64,000 bases of DNA from an uncultured Stenotrophomonas sp. (GTDB lineage: Bacteria; Pseudomonadota; Gammaproteobacteria; Xanthomonadales; Xanthomonadaceae): positions 1-64,000 of the forward strand of contig NZ_CAJYVQ010000012.1 of NCBI RefSeq assembly GCF_913778665.1, given 5' to 3'. This document shows positions 1-64,000 of this stretch, piece after piece. Position 1 is the first letter of the stretch, and each line of letters opens with the position of its first letter. The notes under the pieces are model-generated. The model was not told the origin of the DNA, made no database searches, and worked only from the letters and a program-made list of their open reading frames with translations. The translations under genes were made by a program, and so were the position numbers.

Positions 1-500
<500 letters not shown>

Positions 501-625
501 ATAACCTCAAGTTGCCTTGGCTTTACGACAACGTCGTAAGAGCATCCAAGTGCACGCTACGTCACAAGAACTATGCGAGGCTGGCGCCTTGTCCCACAGG
601 GACGAGTGCGACTCTCCAAAAGCCT

Positions 626-741
626 CCCTGGTGAAATTAGCGCTGTGGAACCACCCGATCCCATCTCGAACTCGGAAGTGAAACGCAGCTGCGCCGATGG
701 TAGTGTGGCTCAAGCCATGCGAGAGTAGGTCATCGCCAGGG
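626..741 (+). rRNA. rrf: 5S ribosomal RNA, copy 1
   Basis: About 116 bases with the conserved 5S core GGAACCACCCGATCCCATC and the complementary ends CCTGG and CCAGG. It follows the 23S end by about 125 bases, the usual 23S-5S order. It differs from the second copy at one visible position, T at 666 (CATCTCGAA here against CATCCCGAA in copy 2). A strong terminator follows directly. Confidence 0.95.
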
Positions 742-749
742 TTTATACC

Positions 750-783
750 CAAAACCCCGCTGCTTGCGCAGCGGGGTTTTTTC
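750..783 (+). terminator. rho-independent terminator after 5S copy 1
   Basis: Stem AACCCCGCTGC/GCAGCGGGGTT with a TTGC loop, followed by a run of T. It is a strong intrinsic terminator, so the second 5S gene would need readthrough or its own promoter. Confidence 0.9.
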
Positions 784-874
784 TTATTAAGTGAAGGCAT
801 CGCTTTTCTGGATAACTTCCGCCCCAAGGGCAAGATCGCGAAGCTGGCGCTGCAAGCGCCGCTGCAACCGTCTC

Positions 875-989
875 CCTGGTGAAATTAGCGCTGTGGAACC
901 ACCCGATCCCATCCCGAACTCGGAAGTGAAACGCAGCTGCGCCGATGGTAGTGTGGCTCAAGCCATGCGAGAGTAGGTCATCGCCAGGG
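875..989 (+). rRNA. rrf: 5S ribosomal RNA, copy 2
   Basis: A second 5S gene, almost identical to copy 1, beginning about 130 bases after it. The duplicated block also includes bases just before the gene (CTCCCTGGTGAAATTAGC) and the terminator after it, as expected from tandem duplication. Position-for-position reading shows one C/T difference in the 5S body. Confidence 0.94.
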
Positions 990-998
990 TTTACACCC

Positions 999-1033
999 AA
1001 AACCCCGCTGCTCATGCAGCGGGGTTTTTCTTT
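999..1033 (+). terminator. rho-independent terminator after 5S copy 2
   Basis: Stem AACCCCGCTGC/GCAGCGGGGTT with loop TCAT and a T run. It ends the rrn operon. Confidence 0.9.
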
Positions 1034-1052
1034 GAGCGCAGGAAGGATCGTG

Positions 1053-1127
1053 GTTGCCGGCCAGCGGCCGGCACTACCAGCAATGCATCCGGCGGTGGTT
1101 GTCGGTAGATCCGCGCCATGCGTGGAT
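1053..1127. repeat. two SMAG-type palindromes
   Basis: A GCCGGCCAGCGGCCGGC palindrome ending in CTAC (GTAG on the other strand) at 1053-1077, and a GTAGATCCGCGCCATGCGTGG element at 1104-1127. They fill the gap between the rRNA operon and the convergent peptidase gene. Confidence 0.8.
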
Positions 1128-1143
1128 GGGGGGCCTGCAGCGC

Positions 1144-1174
1144 AGAAAAAAAACGGCGCCCTGTGGGGCGCCGC
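1144..1174 (-). terminator. terminator of the M28 peptidase gene
   Basis: On the minus strand a GGCGCCCC/GGGCGCC hairpin is followed by a run of eight T. It lies about 40 bases past the peptidase stop codon and faces the rRNA operon. Confidence 0.85.
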
Positions 1175-1211
1175 GTTGATCTCAACGATACTTGGTCTAG
1201 CAAGCTCGACC

Positions 1212-2924
1212 CTACTTGGTTGCGGCCTTGTCCTTCATCATCGCGTCGCGGGCGGCCTTGAACGGGTTGCCTTCGTACCAGTTCGGCCAGCGATCGCCGC
1301 CAGCCAGTTCCTTGCCGACGCCGTACATCAGCTGCAGGTCTTCGACAGTGCCGTCCAGCTTCCAGGTGGAAGCATCGAACTCGTCCTTCGGTCCGTGGTA
1401 GCGGTTGGCGCCGTAGTCGGCGGCAGCCTTGCGGCCCGCTTCCACGCCACCGTCGCGCAGGTCCTCGCCGCCATCGGCGTACAGGGCCGGCACGCCCGCC
1501 TTGGCGAAGTTGAAGTGGTCCGACCGGAAGTAGAAGCCGCTCTGCACCGAGGTCTCGCCATGCAGGGTGCGGTCCTGTGCGGCGGCCAGTGGCTTCAGGA
1601 TGTCTTCCAGCTCCGAGCTGCCGAAGCCGGTCACCGTCACGTCTTTGGCACGACCGGCCACCGACATCGCATCGATGTTGATCACACCGGCAATCTTGTT
1701 CAGCGGGAAAGTCGGGTGAGAGACGTAGTACTTCGAACCCAGCAGGCCCGATTCTTCCAGGGTCACGGCCAGGAACACCACCGAGCGCTCCGGCTTCGGA
1801 TCTTGGTGGGCCATGGCTTCGGCCACTTCAAGGATGCCGGCCACGCCGGTCGCGTTGTCGACGGCACCGTTGTAGATGTTGTCGCCGGTTTCGCCTTCGT
1901 GCTTGCCCAGGTGGTCCCAGTGCGCCATGTACAGCACGGCCTCGTCGGCGCGCTTGCTGCCCGGCAGCACGCCGACCACATTGCGCGACTGCTTCTGCGC
2001 GATCTGGCTCTTCAGGTCGACCGCGGCGGTGGCCTTCAGCGGCACCGGCTTGAAGCCGCGCTTGCTCGCGTCCTTGTAGGCCTGCGCCAGGTCCAGGCCG
2101 GCACCGGCGAACAGGACCTTGGCGGCGTCGGCGCTCAGCCAGCCCTGCACCGGGATGCGCGCTTCCGGATCATCCTTGGCCGGCAGGTCGTACTGCGGGC
2201 CGGCCCAAGAGTTCTTCACCACGTCCCAGCCATAGGACGCGCCGGCAGTGTCGTGCACGATCAGCGCGGCCGCGGCGCCCTTGCGAGCGGCTTCTTCGAA
2301 CTTGTAGGTCCAGCGGCCGTAGTAGGTCATGCGCTTGCCGTCGAACAGCTTTGCGTCATCGACATGGAAGCCCGGGTCGTTGACGAACATCACGACCGTC
2401 TTGCCCTTCCAGTCCTGGCCGGCGTAGTCGTTCCACTTCTGTTCGGGCGCATCGACGCCGTAGCCGACGAACACCAGATCGCTGGCGTCCACCTTCACCT
2501 CGGCCTGGCCGGTACGGGTGCCGACCACCATGTCGGTCCCGAACTTCAACTCGGTGGTCTTGCCGCCCTGGGTGATCCTCAACACGGTAGAGGCGTCGGC
2601 CGTGGTCTCGGTCATCGGCACGTCCTGGAACCAGCTGTCGCCGTTGCCGGGCTGCAGGCCAATGCGCTGCATCTGGTCGCGGATGTAGTTGACCGTCAAT
2701 TCTTCGCCCTTGCTGCCCGGGGCGCGGCCTTCGAACTCGTCCGAAGCCAGGGTCTTGACCATCTCGGCGAAGTCGCCGGCGTTGATCTCCGGCGAGAACT
2801 GATGGGTGGCCGGCTTCACAGCGGCAGCGGTGTCGGTGGCCGGCGCGGCAGCCGGCGTATCTTGGCCTTTGCAGGCACTGAGCGCGGCCGCGGCGGCCAG
2901 GCACAGGAGGAGTTTGCGGGGCAT
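1212..2924 (-). CDS. M28 family zinc metallopeptidase, lipoprotein
   Basis: 570 residues. The N-terminus is a lipoprotein signal with lipobox LSAC (Cys18), so the enzyme is probably anchored in the envelope. A PA (protease-associated) domain occupies roughly residues 130-290. The M28 peptidase domain follows, with the zinc motif MAHWDHLG (about 333-340), bridging Asp in VDNATG (about 356), the catalytic pair LEESG (about 389-393), INIDAM (about 415-420) and SDHFNF (about 468). This matches bacterial M28 aminopeptidases and dipeptidases; the substrate cannot be told from sequence. The VNG-repeat gene lies 86 bases upstream on the same strand and may be co-transcribed. Confidence 0.93.
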   Translation of the reverse strand: MPRKLLLCLAAAAALSACKGQDTPAAAPATDTAAAVKPATHQFSPEINAGDFAEMVKTLASDEFEGRAPGSKGEELTVNYIRDQMQRIGLQPGNGDSWFQDVPMTETTADASTVLRITQGGKTTELKFGTDMVVGTRTGQAEVKVDASDLVFVGYGVDAPEQKWNDYAGQDWKGKTVVMFVNDPGFHVDDAKLFDGKRMTYYGRWTYKFEEAARKGAAAALIVHDTAGASYGWDVVKNSWAGPQYDLPAKDDPEARIPVQGWLSADAAKVLFAGAGLDLAQAYKDASKRGFKPVPLKATAAVDLKSQIAQKQSRNVVGVLPGSKRADEAVLYMAHWDHLGKHEGETGDNIYNGAVDNATGVAGILEVAEAMAHQDPKPERSVVFLAVTLEESGLLGSKYYVSHPTFPLNKIAGVINIDAMSVAGRAKDVTVTGFGSSELEDILKPLAAAQDRTLHGETSVQSGFYFRSDHFNFAKAGVPALYADGGEDLRDGGVEAGRKAAADYGANRYHGPKDEFDASTWKLDGTVEDLQLMYGVGKELAGGDRWPNWYEGNPFKAARDAMMKDKAATK

Positions 2925-3010
2925 GGTCGATTCCTGGGAAACAAGGGGCGGCCACGCGCCAGCGCGCGGCCGGTGTAGCGAGTATCACTGGGCCACAGGG
3001 CCCGATGCAC

Positions 3011-3673
3011 TCAGTCCGCCGGAGCGGTTTCGGTGTCGAACGGGATCGGCTCGGCGCCGGTGACCGGGCCGATGCGGGCGCTGCGGTGCACGTACAGCAC
3101 CACTTCGCGTTCGAACTGCAGCGGGCCGTTGACCACGGCGTTGGGGCCGATGATCACGCGCGGCTTGCGGCTGGCAGTCAGCGAGACGCTGAAGTTCGGC
3201 TTGCGCACGTGCACGCCGCCGTTGACCTGGGAGCCGATGCCGACGGTGATGTCACCGTTGACGGTCTCCACGTCCTTGCCGACGCGGCTTTCGACCAGGC
3301 CGATGCCACCGTTCACGGTTTCGACGCCGCCTTCGATCTGGCTGCCGCGGTTGGTGAAGATGCTGCCGTTGACGGTGCTGACGCCGCCGCGGGCGATCAC
3401 TTCGCGGCCCAAGCGAACGCCGCCGTTGACCGTTTCGATCTTGCCGGTACGTGCACGGTCGGCCACCTTGACCCCGCCGTTGACGGTGTCGATGCTGCCG
3501 GTCTCGACGCCTTCGCCGACGCGGATGCCGCCATTGACGGTATCCAGCTTGCCGTAGCGCTGGCCGGGGTCGGCGCTGATGCTGCCGTTGACCTTGCTGA
3601 TGTTGTCCTGCGCGCCCACCGGGCCGGCGGCGAACAGGACGCCCAACAACAGCGGAATGGAAACAGTTTTCAT
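3011..3673 (-). CDS. secreted VNG-repeat protein, predicted beta-solenoid
   Basis: 220 residues with a signal peptide ending near GAQ (residue 22). The ATG at 3673 was chosen because a clear signal peptide begins there; the frame stays open upstream but adds nothing signal-like. The body is built on the triplet VNG, at residues 28, 46, 64, 82, 101, 120, 138, 150 and 181. The first seven are 18 or 19 residues apart, a spacing that suits one turn of a parallel beta-helix. Similar VNGG stretches occur in DUF4097-like adhesin-type proteins. No catalytic motif is visible. It is transcribed towards the M28 peptidase and divergently from envC. Function unknown. Confidence 0.85.
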   Translation of the reverse strand: MKTVSIPLLLGVLFAAGPVGAQDNISKVNGSISADPGQRYGKLDTVNGGIRVGEGVETGSIDTVNGGVKVADRARTGKIETVNGGVRLGREVIARGGVSTVNGSIFTNRGSQIEGGVETVNGGIGLVESRVGKDVETVNGDITVGIGSQVNGGVHVRKPNFSVSLTASRKPRVIIGPNAVVNGPLQFEREVVLYVHRSARIGPVTGAEPIPFDTETAPAD

Positions 3674-3767
3674 GGGACCTCGATGGATGTGCGGCTGGCA
3701 GGCCGCGTGCGGAGATGTCACCATTCCCCGGTACCCCCTGCAACTGCCTGAAGTCACTGGAAAGCCC

Positions 3768-5069
3768 TTGCGCGACAACGCCTTCCCATCACGCCGACAT
3801 CACATCGCCGCCTCACGCGGCGGGCGCTGCCTGCTGTTGGGGCTGCTCATCGCCTTGGCGCTGCCGATGCCGGGTGCTGCGCAGAACACGCGCGAGACCG
3901 AGCGGAAGCTGCAGAAGCTGCGCACCGAACTGAAGGGCGTGGCGCAGGAGCGGCGGCAGATCGAGGGCCAGCGCGGCCAGGCCTCGCAGCAGTTGCGCGA
4001 GGCCGACGAGAAGGTGGCGCGCAGTGGCAAGGCGCTTGCGCAGACGGAAAGCGCGCTGCGCGAACAGGGTCGGGCACTGGCCGAGGCCGAGCAGCGCCGC
4101 AACACGCTGCAGGCCAATCTGGCCCAGCAGCACCGCGAGCTGGCCGGGCTGCTGCGAGCGGCCTACCAGCTGGGCAACCACGCGCCGCTGAAGCTGCTGC
4201 TGTCGCAGGACACGGTGGCCGATGCCAATCGCGCCCTGGCCTACCACCGCTACCTCCAGCGCGAGCGCGCACAGCGCATCACCGCGCTGACCGCCGACCT
4301 GAAGGAACTGGAAGCCGTGCAGGCGCAGATTGCCGAGCGCAAGCAGAAGCTGCAGATGGCGCAGCAGGACCAGAAGCAGCAGGCAGCCGCCCTGGAAGCC
4401 GACCGCCGCGATCGCGCGAAGACGGTGGCCTCGCTGGACGAACGCTTCAAGGACCGACGAGAAAAAGAACAGGCGCTGGGCCAGGATGCCAAGGCGCTTG
4501 AAACGCTGCTGGCCAACCTGCGTGCTGCTGCGGCCCGTGCCGAGGCCGAGCGGCGCGCGGCAGCGCGTCGGGCAGCGGCGGAAAAGGCCGCCGCCGAACG
4601 TGCCGCACGCCAGGCTGCTGCACAGGGCCGGCCGCCACCGCCGCCGACCAAGGTGCCGCCCGCCGTCGCCTCGGCGCCGGCCCCCAAGGTGGGGGGCCTG
4701 GGTTGGCCGCTGTCGGGCAACCTGCTGGCGCGCTACGGTGGCAAGCTGCCCGATGGACGTACCAGCAGTGGCGTGCTGATCGGCGCGCCCGCCGGCAGCA
4801 CGGTCACCGCCGTGGCTGACGGCACCGTGGTGTTCTCCGACTGGATGACCGGTTACGGCATGATCCTGATCGTCGACCACGGCAATGGCTACATGAGCCT
4901 CTACGCGCACAACGACACGCTGCTGAAGGATGCCGGTGCCCGCGTCAGTCGTGGTGATGCCGTGGCCAAGGTCGGCAATTCCGGTGGCCAGGGCGTCACC
5001 GCGCTGTACTTCGAGCTGCGCCGTGGCGGGCAGCCGGTCAATCCGGACAGCTGGCTGCAGCGGCGCTGA
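3768..5069 (+). CDS. envC: murein hydrolase activator EnvC
   Basis: 433 residues. A signal sequence is followed by a long Gln/Glu/Ala/Arg-rich coiled coil (about 40-310), an Ala/Pro linker, and a C-terminal LytM (M23) domain. The LytM zinc and catalytic residues are lost: the usual HxHFE-type motif reads ALYFELR, and the first motif has no HxxD. This is as in EnvC, which activates amidases (AmiA/AmiB type) at the septum instead of cutting peptidoglycan itself. The TTG at 3768 was chosen because GGAAAG lies just upstream and the signal peptide follows closely; the frame is open further upstream, so the start is uncertain. ctpA follows by about 108 bases, an order common in proteobacteria. Confidence 0.9.
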   Translation: MRDNAFPSRRHHIAASRGGRCLLLGLLIALALPMPGAAQNTRETERKLQKLRTELKGVAQERRQIEGQRGQASQQLREADEKVARSGKALAQTESALREQGRALAEAEQRRNTLQANLAQQHRELAGLLRAAYQLGNHAPLKLLLSQDTVADANRALAYHRYLQRERAQRITALTADLKELEAVQAQIAERKQKLQMAQQDQKQQAAALEADRRDRAKTVASLDERFKDRREKEQALGQDAKALETLLANLRAAAARAEAERRAAARRAAAEKAAAERAARQAAAQGRPPPPPTKVPPAVASAPAPKVGGLGWPLSGNLLARYGGKLPDGRTSSGVLIGAPAGSTVTAVADGTVVFSDWMTGYGMILIVDHGNGYMSLYAHNDTLLKDAGARVSRGDAVAKVGNSGGQGVTALYFELRRGGQPVNPDSWLQRR

Positions 5070-5177
5070 ATCCGGCGTCACCACGTGCAGGGTGGATTCA
5101 ACGGGAATTTAGCCGTGCTTCGCGCATAATCGGCGCATGTGCCTTGGGCACGATGCCAATGTCGACAGGAGTGATCC

Positions 5178-6614
5178 ATGCGCGCAGCCCGTACCGCCAC
5201 CCTCTTGCTGGCCCTGCTGCCAGCGCTGTCCTGGGCGCAGCAGACCGCGCCCGCCGCGAGCCCGGATACCGGCGGGCAGGCGGCAAGCAGCGAGGAGGCG
5301 GTGACCTCGAAGGTGCCGCTGGAGGACATCCGCCGCTTCGTGGCCGTGTACAACGCGGTGCGTGCGGCCTACGTCGACCCGGTCGATGACAAGAAGCTGA
5401 TGCAGTCGGCGGTGCGTGGCCTGCTGCTCGACCTCGATCCGCACAGCACCTACTTCAACAAGGAAGACGCGCAGGCCTTCGACGAACAGGCCAATGGTGC
5501 CTACGAGGGCATTGGCGTGGAGCTGCAGCAGCAGCCGGACAACGCCAGCATGAAGGTGATTTCGCCGATTGACGATACGCCGGCGGCCAGGGCAGGCATC
5601 CTCGCCGGTGACCTGATCATCGCCATCGACGGCAAGCCGATCAGTGCAATCGATGCCAGCGAGCCGCTGCGCGGCCCGGCCGGCAGCAAGGTGGTGCTGA
5701 CCATCGTGCGTGCAGGCAAGCCCAAGCCGTTCGACGTCAGCCTCACCCGCCAGACGATCCGCGTGACCAGCGTGCGCAGTCGCCTGCTCGAGCCAGGCTA
5801 TGGCTACATCCGCCTGAGCACCTTCCAGGCCGACACCGGTTCGGACTTCCAGAAGCATGTGCAGCAGCTGCAGAAACAGTCCGGTGGCCAGCTCAAGGGC
5901 CTAGTGCTGGATCTGCGCAGCAACCCCGGTGGCCTGCTGACCGCCGCCGTGCAGGTGGCCGACGATCTGCTCGACAAGGGCAACATCGTCAGCACCCGTG
6001 GACGTATCAGCATCAGCGATGCACGCTTCGATGCGACCCCGGGTGACCTGCTGAAGGGCGCACCGGTGGTGGTGCTGGCCGATGCAGGTTCGGCCAGTGC
6101 TTCGGAAGTGCTGGCCGGCGCGCTGCGCGACAACAAGCGCGCGCGCGTGGTCGGCAGCCGGACCTTTGGCAAGGGCTCGGTGCAGACCGTGTTGCCGCTG
6201 GACAACGGCGATTCGGTGAAGCTGACCACGGCGCGCTATTACACGCCCAGTGGCAAGTCGATCCAGGCTACCGGCATCGTGCCGGATGTTGAGTTGAAGC
6301 CGGCGCCGACGCCGGCCGATGATGCGCTGCCGGCCAGCCTGAGCGACTACAGCGAAGCGACCCTGCCGGGCCACCTGCGTGGCGACGATGAGGGTACCGA
6401 GGGCTACCGCGCCGGTGCGGTGCTGCCCGGCGACGGCCCGATCAACGACGCACTGGCCGAGCTGAAGCATCCGGGCTCGGTGGCTGCGCGTTTGAAGGCC
6501 GAGGCCGCCAGGGCGGATGCGGCCAAGGCCGCAAAGACCGCTGTGGCGAAGCCGGAGCCGAAGGCAGATGGCACGCCGGAAGCCAAGCCCACACCGGCGC
6601 CGGCCAAGCCCTGA
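5178..6614 (+). CDS. ctpA: carboxyl-terminal processing protease, S41 family
   Basis: 478 residues with a signal peptide ending at SWAQ. Domain order is an N-terminal helical region, a PDZ domain (about 110-195) and the S41 protease core. The catalytic dyad is Ser307 in GSASASE and Lys332 in TFGKGS, 25 residues apart as in CtpA/CtpB enzymes. The last 70 residues are an Ala/Lys/Pro-rich tail. Such periplasmic proteases trim or degrade envelope proteins, often murein hydrolases, which fits the position behind envC. The start is supported by an AGGAGTG ribosome-binding site. Confidence 0.93.
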   Translation: MRAARTATLLLALLPALSWAQQTAPAASPDTGGQAASSEEAVTSKVPLEDIRRFVAVYNAVRAAYVDPVDDKKLMQSAVRGLLLDLDPHSTYFNKEDAQAFDEQANGAYEGIGVELQQQPDNASMKVISPIDDTPAARAGILAGDLIIAIDGKPISAIDASEPLRGPAGSKVVLTIVRAGKPKPFDVSLTRQTIRVTSVRSRLLEPGYGYIRLSTFQADTGSDFQKHVQQLQKQSGGQLKGLVLDLRSNPGGLLTAAVQVADDLLDKGNIVSTRGRISISDARFDATPGDLLKGAPVVVLADAGSASASEVLAGALRDNKRARVVGSRTFGKGSVQTVLPLDNGDSVKLTTARYYTPSGKSIQATGIVPDVELKPAPTPADDALPASLSDYSEATLPGHLRGDDEGTEGYRAGAVLPGDGPINDALAELKHPGSVAARLKAEAARADAAKAAKTAVAKPEPKADGTPEAKPTPAPAKP

Positions 6615-6616
6615 CG

Positions 6617-6640
6617 GTAGCGCCGGGCCATGCCCGGCGA
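6617..6640. repeat. SMAG-type palindrome
   Basis: GTAG followed by CGCCGGGCCATGCCCGGCG, directly after the ctpA stop codon. Confidence 0.85.
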
Positions 6641-6698
6641 ACCCTCAGCCCACCCGGAAGGCGGCGTTTTCACATTTGCCGCCCGATAGAATCGGCAT

Positions 6699-7109
6699 AT
6701 GGACGATTCGACTCTCGCGACCGCGATCAGCCAATTGCTTGGCTCTGATCCGCTGCCGGTTGATCGGGCCGATGCCCTGCTGAAATCCTTGGCGGCTCGC
6801 CATGGAATCGATCCGCGCCATGTCTTTTGGTGGGCAGGCAAAGCGTCGGCTGATCACACGATCCAGTACGACAGCAGCGATGAAGGCCTTTCCTGCCTTG
6901 CTGAACTGCTGGCGGAAGTGAATGGTGAAATGTGCCTGGTAGCGTCAGATGAGCGCGCACTGCCGTGGCCGATCTGGACTCTGCAGGCAAGTGAACTGAT
7001 CCCTTTGCTGGGTGACTTGCCGTTCTTCGAGTATTTCGTGGTCCTGGATGGCGGCGCTGCGCTGTTGTTCGATACCCACCACAACACTCTGGTTATCAGT
7101 CGCGAGTGA
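6699..7109 (+). CDS. hypothetical soluble protein
   Basis: 136 residues, acidic, with no signal peptide or membrane segment. Aromatic and hydrophobic blocks (VFWWAGKAS, LPWPIWTL, FFEYFVVLDGG) and a C-terminal FDTHHNTLV suggest a compact alpha/beta fold. The end is reminiscent of small SUKH-like or DUF6756-like proteins, but I cannot assign a family with confidence. It is a single gene between ctpA and the rhomboid gene and converges with the latter. Function unknown. Confidence 0.75.
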   Translation: MDDSTLATAISQLLGSDPLPVDRADALLKSLAARHGIDPRHVFWWAGKASADHTIQYDSSDEGLSCLAELLAEVNGEMCLVASDERALPWPIWTLQASELIPLLGDLPFFEYFVVLDGGAALLFDTHHNTLVISRE

Positions 7110-7167
7110 CGCTTTCAGTGTCATCGCGGACGGAGCAGATCCCTATCAATTGCCGGTGCCGGGGTGG

Positions 7168-7860
7168 TCAGAAGCCGTGGCGCTTGCGCAGCCTGCGGGC
7201 GATCGCGGCGCGTACGTATACGCCGTACAGCAGGCCGAACAGGAAGCCGCCGATGTGTGCCCACCAGGCCACCATGCCGAAGGTCGGGCCGATGTAGGCG
7301 AACACCACCTGCAGCGCGGCCCACACGCCGATCAGCAGATACGCCGGGGCGCGCACGAACTCCAGGAACAGGCCCAGTGGAATGACCACCCCCAGCCGTG
7401 CGCCGGGGAACAGCGCCAGGTAGGCGCCGATCAGCGCCGACACCGCGCCACTGGCACCGATGATGATCTGGTCCGGGCTGCCCATGGTGTAGATGGCCAC
7501 CAGGTTGGACACCGCGCCGCCCACCAGGAACAACAGCAGCAACCGCCACGGCCCCAGCACGCGCTCGGCGGGCAGGCCGAAGATCAGCAGGAACACCAGG
7601 TTGCCCAGCAGGTGCGACCAGTCCGCGTGCAGGAACAGGGCAGTGAACAGGCGCAGCACGCTGCCGTCCTGCAGGGTCGCCCACCAGTCCAGCGGATGGG
7701 TCAGGCCGGTGGACAGGGCGCCCCAGTCCAGCCAGAGGCTGCCGCGGGCATCGTCCGGACGCGAGATCGACCACAGGAATGCCAGCCACAGTGCCGCAAA
7801 CAGCACGGGCGTGGCCCAGCGCAGGGCCGCCTTCTTGCGCGACGGGAGGGAGACGAACAT
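7168..7860 (-). CDS. rhomboid family intramembrane serine protease
   Basis: 230 residues with about six membrane segments. Rhomboid hallmarks are present: HADWSHLLGN in the second helix region, the catalytic Ser137 in GASGA, and the catalytic His202 in WWAHIGGFLFG. The length matches bacterial GlpG-like enzymes that lack an extra cytoplasmic domain. It should cut membrane proteins within or near their transmembrane segments; the substrate is unknown. The C-terminus is basic (RRLRKRHGF). Confidence 0.92.
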   Translation of the reverse strand: MFVSLPSRKKAALRWATPVLFAALWLAFLWSISRPDDARGSLWLDWGALSTGLTHPLDWWATLQDGSVLRLFTALFLHADWSHLLGNLVFLLIFGLPAERVLGPWRLLLLFLVGGAVSNLVAIYTMGSPDQIIIGASGAVSALIGAYLALFPGARLGVVIPLGLFLEFVRAPAYLLIGVWAALQVVFAYIGPTFGMVAWWAHIGGFLFGLLYGVYVRAAIARRLRKRHGF

Positions 7861-7972
7861 GCCAATAGCCTAGCGTGCGAGCGGTTTCGGCGGGGATAGT
7901 CCTGTTCAGCTTTTGAGGCGAAAAAACCGCCCCTGCTGTTATTGTTTCATTAACAGCTCTGGGTAATACTCG

Positions 7973-7988
7973 CATACGGCGTCGTATG
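7973..7988. promoter_or_regulatory. inverted repeat upstream of the FadL gene, candidate operator
   Basis: CATACG-GCGT-CGTATG is a perfect 6+6 inverted repeat, 100 bases before the fadL start. A TAATAC sequence at 7964-7969 lies just upstream and could be a -10 box. If so, the repeat would cover the transcription start. The shape resembles TetR-family operators of lipid-responsive repressors; this is inference. Confidence 0.4.
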
Positions 7989-8087
7989 TCGGGAGGGGAA
8001 TCCGGCGCGCTTCGAAGGGCCCAAGGGCCGGCCGGGCGCAGGCGCACTCAGAGCAACATCACCGCTTACCGGAGAGAGAGAACTACG

Positions 8088-9455
8088 ATGCAAACCGCTT
8101 CCACCATTGCCCGACTGACCCTGCTGGCCGTCGGCGTTGCCGGTGCGCTGGCTGCCGCCGATGCCAATGCCGCTGCCTTCCAGCTGAAGGAAAACAGTGC
8201 CAAGGGCCTGGGCCGCGCGTTCGCCGGTTCCGGCAGCGCCGAGGGCGACGCCTCCATCATCGCCGTCAACCCGGCCGGCATGCGCCAGCTGGAAGGCACC
8301 GTGATCCAGGGCGACATCAGCGCCATCAGCTTCGGTGCCAAGTACAGGGGCACCGGCCGTACCGGCGTGAGCGCCGCCAACCCGAACGGCTTCCCGGCCT
8401 CCGGCGGCAACGGCGGTGACGCCGGCATGATCGCCCCGGTTCCGGCGGCCTACTTCCACATGCCGATCGGCGAACAGGCCCACTTCGGCGTGTCGCTGAC
8501 CGCTCCGTTCGGTTTCAAGACCGAATACGACAACGGTTGGGTGGGTCGGTACAGCGGCCTGAAGACCGACCTGAAGGCCATCGACCTGGGCTTCGCCGCG
8601 TCGTATGACGTCAACCCGTACGTGTCCTTCGGTGCATCGGTGTTCGTCGAACACCTGACCATCGAGCTGACCAACGCCATCGACTACGGCAGCATCCTGG
8701 CCGGTGCGCGCGTTCCGGGCTTCGCCCCGGGCAACTCGGATGGCACCCTGAAGATCGAAGGTGACAACAACGCCGTGGGCTGGACCGTCGGTGGCCTGTT
8801 CTCGATCGACGAGAACACCCACATCGGCCTGAGCTACCGTTCCAAGGTCCGCCACAAGATCACCGGTGGTGATGCCACCTTCGACGGCGCCGATCGCGCC
8901 CGTGCGCTGCTGACCAACTCGCCGGGTACGCGTGGCTGGTTCATGGACACCAGCGGCCGTGCCACGGTGACCATGCCGGCCTCGGCGACCCTGAGCGTGA
9001 CCCACAAGGTCAATGACCGCTGGACCGTGATGGGCGACGTGACCCGTACCGCGTGGAAGACCGCGTTCGACAGCGTCACCGTCGACTACGCCTCGCCGCA
9101 GCCGGATTCGGTGCTGAAGTTCGGCTACCGCGACACCACCTTCGTGTCGCTGGGTACCGACTACAAGCTGAGCGATACCGTCACCCTGCGCGGTGGTGTG
9201 GCGCTGGACCAGACCCCGACCACCGACGCCCATCGTGACGTCCGCGTGCCGGATACCAGCCGCAAGTGGCTGTCGCTGGGCGTGGGCTGGACCCCGTCGG
9301 CGAACACCGAGTACAACGTGGGCTACACCCACCTGTTCACCAGCGACCCCAACGTGTACGTGCCGGCGGGCACCAACAACCAGGGCAACTCGCTGACGGG
9401 CAAGTACAAGGTCCGTGGCGACGTGCTGGCTGCTTCGTTCCAGTACAAGTTCTGA
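8088..9455 (+). CDS. fadL: FadL-type outer membrane transporter
   Basis: 455 residues. A signal peptide ending near ANAAA precedes the FadL/OmpP1 N-terminus AAFQLKENSAKGLGRAFAG. The NPAGM motif near residue 65 is the conserved NPA of the hatch region. The rest alternates short beta strands and ends in an aromatic residue (FQYKF), as expected for an outer-membrane barrel. Proteins of this family bring long-chain fatty acids or other hydrophobic molecules across the outer membrane. The start was chosen for the GGAGAGAGAG ribosome-binding site at 8071-8080 and the signal peptide; the longer open frame from 7986 runs through the promoter region. Confidence 0.93.
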   Translation: MQTASTIARLTLLAVGVAGALAAADANAAAFQLKENSAKGLGRAFAGSGSAEGDASIIAVNPAGMRQLEGTVIQGDISAISFGAKYRGTGRTGVSAANPNGFPASGGNGGDAGMIAPVPAAYFHMPIGEQAHFGVSLTAPFGFKTEYDNGWVGRYSGLKTDLKAIDLGFAASYDVNPYVSFGASVFVEHLTIELTNAIDYGSILAGARVPGFAPGNSDGTLKIEGDNNAVGWTVGGLFSIDENTHIGLSYRSKVRHKITGGDATFDGADRARALLTNSPGTRGWFMDTSGRATVTMPASATLSVTHKVNDRWTVMGDVTRTAWKTAFDSVTVDYASPQPDSVLKFGYRDTTFVSLGTDYKLSDTVTLRGGVALDQTPTTDAHRDVRVPDTSRKWLSLGVGWTPSANTEYNVGYTHLFTSDPNVYVPAGTNNQGNSLTGKYKVRGDVLAASFQYKF

Positions 9456-9482
9456 TCCAGGCGTCTGCCTGATGCAGTAGAT

Positions 9483-9512
9483 GAAAGGCCCCGCGCGAGC
9501 GGGGCCTTTTTT
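9483..9512 (+). terminator. terminator after fadL
   Basis: AAAGGCCCCGC/GCGGGGCCTTTTTT hairpin with a T run, about 30 bases past the stop codon. Confidence 0.9.
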
Positions 9513-9525
9513 CGTGGCTCTCGGC

Positions 9526-9547
9526 GCATCCACGCGTGGCGTGGATG
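9526..9547. repeat. degenerate SMAG-type palindrome
   Basis: CATCCACGCGTGGCGTGGATG without a clear GTAG, between the fadL terminator and pnuC. Confidence 0.55.
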
Positions 9548-9591
9548 TTTCGGTGCAGGCACCCCGGCCGGGGATGCACGACAATAGGGCG

Positions 9592-10164
9592 ATGAACCTG
9601 CACGACCCCAACTTCCAGCTGGAGCTGGCTGCCAACATCGCCGTGGCCGGCTCGATCCTGTTGGCCGGCCGCAACAACGTCCACACGTGGTGGTTGGGCA
9701 TCGTCGGTTGTGCGCTGTTCGCTGCGGTGTTCGAACGCTCGCACCTGTACGCGGACATGGTGCTGCAGTTCTTCTTCATCGCCATCAGCGTGCTGGGCTG
9801 GTGGCAGTGGCTGCGTGGCGACCATGGTGCGCCGCTGCCGATCACCGGGTTGCGGTCACGTGCATGGGCCTGGCTGGCGCCGCTGGCGGTGGTGGCCACG
9901 TTCGGTTACGGGTGGATGCTGACCCGCCTGACCAACGCCTACGCGCCCTACATCGATTCGGCAGTGCTGGTGCTGAGCGTGATCGCGCAGATCCTGATGA
10001 TGCGGCGCAAGCTGGATTCGTGGTGGGTGTGGCTGCTGGTGAATACCGTGGCCGTGCCGTTGTACTACAGCCGAGGCCTGCACCTGACCTCGATCCTGTA
10101 CGTGGGCTTCTGGATCAACGCGCTGGTGGCCTTGCGCCATTGGCGCAAGCTGATGAGCGCGTAG
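9592..10164 (+). CDS. pnuC: PnuC-type vitamin transporter (nicotinamide riboside)
   Basis: 190 residues with about seven membrane helices. PnuC signatures are WWLGIVG, GWWQWL in the middle, and DSWWVWLLVNTVAVPLYY near the C-terminus. The family carries nicotinamide riboside or, in relatives, thiamine or riboflavin by facilitated diffusion; no kinase neighbour is present to fix the substrate. The start at 9592 gives the usual family length; the open frame from 9481 runs through the fadL terminator. The TAG stop codon is part of the GTAG head of the following repeat. Confidence 0.88.
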   Translation: MNLHDPNFQLELAANIAVAGSILLAGRNNVHTWWLGIVGCALFAAVFERSHLYADMVLQFFFIAISVLGWWQWLRGDHGAPLPITGLRSRAWAWLAPLAVVATFGYGWMLTRLTNAYAPYIDSAVLVLSVIAQILMMRRKLDSWWVWLLVNTVAVPLYYSRGLHLTSILYVGFWINALVALRHWRKLMSA

Positions 10165-10219
10165 AGCCGAGCCTGTGCTCGGCCGCACCGTTGAAGCCGA
10201 GCATGGGCTCGGCTCCACC
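10161..10219. repeat. SMAG-type palindrome pair
   Basis: GTAGAGCCGAGCCTGTGCTCGG followed by AGCCGAGCATGGGCTCGGCT. The leading GTAG overlaps the pnuC stop codon. Confidence 0.85.
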
Positions 10220-10230
10220 GGAAACAGGGC

Positions 10231-10261
10231 ACAAAAAACCCCGCGTTCGCGGGGTTTTTCG
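10231..10261. terminator. bidirectional terminator between pnuC and putA
   Basis: AAAAAACCCCGCG-TT-CGCGGGGTTTTT, usable from both sides of the convergent pnuC and putA genes. Confidence 0.9.
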
Positions 10262-10282
10262 TTTCTCGCATCAACCGGGCGA

Positions 10283-13200
10283 TCAGTCGCCCAGGGTCAG
10301 CAGCGAGGCGTTGCCGCCGGCGGCGGTGGTGTTCACCGTCACCGTTTTCTCGGTGGCGAAACGCAGCAGGTAGTGCGGGCCGCCAGCCTTGGGGCCGGTA
10401 CCGGACAGGCCCTGGCCACCGAACGGCTGCACGCCGACCACCGCACCGATCTGGTTGCGGTTGACGTAGACGTTGCCGACGTGGACGCCGTTGCTGATGC
10501 GATCGACGGTCTCGTCGATGCGCGAATGCACGCCCAGGGTCAGGCCGTAGCCGGTGGCGTTGATCTGATCGATCACCGCGTCGAGCTGGTCGCCCTTCCA
10601 GCGGATCACGTGCAGGACCGGCCCGAAGATTTCCTTGTGCAGCTGGCCCAGATCCTTCAGTTCATACGCACGCGGTGCGAAGAAAGTGCCGTTGGCGGCG
10701 TCGGCGGACAGCTCGGCGGCGGCAATCAGGCGCGCTTCGCGGTCCATGCGCGCGGCGTGGTCCTGCAGGATCTTCAGTGCGTCGGCGTCGATGACCGGAC
10801 CGACGTCGGTGGACAGCAGGCCGGGGTTGCCGACCTTCAGTTCCTTCATCGCGCCGGCCAGCATGGTCATCACCTTGTCGGCGATGTCGTCCTGCACGAA
10901 CAGCACGCGCGCGGCCGAGCAACGCTGGCCGGCGGAGGTAAAGGCCGAACCGATGGCGTCCTTGACCAGCTGTTCCGGCAGCGCCGAGGAGTCGGCGATG
11001 AAGGCATTCTGGCCGCCGGTCTCGGCGATCAGCACGCCGATGGCGGCGTCACGTGCGGCCATCGCGCGGTTGATCGCACGGGCGGTGTCGGTGGAGCCGG
11101 TGAAGGCCACGCCGGCCACGCGCGGGTCGGCGGTCAGTGCGGCACCGACGGTGGCACCGTCGCCCGGCAGGAACTGCACCACCTCGGCCGGCACGCCGGC
11201 GTCGTGCAGCAGCTTCACGGCGTAGTAGCCGATCAGGTTGGTCTGCTCGGCCGGCTTGGCGATGACACTGTTGCCGGCGGCGAGTGCAGCGGCCACCTGG
11301 CCCAGGAAGATCGCGAGCGGGAAGTTCCACGGGCTGATGCAGACGAACACGCCGCGGCCGTGCAGCTGCAGCTCGTTGGATTCACCGGTCGGGCTCGGCA
11401 GCTTCTCGGCGTGGCTGAACTGCTCGCGCGCCTGCTTGGCGTAGTAGCGCAGGAAGTCCACCGCTTCGCGCACTTCGGCGATGCTGTCGGGCAGGCTCTT
11501 GCCGGCTTCCTTCACGCACAGCGCCATGAATTCGGGCATGCGCGCTTCCAGCTGGTCGGCAGCGTGCTCGAGGATCGCGGCGCGGCTGGCGGCCGGGGTG
11601 CGGTTCCAGGCCGGCTGCGCGGCTACGGCATTGGCCAGCGCCTTCTGCACGGTGGCGGCATCAGCGGCCAGCCACTGGCCGACCACGTCACGGGTGTCGG
11701 CCGGGTTGGTGACCGGCAGCGCGGCACCGGCCGGGTTGGCACCCGGCACCAGCGGGGCGGCCTGCCAAGGCTTCACTGCCGCGTTGATCTGCTCGGCCAA
11801 GGCGCGCAGTTCGTTGTCGTTGGCGAGGTTGGCGCCCATGGAGTTCTTCCTGTCGTGGTTCTGGCTGCGCAGCAGGTCAACCGGCAGCGGGATCTTGGGA
11901 TGCGGAATCGAAGCGAATGAGGACACCATCTCGACCGGATCGCGGATCAGGTCGGCGATCGGCACGCGCTCGTCGGTGATACGGTTGACGAAGCTGGAAT
12001 TGGCGCCGTTTTCCAGCAGGCGGCGCACCAGGTACGGCAGCAGGTCTTCATGCGAACCGACCGGTGCGTATACGCGGCAGGGCAGGCCCAGACGGTCGGC
12101 CGGCACCACTTCGGCGTACAGGTCGTCACCCATGCCGTGCAGCTTCTGGTGCTCGTACACGCCACCATTGGCGATGCTGCGCACTGCGGCAATGGTGTGC
12201 GCATTGTGCGTGGCGAACATCGGGTAGATCGCATCGGCATGCGTGAACAAGCGCTTGGCGCAGGCCAGGTAGGACACGTCGGTGTTCTGCTTGCGGGTGA
12301 ACACCGGGTAGCCCGGGTAGCCTTCGATCTGCGCGCGCTTGATCTCGGCATCCCAGTAGGCACCCTTGACCAGGCGCACCTGCAGGCGGCGACCGGCGCG
12401 GCGCGCCATGTCGGCCAGGTGGTCGATCGTGTACGGGGTGCGCTTCTGGTAGGCCTGCACGACCACGCCGAAGCCATCCCAGCCAGCCAGCGAGGCATCG
12501 CCAAACACCTGCTCGATGATGTCCAGCGACAGTTCCAGGCGGTCGGACTCTTCGGCGTCGACGGTGCAGCCGATGCCGTAGCTCTTGGCCAGCTGCGCCA
12601 GTTCCAGCACGCCCGGCACCAGGTCGGTCAGCACGCGCTCGCGCTTGGCGTGCTCGTAGCGCGGGTACAGCGCCGAAAGCTTGATCGAAATGCCTGGCGC
12701 GTTGTTGACGTCGCCGTCCGGACGGCCGCCGCGCGCCTTGTGGTCACCGCCGATGGCGTGGATCGCACGGCGGTAGTCCTCGAGGTAGCGCAGCGCGTCC
12801 TTCATGGTCAGCGCGCCTTCGCCCAGCATGTCGAACGAATAGCGGTAGCTGGCGTTGTCGCCCTTGTGCGAACGCGACAGCGCTTCGCTGATGGTACGGC
12901 CCATGACGAACTGGTGACCCATGATCTTCATGGCCTGGCGCACGGCCAGGCGCACTACCGGCTCACCGACCCGGCCGACCAGGCGCTTGAAGGCGCTCGG
13001 CGCATCGGCGCGGGTGGCGTCGTTCATCTGCACCAGCTTGCCGGTCAGCATCAGGCCCCAGGTGGAGGCGTTGACCAGCACCGAGTCACTGCCGCCCAAG
13101 TGCTTTTCCCAGTCGGCATCAGCCAGCTTGTCGCGGATCAGCTTGTCGGCGGTGTCCTGGTCCGGAATGCGCAGCAGCGCCTCGGCCACGCACATCAGCA

Positions 13201-13501
13201 GCACGCCTTCCTCGCTTCCCAGGTCGTACTGGCGCATGAAGGCCTCGATTGCGCCCTGGTCCTTGGCACGCACGCGCACCCGGCCGACCAGGTCGGCCGC
13301 CAGGGCCTGCACCCTGGCCTGCTCGTCGGCGGGCAGGCGGGCCTGCGCCAGCAGCTCGCGGACGTGGCTGGCCTCGTCCTTCAACCAGGCATCGGTGATG
13401 GCCTGGCGGAACGGGTTGGGGGGCGCCGGCAGTTCCGGCGACAGCAGCGCGCCAGGACGCGGGGCGTCGCTGGCGGCAAGGGAGGAGGAAGGTGCGTTCA
13501 T
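10283..13501 (-). CDS. putA: bifunctional proline dehydrogenase / glutamate-semialdehyde dehydrogenase
   Basis: 1072 residues. The N-terminal two-fifths is the FAD-dependent proline dehydrogenase barrel (DEASHVRELL, KLSALYPRYE, RLVKGAYWD, ATHNAHT, GANSSFVNR). The C-terminal part is the aldehyde dehydrogenase domain, with ISPWNFPLAIFLGQ and the catalytic Cys861 in GQRCSA. Together they oxidise proline to glutamate with channelled pyrroline-5-carboxylate. There is no N-terminal ribbon-helix-helix DNA-binding domain, so this PutA should not repress its own gene as the E. coli protein does. The ATG at 13501 (MNAPSS) was preferred; a start at 13540 would add 13 residues. Confidence 0.96.
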   Translation of the reverse strand: MNAPSSSLAASDAPRPGALLSPELPAPPNPFRQAITDAWLKDEASHVRELLAQARLPADEQARVQALAADLVGRVRVRAKDQGAIEAFMRQYDLGSEEGVLLMCVAEALLRIPDQDTADKLIRDKLADADWEKHLGGSDSVLVNASTWGLMLTGKLVQMNDATRADAPSAFKRLVGRVGEPVVRLAVRQAMKIMGHQFVMGRTISEALSRSHKGDNASYRYSFDMLGEGALTMKDALRYLEDYRRAIHAIGGDHKARGGRPDGDVNNAPGISIKLSALYPRYEHAKRERVLTDLVPGVLELAQLAKSYGIGCTVDAEESDRLELSLDIIEQVFGDASLAGWDGFGVVVQAYQKRTPYTIDHLADMARRAGRRLQVRLVKGAYWDAEIKRAQIEGYPGYPVFTRKQNTDVSYLACAKRLFTHADAIYPMFATHNAHTIAAVRSIANGGVYEHQKLHGMGDDLYAEVVPADRLGLPCRVYAPVGSHEDLLPYLVRRLLENGANSSFVNRITDERVPIADLIRDPVEMVSSFASIPHPKIPLPVDLLRSQNHDRKNSMGANLANDNELRALAEQINAAVKPWQAAPLVPGANPAGAALPVTNPADTRDVVGQWLAADAATVQKALANAVAAQPAWNRTPAASRAAILEHAADQLEARMPEFMALCVKEAGKSLPDSIAEVREAVDFLRYYAKQAREQFSHAEKLPSPTGESNELQLHGRGVFVCISPWNFPLAIFLGQVAAALAAGNSVIAKPAEQTNLIGYYAVKLLHDAGVPAEVVQFLPGDGATVGAALTADPRVAGVAFTGSTDTARAINRAMAARDAAIGVLIAETGGQNAFIADSSALPEQLVKDAIGSAFTSAGQRCSAARVLFVQDDIADKVMTMLAGAMKELKVGNPGLLSTDVGPVIDADALKILQDHAARMDREARLIAAAELSADAANGTFFAPRAYELKDLGQLHKEIFGPVLHVIRWKGDQLDAVIDQINATGYGLTLGVHSRIDETVDRISNGVHVGNVYVNRNQIGAVVGVQPFGGQGLSGTGPKAGGPHYLLRFATEKTVTVNTTAAGGNASLLTLGD

Positions 13502-13554
13502 GCCGGTCCGGCCAGTGGAAAACTTGGCGATTTTAAACATTTTTGCGGCCTTCG

Positions 13555-13575
13555 GAAGTGTCCCTCAGACACCTT
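13555..13575. promoter_or_regulatory. inverted repeat upstream of putA
   Basis: GAAGTGTC-CCTCA-GACAC-C-TTC is a near-perfect inverted repeat about 55 bases before the putA start. It may be an operator for an external proline-responsive regulator, since this PutA has no DNA-binding domain. No regulator gene is adjacent. Confidence 0.3.
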
Positions 13576-13775
13576 CATGAAGGGCTGATAGCCCCGAACG
13601 GCGGCGGATTCGGCGTGTTCATGAAGCCGATCATTGTTTGTGCCGAATTCGTCATTCATGCCGCCGACCTCATGCTGTGTTGCAGCATCGGAAAAAGTGT
13701 GAATGCACCCTTGCTACTGGCGAGAGGGCGGGGCTACCATCGAGACGTTTCCCGCGGCAGGAACGCGGTTGCGAC

Positions 13776-14252
13776 ATGATCGAGGTGCTTCCAGCTCCGG
13801 ATGGGTCAGGTACGCAGCTGCGGCTGCGTCCCCCACGGGCGCTCGATGCCCGGCAGTTCGTCCTGTTGTTCACCGCGTTGTCGGGTGCGATGTGGCTGGT
13901 GTCCGCCCTCGGGTGGTTGGCCGGCAATGCATTCGCCCCCCTGTTCGCGCTGCTGTACAGCCTGGTGCTGGCGGCGGCGCTGCGTGCCTTGTGGCGCAGC
14001 GGCGAACGGCAGGAGGAGATCCGGGTAGTGCCGGCGTACGTGGAGGTCATCCCCGTACCCGGTGGATCGCCGGTGTTCCGGGCCCACCCCCACTGGGTGC
14101 GCCTGCTCACCGACGACGAGAGGGTCCGGCTGGCATCCAGCGGCCGGCAGGTGGAGGTGGGGAGTTTCCTCGCGCCGGCCGAACGTCAGACGCTCGCAGA
14201 GACACTTGAAAGCTTGCTCGCCGCCAGCGATGGCGGCAACCGACGACGCTAA
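13776..14252 (+). CDS. DUF2244 membrane protein, oxidase-associated
   Basis: 158 residues with two membrane helices (about 27-70) followed by a soluble alpha/beta part containing FRAHPHWVRLL and VGSFLAPAER. These are DUF2244 features, a family often found just upstream of ctaC. The ctaC start follows 11 bases after the stop codon, so the gene probably heads the oxidase operon. Its exact role is not known. The ATG at 13776 begins a normal-length protein; the frame from 13638 adds 46 residues with no recognisable feature. Confidence 0.85.
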   Translation: MIEVLPAPDGSGTQLRLRPPRALDARQFVLLFTALSGAMWLVSALGWLAGNAFAPLFALLYSLVLAAALRALWRSGERQEEIRVVPAYVEVIPVPGGSPVFRAHPHWVRLLTDDERVRLASSGRQVEVGSFLAPAERQTLAETLESLLAASDGGNRRR

Positions 14253-14263
14253 GGGTCTAGGCA

Positions 14264-15211
14264 ATGAAGCAAAGCAGCAGGTGGGGCACGAAGTGCGTGA
14301 ACGCGGTCGCTGCAGCGCTGGCGACCGGGGGACTGATGCCGGCGTTGGCCTGGGCCCAGGCGGCCGATCCGAAGCCGTGGCAGTTGAACATGGGCAAGGG
14401 GGTGACCCAGACTTCGCGCCTGGCCTGGGAATCGAACAATCTCTCGTTGATCATCTGCACGGTGATCGGCGTCATCGTGTTCGGGGCGATGGCCTACGCC
14501 ATCTTCAAGTTCCGCAAATCCAAGGGCGCGGTCGCCGCCACCTTCAGCCACAACACCAAGGCCGAGATCATCTGGACGGTGATCCCGGTGATCATCCTGA
14601 TCGTGATGGCATGGCCGGCCACCGCCAACCTGATCAAGATGTACGACACCCGTGATGCCGAGATGACCGTCAAGGTGACCGGCTACCAGTGGATGTGGAA
14701 GTACGAATACCTCGGCGAGAACGTCACCTTCACCAGCCGCCTGGACCGTGAGTCGGACCGGGTGCGGCAGAGCGGCATCGTGCCCACGCGCGAGAGCCAT
14801 CCGCACTACCTGCTGGACGTCGACAACCGGCTGGTGCTGCCGGTCGACACCAAGGTGCGCTTCGTCATCACCTCCGACGACGTGATCCACGCCTGGTGGG
14901 TGCCGGCGCTGGGCTGGAAGCAGGACGCGATCCCGGGCTTCATCAACGAGGCTTGGACCAGCATCGAGCAGCCCGGTGTGTACCGCGGCCAGTGCGCCGA
15001 GCTGTGCGGCAAGGACCACGGTTTCATGCCGATCGTGGTCGAGGCGGTGTCCAAGGAACAGTTCAAGCAGTGGCTGGCGCAGCGCAAGCCGGCACCGCCG
15101 GCCGCGCCTGCGGCACCGGCAGAACCTGCGGCACCGGCCGCCGAGGCGCCCGCGGCCCCGGCGGCGGCTGAAGCCGGCAACGCACCTGCCACCGCAGCCA
15201 GCGGCGCGTGA
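14264..15211 (+). CDS. ctaC: cytochrome c oxidase subunit II
   Basis: 315 residues: signal peptide (ends at LAWAQA), two membrane helices (about 60-85 and 105-125), then the periplasmic cupredoxin domain. The CuA site is visible as the upstream His in DDVIHAWWVP and CAELCGKDHGFM, supplying two Cys, His and Met. The copper A centre accepts electrons from cytochrome c. The last 45 residues are an Ala/Pro-rich low-complexity tail with no predicted haem site (no CxxCH), so this is not a caa3-type fused subunit. It is the first structural gene of the oxidase cluster. Confidence 0.97.
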   Translation: MKQSSRWGTKCVNAVAAALATGGLMPALAWAQAADPKPWQLNMGKGVTQTSRLAWESNNLSLIICTVIGVIVFGAMAYAIFKFRKSKGAVAATFSHNTKAEIIWTVIPVIILIVMAWPATANLIKMYDTRDAEMTVKVTGYQWMWKYEYLGENVTFTSRLDRESDRVRQSGIVPTRESHPHYLLDVDNRLVLPVDTKVRFVITSDDVIHAWWVPALGWKQDAIPGFINEAWTSIEQPGVYRGQCAELCGKDHGFMPIVVEAVSKEQFKQWLAQRKPAPPAAPAAPAEPAAPAAEAPAAPAAAEAGNAPATAASGA

Positions 15212-15273
15212 TGTAACGCCCGTGGCCGCCTGCTGCGGCCGCGGTGACAACCGATTCTGAGAGGTGTTTTGCA

Positions 15274-16881
15274 ATGGCGCACTCGGCAGTTGGGCACGAC
15301 GATCACCATCATCACCAGAGCTTCTTCGAGCGTTGGTTCTTCTCGACCAACCACAAGGACATCGGCACGCTATACCTGGGTTTCAGCTTCATCATGTTCA
15401 TCATCGGCGCGGCGATGAGCGTGGTGATCCGCGCCGAGCTGGCGCAGCCGGGCCTGCAGTTCGTCAAGCCCGAGTTCTTCAACCAGATGACCACCGTGCA
15501 CGCGCTGGTGATGATCTTCGGCGGCGTGATGCCGGCCTTCGTTGGCCTTGCCAACTGGATGATCCCGCTGCAGATCGGCGCGCCGGACATGGCGCTGCCG
15601 CGCATGAACAACTGGTCGTTCTGGCTGCTGCCGGTGGCCTTCAGCCTGTTGCTGCTGACGCTGTTCCTGCCCGGTGGTGCACCGGCCGGTGGTTGGACCC
15701 TGTACCCGCCGCTGTCCCTGCAGGGGGGCTACAACGTCGCCTTCAGCGTGTTCGCCATCCATGTGGCCGGCATCAGCTCGATCATGGGCGCGATCAACAT
15801 CATCGCCACCGTGCTCAACATGCGCGCGCCGGGCATCGACCTGCTGAAGATGCCGATTTTCTGCTGGGCCTGGCTGATCACCGCGTTCCTGCTCATCGCG
15901 GTAATGCCGGTGCTGGCCGGTGCGGTGACCATGCTGCTGACCGACAAGTTCTTCGGCACCAGCTTCTTCAACGCCGCCGGTGGCGGTGACCCGGTGATGT
16001 ACCAGCACATCTTCTGGTTCTTCGGGCATCCCGAGGTCTACATCATGATCCTGCCCGCCTTCGGCGTGGTCAGCGAGATCATCCCGACTTTCAGCCGCAA
16101 GCCGCTGTTCGGCTACCAGGCGATGGTGTACGCCACCGCCGCGATCGCGTTCCTGTCGTTCATCGTCTGGGCCCACCACATGTTCACCGTGGGCATGCCG
16201 CTGGGTGGCGAGATCTACTTCATGTTCGCCACCATGCTGATCTCGATCCCGACCGGGGTGAAGGTGTTCAACTGGGTCAGCACGATGTGGCGAGGGTCGC
16301 TGACCTTCGAAGCGCCGATGCTGTGGTCTGTGGCCTTCGTCATCCTGTTCACCATCGGCGGCTTCTCCGGTCTGATGCTGGCGATCGTGGCCGCGGACTT
16401 CCAGTATCACGACACTTACTTCGTTGTCGCCCACTTCCACTACGTGCTGGTGACCGGCGCGGTGTTCGCGCTGATTGCCGCGGTGTACTACTGGTGGCCG
16501 AAGTGGACCGGGCGCATGTACAGCGAGAAGTGGGCCAAGGTGCACTTCTGGTGGTCGATCGTGTTCGTCAACCTGCTGTTCTTCCCGCAGCACTTCCTCG
16601 GCCTGGCCGGCATGCCGCGCCGCATTCCCGATTACAGCGTGGCGTTTGCCGACTGGAACCTGATCAGCTCGATCGGTGCGTTCGGCATGTTCGTCACGCC
16701 GTTCATGATGGCGGCGATCCTGCTGTCCTCGCTGCGCAACGGGGAGAAGGCCGAAGCCCGAAGCTGGGAAGGCGCGCGTGGCCTGGAGTGGACGCTGCCG
16801 TCGCCGGCACCGGCGCACACCTTCACCACGCCGCCGACCATCCGCCCGGGTGATCTGGCCCACGACGACATCACGCATTGA
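15274..16881 (+). CDS. ctaD: cytochrome c oxidase subunit I
   Basis: 535 residues with twelve membrane helices and the haem-copper oxidase signatures: TTVHALVMIF (haem a ligand), FWFFGHPEVYIMILP (CuB His and Tyr cross-link region), VWAHHMFTVG (CuB His pair) and VVAHFHYVL (haem a and a3 ligands). It contains the oxygen-reducing centre. An unusual His-rich N-terminus (HDDHHHHQS) precedes the first helix. The ATG at 15274 has a GAGAGGTG ribosome-binding site; the frame upstream lies in the ctaC-ctaD spacer. Confidence 0.97.
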   Translation: MAHSAVGHDDHHHHQSFFERWFFSTNHKDIGTLYLGFSFIMFIIGAAMSVVIRAELAQPGLQFVKPEFFNQMTTVHALVMIFGGVMPAFVGLANWMIPLQIGAPDMALPRMNNWSFWLLPVAFSLLLLTLFLPGGAPAGGWTLYPPLSLQGGYNVAFSVFAIHVAGISSIMGAINIIATVLNMRAPGIDLLKMPIFCWAWLITAFLLIAVMPVLAGAVTMLLTDKFFGTSFFNAAGGGDPVMYQHIFWFFGHPEVYIMILPAFGVVSEIIPTFSRKPLFGYQAMVYATAAIAFLSFIVWAHHMFTVGMPLGGEIYFMFATMLISIPTGVKVFNWVSTMWRGSLTFEAPMLWSVAFVILFTIGGFSGLMLAIVAADFQYHDTYFVVAHFHYVLVTGAVFALIAAVYYWWPKWTGRMYSEKWAKVHFWWSIVFVNLLFFPQHFLGLAGMPRRIPDYSVAFADWNLISSIGAFGMFVTPFMMAAILLSSLRNGEKAEARSWEGARGLEWTLPSPAPAHTFTTPPTIRPGDLAHDDITH

Positions 16882-16889
16882 GGTGGGGC

Positions 16890-17108
16890 ATGCATAACGA
16901 GAGCCCGCTTGCCCCGTGTAGAGCCGAGCCATGCTCGGCTGACGTGGAGCAGCCGAGCATGGCTCGGCCCTACAACAGCCCGGGCGCCGCTCCGGAAAGC
17001 GGCATCGAGCAGCAACGCCAGCGAGCCAAGCGCACGGCGATGTGGGTCGGTGCCATCGCGGTACTGGTCTACCTCGGCTTCATCCTCAGTGGGGTGATCG
17101 GCCGATGA
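16890..17108 (+). CDS. small oxidase-associated membrane protein with embedded repeat
   Basis: 72 residues with one C-terminal membrane helix ([21 protein letters not shown]). It lies between ctaD and ctaG, where related bacteria encode a tiny cytochrome oxidase assembly protein. The start follows a GAGGTGGGG ribosome-binding site made by the end of ctaD. Codons for residues 10-28 are read straight through a SMAG palindrome pair (16918-16973), so the N-terminal part [19 protein letters not shown] is repeat-derived. The stop overlaps the ctaG start as ATGA, so translation is coupled. If the internal ATG at 16959 is used instead, much of the repeat would be untranslated. Confidence 0.7.
16918..16973. 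repeat. SMAG-type palindrome pair inside a coding region
   Basis: GTAGAGCCGAGCCATGCTCGG and its mirror CCGAGCATGGCTCGGCCCTAC, separated by a short spacer. The 56-base unit lies inside the small ORF between ctaD and ctaG and keeps the frame open. Confidence 0.9.
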
Positions 17109-17695
17109 GCGAGGCGCCGGCCAGTACGCCGTCACCCAGCGCCGGGCTGCCGCGCCTGATCGGCGTGGCAGTGGCGGTGTTCCTGCTGACGTTCTCGCTG
17201 GTGCCGCTGTACCGCATCGCCTGCGAGAAGGTGTTCGGCGTGCGCCTGGAACGTGGCCCGGGCGGCGAAGCCAGTGCCGGTGCGGTGGCCGGCAAGCGCA
17301 CTGTGCGGGTGGAATTCGATGGCGGCGTCAATTCGCGCCTGCCGTGGTCGTTCCATCCCGAACAGCTGACCATGGACGTGGTGCCAGGCGAACTCAACGA
17401 AGCGTTGTACTTCGCCCGCAACGACAGCCCGCAGGCGGTGGTCGGCAGTGCGGTGCCTTCGGTGGCACCGGCGCGTGCGTCGGGTTTCTTCAGCAAGACC
17501 GAGTGCTTCTGCTTCACCGCGCAGACGCTGCAGGCCGGCGAGAAGCGCGACATGCCGGTGCGCTTCATCGTCGATCCGGACCTGCCGCCGGAGATCAAGA
17601 CGATCACCTTGTCCTACACCTTCTACCGCAACGACGCGCTGTCCGATCGGCTGGCCCCGGCCGCCACCTCGGAAGGCGCGCACGCCGCCCCCTGA
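17105..17695 (+). CDS. ctaG: cytochrome c oxidase assembly protein CtaG/Cox11
   Basis: 196 residues: a short cytoplasmic N-terminus, one membrane helix (about 20-40), and a periplasmic Cox11 domain. The copper-binding motif CFCF is seen in [12 protein letters not shown], and [10 protein letters not shown] after the helix is also conserved. Cox11 delivers copper to the CuB site of subunit I. The start overlaps the stop of the upstream small ORF, and ctaE follows 13 bases after its stop. Confidence 0.95.
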
Positions 17696-17708
17696 CCCGG
17701 ATACCGAC

Positions 17709-18584
17709 ATGGCCCAGACACCGACCGACGCCAACGTGTACTTCGTCCCGGCCCAGAGCAAATGGCCGTTCGTGGGTTCCATCGCGATGATGGTGACCAT
17801 GGTGGGCGTGGCCAGCTGGCTCAACGACGCCAGCTGGGGCCGCTGGACGTTCTACATCGGCATCGCGATGCTGGTGCTGACCCTGTTCTGGTGGTTCAGC
17901 GACGTGGTGCGCGAATCGCAGGCCGGCAGCTACAACCACCAGGTCGATGGCTCGTTCCGGATGGGGATGATCTGGTTCATCTTCTCCGAGGTGATGTTCT
18001 TCGGCGCCTTCTTCGGCGCGCTGTTCTACACCCGCAACCTGGGCCTGTCGTGGCTCAGCGGCGAAGGCCGCGGGGTGATGACCAACGAGCTGCTCTGGCA
18101 GGGCTATTCGGCCGGATGGCCAACCAATGGCCCGGCCGCGATCGGTGGTGCGTTCCAGACCATTCCGGCCTGGGGCCTGCCGCTGATCAACACGCTGATC
18201 CTGCTGACCTCCGGTGTGACCCTGACCATCGCCCATCACGCGCTGAAGGCCGGCAACCGTCGCCAGCTGCTGATCTGGCTTGGCCTGACCGTGGTGCTGG
18301 GACTGGGCTTCCTGACCCTGCAGGCGGAGGAGTACATCCACGCCTACAGGGAACTGAACCTGACGCTCGGCTCTGGCATCTACGGTTCGACGTTCTTCAT
18401 GCTGACCGGCTTCCACGGCGCGCACGTGCTGCTGGGCACGATCATGCTGATCGTGATGTGGCTGCGTTCGGCCAAGGGACACTTCACCCGCGACAACCAT
18501 TTCGGTTTCGAAGCCGCCGCGTGGTACTGGCACTTCGTCGACGTGGTGTGGCTGATGCTGTTCCTGTTCGTCTACGTGCTTTGA
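17709..18584 (+). CDS. ctaE: cytochrome c oxidase subunit III
   Basis: 291 residues with seven membrane helices. Subunit III motifs include RMGMIWFIFSEVMFFGAFF, LQAEEYIHAY, LTGFHGAHVLLG and AAWYWHFVDVVWL at the C-terminus. The subunit supports proton uptake and stability of the oxidase. It ends the co-directional ctaC-ctaE run; the next gene lies on the opposite strand. Confidence 0.97.
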   Translation: MAQTPTDANVYFVPAQSKWPFVGSIAMMVTMVGVASWLNDASWGRWTFYIGIAMLVLTLFWWFSDVVRESQAGSYNHQVDGSFRMGMIWFIFSEVMFFGAFFGALFYTRNLGLSWLSGEGRGVMTNELLWQGYSAGWPTNGPAAIGGAFQTIPAWGLPLINTLILLTSGVTLTIAHHALKAGNRRQLLIWLGLTVVLGLGFLTLQAEEYIHAYRELNLTLGSGIYGSTFFMLTGFHGAHVLLGTIMLIVMWLRSAKGHFTRDNHFGFEAAAWYWHFVDVVWLMLFLFVYVL

Positions 18585-18604
18585 TCACGCGCGCATCGGT
18601 GGCC

Positions 18605-18823
18605 TCAGCCGCCGATGCCGTGCGGTTTGATCCAGCCCATGTAGATGCTCACGATCACCAGTACGATCAACGCCACCGACACCGCGATGCGGCGCGTCAG
18701 TGCGTTGACCGTGCGCTTGGTCTGGCCGCGGTCGACCAGCAGGTAATACAGGCCGGCGCCAAGGTTCCAGACGATGACGATCAGAAACGCGATAACCAGC
18801 AGGGTCTTCAGCGAATCACTCAT
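18605..18823 (-). CDS. DUF2909 twin-transmembrane protein
   Basis: 72 residues made of two membrane helices joined by a basic loop (GQTKRTVNALTRR), ending in GWIKPHG. This matches the DUF2909 family, usually found beside cytochrome oxidase genes. It lies on the strand opposite to the oxidase genes, convergent with ctaE and divergent from SURF1. The longer open frame upstream (to 19132) is antisense to SURF1 and is not used. Function unknown, probably oxidase-related. Confidence 0.85.
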   Translation of the reverse strand: MSDSLKTLLVIAFLIVIVWNLGAGLYYLLVDRGQTKRTVNALTRRIAVSVALIVLVIVSIYMGWIKPHGIGG

Positions 18824-18880
18824 GCGCGGCTCGAGGGCAGGGTGGATGCGCCTATCTGACCGCGTTTGCGCGGACTTGTC

Positions 18881-19597
18881 ATGATGCGGAAGCACACGCG
18901 CGTGCTCGGATGGCTGGCGGCCGTGCTGGCGATGGCCGGTTTCACCGCATTGGGGCTGTGGCAGCTGCAGCGCATGCATGCCAAACAGGCAATGTTGGAT
19001 GCACAGGGTCCAGCCGTCGCACAGGCGCTGCCGCTGGCGCAGGCGCTCGCAGCGCCAGGCGCATTGCACGGCGTGGCCGACCATGGCCGCTTCCTGCCCG
19101 GCGTGGTGCTGCTGGACAACCAGACCCGGCACAGCCGGGCCGGCGTGAAGATCTATCGCCCGTTCCGCAGTGACGACGGCAGCGTATTGCTGGTCGATCT
19201 GGGATGGCGCGCGCTGCCGCCGGATCGCACCTTGCCGGACGTACCGGCACCGCCCTCACCGGTGGCGGTGCGCGGGCTGCTGGCGCCACCGCCGCCGACG
19301 GGGCTGGCCTTGGGCCCGGCATTTGCTGCCACCGGCGAGGCCGGGCGCTGGCTGGCCAGCCGCTTGCCGGCGGAGGGCCTGGCCGCATCGTTGGGTCTGC
19401 CGGCGTTGCCGGAACGGGTCCTGCGCCTGGACCCGGCGCTGCCGTTCGGCGATGAACGCGACCTGGACCTGCTGCCGAACACGCTGCCGCCAGCGCGCCA
19501 TCTGGGTTACGCGGTGCAGTGGTTCGGGCTGGCCCTGACCGTGCTGGTGGTGGCGCTGGTGCTGGAATGGCGCCAGAGGCGCTCCGTTGCCCGGTAG
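18881..19597 (+). CDS. SURF1 family oxidase assembly protein
   Basis: 238 residues: an N-terminal membrane helix with GLWQLQR, a periplasmic domain (VVLLDNQTRHSRAG, LLVDLGWRALP) and a C-terminal helix preceded by GYAVQWFGLAL, the family signature. SURF1 proteins help insert haem a into subunit I. Two adjacent ATG codons (18881, 18884) are possible starts. Its TAG stop is formed by the GTAG of the next repeat. Because the upstream gene is on the other strand, SURF1 needs a promoter in the 57 bases before it. Confidence 0.92.
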   Translation: MMRKHTRVLGWLAAVLAMAGFTALGLWQLQRMHAKQAMLDAQGPAVAQALPLAQALAAPGALHGVADHGRFLPGVVLLDNQTRHSRAGVKIYRPFRSDDGSVLLVDLGWRALPPDRTLPDVPAPPSPVAVRGLLAPPPPTGLALGPAFAATGEAGRWLASRLPAEGLAASLGLPALPERVLRLDPALPFGDERDLDLLPNTLPPARHLGYAVQWFGLALTVLVVALVLEWRQRRSVAR

Positions 19598-19620
19598 TGC
19601 CGGCCAGCGGCCGGCACTAC
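19594..19620. repeat. SMAG-type palindrome
   Basis: GTAGTGCCGGCC-AGC-GGCCGGCACTAC, GTAG on both strands. It overlaps the SURF1 stop codon. Confidence 0.88.
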
Positions 19621-19656
19621 CGGCATCCCTTACCCAACCATGAGAAAATGCCCCGC

Positions 19657-20226
19657 ATGAACACTGCTACGTCCCCACAGGCGCGCGGCTCCGGTCGCCG
19701 GACCCTGCTGCTGCTGTTTGCCGTGTTCTTCGGGGCGATGGCGCTGGCCGCCGTGCTGCGCTTCTCTGGCTGGCAGCCGACCGGGCACCGCAATGCCGGC
19801 CAGCTGCTGGAGCCGCCGGTGGATCTGCGCCAGCAGGCCCCGACCCTTGCCAACGGCCAGCCCTATCCGTGGAACCCCGAGGCGCGCACCTGGCGCCTGC
19901 TGGTGGCCCCGGCCGCCGCCTGCGACGCACAGTGCGTCACTTTGTCGCAGGGACTGGGCAAGGTGTGGCAGCTGTTCGGCCATAACGCCGATAATGTCGA
20001 GATTCTTTGGCTGGGTACGCCCCCGGCGTCGATCGCCTCGCTGCCTGCGCTGCGGCCGCTGGCTCCGTCGCCAGCCCTGCGCGCGGCGTTGCCGGGCGTC
20101 GATGATCCGGCGGGACTGCCGGTCTACGTGATCGATCCGAACGGCTTCGTGATCATGCGCCATGCCCCCGGTAGTGACCTGGGTGGCCTGCGCAAGGACA
20201 TGGCCACGTTGCTGAAACTGAAGTGA
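19657..20226 (+). CDS. membrane-anchored Sco/thioredoxin-like protein
   Basis: 189 residues: one N-terminal membrane helix (about 16-36), then a periplasmic domain. It contains the pair CDAQC (a CxxxC spacing, as in the copper motif of Sco proteins) and a later VYVIDPNGFVIMRH, which resembles the Sco/thioredoxin strand after the active site. The position between SURF1 and ctaA supports a role in copper delivery or thiol reduction during oxidase assembly. No Sco-type His is obvious, so metal binding is uncertain. An in-frame ATG at 19648 is an alternative start. Confidence 0.8.
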   Translation: MNTATSPQARGSGRRTLLLLFAVFFGAMALAAVLRFSGWQPTGHRNAGQLLEPPVDLRQQAPTLANGQPYPWNPEARTWRLLVAPAAACDAQCVTLSQGLGKVWQLFGHNADNVEILWLGTPPASIASLPALRPLAPSPALRAALPGVDDPAGLPVYVIDPNGFVIMRHAPGSDLGGLRKDMATLLKLK

Positions 20227-20236
20227 GTCCCGTTTG

Positions 20237-21400
20237 ATGAGCCTTTCCGCGCGTCCGGCGCTGCACCGCAATTTCCACCGCCTGGCGTGGTTCGCCATGA
20301 TCATGACCGCGAGCACGATCATGTTCGGCGCCTTCGTCCGCCTGTCCGATGCCGGCCTGAGCTGCCCGGATTGGCCGACCTGCTATGGGCAGGCCACCTG
20401 GCCGCAGCATGTGGAAGAGACCATCGGCCATCCGGCCGCCGAGATCCGTCCGCTGGAAACGCACAAGGCCTGGCGCGAGCAGGTGCACCGCTTCCTGGCC
20501 GGCGCGCTGGGCATCGAGATCTTGACCCTGGCCCTGTTGGCCACGCGCAAGCGCCGCTTTGGAAGCACGGCGGTGGTGACCGCCTGCGTGCTGGTGGCTG
20601 CTGGCATACCGCTGTACATGATGGGGTGGCATGGCACGGCCAGTGCACTGGCGCTGACCGGTGAGGCGATCCTGCTGATCGCCGCGTTGCGCTGGAGCAA
20701 CATCGATCTTGCACGCGCTGCGCTGCTGACTCTGGCAGTAGTGATCTTCCAGGCCCTGCTGGGCATGTGGACGGTGACCCTGCTGCTCAAACCCATCGTG
20801 GTAATGGGGCACCTGCTCGGCGGCATGCTGATGTTCGCGTTGCTGGTGTGGATGGCATGGCGGGCCACGCATCGGCCCATCACCCTGGCCGAGGCGCCGA
20901 AGCTGACTTGGCTGCTGCGCATCGGCGTGGCGGTGCTGGTCACCCAGATCGCGCTGGGCGGTTGGGTCAGCGCCAACTACGCCGCGCTTGCTTGTGGTGG
21001 CGGCAGCCTGTCGATGGACAACTTCCCGCGCTGCGCCAACCAATGGTGGCCGCAGCACAACTTCGCCGAAGGCTTCACCCTGTGGCGTGGCATCGGCGTC
21101 GATTACGAAGGGGGCGTTCTGGACGGCGCTTCGCGTATCGCCATCCAGATGGCGCACCGCCTGTTCGCGGTGGTGGTGGCGGCCTACCTGCTGTGGCTGG
21201 GCGTACGCCTGTTCCGCCTGCCGAGCATGCGTGGCTGGGCCAGCGCGTTGATTGCACTGCTGTTGCTGCAGGTCACCCTCGGCATCCTCAATGTAAAGCT
21301 GGCGCTGCCGCTGGAAGTGGCTGTCGCCCACAACGGCGTGGCCGTTGCCCTGTTGTTCGTGCTGGTCAGCCTGCTGGCCCGCCTGCGTGCCCCGGACTGA
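20237..21400 (+). CDS. ctaA: haem A synthase (COX15/CtaA)
   Basis: 387 residues with eight membrane helices. Signatures are [21 protein letters not shown] near the N-terminus, [16 protein letters not shown] (haem-ligand region), [15 protein letters not shown], and [11 protein letters not shown] and [10 protein letters not shown] in the second half. The enzyme oxidises haem O to haem A for the oxidase. It starts 10 bases after the Sco-like gene and is followed 4 bases later by ctaB, so they form one transcription unit. Confidence 0.95.
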
Positions 21401-21404
21401 TTCC

Positions 21405-22298
21405 ATGTTTGCCAATTACCGCCAGTACTGGGATCTGACCAAGCCCAAGGTCGTCGCCCTGATCGTGTTCACCGCCCTGGTCGGCATGGTCCTGGCCATT
21501 CCGGGCGTGCCCAGCTGGGAACAGATACGCGCCGGCCTGCTCGGCTTCCTCGGCATCTGGCTGGCCGCTTCGGCCGCCGCCGCCATCAACCAGCTGCTGG
21601 ATGCGCACATCGATGCGCAGATGGCGCGCACCTCGTGGCGTCCGCTGGTGGTAGGCAAGGTGAAGCCGTGGCAGGTGCTGGTGTTCGCCGGCGTGCTGAT
21701 CGTGCTGTCGATGGTCATCCTGGTGCTGTGGGTGAACCTGATCACTGCGGTGCTGACCTTCGCCTCGTTGATCGGCTATGCGGTGATCTACACCGTGTAC
21801 CTCAAGCGTGCGACCTCGCAGAACATCGTCATCGGTGGCCTGGCCGGCGCGATGCCGCCGATGCTGGGCTGGGCCGCGGTGACCGGCATGCAGGGCTCGT
21901 CGGACTGGGCGTACTCATCGCTGCTGGTGCTGATCATCTTCATCTGGACCCCGCCGCACTTCTGGGCGCTGGCAATCTTCCGCCGCGAGGACTACGCCAA
22001 GGCGAAGATCCCGATGCTGCCGGTGACCCACGGCGTGGTGCACACCCGCAAGCAGATCATGGTGTATTCGGTGGTGCTGGCACTGGTCTGCCTGCTGCCG
22101 TACCTGGTGGGCATGAGTGGGGCGTTCTACCTGGGCGGCGCGATCGTGCTCAACGCCGTGTTCCTCTGGTACGCCTGGCGCATGCTGGACCCGCCGGACG
22201 AGCTGTTCTCGATGAAGATGTTCTACTACTCCATCGTCTACCTGATGGCGCTGTTCGCCTTCCTGCTGGTGGACCACTGGATCCTGCCCTGGTTGTAA
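21405..22298 (+). CDS. ctaB: protohaem IX farnesyltransferase (haem O synthase)
   Basis: 297 residues with about nine membrane helices. The prenyltransferase motif is seen as [19 protein letters not shown], with a second motif [17 protein letters not shown] and [11 protein letters not shown] in the middle. It adds a farnesyl group to haem B to make haem O, the substrate of CtaA. It ends the haem A pathway pair and is followed by a repeat rather than a clear terminator. Confidence 0.96.
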
Positions 22299-22308
22299 AG
22301 CGCTACCT

Positions 22309-22375
22309 GTAGAGCCGAGCCCATGCTCGGCTGAGGGGTGGTTGGAAGAGCAGCCGAGCGTGGGCTCGGCTCTAC
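22309..22375. repeat. SMAG-type palindrome pair
   Basis: GTAGAGCCGAGCCCATGCTCGG and the mirrored CCGAGCGTGGGCTCGGCTCTAC flank a short spacer. The pair could fold into one long hairpin and may act as an end of the ctaB transcript. Confidence 0.88.
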
Positions 22376-22439
22376 ACTTGATCTCTTCCAGCGGCGTCGC
22401 CATTGCTGTTCCTGACCCCAAGGAAAGGAGCGAGCAGGG

Positions 22440-23246
22440 ATGCATACGATCTTCCGTTGGACCACCGCGCTGATTCTGGCGCTGGGCATGGCCGTGACCG
22501 CGCATGCCGACGACACCGCCGCGCAGATCCGCCAGCATGCCGGTGAGCACCGCCTGCTGGTACTGGGCGAATTCCACGGCACCCGCGAGACCCCGTTGCT
22601 GGTACGCCAGCTGGTGGACGACTACAGCCGCACCGGCCCGGTCGTGCTGGCGCTGGAACTGACACGCGGCGAAACCCCCACGCTACGCGATTACCTGGCT
22701 TCCGACGGCGGCGAACAGGCACGCCAGCTGCTGCGCGGGCGTGCCTTCTGGAGCGTGCGCGACGACCAGCACGATGGCCGTCGCAGCCGCGACATGCTGG
22801 CGATGATCGAAAGCCTGCGCGTGCTGAAGTCGCAGGGGCGTGTGATCGAAGTCGTTGGCTATGACGTCAATGCCAGCAAGGGCGGCAACCAGGCACGCGA
22901 TGACCGCATGGCTACCGAGTTGCGGCGCCTGTACCGGCGTCTGCCGGCTGACGCACGCATGCTGGTGCTGACCGGTAACGTGCACGCCATGCTGCAGCGG
23001 CCGCAGGGCATGCCGCCGGAAATGCAGCTGCACCCGATGGCCTCCCAGCTGCGGGATCTGGAGATCTACAGCGTGCGGTTGGGCGCGCAGCGTGGTCAGG
23101 CGTGGGGATGCGCGGGCCGCTGCGTGGCGCGGTCACTTCCAGAGCAGGTGGCCACGGCGCCGCGGGTCGATGCCGATGCGAAACGGCCGTACGACCTGTG
23201 GGTGTGGATGCCGGAGTTGAGCGTCGGCACGCTGGTGGGCCCGTAA
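22440..23246 (+). CDS. ChaN-like secreted protein
   Basis: 268 residues with a signal peptide ending at AHA. The motif LLVLGEFHGTRETP near residue 40, VLALELTRGETP, and LVLTGNVHAML near residue 180 are typical of the ChaN/EreA-like fold. ChaN members are periplasmic or lipid-anchored haem-binding proteins, but family members differ and haem binding is not proven here. There is no lipobox. A strong ribosome-binding site (AAGGAAAGGAG) precedes the ATG. Confidence 0.82.
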   Translation: MHTIFRWTTALILALGMAVTAHADDTAAQIRQHAGEHRLLVLGEFHGTRETPLLVRQLVDDYSRTGPVVLALELTRGETPTLRDYLASDGGEQARQLLRGRAFWSVRDDQHDGRRSRDMLAMIESLRVLKSQGRVIEVVGYDVNASKGGNQARDDRMATELRRLYRRLPADARMLVLTGNVHAMLQRPQGMPPEMQLHPMASQLRDLEIYSVRLGAQRGQAWGCAGRCVARSLPEQVATAPRVDADAKRPYDLWVWMPELSVGTLVGP

Positions 23247-23258
23247 CGGCAGGCAACC

Positions 23259-23330
23259 CATCCACGCATGGCGTGGATCTACTGGTGGTTCACGCCATCG
23301 GTGGGAGTAGAGCCACGCCATGCGTGGATG
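23259..23330. repeat. SMAG-type palindrome pair
   Basis: CATCCACGCATGGCGTGGATCTAC, then GTAGAGCCACGCCATGCGTGGATG after a spacer containing GGTTCACGCCAT. The same arrangement, spacer included, recurs at 24683-24756. Confidence 0.85.
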
Positions 23331-23516
23331 GGCTCTCACGGAACCCGGCGCAGCCAGTGTCGGGTTTCGCCCGGGATGGCTGCAACTGCGCGCATCGACC
23401 AAGCCGTCGCGCTGTAGGGTTTTGCCGCGCTGTCAGCTTCCTGCACGCAAGGCGTCACAGATACCGACTGTTCCACCAGACCGGATCATCAACAGTAGAT
23501 ACACAGGTATTGCGGG

Positions 23517-23918
23517 ATGACTCGCAATTCTGTGGAGCAATCAACGAGATGTCATGTTTCTCTGCCCATCGTTCTGTGTGCCGCGCTTACCTGCCTGGCT
23601 GGCAATGCGGCAGCAGAAGTAAAAGCACTGAGTCGGGCCAACTGCATTGGATTCATCAACGAATCCGTGACCTATGAACGGCCCCAGTTTCGCAATTTTC
23701 AGGGGTCGGCCGTAACCAGGCACGTTCCCCTTGGGAACATTGAGCCGAAGCATGCTTTCGGTGCGCCTAACAATGGACTGTACTCCTGGCGATTTTACGC
23801 AGGCGATGGCAGTGATCCAGAACGAATGGTTGTTCACGGATATCACACATGGGTGCTGGGCGGACGCGTATTTACGCAATCCACGAGTGCGGTCGATTGC
23901 CAACTTTCGGAGTGGTGA
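23517..23918 (+). CDS. hypothetical secreted protein
   Basis: 133 residues with a signal peptide ending near GNAAA. The mature part has two Cys (SRANCIGFIN and VDCQLSEW) that could form a disulphide, and an aromatic middle (GLYSWRFYAGDG). I do not recognise a family. Base composition and codon use are visibly less GC-rich than in the neighbours, pointing to an accessory gene. The next gene begins 5 bases after its stop, so the two are probably co-transcribed. Confidence 0.7.
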   Translation: MTRNSVEQSTRCHVSLPIVLCAALTCLAGNAAAEVKALSRANCIGFINESVTYERPQFRNFQGSAVTRHVPLGNIEPKHAFGAPNNGLYSWRFYAGDGSDPERMVVHGYHTWVLGGRVFTQSTSAVDCQLSEW

Positions 23919-23923
23919 GCATC

Positions 23924-24667
23924 ATGAAGAGTCTTTGCTTTATCGCATTCTCGCTGGCCATGTCGATGTCAGCTCAAGCATCCCAGAATGAACCTGCTCC
24001 CGATGCGGTAGGGAGCTGGCTACACCAACGCGCCATGCGGGCTGCAATGCAGGAGGCCTCGGCAATGGGAAGATCGTCCGCCAGCGTGGGCAGCTACCAG
24101 ATGGTGAAACTGGCAGACCTTGATGCCCCCCGAGAAGTCAAGCGGCAGCTTCGCGATGACATCGAACGATCCAACGGTGTGGTGCGGGTTGCAGCAGGGA
24201 GCATCCCAACGCAGGCCGAAATGCTGGCTGCCGTGCCGCGGACTCACCGCTCAACTCCAGAACTACGCCAGCGCCTGCCGCAGCCACCCAGCAGGCTGGA
24301 AAGCAGCCTGCTGGGCGCAGCCGAGATGATTGGCATGGAGCCCAGTGGTGCGTTGGAGGGTGGAAAGTCCTCGGGCTTGAGCCGTTTCTACCGGCTGGAG
24401 GGTGTCGGCATCGTGGAGTTCAGCGAGAACAACTTCCTCGCTGCGGGCATGTAGATCGAGGTCATCGCGGAGGCGCAGAACACCGTGGTGGACGGCAAGC
24501 CCGCTAACCTCGGGAAGGTTGTGGATAGTGTCGGCCGTACTCGGGTTGAGCTTGCCTGGACGGGAGACAGCAAGACCTACAGTCTGACCGTCACGGGCGA
24601 GCCGGGCAGCGACGTGGAGCGCAACGCCCGAGTGCTGCACGACATCGCCGCGGCCATCGTGGATTAG
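23924..24667 (+). pseudogene. secreted protein gene interrupted by an amber codon
   Basis: A signal peptide (MKSLCFIAFSLAMSMSAQA) begins a reading frame that is open from 23924 to 24451, is stopped by TAG at 24452-24454, and stays open in the same frame to the TAG at 24665. The part after the stop (VIAEAQNTVVDGKPANLGKV, TYSLTVTGEPGSD) looks like genuine protein sequence and continues the preceding domain. One C-to-T change turning CAG into TAG would explain it. The product is either a 176-residue truncated protein or a dead gene; suppression is possible but unsupported. Family not recognised. Confidence 0.7.
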
Positions 24668-24682
24668 CGGCGGCGTATGCGT

Positions 24683-24756
24683 CATCCACGCATGGCGTGG
24701 ATCTACTGCGGGTTCACGCCATCCGCGGTTTGGTAGATCCACGCCGCGCGTGGATG
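24683..24756. repeat. SMAG-type palindrome pair
   Basis: CATCCACGCATGGCGTGGATCTAC and GTAGATCCACGCCGCGCGTGGATG around a GGTTCACGCCAT spacer, closely resembling the pair at 23259-23330. Confidence 0.85.
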
Positions 24757-24766
24757 GGCTCTCTAC

Positions 24767-24797
24767 AAAAACCCGCGCGCCCAATCAGGGCGCGCGC
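24767..24797 (-). terminator. terminator of the SBF transporter gene
   Basis: On the minus strand GCGCGCCC/GGGCGCGC is followed by GGGTTTTTG. The hairpin includes the last codons and the stop of the transporter gene. Confidence 0.7.
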
Positions 24798-25756
24798 TTC
24801 GCATACCGCTGCGCGATTACACCGCAGACGATCAGCTGGATCTGGTGGTAGATCATCACCGGCAGCACGATCGCACCGAGACTGCCACCGGCGAACAGCA
24901 CCTTGGCGATCGGCACGCCGGTGGCCAAGCTCTTCTTCGAGCCGCAGAAGACGATGGCGATCTCATCCTCACGGTTGAAGCGAAGGCGGCGGGCGATGAA
25001 GGTGATCAGCGGCATGGCGATGCCCAGCAGCACGGCGGCCACGACCGCCACGGCCAGCAGCGAGAGCAGCGGCGTCTTGCTCCACAGGCCCTCGGTGACG
25101 GCTTCGCCGAACGCCGAATACACCACCAGCAGGATCGTGCCCTGGTCGGTGTAACGCAGCAGCGCGCGCTGCTTTTCCACCCAACCGGCAATCCACGGCC
25201 GCAGCAGGTGGCCGGCCACGAACGGCACCAGCAGCTGCAGCATGATGCCGCCGATCGCATGCAGCGGGTCGTGCACGCCGCCGGAGGTGCCGGCCAGCGC
25301 AGTCAGCAGCAGCGGGGTGAGGAACACACCGAGGATGCTCGACAACGAGGCACTGCACACCGCTGCGGGCACATTGCCGCGGGCCATCGAGGTGAACGCG
25401 ATGGACGACTGCACGGTGGACGGCAGGGTGCACAGGAACAGCACGCCCAGGTACAGCTCCGGGGTCAGCAGCCAGCCCGACAGCGGCTTGAACAGCAGGC
25501 CCAGCAGCGGGAACAGGAGGAAGGTGCAGGCGAGGATGGTCAGGTGCAGGCGCCAGTGCAGCATGCCGCCGATGATCGACTCGCGTGGCAGGCGCGCGCC
25601 ATGCAGGAAGAACAGTGCAGCGATGGCGACGGTGGTGACATCGTCGAGGACGATGGCGGCGGCGCCCTGCATCGGCAGCAGCGAGGCCAGGGCCACGGTG
25701 CACAGCAGGGCGAGGGTGAAGTTGTCCGGTCGCAGGCGCGACCACCAGCGGGTCAT
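24785..25756 (-). CDS. bile acid:sodium symporter-like (SBF) transporter
   Basis: 323 residues with about nine or ten membrane helices and no signal peptide. The sequence fits the SBF-like group of the bile/arsenite/riboflavin transporter superfamily: FFLHGARLPRES near residue 50, TLPSTVQSSIAFTSMARGN near 115, and FCGSKKSLATGVPIAKVLF near 275. Substrate unknown; family members move organic anions with sodium. The DUF442 phosphatase gene lies 28 bases upstream on the same strand. Confidence 0.9.
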   Translation of the reverse strand: MTRWWSRLRPDNFTLALLCTVALASLLPMQGAAAIVLDDVTTVAIAALFFLHGARLPRESIIGGMLHWRLHLTILACTFLLFPLLGLLFKPLSGWLLTPELYLGVLFLCTLPSTVQSSIAFTSMARGNVPAAVCSASLSSILGVFLTPLLLTALAGTSGGVHDPLHAIGGIMLQLLVPFVAGHLLRPWIAGWVEKQRALLRYTDQGTILLVVYSAFGEAVTEGLWSKTPLLSLLAVAVVAAVLLGIAMPLITFIARRLRFNREDEIAIVFCGSKKSLATGVPIAKVLFAGGSLGAIVLPVMIYHQIQLIVCGVIAQRYAKRAP

Positions 25757-25784
25757 GGTGTGCAGGGTCCTTGGTGCGGAGGGT

Positions 25785-26285
25785 TCAGGGCGAGGTGACC
25801 GGCGTGGCCAGGCGTTGGCGGGTGGCGGCTTCCAGCGAGGTCAGGCCAGCACGCTGGCCCAGCTGAAGGGCCTGTTCCGGGCTGGCATGTTCGTAGCGTG
25901 CGTTGACCAGGCCGAGCACGGCGCCGGCGCGGTTGCCGGACGCACAGTGCAGCAGCACCGGCCCCTGGCTCTGCCGCAGGGCCTGGTGCACAGCGCGCAC
26001 GTTGGCGGCATCGAGCCCCTCGGCACCGGCTACCGGAATGCGCACATAGCGCAGGCCCAGCGATTCGGCTACGTGGGTTTCATCGAAACCCCGGTCCTCG
26101 CCGGGCTGGCGCAGGTCGATCACCGTGCGCACCCCCTGCGAGGCCAGTTCGCGCAGCTGCGCGGCCGAGGGTTGGCCGCCGGCATACAGGCCGGGGCGGA
26201 CTTCATTGAGCGGGGCATCGGCGGCCAGGACCGCCGGCGGCAGGCAGAGCGACAACAACAGCAGGCAGGTCAGGCGCAGCAGCAT
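25785..26285 (-). CDS. secreted DUF442 phosphatase-like protein
   Basis: 166 residues with a signal peptide ending at VLA. The remainder resembles the beta-lactamase-hydrolase-like (DUF442) phosphatase fold: GLYAGGQPS, a VIDLRQPGED general-acid region, and the loop HCASGNR with Cys114 and Arg119. This dual-specificity-type active site suggests a phosphatase acting in the periplasm. It lies between dnaG and the SBF transporter, probably in an operon with the latter. Confidence 0.85.
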   Translation of the reverse strand: MLLRLTCLLLLSLCLPPAVLAADAPLNEVRPGLYAGGQPSAAQLRELASQGVRTVIDLRQPGEDRGFDETHVAESLGLRYVRIPVAGAEGLDAANVRAVHQALRQSQGPVLLHCASGNRAGAVLGLVNARYEHASPEQALQLGQRAGLTSLEAATRQRLATPVTSP

Positions 26286-26313
26286 GGTCCTCTCCGTGAA
26301 AGCGTTCTGCCCT

Positions 26314-28053
26314 CTACAGGCGCAGCCCGGCGCGGGCCTTCAGCAGCTCGCGCAGTTCGTATTTGTCAGTATCGTCCAGGCCCTGCTGGCGCTGCTTTGC
26401 CAACAACTCCTCCAGACGTTGCACCAGCAGCTGTTTCTCCAGCTGGGCCACCGCGTCGTGCAGTTCCTGGGTCCAGCTGGCCTCGGTGCCGGGCAGCGTC
26501 TGTGCCGCCAGCGTATGCAGCGAGGCCTGTTCTTCGCGGCCGTCGAAATGCTCCAGCAGGGCGCCGGTGCTGATGTCCGGGCGCTGCTCGACCAGCCCCA
26601 GCAGCTCCAGCAACAGCTCCACGCCCGGCAGGCGCAGGCCCTGGAAGTGATGCTTGCCGCCCAGCGTCAGCGCCAGCGACGGTTGCTGCAGCAGCACGGC
26701 GATCGCGCCACGCACCAGGCTGCGCTTGGCCACCGGCTGGATCGTGCGCGAGGGCTGGCGCTGCGGCTGCGGTGCGCGCGCGGCCTGGGCATTGCCGCCG
26801 AGGCCGGTCAGCTGTCCCAGCTGCTGCTTCATCAGATCGCCGAAGGCGCCATCGGGAATCTGCGCCAGCATCGGCTTTGCGCGTTCGGCCAGCCGGGCCT
26901 TGCCGTCCAGCGTGCCCAGGTTGATTTCGCGGGTCAGCTCGTCGAAGAAGAACTGCGACAGCGGCGTGGCCTGCTTCAGGCGCTCGTTGAACGCCTCGGC
27001 GCCTTCCTTGCGCACGATGGTGTCCGGGTCTTCGCCATCGGGGAGGAACAGGAAGAACGCCTGGCGGCCATCCTTCATGCGCGGCAGCACCGACTCCAGC
27101 GCCTTCCAGCCAGCACGGCGGCCGGCGGCGTCGCCGTCGAAGCAGAAGAACACGTCCGGTGCATTGCGGAACAGCAGCTCGGCATGATCCGGCGTGGTCG
27201 CGGTGCCCAGCGTGGCCACCGCCTGAGTGACGCCGAACTGGAACAGCGAGACCACGTCCATGTAGCCCTCGACCACGATCAAGCGCTCGATCTTCTGGTT
27301 GGCCTGGCGCACCTGCCACAGGCCGTACAGTTCACGGCCCTTGTGGAACAGCGCGGTCTCGGGCGAGTTGAGGTACTTGGGGCCGTCGTCCTTCTCGAAC
27401 ACGCGGCCGCCGAAGGCGATCACCCGGCCACGGCGGTCGAAGATCGGGAACATCACCCTATCGCGGAACTTGTCGTAGACGTGGCCACGATCGTTCTTGG
27501 AGAACAGGCCGGCGCGGTCGAGCAGTTTCATCTTGCGCTCGTCCTTGCCCAGCGCATCGCGCAGCCCGCTGTAGCCATCGGGCGCATAGCCGATCTGGAA
27601 GCGCGCGCGGTTCTCCTCGTCCACGCCGCGGCCATCAAGATAGCTGCGTGCCTTGTCGCTGCTTTCCAGGTTCTTCTGGAAGAACCTGGCGGCGGCATCC
27701 AGCGCCGAGAACAGCTCGCGGCTGTCGTCCTGCTGCTGCGGGCTGCGCGGGTTCTCGTTGCGCGGCACTTCCATGCCGGCGCGCTTGGCCAGCTCATCCA
27801 CCGCATCGAGGAACTCGAGGCGGTCGTAGTTCATCAGGAAGCTGATCGCGGTGCCGTGCGCGCCGCAACCGAAGCAGTGATAGAACTGCTTGGTGGGCGA
27901 GACCGTGAACGAGGCCGAGCGCTCGTCATGGAACGGGCAGCGCGCGGCGTACTCCTTGCCTTGGCGCTTCAACGGCACGCGGCTGCCCACCACCTCGACG
28001 ATGTCGGTGCGGGCCAGCAGGTCGTCGATGAAAGCGTCGGGGATACGGGCCAT
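26314..28053 (-). CDS. dnaG: DNA primase DnaG
   Basis: 579 residues. The N-terminal zinc finger is complete (Cys39, His42, Cys60, Cys63). The TOPRIM core follows with LIVVEGYMDVVSL and the metal-binding FCFDGDAAGRRA. The C-terminal region is the helicase-interaction domain. It makes RNA primers on the lagging strand. The ATG at 28053 (MARIPDAF) is the usual DnaG start. It belongs to the minus-strand rpsU-yqeY-yihY-dnaG neighbourhood. Confidence 0.97.
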   Translation of the reverse strand: MARIPDAFIDDLLARTDIVEVVGSRVPLKRQGKEYAARCPFHDERSASFTVSPTKQFYHCFGCGAHGTAISFLMNYDRLEFLDAVDELAKRAGMEVPRNENPRSPQQQDDSRELFSALDAAARFFQKNLESSDKARSYLDGRGVDEENRARFQIGYAPDGYSGLRDALGKDERKMKLLDRAGLFSKNDRGHVYDKFRDRVMFPIFDRRGRVIAFGGRVFEKDDGPKYLNSPETALFHKGRELYGLWQVRQANQKIERLIVVEGYMDVVSLFQFGVTQAVATLGTATTPDHAELLFRNAPDVFFCFDGDAAGRRAGWKALESVLPRMKDGRQAFFLFLPDGEDPDTIVRKEGAEAFNERLKQATPLSQFFFDELTREINLGTLDGKARLAERAKPMLAQIPDGAFGDLMKQQLGQLTGLGGNAQAARAPQPQRQPSRTIQPVAKRSLVRGAIAVLLQQPSLALTLGGKHHFQGLRLPGVELLLELLGLVEQRPDISTGALLEHFDGREEQASLHTLAAQTLPGTEASWTQELHDAVAQLEKQLLVQRLEELLAKQRQQGLDDTDKYELRELLKARAGLRL

Positions 28054-28112
28054 GGGCAACAGAGCAGGGCGCAGCCAGCAGGCCGCGCAGAGGGGAAGGC
28101 AGGTTCCCTAGT

Positions 28113-29030
28113 CTACTCGCTGGGGGCGGCTGGGCCCGCTTCTCCGGTGGTGTCCCCGCCCTTGGCCAGCTGCGCCCGGGCATACAGGCGTTCGTCGATC
28201 ACCGCCGTCATCAGTGCGCCGACGAAGAACACCGCAGTGGCGTAGTAGATCCAGACCAGCGAGATCACCAGCGCTCCCATCGAACCGTAGGCGCTGCCCG
28301 GCGCCACGGTGGCGATGTAGACGCCGATGCCATAGCGGCCCAGCGCGAACAGTGCCGAGGTGATGGCGCCGCCGATGAAGGCTTGGCGCCAGGCCACGCG
28401 GCGGTCGGGCAGGTAGTGGTAGAGGAAGGCGAAGGCCAGCGTGTACAGCAGCAGCGAGGTGAGGTAGCCGATCGCCGGCAGCACCGACGGCAGCTGCGCG
28501 AACAGCACCTGCAGCGCGGTGGTGGCGGTCATCGACAGGATCAGCAGGAAGCCCAGCGCCAGCACCACGCCGAACGAGAACACGCGCTTGCGCAGCCAGG
28601 CCTTGATGCCGTCCAGGCGCTGGCCGCTGGTGTGGAAGATGCGGTTCAACGCATTCTGCAGCTGGGCGAACACCGCGGTGGCGCCGACGAACAGCAGCAG
28701 GGTGCTCCACAGCCCGGCCAGCGACCCCATGCTGGGCTGGCTGTTGGCGTTGTGCAGCACGGTGTCGGCGACGCTGGCCACGCTGCTGCCGGCCACTGAG
28801 CCGATCTGGCCGATCAGCGCCTGCTGTGCCGGCGGGTACAGCGAGGCGGTCAGCCACAGCAGCAGCACCAGCAGCGGGGCCATCGACAGCAGGGCGTAGA
28901 AGGAAACCGAGGCGGCCTGGGTCAGCACGTCGATCTCGACGAAGCGCTTGGCCACCGCCATCGGGAAGCTGTCCTGCAGCTTTGCCAGGCGTGATCGGAC
29001 GGCAGGCAGAAAGGCGTGGGGATGCGGCAT
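28113..29030 (-). CDS. YihY/BrkB family membrane protein
   Basis: 305 residues with six membrane helices. Family motifs are ASVSFYALLSMAPLLVLLL at the first helix, NRIFHTSG, and YGSMGALVISLVWIYYATAVFF near the C-terminus. It was once labelled ribonuclease BN, but members are membrane proteins with no shown nuclease activity. It lies 59 bases upstream of dnaG on the same strand. Confidence 0.92.
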   Translation of the reverse strand: MPHPHAFLPAVRSRLAKLQDSFPMAVAKRFVEIDVLTQAASVSFYALLSMAPLLVLLLWLTASLYPPAQQALIGQIGSVAGSSVASVADTVLHNANSQPSMGSLAGLWSTLLLFVGATAVFAQLQNALNRIFHTSGQRLDGIKAWLRKRVFSFGVVLALGFLLILSMTATTALQVLFAQLPSVLPAIGYLTSLLLYTLAFAFLYHYLPDRRVAWRQAFIGGAITSALFALGRYGIGVYIATVAPGSAYGSMGALVISLVWIYYATAVFFVGALMTAVIDERLYARAQLAKGGDTTGEAGPAAPSE

Positions 29031-29242
29031 CGAAGCAGGAGAAGGCGGGTGGATGATGCTTTTTCTAGCAAATCAGGGCGGTGGGTTGGGTGAAGTGCCT
29101 ATTCAGTACGGCGCCCCGTACATCGTCCGCGCTATCCTTCTGCCCGACCGTGAGCGCGCAGGGGGCTGCCGCCACGGTATCCGCGGCCGGCTGCCGATGC
29201 GCAGGGCCGCGACATTCCAATTTCTCTGCAAAAGGACGCGTT

Positions 29243-30181
29243 ATGAAAGGGATGGTCTACACCACGATGGTGTTGCTGGCGACGGTGAGTGGTTCGGCGG
29301 CCGCCGCCTCAGCGGCCTGCGAGAAGGCATTCAAGACGGTAGGGGATCCGCGCAACGGCGCGATGTACATGGCCGATGTGACGGTGCCGGGGCTGAAGGT
29401 GCAGAGTGCACTGGACCAGCTGCGGCAGATCGGAGCGGAGGACCAGTTCGAGATCGGTGGCCAGCTGGTGGAAGGCAACACTGGCAACCAGTACCTGATC
29501 CAGACCAAGGGGCTACGTACGCCGCTGGTGCTGATCGGTACCGCCGACCACACCGGCCGGGTGACCTTGGCGACCAAGCTGGCGCGTGGCCAGACGATCG
29601 GCCAGGACGAGGCGCGGCAGTCGATGTGCGCGATGCTGGACAAGCTGAAGGGCGGCAGCCAGGGTGAAGCGCTTGCCGCCGCGGCGCGCGCGAAGCAGCC
29701 GATGCCTGCGCTGGAAGACGTGGCCGCACCGGACCTGTCCAAGAAGATGGGCAAGGAAGTGCGCTCCACGATGGCGGCCTACAACGCCGCCGGCAGCTTC
29801 AAGGACCTGATGCTGGGTACCACCACCAACAAGGAAGACCTGGGCGATCGTTCGGCCACCTTCCTGCCGCTGTACGCGAAATACATTGGCCGCCGGTACC
29901 GCATCGACGGGCAGATCTATACCGTCAACCGGAACAGCTATTCCACCCGCCCGGGCGAGGTGGGGTCGATCAACTACCTGGTGACGCCGGAACGCGGCCT
30001 GCTGCGGATCCGCCAGAACGACACCTTCAACAACAACAACTACACCATCCGCTGCGAGTTCGCGCCGGACCAGGCGGCCAACTTCAGCGTGCTGCGTGAG
30101 CGTGACTGGGCCAAGCTGGAAGGTGAGGTCAGTTCGATCGAAGGCAGCTCGATGACCCTGCGCAACTGCCGCCAGGCGTAA
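29243..30181 (+). CDS. hypothetical secreted protein
   Basis: 312 residues with a signal peptide ending around SAAAA. No family recognised. The N-terminal half has a regular alpha/beta pattern around LRQIGAEDQFEIGGQLV; the C-terminal half is rich in Tyr and Asn (YKYIGRRYR-like stretch, FNNNNYTIRC) and carries paired Cys near the end. A clear AAAAGGA ribosome-binding site lies 7 bases before the ATG. The gene is inserted in the opposite direction between yihY and yqeY, with its own terminator. Confidence 0.75.
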   Translation: MKGMVYTTMVLLATVSGSAAAASAACEKAFKTVGDPRNGAMYMADVTVPGLKVQSALDQLRQIGAEDQFEIGGQLVEGNTGNQYLIQTKGLRTPLVLIGTADHTGRVTLATKLARGQTIGQDEARQSMCAMLDKLKGGSQGEALAAAARAKQPMPALEDVAAPDLSKKMGKEVRSTMAAYNAAGSFKDLMLGTTTNKEDLGDRSATFLPLYAKYIGRRYRIDGQIYTVNRNSYSTRPGEVGSINYLVTPERGLLRIRQNDTFNNNNYTIRCEFAPDQAANFSVLRERDWAKLEGEVSSIEGSSMTLRNCRQA

Positions 30182-30208
30182 TCGGCAGCGCCCCTGCCTG
30201 CAGCAATG

Positions 30209-30238
30209 ACAAGGCCCGCATGGCGCGGGCCTTGTCGT
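30209..30238 (+). terminator. terminator after the hypothetical gene
   Basis: CAAGGCCCGC-ATGG-CGCGGGCCTTG hairpin, weak T run; its symmetry would also serve the convergent yqeY gene. Confidence 0.65.
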
Positions 30239-30258
30239 GTGCAGCGGGGGGGCGGTGA

Positions 30259-30705
30259 TCAGCCGGCCAGCGCCTGCTTGACCAGCTTGGACACCAGGCC
30301 CATGTCGGCCTGGCCGGCCAGCTTCGGCTTCAGTGCGCCCATCAGCTTGCCCATGTCGGCCGCGCCGGTGGCGCCGGTCTCGGCGATGGCGGCCTGCACG
30401 GCAGCCATGATCTCGGGTTCGCCCATCTTGGCCGGCAGGTAAGCTTCGATGACCACGATCTCGGCGCGCTCGATCTCGGCCAGGTCTTCACGCTTGGCCG
30501 CTTCGTACTGGCTGACCGAGTCCTTTCGCTGCTTGACCATCTTGTCGAGCACGGCGATCACGGCGGTGTCATCCAGCTCGATGCGCTCGTCCACTTCGCG
30601 CTGCTTGATGGCGGCATTGATCAGGCGGATCACGCCCAGCTTGTGCTTCTCGCCCGCCTTCATGGCGGCCTTCATGTCTTCGGTGAGCTGCTGCTTCATG
30701 CTCAT
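30259..30705 (-). CDS. yqeY: YqeY/GatB-like domain protein
   Basis: 148 residues, all helical, matching the YqeY family: KQQLTEDMKAAMKAGEKHKL at the N-terminus, EIVVIEAYLPAKM in the middle and MGKLMGALKPKLAGQADMG near the end. The C-terminal part resembles the tRNA-binding tail domain of GatB. Its cellular job is not settled. It follows rpsU on the same strand, an old conserved pairing. Confidence 0.93.
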   Translation of the reverse strand: MSMKQQLTEDMKAAMKAGEKHKLGVIRLINAAIKQREVDERIELDDTAVIAVLDKMVKQRKDSVSQYEAAKREDLAEIERAEIVVIEAYLPAKMGEPEIMAAVQAAIAETGATGAADMGKLMGALKPKLAGQADMGLVSKLVKQALAG

Positions 30706-30757
30706 GAGGAACCTCGTGGTGGTGGAGGGGCAGGGCGGATGCCCGAACCCGGAAACG

Positions 30758-30790
30758 CAAAAAGCCGGCGACGCTCGCGCGTGCCGGCTT
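30758..30790 (-). terminator. terminator or attenuator between rpsU and yqeY
   Basis: On the minus strand AAGCCGGCACGCG/CGTCGCCGGCTT is followed by TTTGCG. Part of the rpsU transcript should end here and part read through to yqeY. Confidence 0.75.
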
Positions 30791-30838
30791 CGGCTTCACC
30801 GCGGAAGGACGAGCCCGCCGCAATGAAGATGCGTCCGA

Positions 30839-31054
30839 TCAGTACAGGCGCTGACGCTTGGTGACGTCGCGCGACGAGCGGCGCAGCTGACGCTTCACAG
30901 CAGCGGCAGCCTTGCGCTTGCGCTCCTGGGTCGGCTTTTCGTAGAACTCGCGCTTGCGGGTTTCGGCCAGCACACCGGCCTTTTCGCAAGTGCGCTTGAA
31001 GCGGCGAAGAGCAAACTCGAAGGGCTCGTTCTCGCGGACTTTGACGCTGGGCAT
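30839..31054 (-). CDS. rpsU: 30S ribosomal protein bS21
   Basis: 71 residues, very basic, with the bS21 signature [17 protein letters not shown] and the tail [14 protein letters not shown]. It binds near the 3' end of 16S rRNA and helps initiation. It is the first gene of the minus-strand rpsU, yqeY, yihY, dnaG series, with a near-consensus promoter upstream. Confidence 0.98.
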
Positions 31055-31102
31055 GGAATCTCCGGGACACAGTAGAACCGGGTCACGCCCGGCGAGCCGC
31101 AC

Positions 31103-31130
31103 ATTATAGCGGCGAATAGACAAACTGCAA
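31103..31130 (-). promoter_or_regulatory. sigma-70 promoter of rpsU
   Basis: On the minus strand TTGCAG, 16 bases, then a perfect TATAAT. The -10 box lies about 50 bases before the rpsU start, between the divergent rpsU and tsaD genes. Confidence 0.75.
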
Positions 31131-31220
31131 GCGGCCAACCCTGAATACGGGCCGGAAGTTCGAAAGCAGTGAGATCTGCACATCCCCCGAGGGGGCAGCA
31201 GGGGCGTCATAATAGCAGGC

Positions 31221-32246
31221 ATGCGAGTCCTTGGCATCGAATCTTCCTGTGATGAGACCGGCGTGGCGGTGTATGACACCGACCTGGCCGGCAGCGCGGC
31301 CCTGCGCGCCCATGCGGTCTACAGCCAGATCGCCCTGCACGCCGAGTACGGCGGTGTGGTGCCCGAGCTGGCCAGCCGCGACCACGTCCGCAAGCTGTTG
31401 CCGCTGGTGCGGCAGACCCTGGCCGAGGCCGGGCTGGGCGTGGGCGACATCGACGGCGTGGCCTATACCGCGGGCCCCGGCCTGGTCGGCGCCCTGCTGG
31501 TGGGCGCGGGCGTGGCCCGCTCGCTGGCGTGGGCGCTGGAGGTGCCGGCGGTGGGCGTACACCATATGGAAGGCCACCTGCTGGCCCCGCTGATGGAAGA
31601 CGATCCGCCGGAAGCGCCGTTCGTGGCGCTGCTGGTGTCCGGCGGCCATACCCAGCTGGTGGCCGTGGATGCCATCGGCCAGTACCGCCTGCTGGGCGAG
31701 ACCCTGGACGATGCGGCCGGCGAGGCCTTCGACAAGACCGCCAAGCTGATGGGCCTGCCTTATCCGGGTGGCCCGCAGCTGGCCAAGCTCGCCGAGCAGG
31801 GGACGCCGGGCGCGTACCGCTTCGCACGCCCGATGACCGACCGCCCGGGGCTGGATTTCAGCTTCTCCGGCCTGAAGACCCAGGTCCTGATGGCCTGGCG
31901 CGACAGCGACCAGAGCGAGCAGACCCGCGCGGACATCGCCCGTGGCTTCGAGGATGCCGTGGTCGAGACCCTGTCGATCAAGTGCGAGCGCGCGCTGGAA
32001 GCGGCCGGGACCAACGTGATCGTGGTGGCCGGCGGCGTCGGCGCCAACAAGCGCCTGCGCGCGCGCCTGCAACAGATGGCCGAGCGCCTCGGCGGCCGCG
32101 CCTGCTTCCCGCGCCCTGCGCTGTGCACCGACAACGGCGCGATGATCGCTTTCGCCGGTGCACTTCGCCTGCAGGCCGGCCAACACAGCCCGCCGAAGGT
32201 GGACGTGACCCCGCGCTGGGACATGGCGACCCTGCCGGCGGTCTGA
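31221..32246 (+). CDS. tsaD: tRNA N6-threonylcarbamoyltransferase subunit TsaD
   Basis: 341 residues, ASKHA fold. It opens with [19 protein letters not shown] and has the metal-binding HMEGH (His115 and His119), the ATPase loops VSGGHTQL and GEAFDKTAK, and [13 protein letters not shown] near the C-terminus. With TsaB, TsaC and TsaE it makes t6A37 in ANN-decoding tRNAs. It is read divergently from rpsU, a common arrangement. Confidence 0.97.
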
Positions 32247-32250
32247 TCCG

Positions 32251-32274
32251 GTAGCGCCGGGCCATGCCCGGCGA
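32251..32274. repeat. SMAG-type palindrome
   Basis: GTAGCGCCGGGCCATGCCCGGCG just after the tsaD stop, between two convergent genes. Confidence 0.87.
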
Positions 32275-32279
32275 ACGTA

Positions 32280-32933
32280 TCACCGACGCCCTGCCAACGG
32301 CGACGCCGCCAACACCGTCGTCGCCCGCTCATGGCGCTGCAACCAGCCCAGCGTATGCGGGCAGCGGGCGTGGATCAGCCGCCCGATGGCGGCGAGGTCA
32401 GCGCCGATGTCTCGTTCCAGGATGGGTTCGTGGTGCGCGATGCGGTTGCGCAGGTGGCGGATGCGGTCGAGGTCGGCGTGGATGGACCGACGTAGGACGG
32501 AGAGCGGCGCTGAGGGGGCATGTGGCAGTGCCAGGCCCATGGTCCCGGCCCAGATCGAATGCTCGAACCGTCGAGCGAACAACTGCTGCCAGAAACCGAA
32601 TCGCAGCTTGGCGATGACCTCCGGCACGTCCGTCGTGGCTCCAGCGCTGCCTCGGGCGTCGCATAGCGAGGCAAGCGGGCCTTCGGCAGGAAGGCTGCGC
32701 AGCAGCGCTGGATGCCAAGGCCAGCATCGACCGTAACGATGCCCCAGCGCGGTAGCGGCTGCATTGCGGATCACGACCTCGCAGATGTGCAACGGTGGCA
32801 GGAGAGCTGCACACATCTGCATGTTCCAGGCATAGAGCGTGGCCGGATCGGCTACGCAGCGGGAAGCGATGCGCTCGTAGGTCGACCATCTCTGCCGGGA
32901 TAGGGCTGCCTGCAGGATCCTGCTTTCCTTCAT
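32280..32933 (-). CDS. HEPN-domain Abi-like protein
   Basis: 217 residues, mostly helical, no signal peptide. Near the C-terminus LRNRIAHHEP contains the HEPN-type Rx4H motif (Arg162 to His167), in the same setting as in Abi_2-like proteins. The N-terminal region (RILQAALSRQRWSTYERIA) also resembles that group. HEPN proteins of this type are often RNases in phage defence or toxin systems, so an abortive-infection role is possible. No antitoxin gene is next to it. The ATG at 32933 was chosen for its GGGAGTGAG ribosome-binding site; a start at 32990 is possible. Confidence 0.72.
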   Translation of the reverse strand: MKESRILQAALSRQRWSTYERIASRCVADPATLYAWNMQMCAALLPPLHICEVVIRNAAATALGHRYGRCWPWHPALLRSLPAEGPLASLCDARGSAGATTDVPEVIAKLRFGFWQQLFARRFEHSIWAGTMGLALPHAPSAPLSVLRRSIHADLDRIRHLRNRIAHHEPILERDIGADLAAIGRLIHARCPHTLGWLQRHERATTVLAASPLAGRR

Positions 32934-33074
32934 CAACTCACTCCCAGGGAATGTGGCTTCACCTTGACCCTGGGAACGACGCAGGAACATCAGGAAACGG
33001 CATCCTGATCGTCAGTGTTTTTTGTAGAACGGCTCGGTTTTGCACCCGGCTGTCTGTCCTGACGCATTTGCCAA

Positions 33075-33103
33075 TTGACCGGGCTTGGCGACACTTCTAA
33101 CCT
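33075..33103 (+). promoter_or_regulatory. sigma-70 promoter of the small-RNA candidate
   Basis: TTGACC at 33075-33080, a 17-base spacer, and TAACCT at 33098-33103. Both boxes are close to consensus and the spacing is optimal. Predicted transcription start near 33110. Confidence 0.65.
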
Positions 33104-33109
33104 TGCAGC

Positions 33110-33200
33110 GTGTGCTCCGGGACTCGCGGCTGGATTCCAGCTTCCCCTGGGGACGTTGAGAGGTACCAAAGGGCCCCGCTAGCAGGGCCCTTTGTCTTTT
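33110..33200 (+). ncRNA. candidate small RNA upstream of folB
   Basis: About 90 bases between a good promoter and a perfect intrinsic terminator, with no open frame of note. The transcript could form small hairpins at GCTGG-ATT-CCAGC and CCCC-T-GGGG before the terminator stem. A C-rich single-stranded CCCC stretch is reminiscent of xanthomonad small RNAs that target G-rich ribosome-binding sites, but I cannot assign it to a known family. It could instead be a folB leader with premature termination. Confidence 0.5.
33168..33200 (+). terminator. intrinsic terminator of the small-RNA candidate
   Basis: AAAGGGCCC-CGCTAGCA-GGGCCCTTT, a nine-base-pair perfect stem, followed by GTCTTTT. Confidence 0.85.
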
Positions 33201-33296
33201 CCGGGCCACGCGCCAAGTGGGACGCCTACCGCCCGTTCCGGGCAGGCTCACCGCCGTGCCGTTACCATGGTGGCTGTATTCCGGCTGGTAACCGCA

Positions 33297-33650
33297 ATGG
33301 ACAAGGTTTTCATCGAGGGGCTGACGATCGACGCCCTGATCGGCATCTACGATTGGGAACGACGGATCCGCCAGGACCTGGTGTTCGACCTGGAAATGGG
33401 CTTCGACAACCGTCGCCCCGCAGCTACCGACGACATTGCCCACACCCTGAACTACAAGGCGGTGAGCAAGCGCCTGGAGCAGTTCGTGCGCGAATCGGAG
33501 TTCGGCCTGGTGGAAACCCTGGCCGAGCGTTGCGCGCAGATCGTGCTGGACGAGTTCGAGGTGAAATGGCTGCGCCTGAAGCTGAGCAAGCCCGGTGCGG
33601 TGCGCGGCGCGCGTGCGGTGGGCGTGATCATCGAACGCACGCGAGACTGA
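33297..33650 (+). CDS. folB: dihydroneopterin aldolase
   Basis: 117 residues, the family's usual length. The N-terminus DKVFIEGLTIDALIGIYDWE and NYKAVSKRLEQFV, SEFGLVETLAERCA and the C-terminal KPGAVRGARAVGVIIER all match FolB. The enzyme splits dihydroneopterin to 6-hydroxymethyldihydropterin in folate synthesis (a conserved Lys sits in the KPGA motif). In gammaproteobacteria folB often lies next to tsaD; here the HEPN gene and the small-RNA candidate separate them. Confidence 0.95.
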   Translation: MDKVFIEGLTIDALIGIYDWERRIRQDLVFDLEMGFDNRRPAATDDIAHTLNYKAVSKRLEQFVRESEFGLVETLAERCAQIVLDEFEVKWLRLKLSKPGAVRGARAVGVIIERTRD

Positions 33651-33660
33651 ACCGGCAGAC

Positions 33661-33708
33661 CCGGCCGCCGGCCGGAAACCCTGGTAGTGCCGGCCGCTGG
33701 CCGGCAAC
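33661..33708. repeat. SMAG-type palindromes
   Basis: CCGGCCGCCGGCCGG, then GTAGTGCCGGCCGCTGGCCGGC, between folB and the channel gene. Confidence 0.8.
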
Positions 33709-33737
33709 CTCATCAACAATAATCAAGGAGACAACGG

Positions 33738-35009
33738 ATGGTGGACGCGGTGGTGGCGGTACAGTGGCTGGAAAAGCTGCAGAACACACTGGAACCCTAT
33801 CCCGGCGCCTACCTGGCGTTGATGATTACGGCGCTGCTGATCGCCGCCGGCCTGGCCAACTGGGTCACCAAGCGCATCCTGCTGCGCGGGCTGCGGCGCC
33901 TGCTCAGCCGCCTGCCGGGTGCCGATACCGGCCGCGGCAGCCACCTGATGCGGGTGATCTCGCGCCTGTCCAATGTGGTGCCCAGCCAGGTGATCGCCTC
34001 GGGCATCCGCATCGTGCCGGACCTGCCGCCGGGGCTGGTCAGCTTCATCATCGGCGCCTGCCAGGCCTGGGCGATCCTGACCGTGGTGCTGGCCATCTCG
34101 CATGCGCTGGATGCGGCCAACGATCTCTACGAACGCCGCCCAGAGGCACGCAACAAGCCGATCAAGGGTTACCTGCAGGTCGCCAAGATCGTCATCTTCG
34201 TGATCGCCGGCCTGTCGATCGTTGCCACCCTGGCCGGCGTCGACCTGCGCTATCTGGTCACCGGCCTCGGCGCCGCCACCGCAGTGCTGATGCTGATCTT
34301 CCAGGACACCATCCTGTCGCTGGTGGCCAGCGTGCAGATCAGCGGCGATGGCCGTGTGCGCATCGGCGACTGGATCGAGATGCCCAGCCAGAACGCCGAT
34401 GGCGATGTCATCGACATCGCCCTGCACACCGTCACCGTACAGAACTTCGACAAGACCATTACCACCATCCCGACCAAGAAGCTGGTGACCGAGTCGTTCA
34501 AGAACTGGCGTGGCATGCAGGAGGCCGGTGGCCGCCGCATCAAGCGCGCGCTGTACCTGGACCAGCACAGCGTCGGCTTCCTGGACGAGGGTGACCTGGC
34601 CTTCCTCGGCCAGTTCGCGCTGCTGCGCGACTACCTGCGTGAGAAGGAACAGGAGCTGGGGCGGTGGAACGGTCGCCTGCGCGAGCAGGGCGTGGCCGAG
34701 GTCAACAGCCGCCGGGTGACCAACCTGGGCACCTTCCGTGCCTACGTGGAGCGCTACCTGCGCAGCCATCCGGGCATCCATACCGACATGACCCTGCTGG
34801 TACGGCAGCTGCAGCCGACCACCGAGGGCCTGCCGCTGGAGCTGTACTGCTTCACCCGCAGCACCGCCTGGGGCGAGTACGAGGCGGTGCAGTCGGACAT
34901 CTTCGACCACCTGCTGGCGATCCTGCCGGCCTTCGGTCTGCGGGTGTTCCAAGCCTCCAGCGACGCCATGTTGATGGCCGGTCAGCGCCAGCTGGCCGGC
35001 TCGGAGTAA
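33738..35009 (+). CDS. YbdG-like mechanosensitive ion channel
   Basis: 423 residues. Three to five N-terminal membrane helices lead into the MscS core: GLGAATAVLMLIFQDTILSLVASVQI, then the beta domain RIGDWIEMPSQNADGDVIDIALHTV and TIPTKKLV. The long inserted and C-terminal soluble parts fit the YbdG (miniconductance MscM) subgroup rather than MscS itself. It should gate under membrane tension during osmotic downshock. AAGGAG lies just before the ATG. Confidence 0.92.
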   Translation: MVDAVVAVQWLEKLQNTLEPYPGAYLALMITALLIAAGLANWVTKRILLRGLRRLLSRLPGADTGRGSHLMRVISRLSNVVPSQVIASGIRIVPDLPPGLVSFIIGACQAWAILTVVLAISHALDAANDLYERRPEARNKPIKGYLQVAKIVIFVIAGLSIVATLAGVDLRYLVTGLGAATAVLMLIFQDTILSLVASVQISGDGRVRIGDWIEMPSQNADGDVIDIALHTVTVQNFDKTITTIPTKKLVTESFKNWRGMQEAGGRRIKRALYLDQHSVGFLDEGDLAFLGQFALLRDYLREKEQELGRWNGRLREQGVAEVNSRRVTNLGTFRAYVERYLRSHPGIHTDMTLLVRQLQPTTEGLPLELYCFTRSTAWGEYEAVQSDIFDHLLAILPAFGLRVFQASSDAMLMAGQRQLAGSE

Positions 35010-35110
35010 GCTGCGAGGCCTCCGGCCGGACCATACGGATCCGGCTGGAGATTGAAACTGAATGACGAAACCTCTCGCCAAATGGTTCCGGAACGCTAGA
35101 ATGCCGGGCT

Positions 35111-35124
35111 TGTAAACGTTTTCA
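35111..35124. promoter_or_regulatory. LacI-family operator upstream of the GH3 glucosidase gene
   Basis: TGTAAACGTTTTCA is a 14-base inverted repeat around a central CG with one mismatch, the classic LacI/GalR operator form. It lies 14 bases before the GTG start, just downstream of a TAGAAT (35097-35102) that could be a -10 box, so a bound repressor would block transcription. Confidence 0.65.
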
Positions 35125-35137
35125 TCAAGGACTGCTG

Positions 35138-37312
35138 GTGGCCTCCGATCGCATCGAATCCCTCATTGCCCAGATGACCGTCGAGGAAAAGGTCGGCCAG
35201 CTGGGTGTCTTCGCGGACATGGTCCGCCCGTTCGCCCCGGACGTGAACCCGGAAGCCAACGTGCGCAATGCCGACCAGGTGCTGCAGCAGGTGCGCGAGG
35301 GCAAGGTCGGCTCGCTGTTCAATGGTGTCGGTGCCGAGCTGGGCCGCCGCATCCAGCAGGTTGCCACCGAGGAGAGCCGGCTGGGCATCCCGGTGATCCT
35401 GGCTGCCGACGTCATCCACGGCATGCGTACCGTGTTCCCGATTCCGCTGGGCGAGGCCGCCAGCTTCGAACCGGACCTGGCCGAGCGCACCGCGCGCGCC
35501 ACCGCCGTCGAAGCCACCGCTGCCGGCCTGCACTGGACCTATGCGCCGGCCGTGGATATCGCCCGTGACCAGCGCTGGGGTCGTGGCGCCGAAGGTGCCG
35601 GTGAGGACGTGGTGCTGGGCTGCGCGTTCGCCGCCGCCCGCGTGCGCGGCTTTCAGGGCAGCGACCTGCGCGCCGCCGATTCGCTGCTGGCCACGGCCAA
35701 GCATTTCGCCGCCTATGGCGCAGTGATGGCCGGCATGGAATACAACATGGTGGATATCTCGCCGCAGACCCTGCGCGACGTGCACCTGCCGCCGTTCAAG
35801 GCCGCCTTCGATGCCGGTGCGATCACCGTGATGTCCTCGTTCAACGACATCAACGGCGTGCCGGCCAGCGCCAATGCCGAGCTGCTGACCGACATCCTGC
35901 GCGGTGAGTGGAAGTTCCCGGGCGTGGTGATCTCCGACTACACCGCCGACATGGAACTGGTCGCGCACGGCTATGCCGCCGACGACCGCGATGCCACCGC
36001 CAAGGCGTTCACCGCCGGCCTGGACCTGAGCATGCAGAGCGGCTTCTACGCCGAGCACCTGCCGGGCCTGGTCGAGAGCGGCGAAGTGCCGATGGCGGTG
36101 CTGGATGAAGGCGTGCGCCGCATCCTGTGGCTGAAGGAAACCATCGGCCTGTTTGACGACCCGTACCGTTCGCTGGACCCGGCGCGCGAAGCCGATACCT
36201 CGCACATCGCCGCGCATGACGCGCTGTCGCGCGATGCTGCACGCCGTTCGATCGTGCTGCTGAACAACCGCGACAACGTGCTGCCGCTGCAGAAGACGGG
36301 GCAGAAGATCGCGCTGATCGGTCCCTTCGTGCAGGACCGGGAAAACATTGAAGGCTGCTGGACGCTGTTCGGCGACAAGCAGCGCTATGTAGACCTGGAA
36401 ACCGGCGTGCGCGCCGCCATCGGCGACGAGGCGCTGCTGGAGATCGTGCCGGGCTGTGATCTGGAAACCGCCATTGCAGGTGGCACCGAAGCGGCCGTGG
36501 CCGCCGCGCTGCGCGCCGACGTGGTGGTGCTGGCGCTGGGCGAGCCGCAGCGCTACAGCGGTGAGGCGCAGTCACGCGTGGAAATCACCCTGCCGCCGGC
36601 CCAGCAGGCGCTGGCCGAGGCGGTGGCGATGACCGGCAAGCCGCTGGTGGTGCTGCTGCGCAACGGTCGCGCGCTGGCGCTGCAGGGCGCGGTGCGCAAC
36701 GCGCACGCGGTGGCCGTCACCTGGTACCTGGGCACGCAGACCGGCCACGCCGTGGCCGACGTGCTGTTCGGCGATTACAGCCCGTCCGGCCGCCTGCCGG
36801 TCAGCTTCCCGCAGGTGTCCGGCCAGCAGCCGTACTTCTACAACCACCCGCGCACCGGCCGCCCCGAACTGCCGACCATGTCGGAGTTCAAGGCACGCTG
36901 GCGCGAGATTCCGAACGAGCCGCTGTACCCGTTCGGTCATGGCATCGGCTACGCCACGTTTGCCTACGGCGTGCCGCAGCTGAGCGCGGCCCAGCTCGGC
37001 TGGGACGACACCCTGACCGTGACCACCACGCTGACCAACACCAGCGCCGTGGCCGGTGAGGAAGTGGTGCAGCTGTACATCCACGACCGTGTGGCCAGCC
37101 GCGTGCGGCCGGTGCGCGAGCTGAAGGACTTCCGCAAGGTGGCACTGCAGCCGGGCGAGTCGACCGAGGTGGTGTTCACCCTGACCCGCGAGCAGCTGGC
37201 CTTCACCGGCCGTGACGGCGTGCTGCGCGCCGAGCCGGGCGTGTTCGACGTGTGGGTGTGCGCCTCGTCGGCCGCCGGTGACGCGGTGCAGTTCGAGCTG
37301 CTGAAGGCCTGA
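35138..37312 (+). CDS. bglX: glycoside hydrolase family 3 beta-glucosidase
   Basis: 724 residues with the full GH3 layout: (beta/alpha)8 domain, alpha/beta sandwich, and C-terminal fibronectin III-like domain (about 610-724). The nucleophile is Asp267 in VISDYTADMEL; AKHF (His189) and KGLDLSM-like FTAGLDLSMQSG are in place. Most BglX proteins are exported, but this one begins MASDRIESLIAQM with no signal peptide, so it is predicted cytoplasmic. The start is GTG with AAGG seven bases before it. Regulated, probably, by a LacI-type repressor not encoded in this window. Confidence 0.93.
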   Translation: MASDRIESLIAQMTVEEKVGQLGVFADMVRPFAPDVNPEANVRNADQVLQQVREGKVGSLFNGVGAELGRRIQQVATEESRLGIPVILAADVIHGMRTVFPIPLGEAASFEPDLAERTARATAVEATAAGLHWTYAPAVDIARDQRWGRGAEGAGEDVVLGCAFAAARVRGFQGSDLRAADSLLATAKHFAAYGAVMAGMEYNMVDISPQTLRDVHLPPFKAAFDAGAITVMSSFNDINGVPASANAELLTDILRGEWKFPGVVISDYTADMELVAHGYAADDRDATAKAFTAGLDLSMQSGFYAEHLPGLVESGEVPMAVLDEGVRRILWLKETIGLFDDPYRSLDPAREADTSHIAAHDALSRDAARRSIVLLNNRDNVLPLQKTGQKIALIGPFVQDRENIEGCWTLFGDKQRYVDLETGVRAAIGDEALLEIVPGCDLETAIAGGTEAAVAAALRADVVVLALGEPQRYSGEAQSRVEITLPPAQQALAEAVAMTGKPLVVLLRNGRALALQGAVRNAHAVAVTWYLGTQTGHAVADVLFGDYSPSGRLPVSFPQVSGQQPYFYNHPRTGRPELPTMSEFKARWREIPNEPLYPFGHGIGYATFAYGVPQLSAAQLGWDDTLTVTTTLTNTSAVAGEEVVQLYIHDRVASRVRPVRELKDFRKVALQPGESTEVVFTLTREQLAFTGRDGVLRAEPGVFDVWVCASSAAGDAVQFELLKA

Positions 37313-37339
37313 TCGCGCCGCCTGGAACCGCCGGTCATG

Positions 37340-37434
37340 CATCCACGCATGGCGTGGATCTACTGACAGTGAGGCGCCGGGCATGCCCGGCGTCATCACC
37401 GCTGGCAAACACGCCGGGCATGGCCCGGCGCTAC
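37340..37434. repeat. three SMAG-type palindromes
   Basis: CATCCACGCATGGCGTGGATCTAC (37340-37363), CGCCGGGCATGCCCGGCG (37375-37392) and CGCCGGGCATGGCCCGGCGCTAC (ending 37434). Confidence 0.85.
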
Positions 37435-37466
37435 CATCGGGGCCTTGATCCGATGGAGTCCGCGCC

Positions 37467-38039
37467 ATGCGCAAGATTGCTTTCCTGATTCCGGCCCTGC
37501 TGTTGGCGGCCTGTTCGCAGCCGGCACCGCCGGCCGGGCCTGCTGCCGATGCGCCGCCGCCGATGACCGGTTCCACGCCGGCTGAAGCAGCCGCCAGCAC
37601 CACGCCTGACCCGGCCGCTGCGCCGCAGGCCACGGCCGAGCACGCGAGCGAAACTCCCGCGCCCGCCGCTGCCGCCGATGAAGGTGATGCGCGCGCGCGC
37701 ATCGACAGTGTGCTGGGCGACGCCGCGCAGTACGAGAAGGTGTTCAACGCGTTCAAGACCGCCGTGGTTGGTGGTGATCGCGCTGCCGTGGTGGAGGAAG
37801 TGCGCTTCCCGCTGAACATTGCCGGCGGCAAGAAGATCACTGGCCCGGGTGAGTTCCAGCGCAACTACGAAAAGATCATCACCCCGGCGGTGGTCAAGGC
37901 GATGTCCGAACAGGAGTTCGGCAAGGTCTTCGTCAACCAACAGGGCGTGATGATCGGCGATGGCCAGGTCTGGCTGACCGGCGAGTGCCTGGACAAGGCC
38001 TGCGCGCGCACCGAGGTGAAGGTCGGCACCATCCAGTAA
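37467..38039 (+). CDS. hypothetical lipoprotein
   Basis: 190 residues. Lipoprotein signal with lipobox LAAC (Cys16), then an Ala/Pro/Thr-rich linker to about residue 70, then a soluble C-terminal domain of about 115 residues (DARARIDSVLGDAAQYEKVF to the end). The domain has an NTF2-like helix-then-strands pattern and two Cys in GECLDKACAR. I do not recognise a specific family. It stands alone between the glucosidase and the convergent sugar dehydrogenase. Confidence 0.82.
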   Translation: MRKIAFLIPALLLAACSQPAPPAGPAADAPPPMTGSTPAEAAASTTPDPAAAPQATAEHASETPAPAAAADEGDARARIDSVLGDAAQYEKVFNAFKTAVVGGDRAAVVEEVRFPLNIAGGKKITGPGEFQRNYEKIITPAVVKAMSEQEFGKVFVNQQGVMIGDGQVWLTGECLDKACARTEVKVGTIQ

Positions 38040-38045
38040 ACGCAG

Positions 38046-38072
38046 ACGGCCCCGCGTGATGCGGGGCCGTTC
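38046..38072 (+). terminator. probable terminator after the lipoprotein gene
   Basis: ACGGCCCCGC-GTGAT-GCGGGGCCGT hairpin with only a short T stretch; weak but well placed. Confidence 0.6.
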
Positions 38073-38081
38073 CATCAACGA

Positions 38082-38104
38082 AGTGCCGGCCGGCGGCCGG
38101 CACT
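38082..38104. repeat. SMAG-like palindrome
   Basis: AGTGCCGGCCGGCGGCCGGCACT between two convergent genes, without full GTAG heads. Confidence 0.65.
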
Positions 38105-38107
38105 GGC

Positions 38108-39277
38108 TCAGGCCTTCGGTGTCAGCTTCAGCAGGCGTGCCTTGCTGCCGTCTTCCAGCAGCCACAGTGCGCCGTCCGGGCCCTGTTCCACTTCACGGAT
38201 GCGTTCGCCCATGTTGAAGCGTTCGGCTTCGCGCGCGCTGTCGCCATCAAAGGCCACGCGTACCAGTGAGGTCGATGACAGTCCGCCGATGAAGCCGCTG
38301 CCCTTCCACTGCGGGAACAGGTTGCCGCTGTAGATCACGAAGCCGGCCGGCGAGATCACCGGCGTCCAGGTCACCTTCGGCGCAGCAAATTCCGGGCGGG
38401 TGCTGTGGTCGGGAATCGGACGACCGTCGTAGTGGTCGCCATTGGAAACGACCGGGTATCCGTAGTTGGCGCCGCGCACGATCAGGTTCAGTTCGTCGCC
38501 GCCGGCCGGGCCCATCTCATGCGCCCACAACTTGCCCTTGGCATCGAACGCCATGCCGAGGATGTTGCGGTGGCCCAGCGACCACACCTGTGCGGCCACC
38601 CCGCCCTGCGAGGCGAACGGGTTGTCGGCGGGCAGGCTGCCATCGTCGTTGAGGCGGACGATCTTGCCGAGGTTGCCGCCCATGTCCTGGGCCGGGTCGA
38701 ACTTCTGCCGCTCGCTGGAGCTGATCCACAGCTTGCCGTCCGGGCCGAAGGCGAGGCGGTGGCCGTAGTGGCCCTGGCCACTGACCTTGGGAGTCTGCCG
38801 CCAGATCACCTTCAGGTCCTTCAGCTGGCCAGCGCCGTTCGCGTCCAGCGCCAGCGTGGCGCGGGCCACGGCCGCACCGCGGGTATCCAGCGTGCCTTCC
38901 TCGGCATAGCTGAGGTAAACAACGTGATTCCGGGCAAAGTCGGGGTGAAGGATGATGTCGCCGAAGCCACCCTGGCCACCGTAGGCGACCTTCGGAACGC
39001 CGGTGATCTCGTGCTTCTGGCCGCTGGCCAGATCCAGGTGCTGCAGCTTGCCGCGCTTTTCGGTGACCAGCAGGCTACCGTCAGGCAGGAAGGTCATCGC
39101 CCACGGCTGGTCGAAACGGCTGACTTCGGTGGCGGTGAACGGACGCTGGTCGGCGGCGGAGGAGGCTGCGGGCGCGCTGGTCTGGGCGCCGTTGGCGGCA
39201 GGGTCGGCGGCATTGCAGGCGGAAGTGGCGAGGATCGGCACCAGGCCGAGGGCGAGCAGCAGGGGCGTGCGGGTCAT
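38108..39277 (-). CDS. PQQ-dependent soluble sugar dehydrogenase, lipoprotein
   Basis: 389 residues with a lipoprotein-type N-terminus (ATSAC, Cys21) and a six-bladed propeller. Family motifs are [62 protein letters not shown] and [16 protein letters not shown]. These match the soluble PQQ aldose dehydrogenase (Asd/YliI) family. It would oxidise a sugar in the periplasm using exogenous or self-made PQQ; no pqq genes are in the window. The ATG at 39277 begins the signal; the frame upstream is antisense to yiaA. Confidence 0.9.
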
Positions 39278-39445
39278 GGGTATCTCCAGGGCGGGGATGC
39301 GGATGGCCGGGCTGTCCCTTGTATACCACTGGAGGCGTGATCGTCGTGGCCCGAAGGTCCTGCGCCCCCCTGTGCGACGGCGGCGGGATCGTCTAGGGTG
39401 GCACGCCCGGGCAAAGCATGCCCGCCTGCCTGCCAAGGATCTGCA

Positions 39446-39901
39446 ATGAACACTGCCATGCCCCACAAGCCGTCCACCGCCTTCATCGCCGCCTCGTGGG
39501 TGGCCCTGCTGCTGGGCGCGGCGGCCTACCTGATCGGCCTGTTCAACGCCGCTACGATGGCGCTCAATGAAAAAGGCTACTACCTGACCCTGCTGCTGTT
39601 CGGCTTGTTCGCGGCGGTGTCGCTGCAGAAGAGTGTGCGTGACCGCGTCGAGGGTATTCCGGTGAGTGCGCTGTACTACGCGCTGTGCTGGTTCGCGCTG
39701 CTCTCGGCGCTGATGCTGCTGCTGGTTGGGCTGTGGAATGCCACCCTGGCATCGAGCGAGAAGGGCTTCTACGGCATGGCGTATGCGCTGTCGCTGTTCG
39801 GCGCGGTGGCCGTACAGAAGAACACCCGCGACCTGATCGCCACTGGCGGCGGTGAAAGCAAGCACAGCACAGGCGTGCCGCCGCTGCCGGAACAGGAGTG
39901 A
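39446..39901 (+). CDS. yiaA: YiaA/YiaB family inner membrane protein
   Basis: 151 residues, four membrane helices arranged as two similar halves. Each half has a [16 protein letters not shown] / [15 protein letters not shown] block followed by a helix and a VSLQKSVRD / VAVQKNTRD end, the YiaAB motif duplicated. Function unknown. The start has AAGGATCTGC upstream. It is divergent from the sugar dehydrogenase. Confidence 0.9.
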
Positions 39902-39906
39902 GTGGG

Positions 39907-39992
39907 CAGAGCCGGGCCCGCGCTCGGCTCTCGGAGGATTTCTGCAGCGTCGAGCCATGCTCGACTCTCAGCCAAGCATAGGCTCGGCACTA
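39907..39992. repeat. degenerate SMAG-type palindromes
   Basis: AGAGCCGGGCCCGCGCTCGGCTCT, CGTCGAGCCATGCTCGACTCT and GCCAAGCATAGGCTCGGCACTAC in a row. Confidence 0.7.
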
Positions 39993-40006
39993 CGGGAAGC
40001 ATGGCA

Positions 40007-40330
40007 TTAACGCTTCAACTGCGGATCCGCCAACTGCGCGTCTTCCCAGCCACGGCGTACCGCGTTGCGTGCCTGTGCCCATTCAAGGCGGCTGTGACCA
40101 CGCTCGTTGGCCCAGCGCGATTCCAGCTCGGCTTCGACCTGTTCGTAGGCACGGATCATGTCCTGCGCGCGGGCGGTGTGGCCGATGCGGTAGGCCGGCT
40201 CGTAGTCCTCGAAGAACAGCTGGTCGTCGTAGTACGGCTCGGCGCTGTAGCGCTCGCGCCAGTAGTTGGAGATGGTGTCGCGCGGCGTGCTGTCGTCCGG
40301 CACGCGGCCGGGGATCTGGTACTCGGTCAT
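40007..40330 (-). CDS. hypothetical protein
   Basis: 107 residues, soluble, very rich in Tyr, Asp, Glu and Arg, with predicted helix in the C-terminal two-thirds (HTARAQDMIRAYEQVEAELE, RLEWAQARNAVRRGWEDA). No motif that fixes a function. It resembles small stress-associated hypothetical proteins of Xanthomonadaceae. It stands between repeats on both sides and is not clearly in an operon. Confidence 0.75.
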   Translation of the reverse strand: MTEYQIPGRVPDDSTPRDTISNYWRERYSAEPYYDDQLFFEDYEPAYRIGHTARAQDMIRAYEQVEAELESRWANERGHSRLEWAQARNAVRRGWEDAQLADPQLKR

Positions 40331-40414
40331 GGAAGGCTCCGTCGTGTACGAAGCCTGATCGTGCCTGCGTGACGGTTAACGGCCCGGTCCGGCAGCGTGA
40401 TCACCAGATCAAAC

Positions 40415-40437
40415 CGCCGGGCATGGCCGGACACTAC
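40415..40437. repeat. SMAG-like palindrome
   Basis: CCGCCGGGCATGGCCGGACACTAC, imperfect, at the 3' end of the permease gene. Confidence 0.6.
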
Positions 40438-40440
40438 CGG

Positions 40441-41742
40441 TCACCCGGCGTTGGCATCCTTTCGCGGCAGCTTGTAGATCACCGCGCCGATTGCAAACGC
40501 TACCAGTGCAGCGGCAATGTTCTGCCAGCTGGCACTGGCGAACAGCGCCAGGCACAGCAGCAATGCCAGTACCGGAATCAGCGGGCCGCCGGGTAGCTTC
40601 AGTGCGCCGGGGCGGTCGGCGAAGCGCTTGGCCAGCACCAGGACCGCGGCGGCGGTACCGATGTAGGCGAACAGGCGCGTGGTCATCGACAGCAGCGCCA
40701 GCTGCACGAACGAGCCGGACAGGGCCAGGCCGAGCGCGATCAGGCCCTGGCACAGGATCGACGCGGCCGGCGTGTGGAAGCGCGGATGCACCTGGGCCAG
40801 GATCTTCGGGCCGTAGCCATCGCGTGCCAGCGCGAACAGGAAGCGCGGGCCCATCATCATCGTGTTGCTGTTGGTGCCGAGGATGGAGATGGTCGCGCCG
40901 ACAGTCAGGATCAGCGCCAGCGCTTCGCCACCGAAGCCGGCGGCGGCATCGGCCAGCGGCGTGGCCGAGCTGGCCAGCCCGGCCAGCGTGCCCTGTGCCA
41001 CCACCTGTACCGCGCCGTAGATGACGGTGACGGTGATGATCATGGTGATCAGTGCAAACGGAATATCGCGGCGCGGATTGCGGTACTCGCCCGCCGCAGC
41101 GGGGATGTTTTCGAAACCGGCGTAGGCGTACAGCAGCAGGAGCGCGGCCTCGCCCATGCGTTGCAGGTCATGCGGGTCCGGGCGCTGGCCGGAGAACGCC
41201 AGCTGTGGGTCGATATAGAACGCACCGATGGCCACGAACAGCAGCAGGGGCAGCATCTTGCCGATCACCAGCACCACGCCGGTCCGCGCGGCCGAGCGCA
41301 CGCCGATGATGTTGACGCCGGTCAGGAAGCCCAGCGACACCACGATGATCGCGATGCGCCCCATGCCGGCACCGGCCCATGGCCAGAACCGCGCGACCGC
41401 ATCGGCCAGCGCATTGCTCAATGCGGCCGCCGAGCTGATGCGGGTCAGCCAGATCATCCAGCCGATCTCGAATCCGGCGAAGCGCCCGAACGCTTCGCGC
41501 GCATACAGGTAGCTGCCGCCGGGTTCATCGAAGTAGCTGGCGGCCTGGGCGTAGCACAGCACCAGCAGCGCGACGACGATGCCGGCGGCGACCACGCCCC
41601 ACAGGCTGAAGGGGCCGAGCAGGGCGACGGTGGCGGCCGGCAGCAGGTAGATGCCGCTGCCTATCACATCGTTGATTGACAGGCCGACGATCTGCCAGCG
41701 GCTGACCGCGCGTTGCAGCTGCGGTTCGTCCTGCGCGCTCAA
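40441..41742 (-). CDS. APC-family amino-acid permease
   Basis: 433 residues with twelve membrane helices. The APC signature VGLSINDVIGSGIYLLPA lies in helix 1, and GFENIPAAAGEYRNPRRDIPFAL in the middle (the helix 6-7 region). It should bring amino acids or small dipeptide products into the cytoplasm. The TTG start at 41742 overlaps the TGA stop of the upstream YkuD-type gene (TTGA), implying coupled translation. As last gene of the minus arm of the peptidoglycan-peptide locus, it is a candidate importer for products such as D-Ala, L-Ala or Glu. Confidence 0.88.
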   Translation of the reverse strand: MSAQDEPQLQRAVSRWQIVGLSINDVIGSGIYLLPAATVALLGPFSLWGVVAAGIVVALLVLCYAQAASYFDEPGGSYLYAREAFGRFAGFEIGWMIWLTRISSAAALSNALADAVARFWPWAGAGMGRIAIIVVSLGFLTGVNIIGVRSAARTGVVLVIGKMLPLLLFVAIGAFYIDPQLAFSGQRPDPHDLQRMGEAALLLLYAYAGFENIPAAAGEYRNPRRDIPFALITMIITVTVIYGAVQVVAQGTLAGLASSATPLADAAAGFGGEALALILTVGATISILGTNSNTMMMGPRFLFALARDGYGPKILAQVHPRFHTPAASILCQGLIALGLALSGSFVQLALLSMTTRLFAYIGTAAAVLVLAKRFADRPGALKLPGGPLIPVLALLLCLALFASASWQNIAAALVAFAIGAVIYKLPRKDANAG

Positions 41743-42500
41743 CGGGCGTCTCCGCTGAGTGCGGGCAGCTGCCACTGGGCCTGCAGGCGTGTGTACTCGG
41801 CGCGCGGCAGCAGCACGAAGCGCGGCGCCTCCTGCGGGCGCAACCAGTCCAGCAGGGCCCGCATGCGTGCCTGCGGCATAGCGGTGCAGCCGGCCGTGGC
41901 CTCGCCGGGCTGGCGCCACAGATGGGCGAAGATGCAGCTGCCCTTGCCCGGCTGGTTGTCCGGATTGTGGGCGATCACGAAGCCTTCCTGGTAGCGCACG
42001 TCGCCCTTGTTGTGCAGGTCCAGCCGCATGGGCTCGGTGGAGCCCTTGATCGCCGCACTGCCGACTTTCCTTTCATCGACGATGCGGTTGTAGAACGGCG
42101 AGCCGGGTACGTCCATGCAGTAGCTGCTTTCAAGCATCGGCTGGTAGGCCATGGCCGTGCCTGGGCGTGTGACGGCATAGCCGAACGCGCTGCCGAGCGC
42201 GAACACGCCCGCCGGGCTGCGGCCATCGCCTTCCTGCTTCTGCGGGCCATCGGCCTGCGCCGGGTGCAGGCCCAGGCCCCAGGCACTGCCGGTGCGGCCA
42301 AGTGCCACCGGGAACGCCTCTCCATGCGCATGCCAGCCCTTGCCATCGCGCACATAGGCCTGCAGCTGGCCCTGGGTGCTGTCCCAGCCTTCGCTGGTGA
42401 CCACGATCAGCTGGCGCGCACCCTCCAGCGGCGCGGCGTGGACGGACACCGCTGCAGCAAGCAGCAGCGCAGCGGTAGCGCGACGGACCAGCGATTTCAT
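41739..42500 (-). CDS. secreted L,D-transpeptidase (YkuD) fold protein
   Basis: 253 residues with a signal peptide ending at VHA. The YkuD motif appears as SCIFAHLWRQPGEATAGCTAM, with His194 and catalytic Cys205, and a HNPDN / LDLHNKGD region before it. This subgroup (ErfK-like, with GLGLHP and DGRSPAGVFALG) includes proteins thought to act as peptidoglycan L,D-carboxypeptidases or transpeptidases. In this locus it may trim or transfer muropeptide stems. It is translated just before the permease and follows the RpiR gene by 16 bases. Confidence 0.86.
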   Translation of the reverse strand: MKSLVRRATAALLLAAAVSVHAAPLEGARQLIVVTSEGWDSTQGQLQAYVRDGKGWHAHGEAFPVALGRTGSAWGLGLHPAQADGPQKQEGDGRSPAGVFALGSAFGYAVTRPGTAMAYQPMLESSYCMDVPGSPFYNRIVDERKVGSAAIKGSTEPMRLDLHNKGDVRYQEGFVIAHNPDNQPGKGSCIFAHLWRQPGEATAGCTAMPQARMRALLDWLRPQEAPRFVLLPRAEYTRLQAQWQLPALSGDAR

Positions 42501-42515
42501 CAACAGGTGCTCCGG

Positions 42516-43364
42516 TCAGGAATCCAGCAGGTGATCGATCCGCTCCAGGTTCACCGCCAGCTGCTGCTGGCGGTCCGGATTGGTGTGGCAAAGCAGCACG
42601 AACAGGAAATCGAGCAGGGCATGCATGGCGCTACGGTACAGCAGCTGCGCGACCTGCGGCGTGCGATCGTGCGCGCACACCCCCAGTGCTGCGTCAGCAT
42701 GCGCGCGCAGCGGGTTGGCGGTGTGGCGGGTGATGGAAATCACCTTGCCACCCATGTCCTGGAACTGCCGCGACAGCTGCGAAAGCTGCGGCAGGTTGCC
42801 GAATTCGGAGAACACCAGCAGCGCATCGCCGGGGCGTGCGGCCGACAGGTTGGCCAGCATCAGGATCGGGTCGGTATGCGGTACCACCAGCAGGCCGAGC
42901 AGCGACAGCCGCATGGCGAACTCGCGGGCATACAGGCCGTCGTCACCCAGGCCGTACACGAACAGCTTGGGCGCGCCGTCGAGCAGCTGCACGATGCGCT
43001 CGATTTCCTCGCGTGGGTTGGCCTGGCGGGTTTCCTCCTCGGCCTGCGCCTTGCTGCGGCGCAGGGCGTCGCCCAGGCGCAGGTAGTCATCGCCACTGTC
43101 GGGTTCGCTGGGGGCCTGTTGTGGATCGGCACCGGCGCGAGCCACATCCTGGCCGATCGAGTACTTCAGGTCCGGGTAGCCCTTGAAGCCGAGCTTCTGG
43201 CTGAACTTCACCACGCTGGACTGGCTGATGCCGAGCGCACTGGCCAGTTGCTGGGACGAGTAGTCGCGCAGCAGGTGGGCGTTGTCGAGGATGAAGTCGG
43301 CGATGCGTCGCTCGATGGCCGACATCTGCCCGCGCTCGGAACGGATCTTCAGCAGGGGCGGCAT
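42516..43364 (-). CDS. RpiR/MurR-type transcriptional regulator
   Basis: 282 residues: an N-terminal RpiR helix-turn-helix (TSAIERRIADFIL-like region, SSQQLASALGISQSSVVKFS, residues about 14-70) and a C-terminal SIS domain (about 130-260). In the SIS domain the normal GxGxS loop reads GLGDDG (138-143), and the phosphosugar loop SxSGxT reads SEFGNL (186-191). Both lack the serine or threonine residues that bind sugar phosphates in MurR-like proteins. The ligand may therefore not be a phosphosugar. It sits inside the peptidoglycan-peptide locus and is the likely reader of the two inverted repeats at 46172 and 46203. Confidence 0.9.
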   Translation of the reverse strand: MPPLLKIRSERGQMSAIERRIADFILDNAHLLRDYSSQQLASALGISQSSVVKFSQKLGFKGYPDLKYSIGQDVARAGADPQQAPSEPDSGDDYLRLGDALRRSKAQAEEETRQANPREEIERIVQLLDGAPKLFVYGLGDDGLYAREFAMRLSLLGLLVVPHTDPILMLANLSAARPGDALLVFSEFGNLPQLSQLSRQFQDMGGKVISITRHTANPLRAHADAALGVCAHDRTPQVAQLLYRSAMHALLDFLFVLLCHTNPDRQQQLAVNLERIDHLLDS

Positions 43365-43534
43365 GCGGGGTTTCCGGGCATGTGTAGGCGCGTTGCGGCT
43401 GGCAGCGTAGAGCGTGTCATGGAATGGGTCGGGCGGGTCGGGTTTGCGGGGGACGCCGCACGTACGACCGAGGAGCACAGGGCACCGACGTGCGCAGCGC
43501 ATCGGCTCGCGGCCGGCGGAGCGTTTCTTTTGGC

Positions 43535-43562
43535 TACTTTTCTTTCCGCAGAAAGAAAAGTA
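43535..43562. terminator. long perfect palindrome between the epimerase and rpiR genes
   Basis: TACTTTTCTTTC-CGCA-GAAAGAAAAGTA, a 12-base-pair perfect inverted repeat with a 4-base loop. It has T-rich and A-rich arms rather than the GC-rich SMAG form. It lies 3' of the epimerase gene and may end or process that transcript before rpiR. Confidence 0.55.
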
Positions 43563-43611
43563 ACGCCCGACCGAACGTCAGTTGTACGCCAGGCCAGCCG
43601 CAAGGCAGAGA

Positions 43612-44706
43612 TCAACCCAGCATCTCCAGCCCACGCACTTCAGTAATGCCCAGCCCCGGCACATCACTGATGCTGATCTCCGATTCGTTGAAGTGCACGC
43701 CGCCGCTGACCGGGTCGAACTGGCCGAGCGACGGGCCGTCCAGGTCGACCTTGGTGATCACATCGCTCTTGGCCACCGCCAGGTGCACGGCGGCGGCGAC
43801 GCTGATGCTGGATTCGATCATGCAGCCGATCATGCACGGCACGCCGTAGATGCCCGCGATGTCGGCGATGCGGATTGCGTTGGACAGGCCGCCGGTCTTC
43901 ATCAGCTTGATGTTGATGATGTCGGCCGCGCGCTGCTGGATCAGGTCCATCACCTGGCTGGGGCTGAACACGCTTTCATCGGCCATCACCGGCGTGTTGA
44001 CGCGATCGGTGACGTACTTCAGGCCGCTGATGTCGGCCGCCTTCACCGGCTGCTCCAGCAGTTCCAGCACCACACCGGCCTCTTCCAGCGTGCGCATGGC
44101 ATGCACCGCCTGCTTGGCGGTCCAGCCCTGGTTGGCGTCCAGGCGCAGCAGGGCGCGGCCTTCGACGGCGGCATGGATCGCCTTGACCCGTTCGATGTCC
44201 AGGCCGATGTCCTTGCCCACCTTGATCTTCAGCGACTCGAAGCCGCGTTCGATGGCCGACAGTGAATCGGCCACCATCTTGTCGATGTAGTCCACGCTGA
44301 TGGTGATGTCGGTGGTGATCACCGGGTCGCCACCGCCAAGCATCTGGTACAGCGGCGCGCCGTGCAGCTGCGCCCACAGGTCGTACAGCGCGATCTCCAC
44401 CGCGGCCTTGGCGCTGGTGTTGCGCTCCATCGCGGTCTGCACCAGCCCGCACAGGCGGTTGAGGTTGGCCACGTCCTGGCCGATCAGGCGCGGCGCGATG
44501 AAGTGGCGGATCGCTTCGATGATCGAGCCGTGCGTATCACCGGTGATCACCGCAGTGGCGGGGGCTTCGCCGTAGCCGGTGTGGCCGGTGTCGGTGCGGA
44601 TCAGCACCACCACGTCCTCCACGGTCTCCACCGTGCGCAGGGCGGTCTTGAACGGCGTTTTCAGCGGCACGCGCAGCATGCCCAGTTCGATGGCGGTGAT
44701 CTTCAT
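43612..44706 (-). CDS. ycjG: L-Ala-D/L-Glu dipeptide epimerase
   Basis: 364 residues, enolase superfamily (muconate lactonising group). The catalytic lysines are in KIKVG, the metal ligands in RLDANQGW, LEQPV and MADES, and the second lysine in NIKLMKTGG. N-terminal ITAIELGMLRVPLKTPF is the usual capping domain. The enzyme turns L-Ala-D-Glu, released from peptidoglycan, into L-Ala-L-Glu that ordinary peptidases can split. Its start overlaps the stop of the NlpC/P60 gene by 4 bases (ATGA), so the two are coupled. Confidence 0.93.
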   Translation of the reverse strand: MKITAIELGMLRVPLKTPFKTALRTVETVEDVVVLIRTDTGHTGYGEAPATAVITGDTHGSIIEAIRHFIAPRLIGQDVANLNRLCGLVQTAMERNTSAKAAVEIALYDLWAQLHGAPLYQMLGGGDPVITTDITISVDYIDKMVADSLSAIERGFESLKIKVGKDIGLDIERVKAIHAAVEGRALLRLDANQGWTAKQAVHAMRTLEEAGVVLELLEQPVKAADISGLKYVTDRVNTPVMADESVFSPSQVMDLIQQRAADIINIKLMKTGGLSNAIRIADIAGIYGVPCMIGCMIESSISVAAAVHLAVAKSDVITKVDLDGPSLGQFDPVSGGVHFNESEISISDVPGLGITEVRGLEMLG

Positions 44707-46151
44707 TCAGGAGTCTTGGCCCGCAGGCGCTGGATGTTTGTGATGCGGTCGATGTAGCGGACGGTATCGCTGGCCATCATCGGCTCCAGCGGGGTGACCG
44801 AAACACCATTGAGGTGGGCCTGTACGCGCTTGCCGTCGGCACCGAACCAGCTGCCGCCCGCCGTATCATGGATGACCCAGGTGCGGCCGTCGACGTGGCC
44901 GATGGCCATCATCACGTGCCCGGGAATGTAGACCAGGTCGCCCACCTGCAGATCGGTGACCGCACGGTCGCGCGCGGCCTTGCCGACCTTCCCGGTGAAG
45001 GGCAGGCGGTCCAGTGCCGGGCTGATCGCCTGTGCGCTGGTATTGCGCGGCAGCAGCACGCCGAAGCTGCGGTAGATCTCGGAAACGAACCCGCTGCAGT
45101 CGCGGGTGTCGTAGTCGTGGCCCCAGCCATAGCGTTCGCCCAGGAACTTGAAGGCCTGCTGCAGCAGCAGGCGCGGGGTGAGCGGCAGGTAGTCGGCGGC
45201 GGTGTCCTGCGAGCGCGGCAGCAGCGCCGGCACCAGTTTCAGGCGGCCATCGGTTTCGCGCACCGGCAGCTGCACCACCCACGAGGCATGCGCCTGCTGG
45301 CCGTTCACCGGTTCGGCGGCGGGCCAGTCGGCCAGCACCGGCAGGCGCACGCCCATGTCCAGCTGCAGGCGCGAGACGCGCGGTTCCTCCGGGGTGTAGG
45401 CGGTCTGCGCCGTGGCACCGGTGATGATGCGGTACGGTCCCTTCGCGCCGTAGCCGAGCACCGTGGCCTTGTCGCCGCTGGCGATGGCGTCGGCTTCGAT
45501 CCACGCGCTGTAGCGCTCGCTGTGCACGAACAGCCAACGGCCGTCGGCACTGCGGTGGACCACGGCGACCTTGTCGCCGGGGAACAGTGCCGATTCCTGG
45601 AAGCGGTCGATGTCGGTGTCGCCGGCCGTGCTGAAGACGCGTTCGCGGGTGGGGAAGGTGCGCAGCGCCGCGCGTTTCACCACCAGGCCGAAGGCTGGTG
45701 ACACCTGGGAAGGAATCGCATCGAGGCCGAGGTTGGCTTCGATGCCACTGCGCAGCGCGGGGGCGATGGCCTGGCCCTTCTCGTTGAACAGTACACGCTT
45801 GGGCCAGCGCGACAATGCGCTGATGCTGGCGCGTACCTGCGCGGCATCGAGCTGTGCGGGCAGTGCGGCGATGTCCTGGATGTGGCTGTCCTGCGCCCGC
45901 ATCCGCGCGTTCTGCGCGTCGATCTGCGCGCGATCCAGGATCGGCGCATCGGCATCGTCCAGCCGCGCCGCCCAGTACTGGGGCGTCAGATAGGCCTCGT
46001 GCAGGCCGATCACATAGGGCAGCGGCGCGCCCGGGTCAGGTGGCGGGGCAGCCTGTGCGAAGGCCGGTGCGGCCAGCAGGCACAGGGCCAGGGTCAACCG
46101 GCGCGGCCATTGCCGGTCCGGTGCGCGGGAAGCCAGGATCATGCGCTGCAT
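44703..46151 (-). CDS. NlpC/P60 endopeptidase with SH3-like domain
   Basis: 482 residues with a signal peptide ending at FAQA. The middle part has SH3b-type strands (about 155-225), and the NlpC/P60 catalytic domain starts near residue 330: catalytic Cys352 in DCSGFV, His412 in PGHVMMAIG, and DTAGG later. Such enzymes cut the gamma-D-Glu to diamino-acid bond in muropeptides, giving L-Ala-D-Glu, the substrate of the epimerase encoded next. GGAGG lies very close to the first ATG; an ATG three codons later (46142) is a possible start. First gene of the minus arm of the locus. Confidence 0.92.
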   Translation of the reverse strand: MQRMILASRAPDRQWPRRLTLALCLLAAPAFAQAAPPPDPGAPLPYVIGLHEAYLTPQYWAARLDDADAPILDRAQIDAQNARMRAQDSHIQDIAALPAQLDAAQVRASISALSRWPKRVLFNEKGQAIAPALRSGIEANLGLDAIPSQVSPAFGLVVKRAALRTFPTRERVFSTAGDTDIDRFQESALFPGDKVAVVHRSADGRWLFVHSERYSAWIEADAIASGDKATVLGYGAKGPYRIITGATAQTAYTPEEPRVSRLQLDMGVRLPVLADWPAAEPVNGQQAHASWVVQLPVRETDGRLKLVPALLPRSQDTAADYLPLTPRLLLQQAFKFLGERYGWGHDYDTRDCSGFVSEIYRSFGVLLPRNTSAQAISPALDRLPFTGKVGKAARDRAVTDLQVGDLVYIPGHVMMAIGHVDGRTWVIHDTAGGSWFGADGKRVQAHLNGVSVTPLEPMMASDTVRYIDRITNIQRLRAKTPE

Positions 46152-46171
46152 ACCCTCCTCGAATGCCAGCT

Positions 46172-46185
46172 GGAATATTTATTCC
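46172..46185. promoter_or_regulatory. inverted repeat 1 between the divergent arms, candidate RpiR operator
   Basis: GGAATA-TT-TATTCC, perfect 6+6 arms. It lies about 20 bases before the NlpC/P60 start, where the minus-strand -10 region would be (TTGCTT, 16 bases, TAAATA on the minus strand). Confidence 0.55.
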
Positions 46186-46202
46186 TTTCTCTGGCGAAAG
46201 CA

Positions 46203-46217
46203 AGAATAAATTATTGA
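46203..46217. promoter_or_regulatory. inverted repeat 2 between the divergent arms, candidate RpiR operator
   Basis: AGAATA-AAT-TATTGA, a weaker version of repeat 1, centred about 31 bases (three helical turns) away. It overlaps the -35 box of the plus-strand promoter (46214-46219). Confidence 0.5.
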
Positions 46218-46242
46218 CCGGTCCCCCGGCCCGTGTTACACA
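46214..46242 (+). promoter_or_regulatory. sigma-70 promoter of the plus arm
   Basis: TTGACC at 46214-46219, a 17-base spacer, and TACACA at 46237-46242. The transcript would start about 25 bases before the transglutaminase-like gene and could run through the TonB receptor, serine hydrolase and VanX genes. Confidence 0.6.
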
Positions 46243-46274
46243 GCCATTACCACCCGCGCTGGGGAAGTGTCGCT

Positions 46275-47765
46275 GTGGATCCTGCCGTTCGCAAACCGCG
46301 TCTGACTGCCGCCGCCGGCCTGTGCGCCGCGCTGCTGCTGTGGGCGTGGTCGGCGGGAGCGGAGCCGCCGCCTTCGGCCATCCAGTTTGCACGTGTTGTG
46401 CAGATGATCGACGCGGGACGGTTCTTGGAAGCTCAGCGCGAACTGAACACCTGGTCGGCCGCCGACGCAGCGGAGCCTGGCGTCAGTTTCGACGACATCG
46501 CGTTCCAGGAAGAACGCATGCGCCGCATCCGCCTGGATTTTCCCCTCGACGAAACCGCTGCCAAGTCCGCCGTGCGCCGCTGGATTCCCGACCTCACCGA
46601 CGAGGAATTCGTGCGCTGGGAGCAGCTCGGCCTGATCGAACACCTCGATATCGATGGCACGCGCTGGTACTTCAAGCGTGCACCATCCAACCTGTTCCTG
46701 CTCAGCGACGAGGCACGTGCACGCCGCCGCGCGGATGCACCGATGCCGGCGCCGGGCGCGAACGAAGTGCTCAATGCACACCATGCGAGGGTGATTGCTG
46801 CGGCCGAACGGAGCGGCCGGGCTTCGGTGCTGCCGCAGCGCATTGAATTCACCCAGTCGCTGACGGTGAAGGCCGATGCGGTGCCGGCCGGTGAAACCGT
46901 GCGCGTCTGGATTCCGTACCCGCGTGAGATTCCGGGCCAGCAGGAGCAGGTGCAGTGGCTGGGCAGCACGCCGGGCAAGGCACGCGTGGCTCCGGCCAGT
47001 ACCTTGCAGCGCACCGCCTACCTGGAAGCCAAGGCCGTAGCGGGCAAGCCGACCCGCTTCGAGATCCGCTACGCAGCGACGATCTTCGCCCGGCATGCCG
47101 CGATCGATCCGGCCAAGGTGCAACCGACCCCGGCCGATCCGGCCTTGAAGCCCTACCTGGCCGAGCAGCTGCCGCACGTGCGCTTCACCCCCGCGCTGAA
47201 GCTTTTCTCCGACCAAGTGCTGCAGGGCGAGAAGCGCCCGTATGAAGTGGTGCGCAAGCTGTTTGCTGCGGTCGATCGCATTCCCTGGGCAGGCGCGCGC
47301 GAGTATTCCACGCTCAGCAACATCAGCGATTACGCCTTGCGCGCAGGCCATGCCGACTGCGGCCAGCAGACCCTGCTGTTGATCGCGCTGTTGCGCATGA
47401 ACGGCATCCCCGCGCGCTGGCAGTCGGGCATGGTGTTCTCCGACGATGGCAGCGCCTACAACAACCTGCATGACTGGGGGCAGGTCTATCTGGCGCCGTA
47501 TGGGTGGCTGCCAATGGACGTGACCACCGGCGCACTGGCCAGTGACACGCCGGCACTACGCGATTTCTACCTGGGTGGCCTCGATGGCTACCGCATCGCC
47601 TTCAACGATGATTTCGGCCAGCCGTTGGTGCCGGCCAAACAGCATTTCCGCTCGGAAACGGTCGACTCGCAGCGCGGCGAGGCCGAGTGGGCAGGCGGCA
47701 ACCTGTACTTCGACCAATGGAGCTACGACTTCCAGTGGCGGGTACTGCCAGCCAGGCAACGCTAG
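46275..47765 (+). CDS. secreted transglutaminase-like protease domain protein
   Basis: 496 residues with a signal peptide ending at SAGA. The N-terminal half is unassigned. The C-terminal domain is a transglutaminase-like fold with the full catalytic triad: Cys362 in GHADCGQQT, His399 in LHDWGQVYL and Asp415 in PMDVT. Bacterial members are often peptidases or amidases. The GTG at 46275 was chosen because GGGGAAG lies 8 bases before it and the signal peptide starts soon after. First gene of the plus arm, 51 bases ahead of the TonB receptor. Confidence 0.85.
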   Translation: MDPAVRKPRLTAAAGLCAALLLWAWSAGAEPPPSAIQFARVVQMIDAGRFLEAQRELNTWSAADAAEPGVSFDDIAFQEERMRRIRLDFPLDETAAKSAVRRWIPDLTDEEFVRWEQLGLIEHLDIDGTRWYFKRAPSNLFLLSDEARARRRADAPMPAPGANEVLNAHHARVIAAAERSGRASVLPQRIEFTQSLTVKADAVPAGETVRVWIPYPREIPGQQEQVQWLGSTPGKARVAPASTLQRTAYLEAKAVAGKPTRFEIRYAATIFARHAAIDPAKVQPTPADPALKPYLAEQLPHVRFTPALKLFSDQVLQGEKRPYEVVRKLFAAVDRIPWAGAREYSTLSNISDYALRAGHADCGQQTLLLIALLRMNGIPARWQSGMVFSDDGSAYNNLHDWGQVYLAPYGWLPMDVTTGALASDTPALRDFYLGGLDGYRIAFNDDFGQPLVPAKQHFRSETVDSQRGEAEWAGGNLYFDQWSYDFQWRVLPARQR

Positions 47766-47816
47766 CGCGACACATCACATTCCACACCATTCAATTCTTG
47801 CAGGAGAGAGCAGGGG

Positions 47817-50800
47817 ATGAAGGCTTACAGCATCAAGCGGGCGGCGTTGTGCGTCGCCCTTGGGGCGTGTCTGGGCGCAATGCTGCCCGGCATCGCGATG
47901 GCGCAGAACGTGAATGGCGCGGTCGCCGGCCGTGCAACTGCCGGTGACCAGGTCACCGTGGTCAGCAGCAGCACCGGCCTGACCCGCACCGTCACCGTGG
48001 GCAGCGATGGCAGCTACCGTCTCGGCCAGCTGCCGGTGGGTGACTACCAGCTGCAGCTCAGTCGCGATGGCCAGAAGCTGGGCGATCAGGTATCGGTGAG
48101 CGTTGCCGTCGGTGGTACCACGACGGTCAATCTGGCCAGCGGCGGTGGCGTCACCAATCTTGACGCACTGCAGGTGGTCGGTACGCGCGTGGTCAATCGC
48201 GTGGATGTCTACTCCACCGAAACCGCGTTCAACATCAACCGCCAGGAAATCTCGCGGCTGCCGGTGGCCCAGGATCTGTCCGCGGTGGCGCTGATGGCGC
48301 CGGGCGTGGTGGGGGGCAACTCGTCCTTTGGCGGCCTGTCATTTGCCGGTTCATCGGTGGCCGAGAATGCGGTCTTCATCAACGGCCTGAACGTCACCGA
48401 CATGTATACCCGTCGTGGCTTCAGCACGGCGCCGTTTGCCTTTTTCAACGAGTTCCAGGTCAAGACCGGCGGCTACTCGGTGGAGTTCGGCCGCTCCACC
48501 GGTGGCGTGATCAATGCCGTGACCCGCTCGGGCAGCAATGAATTCGAAGGCGGCGTGGAAGTCACCGCCGAGCCCAGTGCATGGCGTGCCAGCGGCGGCG
48601 ATCATTTCCATCGCGATGGCACGCCGCATTCCTATGGCAGCCGTGACAACAACTCGTTCCTGAAAACCAATGTCTGGGGTTCCGGGCCGATCATCAAGGA
48701 CAAGCTGTTCCTGTTCGCGATGTACGAAGACCGCAGCGACAAGGGTCACAACACCTCGTCCGATGGCAGCACCTGGTTCAAGAACGATTCCGGCAACGGC
48801 TTCTGGGGCACCAAGCTGGACTGGAACATCAACGACAACCACAGCCTGGCACTGCTGGCATTCTCCGACGAAGGCGACGTCACCAATGCCTCGTACGGCT
48901 ACAACTGGAATGCTGACCAGCTTGGTGCCTGGGGCGGCGATTCGGTTACCGAGACCGGCGGCCGCAACTGGTCGGCTACCTACACCGGCCACTTTGGCCA
49001 GAATTTCACCGCCCGCGCCATGGTCGGCCAGAACAACCAGCGCGCGTTCACCAACTCGTCGCTGGACCAGGCCTGCAGCCCGGTGTTCACCGACAGCACC
49101 TACGGCCCGCGGTTGAGCAAGCTGCAGGGCCTGCGTGCCGGCTGCCATCCGACCGGTGCGGCCGTGGCCGAGCGGGACGATACCCGCGATGTGGCGCGCC
49201 TGGACTTCGAATGGCAGCTTGGCGACCACCTGCTGCGCTTCGGTGTGGACCGCGAGTTGATGACCACCAAGCAGTCCACCCGCTACCCGGGTCCGAGCGA
49301 GCTGAGCTACACCGCCTACGTGGCGCGTCCCGGCGATGAAGTGTGGGATGGTGCCAATGCCTACGTGCCGGCGGGCGTCACCGAAATGCTGCGCGCACGC
49401 AACCGCAAATCCGGTGGTACGTTCGAAACGGAGGCCAATGCCTTCTACCTGGAAGACATCTGGAACATCACCCCGAACCTGATGCTGAACCTCGGCGTGC
49501 GCTGGGACCGCTTCGAGAACCGCACCGCTGCCGGCGAGGCGTTCATCAAGATGGACGACCTGATCGCGCCGCGCGTCGGTTTCTCCTGGGACATGCGCGG
49601 CGATGGCAGCAGCAAGCTGTTCGGCAACGCCGGCCGCTACTACCTGCCAGTCACCAACAACATCAACGTGAACTTCGCCGGCGGCTTGACCGACGAATAC
49701 AGCTACTACGTGCTCAACGGCTGGGAACAGAAAACCTCGCCGACCGGATCGCCATACATGGCCCCGATCGTTGGCCAGCAGATCGGGCCGACCGACACCC
49801 GCATGAATACCGGTGGTGCTGACCTGCGCCAGAGCGTGGACCGTGACCTGAAGGCGGTTTACCAGGACGAATACATCCTGGGCTTCCAGAACATGATCAA
49901 CCAGGCCTGGTCGTGGGGCGTCAACGCCACCTACCGGCGCATGACCCGCGCGCTGGATGACATCCGCATCAACTACACCCCGTGCGGCCCGACCCCGAGC
50001 ACGCTGTGGCCGATCGCCAACCCGGGCGAGAGCCTGACGATCTGGGGTGACAAGAGCATCGGCTGCGCCAACGAAGGCTGGATCACCATCGATACCGCCA
50101 ACAGCGGCTACCGCAAGGGCGGCAGCGGCGAGGTGATCGGGTACTCCAAGCCCAAGCGCACCTACAAGGCGCTGGAGTTCCAGATCGACCGTGCCTGGGA
50201 CGAGAAGTGGCTGTTCAATGCGTCCTACCTGTGGTCCAAGAGCGAGGGCAACTTCGAGGGCCCGGTGAACTCCGATACCAACTACGGTGATACCGGCATG
50301 GTGCAGTTCTGGGATCATCCGGCTACCAACGAACGCTATGGCGTGCTGTTCAACGACTTCCGCCATCAGTTCAAGCTTCGCGCCGCGTATGCACTGAACA
50401 AACAGTGGTCGTTCGGCACCACGCTGCAGGTGCAGTCCGGTGGCCCGATTACCGCCTACGGCGTGATGTGGCCCAACGACTCCATTGCCGGTGGCAGCAC
50501 GTCCAGTGAAGGCAGCGGTGGCGGCACCGGCTGGCTGTGCGTGGCCAACTGCGCGGGCCCGTACAACCAGCGGCAGTTCGAGTACAGCCCGCGTGGTGCG
50601 TTCGGTCGCCTGCCGTGGACCTGGAACATGGGCGCCAATGTGACCTGGCGCTTGCCGGTGGAGGGCATCGACCTCAGCGCGCGGTTGTCGGTGTACAACG
50701 TGTTCAACAACCAGAAGACCATCAACGTGCACCAGCGCTATGAAGCACAGCCCGGCCAGTACCGCGAGGCGACCTTTGCAACCGGCACGCGCTGGCAGGC

Positions 50801-50840
50801 CCCGCGCTATACCCAGCTGGTGGTGACCTGGAACTTCTGA
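47817..50840 (+). CDS. Oar-like TonB-dependent receptor
   Basis: 1007 residues with a signal peptide ending at AMA. An N-terminal carboxypeptidase-regulatory-like domain (about 30-115, GSDGSYRLGQLPVGDYQLQL) is followed by a possible TonB box (LDALQVVGT), the plug domain (about 140-245, FINGLNVTDMYTRRG, GGVINAVTRSGSNEF) and a large beta barrel ending in VTWNF. Several Cys pairs in extracellular loops (DQACSPVF, AGCHPT, WLCVANCAG) suggest disulphides. This Oar-type receptor group is linked to uptake of peptides or oligomers. Here the likely cargo is peptidoglycan-derived peptides, judged only from the neighbours. Confidence 0.92.
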   Translation: MKAYSIKRAALCVALGACLGAMLPGIAMAQNVNGAVAGRATAGDQVTVVSSSTGLTRTVTVGSDGSYRLGQLPVGDYQLQLSRDGQKLGDQVSVSVAVGGTTTVNLASGGGVTNLDALQVVGTRVVNRVDVYSTETAFNINRQEISRLPVAQDLSAVALMAPGVVGGNSSFGGLSFAGSSVAENAVFINGLNVTDMYTRRGFSTAPFAFFNEFQVKTGGYSVEFGRSTGGVINAVTRSGSNEFEGGVEVTAEPSAWRASGGDHFHRDGTPHSYGSRDNNSFLKTNVWGSGPIIKDKLFLFAMYEDRSDKGHNTSSDGSTWFKNDSGNGFWGTKLDWNINDNHSLALLAFSDEGDVTNASYGYNWNADQLGAWGGDSVTETGGRNWSATYTGHFGQNFTARAMVGQNNQRAFTNSSLDQACSPVFTDSTYGPRLSKLQGLRAGCHPTGAAVAERDDTRDVARLDFEWQLGDHLLRFGVDRELMTTKQSTRYPGPSELSYTAYVARPGDEVWDGANAYVPAGVTEMLRARNRKSGGTFETEANAFYLEDIWNITPNLMLNLGVRWDRFENRTAAGEAFIKMDDLIAPRVGFSWDMRGDGSSKLFGNAGRYYLPVTNNINVNFAGGLTDEYSYYVLNGWEQKTSPTGSPYMAPIVGQQIGPTDTRMNTGGADLRQSVDRDLKAVYQDEYILGFQNMINQAWSWGVNATYRRMTRALDDIRINYTPCGPTPSTLWPIANPGESLTIWGDKSIGCANEGWITIDTANSGYRKGGSGEVIGYSKPKRTYKALEFQIDRAWDEKWLFNASYLWSKSEGNFEGPVNSDTNYGDTGMVQFWDHPATNERYGVLFNDFRHQFKLRAAYALNKQWSFGTTLQVQSGGPITAYGVMWPNDSIAGGSTSSEGSGGGTGWLCVANCAGPYNQRQFEYSPRGAFGRLPWTWNMGANVTWRLPVEGIDLSARLSVYNVFNNQKTINVHQRYEAQPGQYREATFATGTRWQAPRYTQLVVTWNF

Positions 50841-50852
50841 GGCCAACGCCGC

Positions 50853-50953
50853 GTGGAGCGCCGGGCGTGCCCGGCGTTGCCGCGCACTCCGTAGCGTCGA
50901 GCTCGCTCGACGGCTTCGGGTGGCGCCGATCCGTGGAGCAGGCGCGACGCTAC
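50853..50953. repeat. SMAG-type palindromes at the start of the serine hydrolase gene
   Basis: AGCGCCGGGCGTGCCCGGCG (50858-50877) followed by a larger unit from GTAGCGTCG (50891) to CGACGCTAC (50953), whose ends are inverted. The second unit reaches the first codons of the next gene. Confidence 0.75.
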
Positions 50954-52474
50954 GTGTGCATTGCGGTGCTGGCTGTTCCCACGGCCTCCATCGATGCCGA
51001 TGTCGCGGCCATCGTCCACCGCGAGCATCTGCCCGGGATCGCGCTGGCGGTGGTCGACAATGGGCAGGTGGTCTACCAGCATGCGGAGGGTGCGCGCGGT
51101 GATGGCGGCGACATCGACCAGGACACGCTGTTCAAGATCGCCTCCAACAGCAAGGCGATGACCGCCGCGCTGCTGGCACGGCTGGTGCAGCAGGGCAGGC
51201 TGCGCTGGGATGACCCGGTGCAGCGCTACCTGCCCAGCTTCCGCATGCATGATGCGTGGGTCGGCCAGCAGATGCAGGTGCGCGATCTGCTGATCCACAA
51301 CAGTGGCCTCGGCCTGGGTGCGGGTGACCTGATGCTGTGGCCGGAGCCGAACACATTCACCCGCGCCGACATCATCGCGGGCCTGGCGCACCTGAAGCCG
51401 GTCAGCAGTTTCCGCAGCCGCTACGCCTACGACAACCTGATGTATGTGGTGGCCGGTGAAGTGGCCGCAGCGGCCGGTGGCAAACCTTACGATCAGCTGA
51501 TGCGCGAGCAGGTGTTCGAGCCGCTCGACATGGACCGTTGCCAGGTGGGCGCGTGGCCGGTAAAGCAGGTGGGCAACGTGGCGCAGCCCCATGCCTGGCG
51601 CGATGGTCGCAATGAGGTGGTGAACGCCGATGCTGCGATCAGCCCGGACCTGCCCTCGATGGCGGCCGGCGGCATCCGCTGCTCGCTGCGCGACATGACG
51701 CGTTGGATGCAGGTGCTGCTGGACTCTTCCCTGGTCCCTGATTGGCTCAGTGCCGGGCAGCGCCGTACGTTGTGGACCCTGCACATGCCGATGCCATTGA
51801 GCGAGCGCCAGCAGCGCTGGGACAACGCCCACTTCTACGGCTATGGCTACGGCTGGCGGGTGTCGGACATGGACGGGCAGTGGAAGGTGGCGCACACCGG
51901 CACGCTGTCGGGCATGTATTCGTCGCTGGCCCTGCTGCCGGACCGCAAGGTGGGCGTGGTGATGCTGATCAACGGCGAAGGCGAGGATGCGCGTACCGCG
52001 TTGATGCAGGCCATGCTGAAGCGCTTTACCGCACCCGATGATGCGCGTCCGGCGACGGAGTACCTGGCTGAACTGAAGGCTGACCAGGCCGCGCGAGTGG
52101 CGACCGGCCATCAGCGGCCATCCCTGGCTCCGGCACGCGAGACACGTCGCACTGATCTGCCACGCTGGCAGGGCCGTTACACCGACCCCTGGCTGGGGCC
52201 GGCCTCGCTGTGCCCGGGCAAGGAGGGCCTGCGTTTCAGCGTGGAGAAGTCGCCGAAGCTGCAGGGCGACGTGCTGCAGGTGCAAGGGCGCTGGCTGCTG
52301 CGCTGGGATACGCTGGGCGACGAGGCGCAGGCGTGGCTGCAACCGGGCGAAGGCCAGGTGCCGACGCTGGACCTGCGCGCCATCGATCCGGACATCGACT
52401 TCAGCTATGACTTCCAGGATCTGCATTTCACTCGTACTGGCGACTGCGCTGGCCGCGACCGCCCACGCCGCTGA
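50933..52474 (+). CDS. beta-lactamase-fold serine hydrolase
   Basis: About 513 residues from a GTG at 50933; the start is uncertain because repeat DNA covers it. The active-site motifs of the penicillin-binding/class C fold are complete: SNSK (Ser71, Lys74), YDN (Tyr166) and HTG (His321, replacing KTG). A C-terminal domain of about 130 residues follows. HTG in place of KTG, and the location, point to a peptidase or esterase of the ClbP/EstB kind rather than a drug-resistance beta-lactamase. The N-terminal CIAVLAVPTAS could be the remnant of a signal peptide. It overlaps the VanX-type gene by 68 bases. Confidence 0.82.
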   Translation: MEQARRYVCIAVLAVPTASIDADVAAIVHREHLPGIALAVVDNGQVVYQHAEGARGDGGDIDQDTLFKIASNSKAMTAALLARLVQQGRLRWDDPVQRYLPSFRMHDAWVGQQMQVRDLLIHNSGLGLGAGDLMLWPEPNTFTRADIIAGLAHLKPVSSFRSRYAYDNLMYVVAGEVAAAAGGKPYDQLMREQVFEPLDMDRCQVGAWPVKQVGNVAQPHAWRDGRNEVVNADAAISPDLPSMAAGGIRCSLRDMTRWMQVLLDSSLVPDWLSAGQRRTLWTLHMPMPLSERQQRWDNAHFYGYGYGWRVSDMDGQWKVAHTGTLSGMYSSLALLPDRKVGVVMLINGEGEDARTALMQAMLKRFTAPDDARPATEYLAELKADQAARVATGHQRPSLAPARETRRTDLPRWQGRYTDPWLGPASLCPGKEGLRFSVEKSPKLQGDVLQVQGRWLLRWDTLGDEAQAWLQPGEGQVPTLDLRAIDPDIDFSYDFQDLHFTRTGDCAGRDRPRR

Positions 52475-53120
52475 GCCGCCCCGCGTCTCGCCCGCCACCG
52501 ATGCCGCCGTGGCCGGACTGGTGGAGATCCGCACGCTGTCGCCGCACATCGAGCTGGATATCCGTTACGCGACGGCGAACAACTTCACCGGCGCGCCGGT
52601 ACCCGGTTACGAGGCGCCGGCCTGCTACCTGCTGGCGCCGGTCGCGAAGGCACTGGCCCAGGCGGAGCAGGATCTGCGTGGGCAGGGCTTTGGCCTGCGT
52701 CTCTACGATTGCTATCGGCCGGTACGATCGGTGCAGGCCTTCATGGCCTGGGTGAACGATCCGCGCGAGCAGTCACGCAAGGCCGCGCAATACCCCGACC
52801 TGGACAAGCCGCAACTGCTGGCCGACGGCTATATCGCCGAACGTTCCGGCCACAGCCGCGGTGCCACGGTCGATCTCGGCCTGCTGGATTGCCGCATCGG
52901 TACCTGCACGCCGCTGGATATGGGCACCGATTTCGACTTCTTCGGCCCGCGTGCGCATACACGGACGAGCGGGCTGAGTGAAGCGCAGCAGGCCAACCGG
53001 CGGCAGCTGGTGCAGGCGATGGCATGGCGTGGTTTCGTGAACTATCCGCAGGAATGGTGGCACTACACGTTCCAGCCGGAACCGGATCCAGCGACCGCCT
53101 ACGACGTTCCCGTGCGGTAG
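52407..53120 (+). CDS. ddpX: D-alanyl-D-alanine dipeptidase (VanX/DdpX family)
   Basis: 237 residues with a signal peptide ending at AHA. The zinc and catalytic residues of VanX are all present with the right spacing: Arg104 in CYRP, His149 and Asp156 in SGHSRGATVD, Glu216 and His219 in EWWHY. The enzyme splits D-Ala-D-Ala into two D-Ala. No vanH, vanA or vanS partner is present, so the role is catabolic rather than glycopeptide resistance. It begins 68 bases inside the end of the serine hydrolase gene in another frame. Last clear gene of the locus. Confidence 0.93.
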   Translation: MTSRICISLVLATALAATAHAAEPPRVSPATDAAVAGLVEIRTLSPHIELDIRYATANNFTGAPVPGYEAPACYLLAPVAKALAQAEQDLRGQGFGLRLYDCYRPVRSVQAFMAWVNDPREQSRKAAQYPDLDKPQLLADGYIAERSGHSRGATVDLGLLDCRIGTCTPLDMGTDFDFFGPRAHTRTSGLSEAQQANRRQLVQAMAWRGFVNYPQEWWHYTFQPEPDPATAYDVPVR

Positions 53121-53148
53121 CGGGCACCCTTCATGGCCTGAGGTCAGC

Positions 53149-53170
53149 TCCACGCATGGCGTGGATCGAC
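53149..53170. repeat. SMAG-like palindrome
   Basis: TCCACGCATGGCGTGGATCGAC, about 30 bases after the dipeptidase stop. Confidence 0.65.
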
Positions 53171-53237
53171 TGTGGGTGCCGGAGGGGGTCTGGGGCAGAT
53201 CCCTTACACTGGCCGCCATTCCACCACTGCCCAATCG

Positions 53238-53609
53238 ATGAACCTTCCATTGCACTTCGGTCTGCTCGGTACCCTGGAAGCCGGCGGCATCGCCCTGCTG
53301 GTCGGCCTGCTGGTGTACCTCCTGTGGTCGCGGCTGTGCCGGGTGCTGCACTGGTCGATGGGCCATGCGATTGGCTGGTCCTGCGTCATCTCGGTGGTGA
53401 TCTCCGCCGGCATCGATGCATGGAAGTTGTTCTACATGGGCATCGTGCGGCTGGAATCGCCGCTGTACGCGCGCATCTTCCTCTCCACCATCCATGATCC
53501 GAACGAACTCGGCAGCCGCGTGGTGCTGGAGATCGCCGGCGCCCTGGCCGGTGTGGCGCTGGCATGGCTGATGTTCAGTTCGCGGTCATCGGAGAAAACC
53601 GTCGACTGA
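53238..53609 (+). CDS. small membrane protein, function unknown
   Basis: 123 residues with three membrane helices (about 12-30, 42-62 and 98-115). Between them lies RLESPLYARIFLSTIHDPNELG, which should face one side of the membrane. I do not recognise a family. A repeat separates it from the dipeptidase gene, so it need not belong to the locus. No ribosome-binding site stands out. Confidence 0.75.
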   Translation: MNLPLHFGLLGTLEAGGIALLVGLLVYLLWSRLCRVLHWSMGHAIGWSCVISVVISAGIDAWKLFYMGIVRLESPLYARIFLSTIHDPNELGSRVVLEIAGALAGVALAWLMFSSRSSEKTVD

Positions 53610-53841
53610 CGCAGGTTTTTCGTTGCCTGCCGGTTAAATCCACAGGCGCTGAATGCGCAGCTTATGCACCACTCACTTCACCCTAACCAGCGTGCTAATG
53701 CATGCACGCGGGCCAGTGGTTAATCGCGTGTGTGGACGCCGGTCGCGACGCAAAATCGATTCAGAAAGGCGGTGGCAGGGTAGGTGCCGTGCGGAAGCAG
53801 CAGGCCGCGCAACACCACCCAACAGGTAGGAGACACCCCCG

Positions 53842-54246
53842 ATGACTATTCGCAACCGCAAGCCCCTGATCGCCCTGATCGTCGCCGCCGGCAGCGTACT
53901 GGCCATTCCGGCGATGGCGCAGTCAGCCAAGCAGCAGGCCGCACATGCGCAGAACGAAGCCGCGCAAGCCCAGCAGGCGGCTGCACAGGCCGGCCAGGCC
54001 GCTGACCAGGCGACCAACGCGGCCGCGGCAGCGTCGGCGCAGGCCAATGGCGGTGGCCAAACCTGGGCCAGCATCGATACCGATGGCAACGGCACCATCA
54101 GCAAGTCCGAGGCGCAGGTGAACGCCGGCCTGGCGCAGGTGTTCGACCAGGCCGATACCAACAAGGACGGCGAGCTCAGCGCCGACGAATACAAGGCCTA
54201 TGTGGCCGCCCAGCAGGCCGGCGCGGGTGCCGGTAGCGGCAAGTGA
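53842..54246 (+). CDS. secreted EF-hand protein
   Basis: 134 residues with a signal peptide ending at AMAQ. An Ala/Gln-rich helical stretch (about 28-68) precedes two EF-hand loops, DTDGNGTISKSE and DTNKDGELSADE, both with the full set of calcium ligands. The tail is Gly/Ala-rich. It is a likely periplasmic or secreted calcium-binding protein; its partner is unknown. A GGTAGGAG ribosome-binding site precedes the ATG. The 232 bases upstream hold no other gene. Confidence 0.88.
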   Translation: MTIRNRKPLIALIVAAGSVLAIPAMAQSAKQQAAHAQNEAAQAQQAAAQAGQAADQATNAAAAASAQANGGGQTWASIDTDGNGTISKSEAQVNAGLAQVFDQADTNKDGELSADEYKAYVAAQQAGAGAGSGK

Positions 54247-54281
54247 TCGCTGCCTGATTCGGGACAACCGGTGCATGGGGA

Positions 54282-54310
54282 CCTGGGCGGCTTCGGCCGC
54301 CCGGGTTTTT
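54282..54310 (+). terminator. terminator after the EF-hand gene
   Basis: CCTGGGCGGC-TTCG-GCCGCCCGGG with a UUCG tetraloop and TTTTT. Confidence 0.85.
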
Positions 54311-54341
54311 CCGGGCATCGCCGGCCCTGTATCCTTGGCCG

Positions 54342-55094
54342 ATGAACACCCCCACGCCTGCGCCGTCGCGCGCCATCGGCCTGGTCGGTTTTGACGGTGA
54401 CGACACGCTGTGGAAGAGCGAGGACTACTACCGCAAGGCCGAGCAGGATTACCTTGACCTGCTGTCGCGCTACATCGACGTGCACGACACCCACACCGCG
54501 CGCCACCTGCTGGAAGTCCAGCAGCGCCATCTGGGCACCTTCGGCTACGGCGTGAAGAGCATGACCCTGTCGATGATCGAAGCGGCCATCGACATCACCG
54601 GTCAGCGCATCGAAGCCAAGGACATCCAGCGCATCCTCGACATCGGCCACGACACCCTGCGCCACCCGGTCGAGCTGATCGACGGCGTGCGCGAAGCAGT
54701 GGGCGCCATCGCCGAGCACTACCCGGTGGTGCTGATCACCAAGGGCGATCTGTTCCACCAGGAAGCGAAGATCAAGGTCGCCAACCTGGCCGACCTGTTC
54801 CCGCGCATCGAGATCGTGTCCGAGAAGGACCCGGAGACCTACGCCCGCGTGCTGGCCGAGTTCGACCTGCCGATGCAGCGCTTCGTAATGGTCGGCAACT
54901 CGCTGCGTTCGGATATCGAACCGGTGATCACCCTCGGTGGCTGGGGCATCCACACCCCTTACGCGGTGACCTGGGCGCACGAGACCCAGCACGGCGTGGC
55001 CGACGACGAGCCGCGCAGGGTCAATGCCGATACCGCCCACGATTGGCCGGCGGCGCTGGCCGCGATCGAGGCCAAGGCCGCCGCGGCGGCCTGA
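54342..55094 (+). CDS. HAD-superfamily hydrolase
   Basis: 250 residues. The HAD motifs are clear: Asp18 and Asp20 in FDGDDTLW (motif I), LITKGD (motif II), the Lys in SEKDPETY (motif III), and MVGNSLRSDIEP (motif IV). A helical cap lies between motifs I and II, as in C1-capped phosphatases. The substrate is probably a small phosphorylated metabolite and is not identifiable from sequence. It starts 32 bases after the EF-hand terminator. Confidence 0.9.
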   Translation: MNTPTPAPSRAIGLVGFDGDDTLWKSEDYYRKAEQDYLDLLSRYIDVHDTHTARHLLEVQQRHLGTFGYGVKSMTLSMIEAAIDITGQRIEAKDIQRILDIGHDTLRHPVELIDGVREAVGAIAEHYPVVLITKGDLFHQEAKIKVANLADLFPRIEIVSEKDPETYARVLAEFDLPMQRFVMVGNSLRSDIEPVITLGGWGIHTPYAVTWAHETQHGVADDEPRRVNADTAHDWPAALAAIEAKAAAAA

Positions 55095-55125
55095 CAGGCG
55101 AAGGCGGCTGCGGCAGAATCGGGCC

Positions 55126-55614
55126 ATGAACCACCGACTGCACGCCCTGCTGTTGTCCCTGCTGCTGGCGCCGGCCACCGTGCTGGCGCAGCAGACGGCC
55201 GAACGTTCGGCCGCGTACGAGGTGAAGACCGGCGACAGCTGGGTCGATGCCCAGCTACAGGACATCAACCACTACGCCGAGCGCTACCCGGACGCCTTCC
55301 TCGATGAGGTGTCGCGCTATGCCGGCGTGCCGCGCGGCTACATCAGCGCGCTGTTCACCACCCATGGTTGGCAGGCCGGGGATATCTACTTCGCCTGCTT
55401 CTGGGCCAAGGCCAGCGGCCAGACCTGCCGCGACAGCGTGCGCGCCTTCAGCCAGGACCCTGAGGGCGGCTGGGAGGCGGTGGTGAAGCGCATGCCGGTG
55501 AAACCGCAGAACCTGCATGTGCGCGCCGTGCGCCATGCCATCGTGGCCAGCTATGCGCACTGGGACCGGCCGATCACCCTCGATGCCACCCTGAAGCGAC
55601 AGCTCAACCGGTAG
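55126..55614 (+). CDS. hypothetical secreted protein
   Basis: 162 residues with a signal peptide ending at VLAQ. The mature part is helical and aromatic: WVDAQLQDINHYAERYPDAF, GVPRGYISALFTTHGWQAGD, and two Cys (YFACFWAK, GQTCRDSV). No family recognised. It follows the HAD gene by 31 bases and may share its transcript. The TAG stop is part of the GTAG of the following repeat. Confidence 0.8.
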   Translation: MNHRLHALLLSLLLAPATVLAQQTAERSAAYEVKTGDSWVDAQLQDINHYAERYPDAFLDEVSRYAGVPRGYISALFTTHGWQAGDIYFACFWAKASGQTCRDSVRAFSQDPEGGWEAVVKRMPVKPQNLHVRAVRHAIVASYAHWDRPITLDATLKRQLNR

Positions 55615-55683
55615 TGCCGGCCGCTCGCCGGCAACTGCACCATTCCAGGCGTCCAGAGGTTGCCGGCCCGCGGCCGGTACTGC
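55611..55683. repeat. SMAG-type palindromes
   Basis: GTAGTGCCGGCCGCTCGCCGGC overlapping the previous stop codon, then TTGCCGGCCCGCGGCCGGTAC. Confidence 0.85.
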
Positions 55684-55777
55684 CGATCTGCTTCATGTTG
55701 CTCTGCGTATCGCCGCCACCGCGCACTCCGGCGACAATACGGCTTCGCCGTTCCCCGTTCCCGTAATCGAGTAACTG

Positions 55778-57142
55778 ATGAGCGCCTCCTTCGTTTCGCC
55801 CGATGTGATCCGCCGCCTGTTCGCGCAGGCCATGTCCCGCATGTACCGCACCGAAGTGCCGCTGTACGGCACGCTGGTGGAACTGGTCGAGCGGATCAAC
55901 GCGCAGGTGCTTGTGCAGGACCCGGCGCTGGCCGCGCAGCTGCAGCGCAACGACGAGCGCGCGCGGCTGGATGAAGAACGCCATGGCGCGATCCGCGTCG
56001 GCACCGTTCAGGAGCTGGCCACGCTGCGCCGCCTGTTCGCGGTGATGGGCATGTACCCGGTCGGCTACTACGACCTGTCGGTGGCCGGCGTGCCGGTGCA
56101 TTCCACCGCGTTCCGCCCGCTCACCGGCGCCGCGCTCGCGCAGAACCCGTTCCGCGTGTTCACCTCGCTGCTGCGCCTGGAGCTGATCGAAGACCAAGCG
56201 CTGCGTGCCGAATCGGCGAAGATCCTGGCCCGCCGCCGCATCTTCACCGACGGCGCGCTGGCGCTGATCGAGCAGGCCGAGCGTGACGGCGGCCTGTCGC
56301 AGGCCGATGCCGATCGCTTCGTCGATGAAGCGCTGGAAACCTTCCGCTGGCATGGTGATGCCACCGTCGATCTGCCGACCTACCAAGCGCTGCACGACGC
56401 GCACCGGCTGGTGGCCGACGTGGTCAGCTTCCGTGGCCCGCACATCAACCATCTCACCCCGCGCACGCTGGATATCGACGCCGCGCAGGCGGCAATGATC
56501 GAACACGGCATGGCGGCCAAGGCGGTGATCGAGGGCCCGCCGCGGCGCGCCTGCCCGATCCTGCTGCGGCAGACCAGCTTCAAGGCGCTGGAAGAGGCGG
56601 TGCACTTCCCGGACAGCGAGGGCGGCGATGCCGGCACCCATACCGCGCGCTTCGGCGAGATCGAACAGCGCGGCCTTGCCCTGACCCCGAAGGGCCGCGC
56701 GCTGTACGACCAGCTGCTGGCGCAGGCGCGCGACGCCGGCGGAGCCGGCAGCACCGGTGGCGACTACGGCCAGCGCCTGCAGGCGGTGTTTGCCAGCTTC
56801 CCGGATGACCACGACACCCTGCGCCAGGAAGGCCTGGGCTACTACCGCTACCAGCTGACCGAGGCCGGCCGTGCCGCGCCCGAGCGCGTGGCTGATCTGC
56901 CGGCCGAAGTGCTGGTGGCCACCGGCTTGGCCACGGCCGACCCGATCGTCTACGAAGATTTCCTGCCGGTCAGCGCCGCGGGCATCTTCCAGTCGAACCT
57001 GGGGGGCGAAGAGCAGCGCGCCTATGCCGCGCATGCGAACCGCGAGGCCTTCGAGCAGGCGTTGGGCGTGGCGGTGAATGACGAGTTCGAGATCTACGAG
57101 CGGCTGCAGGCCGAATCGCTGGCGGCGCTGCGTATCGCGTGA
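55778..57142 (+). CDS. hglS: 2-oxoadipate dioxygenase/decarboxylase (HglS, DUF1338)
   Basis: 454 residues, single VOC-like metal-binding domain of the DUF1338/YdcJ family. The iron ligands expected for HglS appear as His69 in EERHGAIRVG, His222 in RGPHINHLTPR and Glu294 in FGEIEQRG. HglS turns 2-oxoadipate into D-2-hydroxyglutarate in lysine breakdown, using oxygen. No other lysine-catabolic gene is in the window, so the pathway must be completed elsewhere. It converges with the CoA-transferase gene. Confidence 0.88.
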   Translation: MSASFVSPDVIRRLFAQAMSRMYRTEVPLYGTLVELVERINAQVLVQDPALAAQLQRNDERARLDEERHGAIRVGTVQELATLRRLFAVMGMYPVGYYDLSVAGVPVHSTAFRPLTGAALAQNPFRVFTSLLRLELIEDQALRAESAKILARRRIFTDGALALIEQAERDGGLSQADADRFVDEALETFRWHGDATVDLPTYQALHDAHRLVADVVSFRGPHINHLTPRTLDIDAAQAAMIEHGMAAKAVIEGPPRRACPILLRQTSFKALEEAVHFPDSEGGDAGTHTARFGEIEQRGLALTPKGRALYDQLLAQARDAGGAGSTGGDYGQRLQAVFASFPDDHDTLRQEGLGYYRYQLTEAGRAAPERVADLPAEVLVATGLATADPIVYEDFLPVSAAGIFQSNLGGEEQRAYAAHANREAFEQALGVAVNDEFEIYERLQAESLAALRIA

Positions 57143-57152
57143 TGCGGGCCGT

Positions 57153-57178
57153 GTGGAGCCGAGCGTGGGCTCGGCTCC
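57153..57178. repeat. SMAG-like palindrome
   Basis: GTGGAGCCGAGCGTGGGCTCGGCTCC, GTGG in place of GTAG, between two convergent genes. Confidence 0.7.
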
Positions 57179-57191
57179 CCGGGGCCGGGTC

Positions 57192-58706
57192 TCAGCCCTT
57201 CATCGTGCCGGTATCCAGCCAACGCTGGTGCCAGGACAGCGCTTCCGGCAGCAGGTGCGGGGTGTGCTTGCCGTAACTCTCGCGGCTGGCGCGGTCGAAG
57301 TAATCCTGCAGTTGCGCGCGGAAATCCGGGTGCGCGCAGTTATCGATCAGCACCTGCGCGCGCTTGCGCGGGGTCAGCCCGCGCAGATCGGCCAGGCCCT
57401 GTTCGGTGACGATCACCGACACGTCGTGCTCGGTGTGGTCGACATGGCTGGCCATCGGCACGATCGCCGAGATGGTGCCGTTCTTGGCCGTGGACGGGCT
57501 CAGGAACGCCGACAGGAAACCGTTGCGGGCAAAGTCACCGGAACCGCCGATGCCGTTCATGATGCGCGTGCCCATCACGTGCGTCGAATTGACGTTGCCG
57601 TAGATGTCCACCTCGATCATGCCGTTCATGCCGATGCAGCCCAGGCGGCGCACCAGTTCCGGATGGTTGGAGATCTCCTGCGTGCGCATGATGATGCGCT
57701 CGCGATAGAAGTCGATGTTCTCCTTGAACGTCTCGTTCGCCTGCGGGCTCAGCGCGAAGCCGGTGCACGAGGCATAGCTCAGCACGCCGTCGCGCAGCAG
57801 GTCGAGCATGCCGTCCTGGATCACTTCGGTGAACGCGGCCAGGTCGCGGAAACCGCTCTTGGCCAGGCCGGCCAGCACCGCGTTGGGAATGTTGCCCACG
57901 CCCGACTGCAGCGGCAGCAGGTTCGGCGGCAGGCGGCCCTTCTTCACTTCGTGCTTGAGGAACTCGATCAGGTGCGAGGCGATCTGTTCGCTGGTCGCAT
58001 CGATCGGGCTGAACGGGCTGTTGCGATCCGGGCCGTTGGTGCGCACCACCGCCACGATTTTGTCCGGATCGCAGCGCAGCGCGGTGTCGCCGATGCGGTC
58101 GTTGGCGTTCACCAGCGGAATCGGCTTGCGGTGCGGCGGCAGCGCGGTGCCATAGTAGATGTCATGCATGCCGTCAACGCCGGCCGGCTGCCACTCGTTG
58201 ACCTCGACGATCACCTTCTTGGCCAGGTCCAGCCAGGTCTTGTTGTTGCCCACCGAGGTGGAGGGCACCAGCGAGCCGTCCTCGCGGATGGCCGACACTT
58301 CGATCACGGCGGTATCGATCTCGCCGTAGAAGCCGAACCACACGTGCTGGGCGACGTGGCTGAGGTGGATGTCGATGTAATCCAGCTTGCCTTCGTTGAT
58401 GCGGTTGCGCGCATCCGGGTCGCTCTGGAACGGCATGCGCATGGCGATGCCATCGGCCTTGGCCAGCGCGCCATCGAGTTCCGGCGCGGTGGAGGCGCCG
58501 GTCATCAGTTTGATCTGGAAGGGGTTGCCCTGGGCGTGCACCGCTTCGATGCGGCGGGCCAGTTCCACCGGAACGGCCTTGGGGTAACCGGAGCCGGTGA
58601 AGCCGCTCATGGCCACGGTTTCACCGGGCTGGATCAGCGCGGCTGCGGCCTCGGCAGAGACCACGCGGTCGCGGAGACGCGCGTTGGCGATGCGATCAAC
58701 AGACAT
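57192..58706 (-). CDS. acetyl-CoA hydrolase / succinyl-CoA:acetate CoA-transferase
   Basis: 504 residues, two Rossmann-like CoA-transferase domains. Motifs are MSGFTGSGYPKAVP near the N-terminus, GNNKTWLDLA, the catalytic glutamate in FTEVIQDGMLDLL (about residue 290), and MNGIGGSGDFARNGFLS. The length and motifs match the AarC/Cat1 group, which uses succinyl-CoA to activate acetate. It may also act as a hydrolase in some bacteria. A divergent 290-base region separates it from glnE. Confidence 0.92.
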   Translation of the reverse strand: MSVDRIANARLRDRVVSAEAAAALIQPGETVAMSGFTGSGYPKAVPVELARRIEAVHAQGNPFQIKLMTGASTAPELDGALAKADGIAMRMPFQSDPDARNRINEGKLDYIDIHLSHVAQHVWFGFYGEIDTAVIEVSAIREDGSLVPSTSVGNNKTWLDLAKKVIVEVNEWQPAGVDGMHDIYYGTALPPHRKPIPLVNANDRIGDTALRCDPDKIVAVVRTNGPDRNSPFSPIDATSEQIASHLIEFLKHEVKKGRLPPNLLPLQSGVGNIPNAVLAGLAKSGFRDLAAFTEVIQDGMLDLLRDGVLSYASCTGFALSPQANETFKENIDFYRERIIMRTQEISNHPELVRRLGCIGMNGMIEVDIYGNVNSTHVMGTRIMNGIGGSGDFARNGFLSAFLSPSTAKNGTISAIVPMASHVDHTEHDVSVIVTEQGLADLRGLTPRKRAQVLIDNCAHPDFRAQLQDYFDRASRESYGKHTPHLLPEALSWHQRWLDTGTMKG

Positions 58707-58897
58707 GACGACAGTGTTTCTCGGGGGGAAACCCGATTATCGGCCATCCCCCGCGGTACGGGGGGTTCTACCTTCGTGGAATGGCTTTTCACACCAGCGC
58801 TCACCCATACCCGCCGGTTTTGTTTTGCAGTGCAGCGTGCAAAGTGCTTTCGCAGCCCGCACGATGGCCCTGCATCCCGACGTGGGGGAGGGAGCAG

Positions 58898-58935
58898 AGC
58901 CCGCTGGCAGTTCGCTGCAAGCGGGCTTTTTTATT
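58898..58935 (+). terminator. orphan intrinsic terminator upstream of glnE
   Basis: AGCCCGCT and GCAG form a stem with CTGC and AGCGGGCT around a TTCG tetraloop, then TTTTTT. It faces glnE, 61 bases before the start codon, with no gene of the same direction upstream. It implies a short terminated transcript, either a leader attenuator or a small RNA; I see no clear promoter in 58707-58897. Confidence 0.8.
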
Positions 58936-58996
58936 GCCTGCCGCCCCGTATGAATGGGCGGGGCCGCATTATCGGTCGGGTCGATACAATCAGCCC

Positions 58997-61792
58997 ATGA
59001 CCCTCGCCCCCGCTGAACTGCCCGCCTCCCTGAAGCCTGTCGCCGACCGCGCGCTGTCGCGATTGGCCCAGGCGCTGCCTGAGCCCATCCCGGCCGAGCT
59101 GCAGCCGCTGCTGACCCGGCTGGCCGTGGCCAGCGACTTCGCCCTCGACACCCTGGTGCGCCAGCCGGCCCTGCTGGCGCAGCTGGCGGCCTCTGGTTGC
59201 CCGCCGATTCCCGCGCCGGTGCTCGACCCGCTGCAGCCCAGCGACTGGCCCGCGCAGCTGCGGCGCTGGCGTACCGCGATGTCCACACGACTGATCTGGC
59301 GCGATCTGGGCGGTCTGGACGACGTGGCGCAGACCCTGGCTGGCGCCACCACCTTGGCCGAAGACTGCCTTCGGCTGGCACTGGACGCCCTGCAGCAGGA
59401 GTTCGCACAGCGCCACGGCGTGGTCCGCGACGCAGAGGGCACCCCCCAGCAGCTGGTGGTTTTTGGTCTCGGCAAACTGGGCGGCGGCGAACTGAACTTC
59501 AGTTCCGATATCGACCTGGTCTACGCCTACCCGCACGGCGGTGAGTCCGATGGCCCGCGCGCGCTGGCCGCCGAAGAGTATTTCGCCCGCCTCGGCCAGC
59601 GCCTGGCCAAGCTGCTGGACGAAACCACCGTCGATGGCTTCAGCCACCGCGTCGACCTGCGCCTGCGCCCGTTCGGCAGCGCCGGCCGCGTTGCGTTGTC
59701 ATTCGCGGCGATGGACCAGTATTTCCAGCGCGAGGGCCGCGACTGGGAACGCTATGCCTGGTTGAAGGCGCGTGCGGTGGCCGGCGACATCGAGGCCGGC
59801 GAAGCATGGCTGCAGACCCTGCGCCCGTTCGTGTACCGGCGCTATCTGGATTTCACCGCGCTCGATGGCCTGCGTGAGATGAAAGCGGCGATCACCGCCG
59901 AGGTCGCGCGCCGCGAACTGCACGAGGACATCAAGCGCGGCGCCGGTGGCATCCGCGAAATCGAGTTCCTGTGCCAGGCGCTGCAGCTGATCCGCGGCGG
60001 TCGCGAACCGGCATTGCGCGAACGCCGCCTGCTGGTGGCGCTGGATGCACTGGTGGCCGCCGGACAGATCGCGCCGGAAGATGGCAGTGCGCTGCGCGAG
60101 GCGTACCTGTTCCTGCGCCGGCTGGAAAACCGCCTGCAGATGCTGCGCGATGCACAGACCCACGTGCTGCCCGGCGACGCACTGGACCGCGAGCGCATCG
60201 CCGTCGGCCTCGGTTACCCGGACTGGGACGTACTGCGCGCGGCGCTGGCCGTGCAGCAGCAGCGGGTCAGCACCGAATTCGCCGCACTGCTGGCCCCGCG
60301 CAAGGGCCAGGCTGCGCCCGATGCGTTGGCCAGCTACTGGCGCAGCCTGCCCGACGGCAGCAATGCGCCGCTGTTGGCCGATGCCGGTTTCCTCGATGCT
60401 AACGGCGCCGATCAGTCACTGCGCGATTTCGCCCAGAGCACCGGCGTGAAGTCATTGTCCGATGCCGCGCGTGCGCGCCTGGATCGCGTGCTGCCGGCGC
60501 TGCTGCATGCGGCCACGCGTTCGCCACAACCCGATGCCGCGCTCAAGCGCGTGCTCGGCCTGTTGCAGGCGGTGCTGCGCCGGACCAGCTATCTCGCACT
60601 GCTGGATGAGCAGCCGAGTGCGCTGGCGCGGTTGGTCGACGTGCTGGCGCGCAGCGCATTGCTGGCAGAGCGCCTGGCGGCGTATCCGCTGCTGCTGGAC
60701 GAACTGCTGGACGTGCGCGTGTCCGGGCCGATGCCTGACTTCGCCGGCATGCTGGCCGAATGCCGGCAGGTGTTGCCGGTGGAAGATCCCGAATCCCAAT
60801 TGCGCTGGCTCAACGAGACCCGGCTGGCGCTCAGCTTCCGGATGGCGATGGCCACGCTGGACGGTCGCCAGGGCGCTGTCGACAGCACGCGACAACTGGC
60901 CGAGCTGGCACAGGCCGTCGTCATCACGGTGCTGGCGATGGCCGAAGCGGACATGCGCGCCGCGCACGGCGAGATTCCCGGCGGGCGCTTCGCGATCATC
61001 GGCTACGGCAGCCTGGGCGGCCTGGAGTTGGGCTTCGGTTCCGATCTGGACCTGGTGTTCCTGCACGACAATCCGGCCGGGGTGGATGCCAGTGATGGCG
61101 CGCGCCCATTGGAGCCCGGGCGCTGGTACGCACGTCTTGCGCAGAAGGTCATGGCCCTGCTCGGCGCGGTCACCGCAGCCGGGCGCCTGTATGACATCGA
61201 TGTGCGTCTGCGCCCGGATGGCGGCAAGGGGGCGCTGGTGTCTTCGCTGGCCAGCTATACCGAATACCAGCGCGAACGCGCATGGACCTGGGAACACCAG
61301 GCACTGGTGCGCGCGCGTGGCGTCGCCGGTGATGCGAGCCTGCTGGAAGATTTCGAGCAGGTACGCGCGCGCACGTTGGGTCGCGAACGTGACCTCGCCA
61401 CCCTGTACGCCGACGTGCTGAAAATGCGCGCGCGCATGCGCGCCGAACTGGACCGCAGCGATGCCGCGCGGCTGGACCTGAAGCAGGGCGCCGGTGGCGT
61501 GGTGGACCTGGAGTTCCTGCTGCAGACCGGTGTGCTGGCGCGCAGCGCGCAGGTACCGGCGTTGCTGCAGCCGCGCGATACCCCTGCGTTGATCGGAGCA
61601 CTGGCCGCTGCCGGTTTCCTGCCGGAAGACACGGCGCAGGCGCTGCATGGAGCACATGCCACGTTGCTGGATGTTGGCCTCGCGTGCACGCTGGACCGGC
61701 GCCCGCGGCTGGCACCGACCACGCCCGCGATTGAAGAGGCCTGCGCGGCCATCACGGCGGTGTGCAGTGCGGCAGAGTTGCCGTTCGCCTGA
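58997..61792 (+). CDS. glnE: glutamine synthetase adenylyltransferase / adenylyl-removing enzyme
   Basis: 931 residues with two nucleotidyltransferase domains. The N-terminal (deadenylylating) centre has [20 protein letters not shown] near residue 156 and the C-terminal (adenylylating) centre [20 protein letters not shown] near 668, each followed by helical domains with [11 protein letters not shown] and [11 protein letters not shown]. GlnE switches glutamine synthetase activity in response to PII protein and glutamine. The ATG at 58997 is preferred because the open frame upstream runs through the orphan terminator. Confidence 0.97.
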
Positions 61793-61843
61793 GCGGTGGC
61801 AATGAACGCCAACCAAGGTTGGCACCTGCCAGGGCAATAGCAG

Positions 61844-62404
61844 TCAGCCGGCGGCGCGCAGCGGCGCCATCTTCCACAGCAGCGCGCGGAACGGGGCCAG
61901 CAGGCAGACGCCAATGGCCAGCTTCACCGCCAGGTCGCCGGCGGCCCAGCTCACCCACGGCAGCGCCGAACCGGCGAATGCGATCGACCAGAAGATCGTG
62001 GTGTCCACCGTCGCGCTGCAGGTGGTGGCCACCATCGGGGCGCGCCACCAGCTGCCACGGCGCAGGCGGTCGAACACAGTGATGTCCAGCAGCTGCGCCA
62101 CGATGAACGCCGAGCACGAGGCAATCGCAATGCGTGGCGTGGCCACCCACACCGACAGCACCACCGCCACCAGGAAACCGATCCAGGCCACGCGGCGCGC
62201 CGGGCCCGGGCCGAAACGGCGGTTGATCAGGTTGCTGACCAGGAACGCCACCGGATAGCTGAAGGCACCCCAGGTCAGCCAGTCGTTGATCGGGTACTGC
62301 ACCAGCACGTTCGACAGCAGCACCACCGCGCCCATCGCCAGCACCGCCAGCACCAGGGCGCGCGGGGTCAGCGGGGCAAACACGGGGGCAGGACGCACGG
62401 ACAT
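61844..62404 (-). CDS. queuosine precursor transporter (VUT/YhhQ family)
   Basis: 186 residues with about six membrane helices. Family motifs: SNVLVQYPIN, GAFSYPVAFLVSNLINRRFG, PRIAIASCSAFIVAQLLDITVFDRLR and TCSATVDTTIFWSIAFAG. YhhQ relatives import 7-cyano-7-deazaguanine or related bases for tRNA queuosine. A start at 62437 would add 11 residues. It converges with glnE. Confidence 0.87.
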   Translation of the reverse strand: MSVRPAPVFAPLTPRALVLAVLAMGAVVLLSNVLVQYPINDWLTWGAFSYPVAFLVSNLINRRFGPGPARRVAWIGFLVAVVLSVWVATPRIAIASCSAFIVAQLLDITVFDRLRRGSWWRAPMVATTCSATVDTTIFWSIAFAGSALPWVSWAAGDLAVKLAIGVCLLAPFRALLWKMAPLRAAG

Positions 62405-62480
62405 GGCGAGCCAGGGGGGACAAGGGGAATCGGCCATTATCCGCCCGGCCCGCGGCAAAGCCAAAACCGGTCGTTCAGCT

Positions 62481-62996
62481 TTAGAGCGCTTCGCTCATCA
62501 CATCGCCGGCGGCGTAGGCGGTGGGCACGTAGGCCAGCGTCTGGCCCTGGGCACCCTTCACGTTCCAGCCGGCACCGGCCGGGGTCGGCTCGAAACGCAC
62601 CTGCTGGCCGACCACAAAGGCCGCCGTCGGGTCCTGGTCCTTCGGTGTGACCGGCCAGTGCAGGGTGGCGGTCTGGTCGGCCTTGTCGGGCACCTGCAGC
62701 TGCACCTTGCGCTCGCCCTGTGGCGTGGTCTCCACCTTCTTAACCTCCATCGGCGGCAGCGGCACCGCTTTGGTGCGGGTGGCCTTGCCGTGGCGCTCGC
62801 TGGCCTCGAACGGCGCCTTGGACAGCTCGGACAGGCCCATCGACGCCGCCAGCGGCAACGACAGCACCACGAACGAAGTGATGATCACGCTGGCCTGGCT
62901 GCTGTTCAACTGCGGCGCGGCGCCGGCATGGACGGTGGGCACCAGCAGTGCGGACAACAACAGGGCAGACGCGGGAACACGCAGGCAACGGAACAT
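62481..62996 (-). CDS. hypothetical secreted protein
   Basis: 171 residues with a signal peptide ending at VHAG. A hydrophobic segment follows (ASVIITSFVVLSLPLAASMGLSEL), then a Lys/Pro/Val-rich beta domain (EVKKVETTPQGERKVQLQV, GAGWNVKGAQGQTLAYVPTAYAAGD). The segment could be a membrane anchor. I do not recognise a family. It follows the DUF2145 gene by 34 bases on the same strand, so the pair is probably one operon. Confidence 0.8.
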   Translation of the reverse strand: MFRCLRVPASALLLSALLVPTVHAGAAPQLNSSQASVIITSFVVLSLPLAASMGLSELSKAPFEASERHGKATRTKAVPLPPMEVKKVETTPQGERKVQLQVPDKADQTATLHWPVTPKDQDPTAAFVVGQQVRFEPTPAGAGWNVKGAQGQTLAYVPTAYAAGDVMSEAL

Positions 62997-63030
62997 GCAG
63001 ACCTCCAGGGAGCGAGGGAAAAGAGGGAAT

Positions 63031-63882
63031 TCAGGGCGCGGCGGCGGCGGCATCGGCCACCGGCACATGGGGGATCACCAGTTCCTGCTGCAGCTGGCTG
63101 CGCTGGTGCAGGAAGTCGAACACCGATTCGACCGTCACCACCGAGTAGTTGCCGGAGATGCGTTCGCCCGCGGGGTGGTCGGTGGTGGTGGCGTTGGCCA
63201 CAAACAGACGCGCACCCACGCGCTTGCCCAGGCCGATATGCAGCACGCTGGGCTGGTACTTCTGCTGGCGCAGCCACTGCTGGGCCTGTTCGCGCTTGAC
63301 GATGGCCGGCGCGCCGTCGGCCTGCGCCATCGCTGCGGCCAGCACTTCCAGCACCCACTGGTTGGAGTTCTGGTAGTCGGTCGCGAACGGATAGGCGACC
63401 ACGTTGTACTTCGTTTCGTGCAGCGCCTTGGGCTGGATCGACGGTGCGGCCAGCATCGCCTTCAGTGCCGCACGCAGTGGTGCCGAGGGCACGCCGATGC
63501 GCAGATCGGTGTGGCCACCGCTCTCGCCGACGAAATTGCCCAGGCCCTCGTGGTACAGCTGCGAGCTGTCGGTCTTGCAGCGGTTGAGCAGGTGCATCGC
63601 GCGCCAGCGGCCGTCGTCGTCGCGCAGCAGGAAGGCCAGGTGGCTGTGGCGCAATCCGTAGCGGCTCAGGTCCTGGCCACCGCGCGCGGCCACCACCACG
63701 TCCACATCGGGCAGCGCGTCCAGGCGTTCGGCGGTGGTCCAGGCAACGTCCAGCATCGCCGCCTGTGACGCCACGCTGGGGTAGCGCTCGCGGCACTCGG
63801 TGCTGTTGGCCCAGGCGGGTGTGGTCGCCAGCAGGCTGGCGAACAGCAGCGCGGCGCGGGGCAGGCGATAGAAACGATCCAT
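63031..63882 (-). CDS. DUF2145 family secreted protein
   Basis: 283 residues with a signal peptide ending at PAWA. The sequence matches DUF2145: ARGGQDLSRYGLRHSHLAFLLRDD, MHLLNRC, GLGNFVGESG, ALHETKYNVVAYPFATDYQNSNQWVLE-type block around residue 165-185, and a His-containing SVLHIGLG. The conserved His, Cys and Asn pattern resembles a papain-like or NlpC-like fold, but no activity has been assigned. First gene of a two-gene minus-strand operon. Confidence 0.86.
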   Translation of the reverse strand: MDRFYRLPRAALLFASLLATTPAWANSTECRERYPSVASQAAMLDVAWTTAERLDALPDVDVVVAARGGQDLSRYGLRHSHLAFLLRDDDGRWRAMHLLNRCKTDSSQLYHEGLGNFVGESGGHTDLRIGVPSAPLRAALKAMLAAPSIQPKALHETKYNVVAYPFATDYQNSNQWVLEVLAAAMAQADGAPAIVKREQAQQWLRQQKYQPSVLHIGLGKRVGARLFVANATTTDHPAGERISGNYSVVTVESVFDFLHQRSQLQQELVIPHVPVADAAAAAP

Positions 63883-64000
63883 GTCGGTACCTTCAACGGC
63901 GGTCAGGGCCGCGCGCTGATCATACGCCGGTCAGCGCAGCGGGCGGGCGCTACCGCCCCTTCGGCCGTCCCGTTTCATTGCACAGGCCCAGGCGCTGCTT
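63883..64000. other. end of window, no gene seen
   Basis: 118 bases upstream of the DUF2145 gene with no supported gene; a GCGGGCGGGCGCTACCGCC stretch is weakly palindromic. A gene may begin or end just outside. Confidence 0.5.

Follow-up and report, generated by a model that had tools for sequence, protein, structure and literature searches.

Carbohydrate-scavenging loci of Xanthomonas combine a TonB-dependent receptor, enzymes, an inner-membrane transporter and a local regulator. For the peptides of the bacterial cell wall, recycling modules are described. According to PMC2954226, the ykfBC genes for an L-Ala-D/L-Glu epimerase and an NlpC/P60 gamma-D-Glu-DAP endopeptidase are adjacent in Bacillus and this gene pair occurs in several other bacteria. 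According to PMC9928106, the MpaA-YcjG and Mpl-AmpG recycling of E. coli yields stem-peptide products and includes an L-Ala-D/L-Glu epimerase step, and the uptake of wall fragments is usually placed at the inner membrane (AmpG, Opp). DvLysin, PnpA and EcgA are four-domain NlpC/P60 enzymes (PMC7860986).

Here we compare these systems with a divergent locus in a 64,000-nucleotide stretch of Stenotrophomonas DNA (the window). The best-supported classification is that of a variant of the known recycling modules which is new in its make-up; we found no published description of it among the papers listed by our searches, which covered mostly open-access literature. Judged from its sequence, the locus probably serves to scavenge extracellular stem peptides of peptidoglycan, is inducible, and has a TonB receptor for entry and an RpiR regulator for control. 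It resembles ykfBC in its adjacent epimerase and NlpC/P60 genes and in an epimerase whose best solved relatives are 1JPM and 1TKK (356 bits to 1JPM), but it adds a TonB receptor, a transglutaminase-fold enzyme (TG), a YkuD-fold protein, VanX, RpiR and a shared operator. With the E. coli routes it would have the stem-peptide products and the epimerase step in common, whereas it lacks AmpG and Mpl, has an outer-membrane receptor and is predicted to do most of the dismantling outside the inner membrane. The nearest solved structures to the window NlpC by sequence are DvLysin (3m1u) and PnpA (6sqx). Like the Xanthomonas loci, this one brings together a receptor, enzymes, an inner-membrane transporter and a regulator of its own, although the predicted substrates here are wall peptides and there plant sugars.

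The earlier note on this DNA had described nine genes in two divergent arms, and both the open reading frames and the profile matches bear this out (Table 1). The minus arm consists of nlpC, the epimerase gene, rpiR, ykuD and the permease gene, and the plus arm of the genes for TG, the Oar-like receptor, the serine hydrolase and VanX. The Pfam matches above cut-off were AA_permease_2, YkuD, HTH_6 with SIS, MR_MLE (N and C) and SH3_6 with NLPC_P60 for the minus arm, and Transglut_core, CarboxypepD_reg with a beta barrel, Beta-lactamase and Peptidase_M15 for the plus arm; in the same search of the locus proteins DUF3471 scored 21, below its cut-off of 29.3. Several starts were corrected by eye: TG to the GTG at 46275 (the GTG of the reading frame, 46233, sits within the conserved promoter-like element), ykuD to the ATG at 42500 and rpiR to the ATG at 43364. 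For the permease a TTG at 41742, overlapping the ykuD stop, is the likely start, and the nlpC and epimerase genes overlap by 4 bases. Inspection by eye also indicated export signals at the N-termini of NlpC, YkuD, TG and VanX and no signal peptide on the epimerase. A 29-mer in the gap between the epimerase gene and rpiR (43524-43552) was considered as a repeat family and rejected, since it occurs just once in the genome when up to 3 mismatches are allowed.

Table 1. Features of the divergent locus, in positions of the window.
Feature	Description	Position	Strand	Basis or remark
perm	APC-family amino-acid permease	40441..41742	-	Pfam + NCBIfam
ykuD	Exported (predicted) YkuD-fold protein	41739..42500	-	H194 + C206 kept
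rpiR	RpiR/MurR-type regulator, HTH_6 + SIS	42516..43364	-	Pfam, NCBIfam
epimerase	L-Ala-D/L-Glu-type dipeptide epimerase	43612..44706	-	Pfam, NCBIfam, structure matches
nlpC	Predicted-exported SH3b + NlpC/P60 endopeptidase	44703..46151	-	Pfam, sequence alignment
Site I	Putative operator site, GGAATATTTATTCC	46172..46185	.	
Site II	Putative operator site, GAATAAATTATTG	46204..46216	.	Last three bases open TTGACC
TG promoter	Promoter-like element of TG arm, TTGACC + conserved TGTTACACA	46214..46242	+	Inferred
TG	Predicted-exported transglutaminase-fold cysteine enzyme, helical N-terminal part	46275..47765	+	
Oar	Oar-like TonB-dependent outer-membrane receptor	47817..50840	+	Pfam, NCBIfam
Serine hydrolase	Class C beta-lactamase / AmpH fold	50867..52474	+	Start uncertain
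vanX	Predicted-exported VanX-type D-Ala-D-Ala dipeptidase	52407..53120	+	Pfam, NCBIfam, structure match

We searched 247 genomes of the family for the epimerase and detected a match in 168 and none in 79 (E <= 1e-20); the latter are a point against the scavenging reading. A first set of 60 loci was chosen by hand from 59 genomes and covers 30 of the 37 epimerase-positive genera, with stretches of about 20 kb each and the epimerase present in every locus by construction. The second set was drawn from the best 80 named loci, the closest of which belong to Stenotrophomonas maltophilia and its allies; 58 full-length loci were counted, 22 under 21 kb were left out, and 12 of the 58 are identical to members of the first set (identical epimerase DNA). 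Counts for the two sets are given below as /60 and /58, the latter always from the best 80 named. The 60 loci, from 30 genera, repeatedly show the order ykuD-rpiR-epimerase-nlpC / TG-Oar-serine hydrolase, and the flanking genes vary. Per stretch we found nlpC in 59/60, rpiR in 54, ykuD and Oar in 50 each, the serine hydrolase in 48, TG in 47 and vanX in 27. All seven core genes, that is without vanX and permease, were present in 35/60 and 45/58, and the loci from which the full core is missing again count against scavenging. Loss and exchange of genes are read here from presence and absence.

An order-wide search with NlpC found it in 47 of 151 genomes and 20 of those loci were examined. For a second family (f2) 11 of 13 loci showed the same divergent plan, one of the 11 without an Oar match and another without a serine-hydrolase match, and 2 were reduced. 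All five loci of family f188 combine nlpC, epimerase and amidase with a divergent Oar-like receptor (25-29% identity). In family f184 (a single locus) ykuD, epimerase and nlpC are accompanied by a divergent vanX, and one locus of the window's own family (L216) has nlpC alone. Conservation of the gene order had been set beforehand as one of the tests that could refute the proposal; it was run in these relatives and the idea survived.

The region between the arms contains a pair of GAATA..TATTC dyads (46172-46216), set 31 bp from each other. We aligned 118 distinct sequences on site II, selected for at most 3 mismatches to it, and site I was found at the same 31 bp distance in 106 of them (by an automatic rule based on the last GAATA). 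The sequence separating the two sites held little information in this alignment. The end of site II overlaps TTGACC. Its TTGAC part shows 98-100% conservation in the selected set, and TGTTACACA follows. The list of a strict consensus scan does not contain this promoter-like element of the TG arm. It gives one site on the minus strand, GTAACA-18-AATAAT at 46239-46210, where shuffles of the same 400-bp stretch gave a mean of 0.0; over 13.6 kb the scan returned 2 sites against 1.9 expected. If real, the minus-strand site would serve the nlpC arm and overlap site II. A search of the window's own genome for the site II 17-mer gave no second copy at up to 3 mismatches, which rules out a wider regulon.

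For 138 full loci we recorded the best match to the 17-mer in the 2 kb that precede nlpC. Among the 123 loci with rpiR, 122 matched at up to 3 mismatches and one at 5. The other 15, in which rpiR is missing from the stretch, divided into 9 at 6-8 mismatches and 6 at 0-4, and the best match in 200 first-order Markov shuffles had 5 to 8. Removal of repeated upstream sequences left 126 loci, with 110/111 of those carrying rpiR at 0-3 mismatches and all 15 rpiR-less loci retained. The six rpiR-less loci that still match site II are a further point against the scavenging reading. One of them (L079, 0 mismatches) has its rpiR on a neighbouring stretch of the same genome (L080), three (L213-L215, 3-4 mismatches) come from f188 and may have their rpiR beyond the stretch, and L081 and L146, rpiR-less in the stretch, have kept the site at 3-4 mismatches. 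Locus L210 has 6 mismatches by the 17-mer test and yet its epimerase and receptor are preceded by exact dyads, so the operator is truly lost in 8, not 9, of the 15. Relatedness among the loci makes the counts non-independent, but these eight are spread over six genera. The f188 loci carry similar dyads: GAATAAATTATTC, in either orientation, lies a short way ahead of the epimerase or nlpC (5/5) and GAATAAATAATTC ahead of the receptor match (5/5); a one-base variant of the operator accompanies the same plan in another family.

As the order is shared within the family and by a second one, together with a conserved operator, the genes are more than chance neighbours, and synteny and operator rule out a chance neighbourhood. 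Unrelated wall and transport genes could also be kept together through shared ancestry only, and some relatives do have longer chromosome blocks in common (a GH3 neighbour in 21/60, GSDH in 18/60). We consider this extremely improbable, because the core is constant while the flanks vary between genera, the plan recurs in another family with its operator variant, and the operator has gone from 8 of the 15 loci that are rpiR-less.

For the enzymes we compared conserved residues, with counts that include the window and are limited to loci in which the ORF caller detected the gene. The marks of B. subtilis YkfB are the barrel lysines, the metal ligands, Arg24 and the C-terminal D-x-D. R24, T135, K160, K162, D190, E218, D243, K267, D321 and D323 were kept in 39/39 epimerases, and by these residues the protein is a predicted L-Ala-D/L-Glu epimerase; with the NCBIfam model of the Thermotoga-type epimerase it scored 251.5 bits, below the equivalog cut-off of 500. 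VanX is recognised by its zinc ligands and its catalytic Glu and Arg. Here R104, H149 and D156 were kept in 19/19 sequences and E216 and H219 in 18/19 with a single gap, which points to a VanX-type D-Ala-D-Ala dipeptidase. The product scored 154.5 bits against 1r44 and 186.4 bits with NCBIfam VanX (cut-off 320, not reached), and it is the sole Peptidase_M15 match in the genome. For the serine hydrolase S93, K96, Y188, N190, H343 and G345 were kept in 40/40 and for TG the triad C376, H413 and D429 in 41/41 (numbering from 46233). The catalytic residues claimed for these three enzymes are thus present and kept in the aligned relatives.

YkuD scored 29.8 bits with Pfam (cut-off 23.4) and kept H194 and C206 in 34/34; according to a simple pattern search, 16/34 contain a lipobox. 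Its predicted fold is nearest to Pgp2 and Csd6, and the sequence search against solved structures gave weak, unrelated matches only. For TG the same kind of search gave zero matches. Outside its own family TG was found in 0/365 genomes of the class (E <= 1e-40), a sample poor in relatives from the order, and it is present in loci of the second family within the order. We know of no peptidoglycan role for the TG enzyme, which speaks against the scavenging reading.

The NlpC matched NLPC_P60 (43.7 bits) and SH3_6 (58.3 bits) above cut-off and C352, H412, Y214 and N370 were invariant in 52/52, as in an SH3b-bearing NlpC/P60 endopeptidase for which cleavage of the gamma-D-Glu-DAP bond is predicted. 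A 2015 study by Xu is said to distinguish lysin from recycling types of NlpC/P60 enzymes. In PMC2954226, Asp256 and the SH3b Tyr118 are said to define the YkfC subfamily that recycles free peptides. The window NlpC has kept this Tyr (Y214; Ala in DvLysin and Thr in PnpA, read from alignments), but unlike ykfBC it has Asn370 at the position of Asp256, in 52/52, and is thus not of the YkfC recycling type. The missing Asp is a point against scavenging. Of the earlier proposal that an NlpC/P60 enzyme releases L-Ala-D-Glu, the fold stands and the release of the free dipeptide is uncertain.

Relatives carry additional genes in the locus. A diaminopimelate decarboxylase, LysA, is present in the plus arm in 14/60 and in 7/58 loci, an N-acetylmuramoyl-L-alanine amidase (Amidase_2) in 15/60 and 12/58 and an M19 dipeptidase in 5/60 and 1/58; clustering of reading frames instead gave 10 Amidase_2 and 2 M19 in the 60-locus set. 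A representative locus LysA scored 471.7 bits (TIGR01048 cut-off 297.9). In 9/9 LysA-bearing genomes tested a second LysA lies elsewhere in a long frame (882-1024 codons), taken to be an aspartate kinase fusion, and 5 of the 9 score just below the same cut-off. In six other genomes the long-frame LysA occurs alone in four and with a weak match far below cut-off in two. The locus LysA is therefore an extra copy, which points to DAP as a product. LysA, amidase and M19 fit peptidoglycan as the substrate and, with the 1JPM-like epimerase, support the earlier note in its choice of peptidoglycan peptides. The operator and these accessory genes are the best new evidence and lie outside that note's reasoning.

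An Oar-like receptor, a transglutaminase-fold enzyme and a serine hydrolase have no fixed substrate, and the locus might serve to take up and digest, in general, peptides that contain D-amino acids or are branched, such as non-ribosomal peptides or protein fragments. This is quite improbable, as epimerase residues, NlpC/P60, VanX, amidase and DAP decarboxylase jointly name peptidoglycan. The pathway was also thought to be complete, and this overstates what the genes support: the window's own locus has neither an amidase nor a DAP-using enzyme, and there is no known importer for L-Ala-D-Glu among its genes although the epimerase has no visible signal peptide. At the end of the minus arm, the final slot is taken by an APC permease in 20/60 and 39/58 loci and an SDF/GltP-like symporter in 30/60 and 19/58. 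The two never occur together (118 loci, 12 counted twice), both are missing in 10/60 and 0/58, and a DUF819 protein is present in 12/60 and 4/58. APC and SDF transporters are not known to us to carry peptides, and the lack of a recognised dipeptide importer counts against scavenging.

A TonB receptor of any of three kinds was found in 56/60 and 57/58 stretches and all three were absent in 4/60 and 1/58; some relatives have the Oar-like receptor swapped for unrelated TonB receptors. Uptake from outside is likely, since the locus almost always includes a receptor. AmpG and Mpl are present in 15/15 genomes tested, the window's own included, and away from the locus; in the own genome both genes, above cut-off, lie on other contigs. 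This rules out that the organism has no AmpG. The locus itself contains neither gene and is thus not classical AmpG-Mpl recycling. The absence of AmpG from the locus, as noted earlier, is confirmed, and the distinct route proposed on that ground would be a parallel one, not a replacement. A glutamate racemase above cut-off was found in none of the 15 genomes, with weak matches far below cut-off in 6, so the epimerase offers a plausible route by which wall D-Glu would be returned to L-Glu. In line with this, PMC8788868 reports for several of these genera MurD2/MurL as present and a D-Glu-forming gene as absent.

The same enzymes could turn over or edit the cell's own wall, trimming and recovering peptidoglycan in the periplasm with the receptor recapturing lost fragments. 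Folds of the YkuD, AmpH-like and NlpC kinds are typical of wall editors and all occur in the locus, many of the same enzymes would be required, AmpG and Mpl coexist in the genome, and the residue pattern of NlpC is half lysin-like. However, periplasmic turnover needs no receptor, yet the receptor is exchanged and seldom missing from the stretch; the extra LysA points to the use of DAP, and 79/247 family genomes manage without the epimerase. We regard turnover of the own wall as an unlikely main role and prefer scavenging from outside.

Serine motifs in the SIS domain bind the phosphosugar in MurR/RpiR regulators. The locus regulator shares the HTH_6 and SIS architecture of MurR (7en5/7en6), but in the alignment the motifs GLGGS and SYSGS are replaced by GLGDD and SEFGN, which are partly acidic; D188 was kept in 46/46 and E233 in 45/46. 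With these Ser motifs replaced it lacks the marks of a phosphosugar regulator of the MurR/RpiR kind, and its ligand may be a peptide or an amino acid.

With the enzyme activities, direction of transport, sign of regulation and inducer that we infer, and with the outside rather than the own wall as main source, scavenging would proceed as follows. Muropeptides or stem peptides would cross the outer membrane through the Oar-like receptor. Once they are in the periplasm, D-Ala would be trimmed off by the serine hydrolase (D,D-activity), YkuD (L,D-carboxypeptidase) and VanX, NlpC would cut the gamma-D-Glu-DAP bond and the amidase of some relatives would free the peptide from MurNAc. Products would enter via the APC permease, the SDF symporter or the DUF819 protein, whereupon the cytoplasmic epimerase would convert L-Ala-D-Glu to L-Ala-L-Glu and the dedicated LysA of some relatives would use the released DAP. 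RpiR would repress both arms from the two dyads and release them on binding a product.

A more specific version is a peptidoglycan-utilisation locus by which Xanthomonadales would feed on the walls of killed neighbours, with a TonB receptor dedicated to wall peptides and an RpiR whose SIS pocket, with acidic residues in place of the phosphate-binding serines, directly senses a wall peptide or its amino acid; we put this forward tentatively, as a possibility with less than even chances. Such a receptor would, as far as our searches show, be the first in the literature searched. If true, feeding on the walls of other bacteria would be directly testable in Stenotrophomonas, Lysobacter and their relatives, and the operator, single in the window's genome, offers a ready reporter for the inducer. 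In this group the muropeptide pool controls the induction of beta-lactamase, and the locus may alter the pool linked to this induction.

For the inner-membrane carriers we compared the 60 chosen epimerase-bearing loci of the same family, alone and together with 58 full-length named loci. An APC permease and an SDF symporter were encountered together in none of these 118 loci (12 of which are counted twice), so that the two are mutually exclusive occupants of one slot. A gene for a DUF819 membrane protein was found in 12 of the 60 loci (L044, L048, L061 and nine others) and also in most loci of f2, another family of the same order. In most of the loci carrying it, it lies in the minus arm upstream of nlpC, and its product is a candidate importer of L-Ala-D-Glu or stem peptides. 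The APC permease and the SDF symporter are very different carriers and yet interchangeable.

Among the matches listed, the NlpC of the locus is present at 75% identity in a record titled Bacillus subtilis SK7B5 (L119), and this assembly is therefore probably mislabelled or contaminated.

In family f188, where nlpC, the epimerase and an amidase stand with a divergent Oar-like receptor, five loci (L210, L211 and L213-L215) show an operator-like dyad ahead of nlpC or the epimerase and another ahead of the receptor. Such a dyad seems to precede each transcription unit, a dispersed form of the two-site switch, the putative operator (GAATA..TATTC dyads) between the arms.

Further features in and beside the locus (window coordinates)
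Feature	Position	Location	Sequence or score
Palindrome	43536-43561	between epimerase and rpiR	ACTTTTCTTTCTGCGGAAAGAAAAGT
GTAG-type hairpin	50891-50911	between Oar and serine hydrolase	
HGLS, 2-oxoadipate dioxygenase/decarboxylase	55778-57142		548.6 bits

A terminator-like site adjoins the palindrome, and no second copy of the 29-mer overlapping it was detected in the same genome with up to 3 mismatches allowed. The hairpin resembles the SMAG repeats of Stenotrophomonas.

The HGLS gene lies 2.7 kb past vanX. In some relatives an aldehyde dehydrogenase adjoins the locus and appears by eye to be AmaB-like. A link leading from DAP via lysine to 2-oxoadipate may exist.
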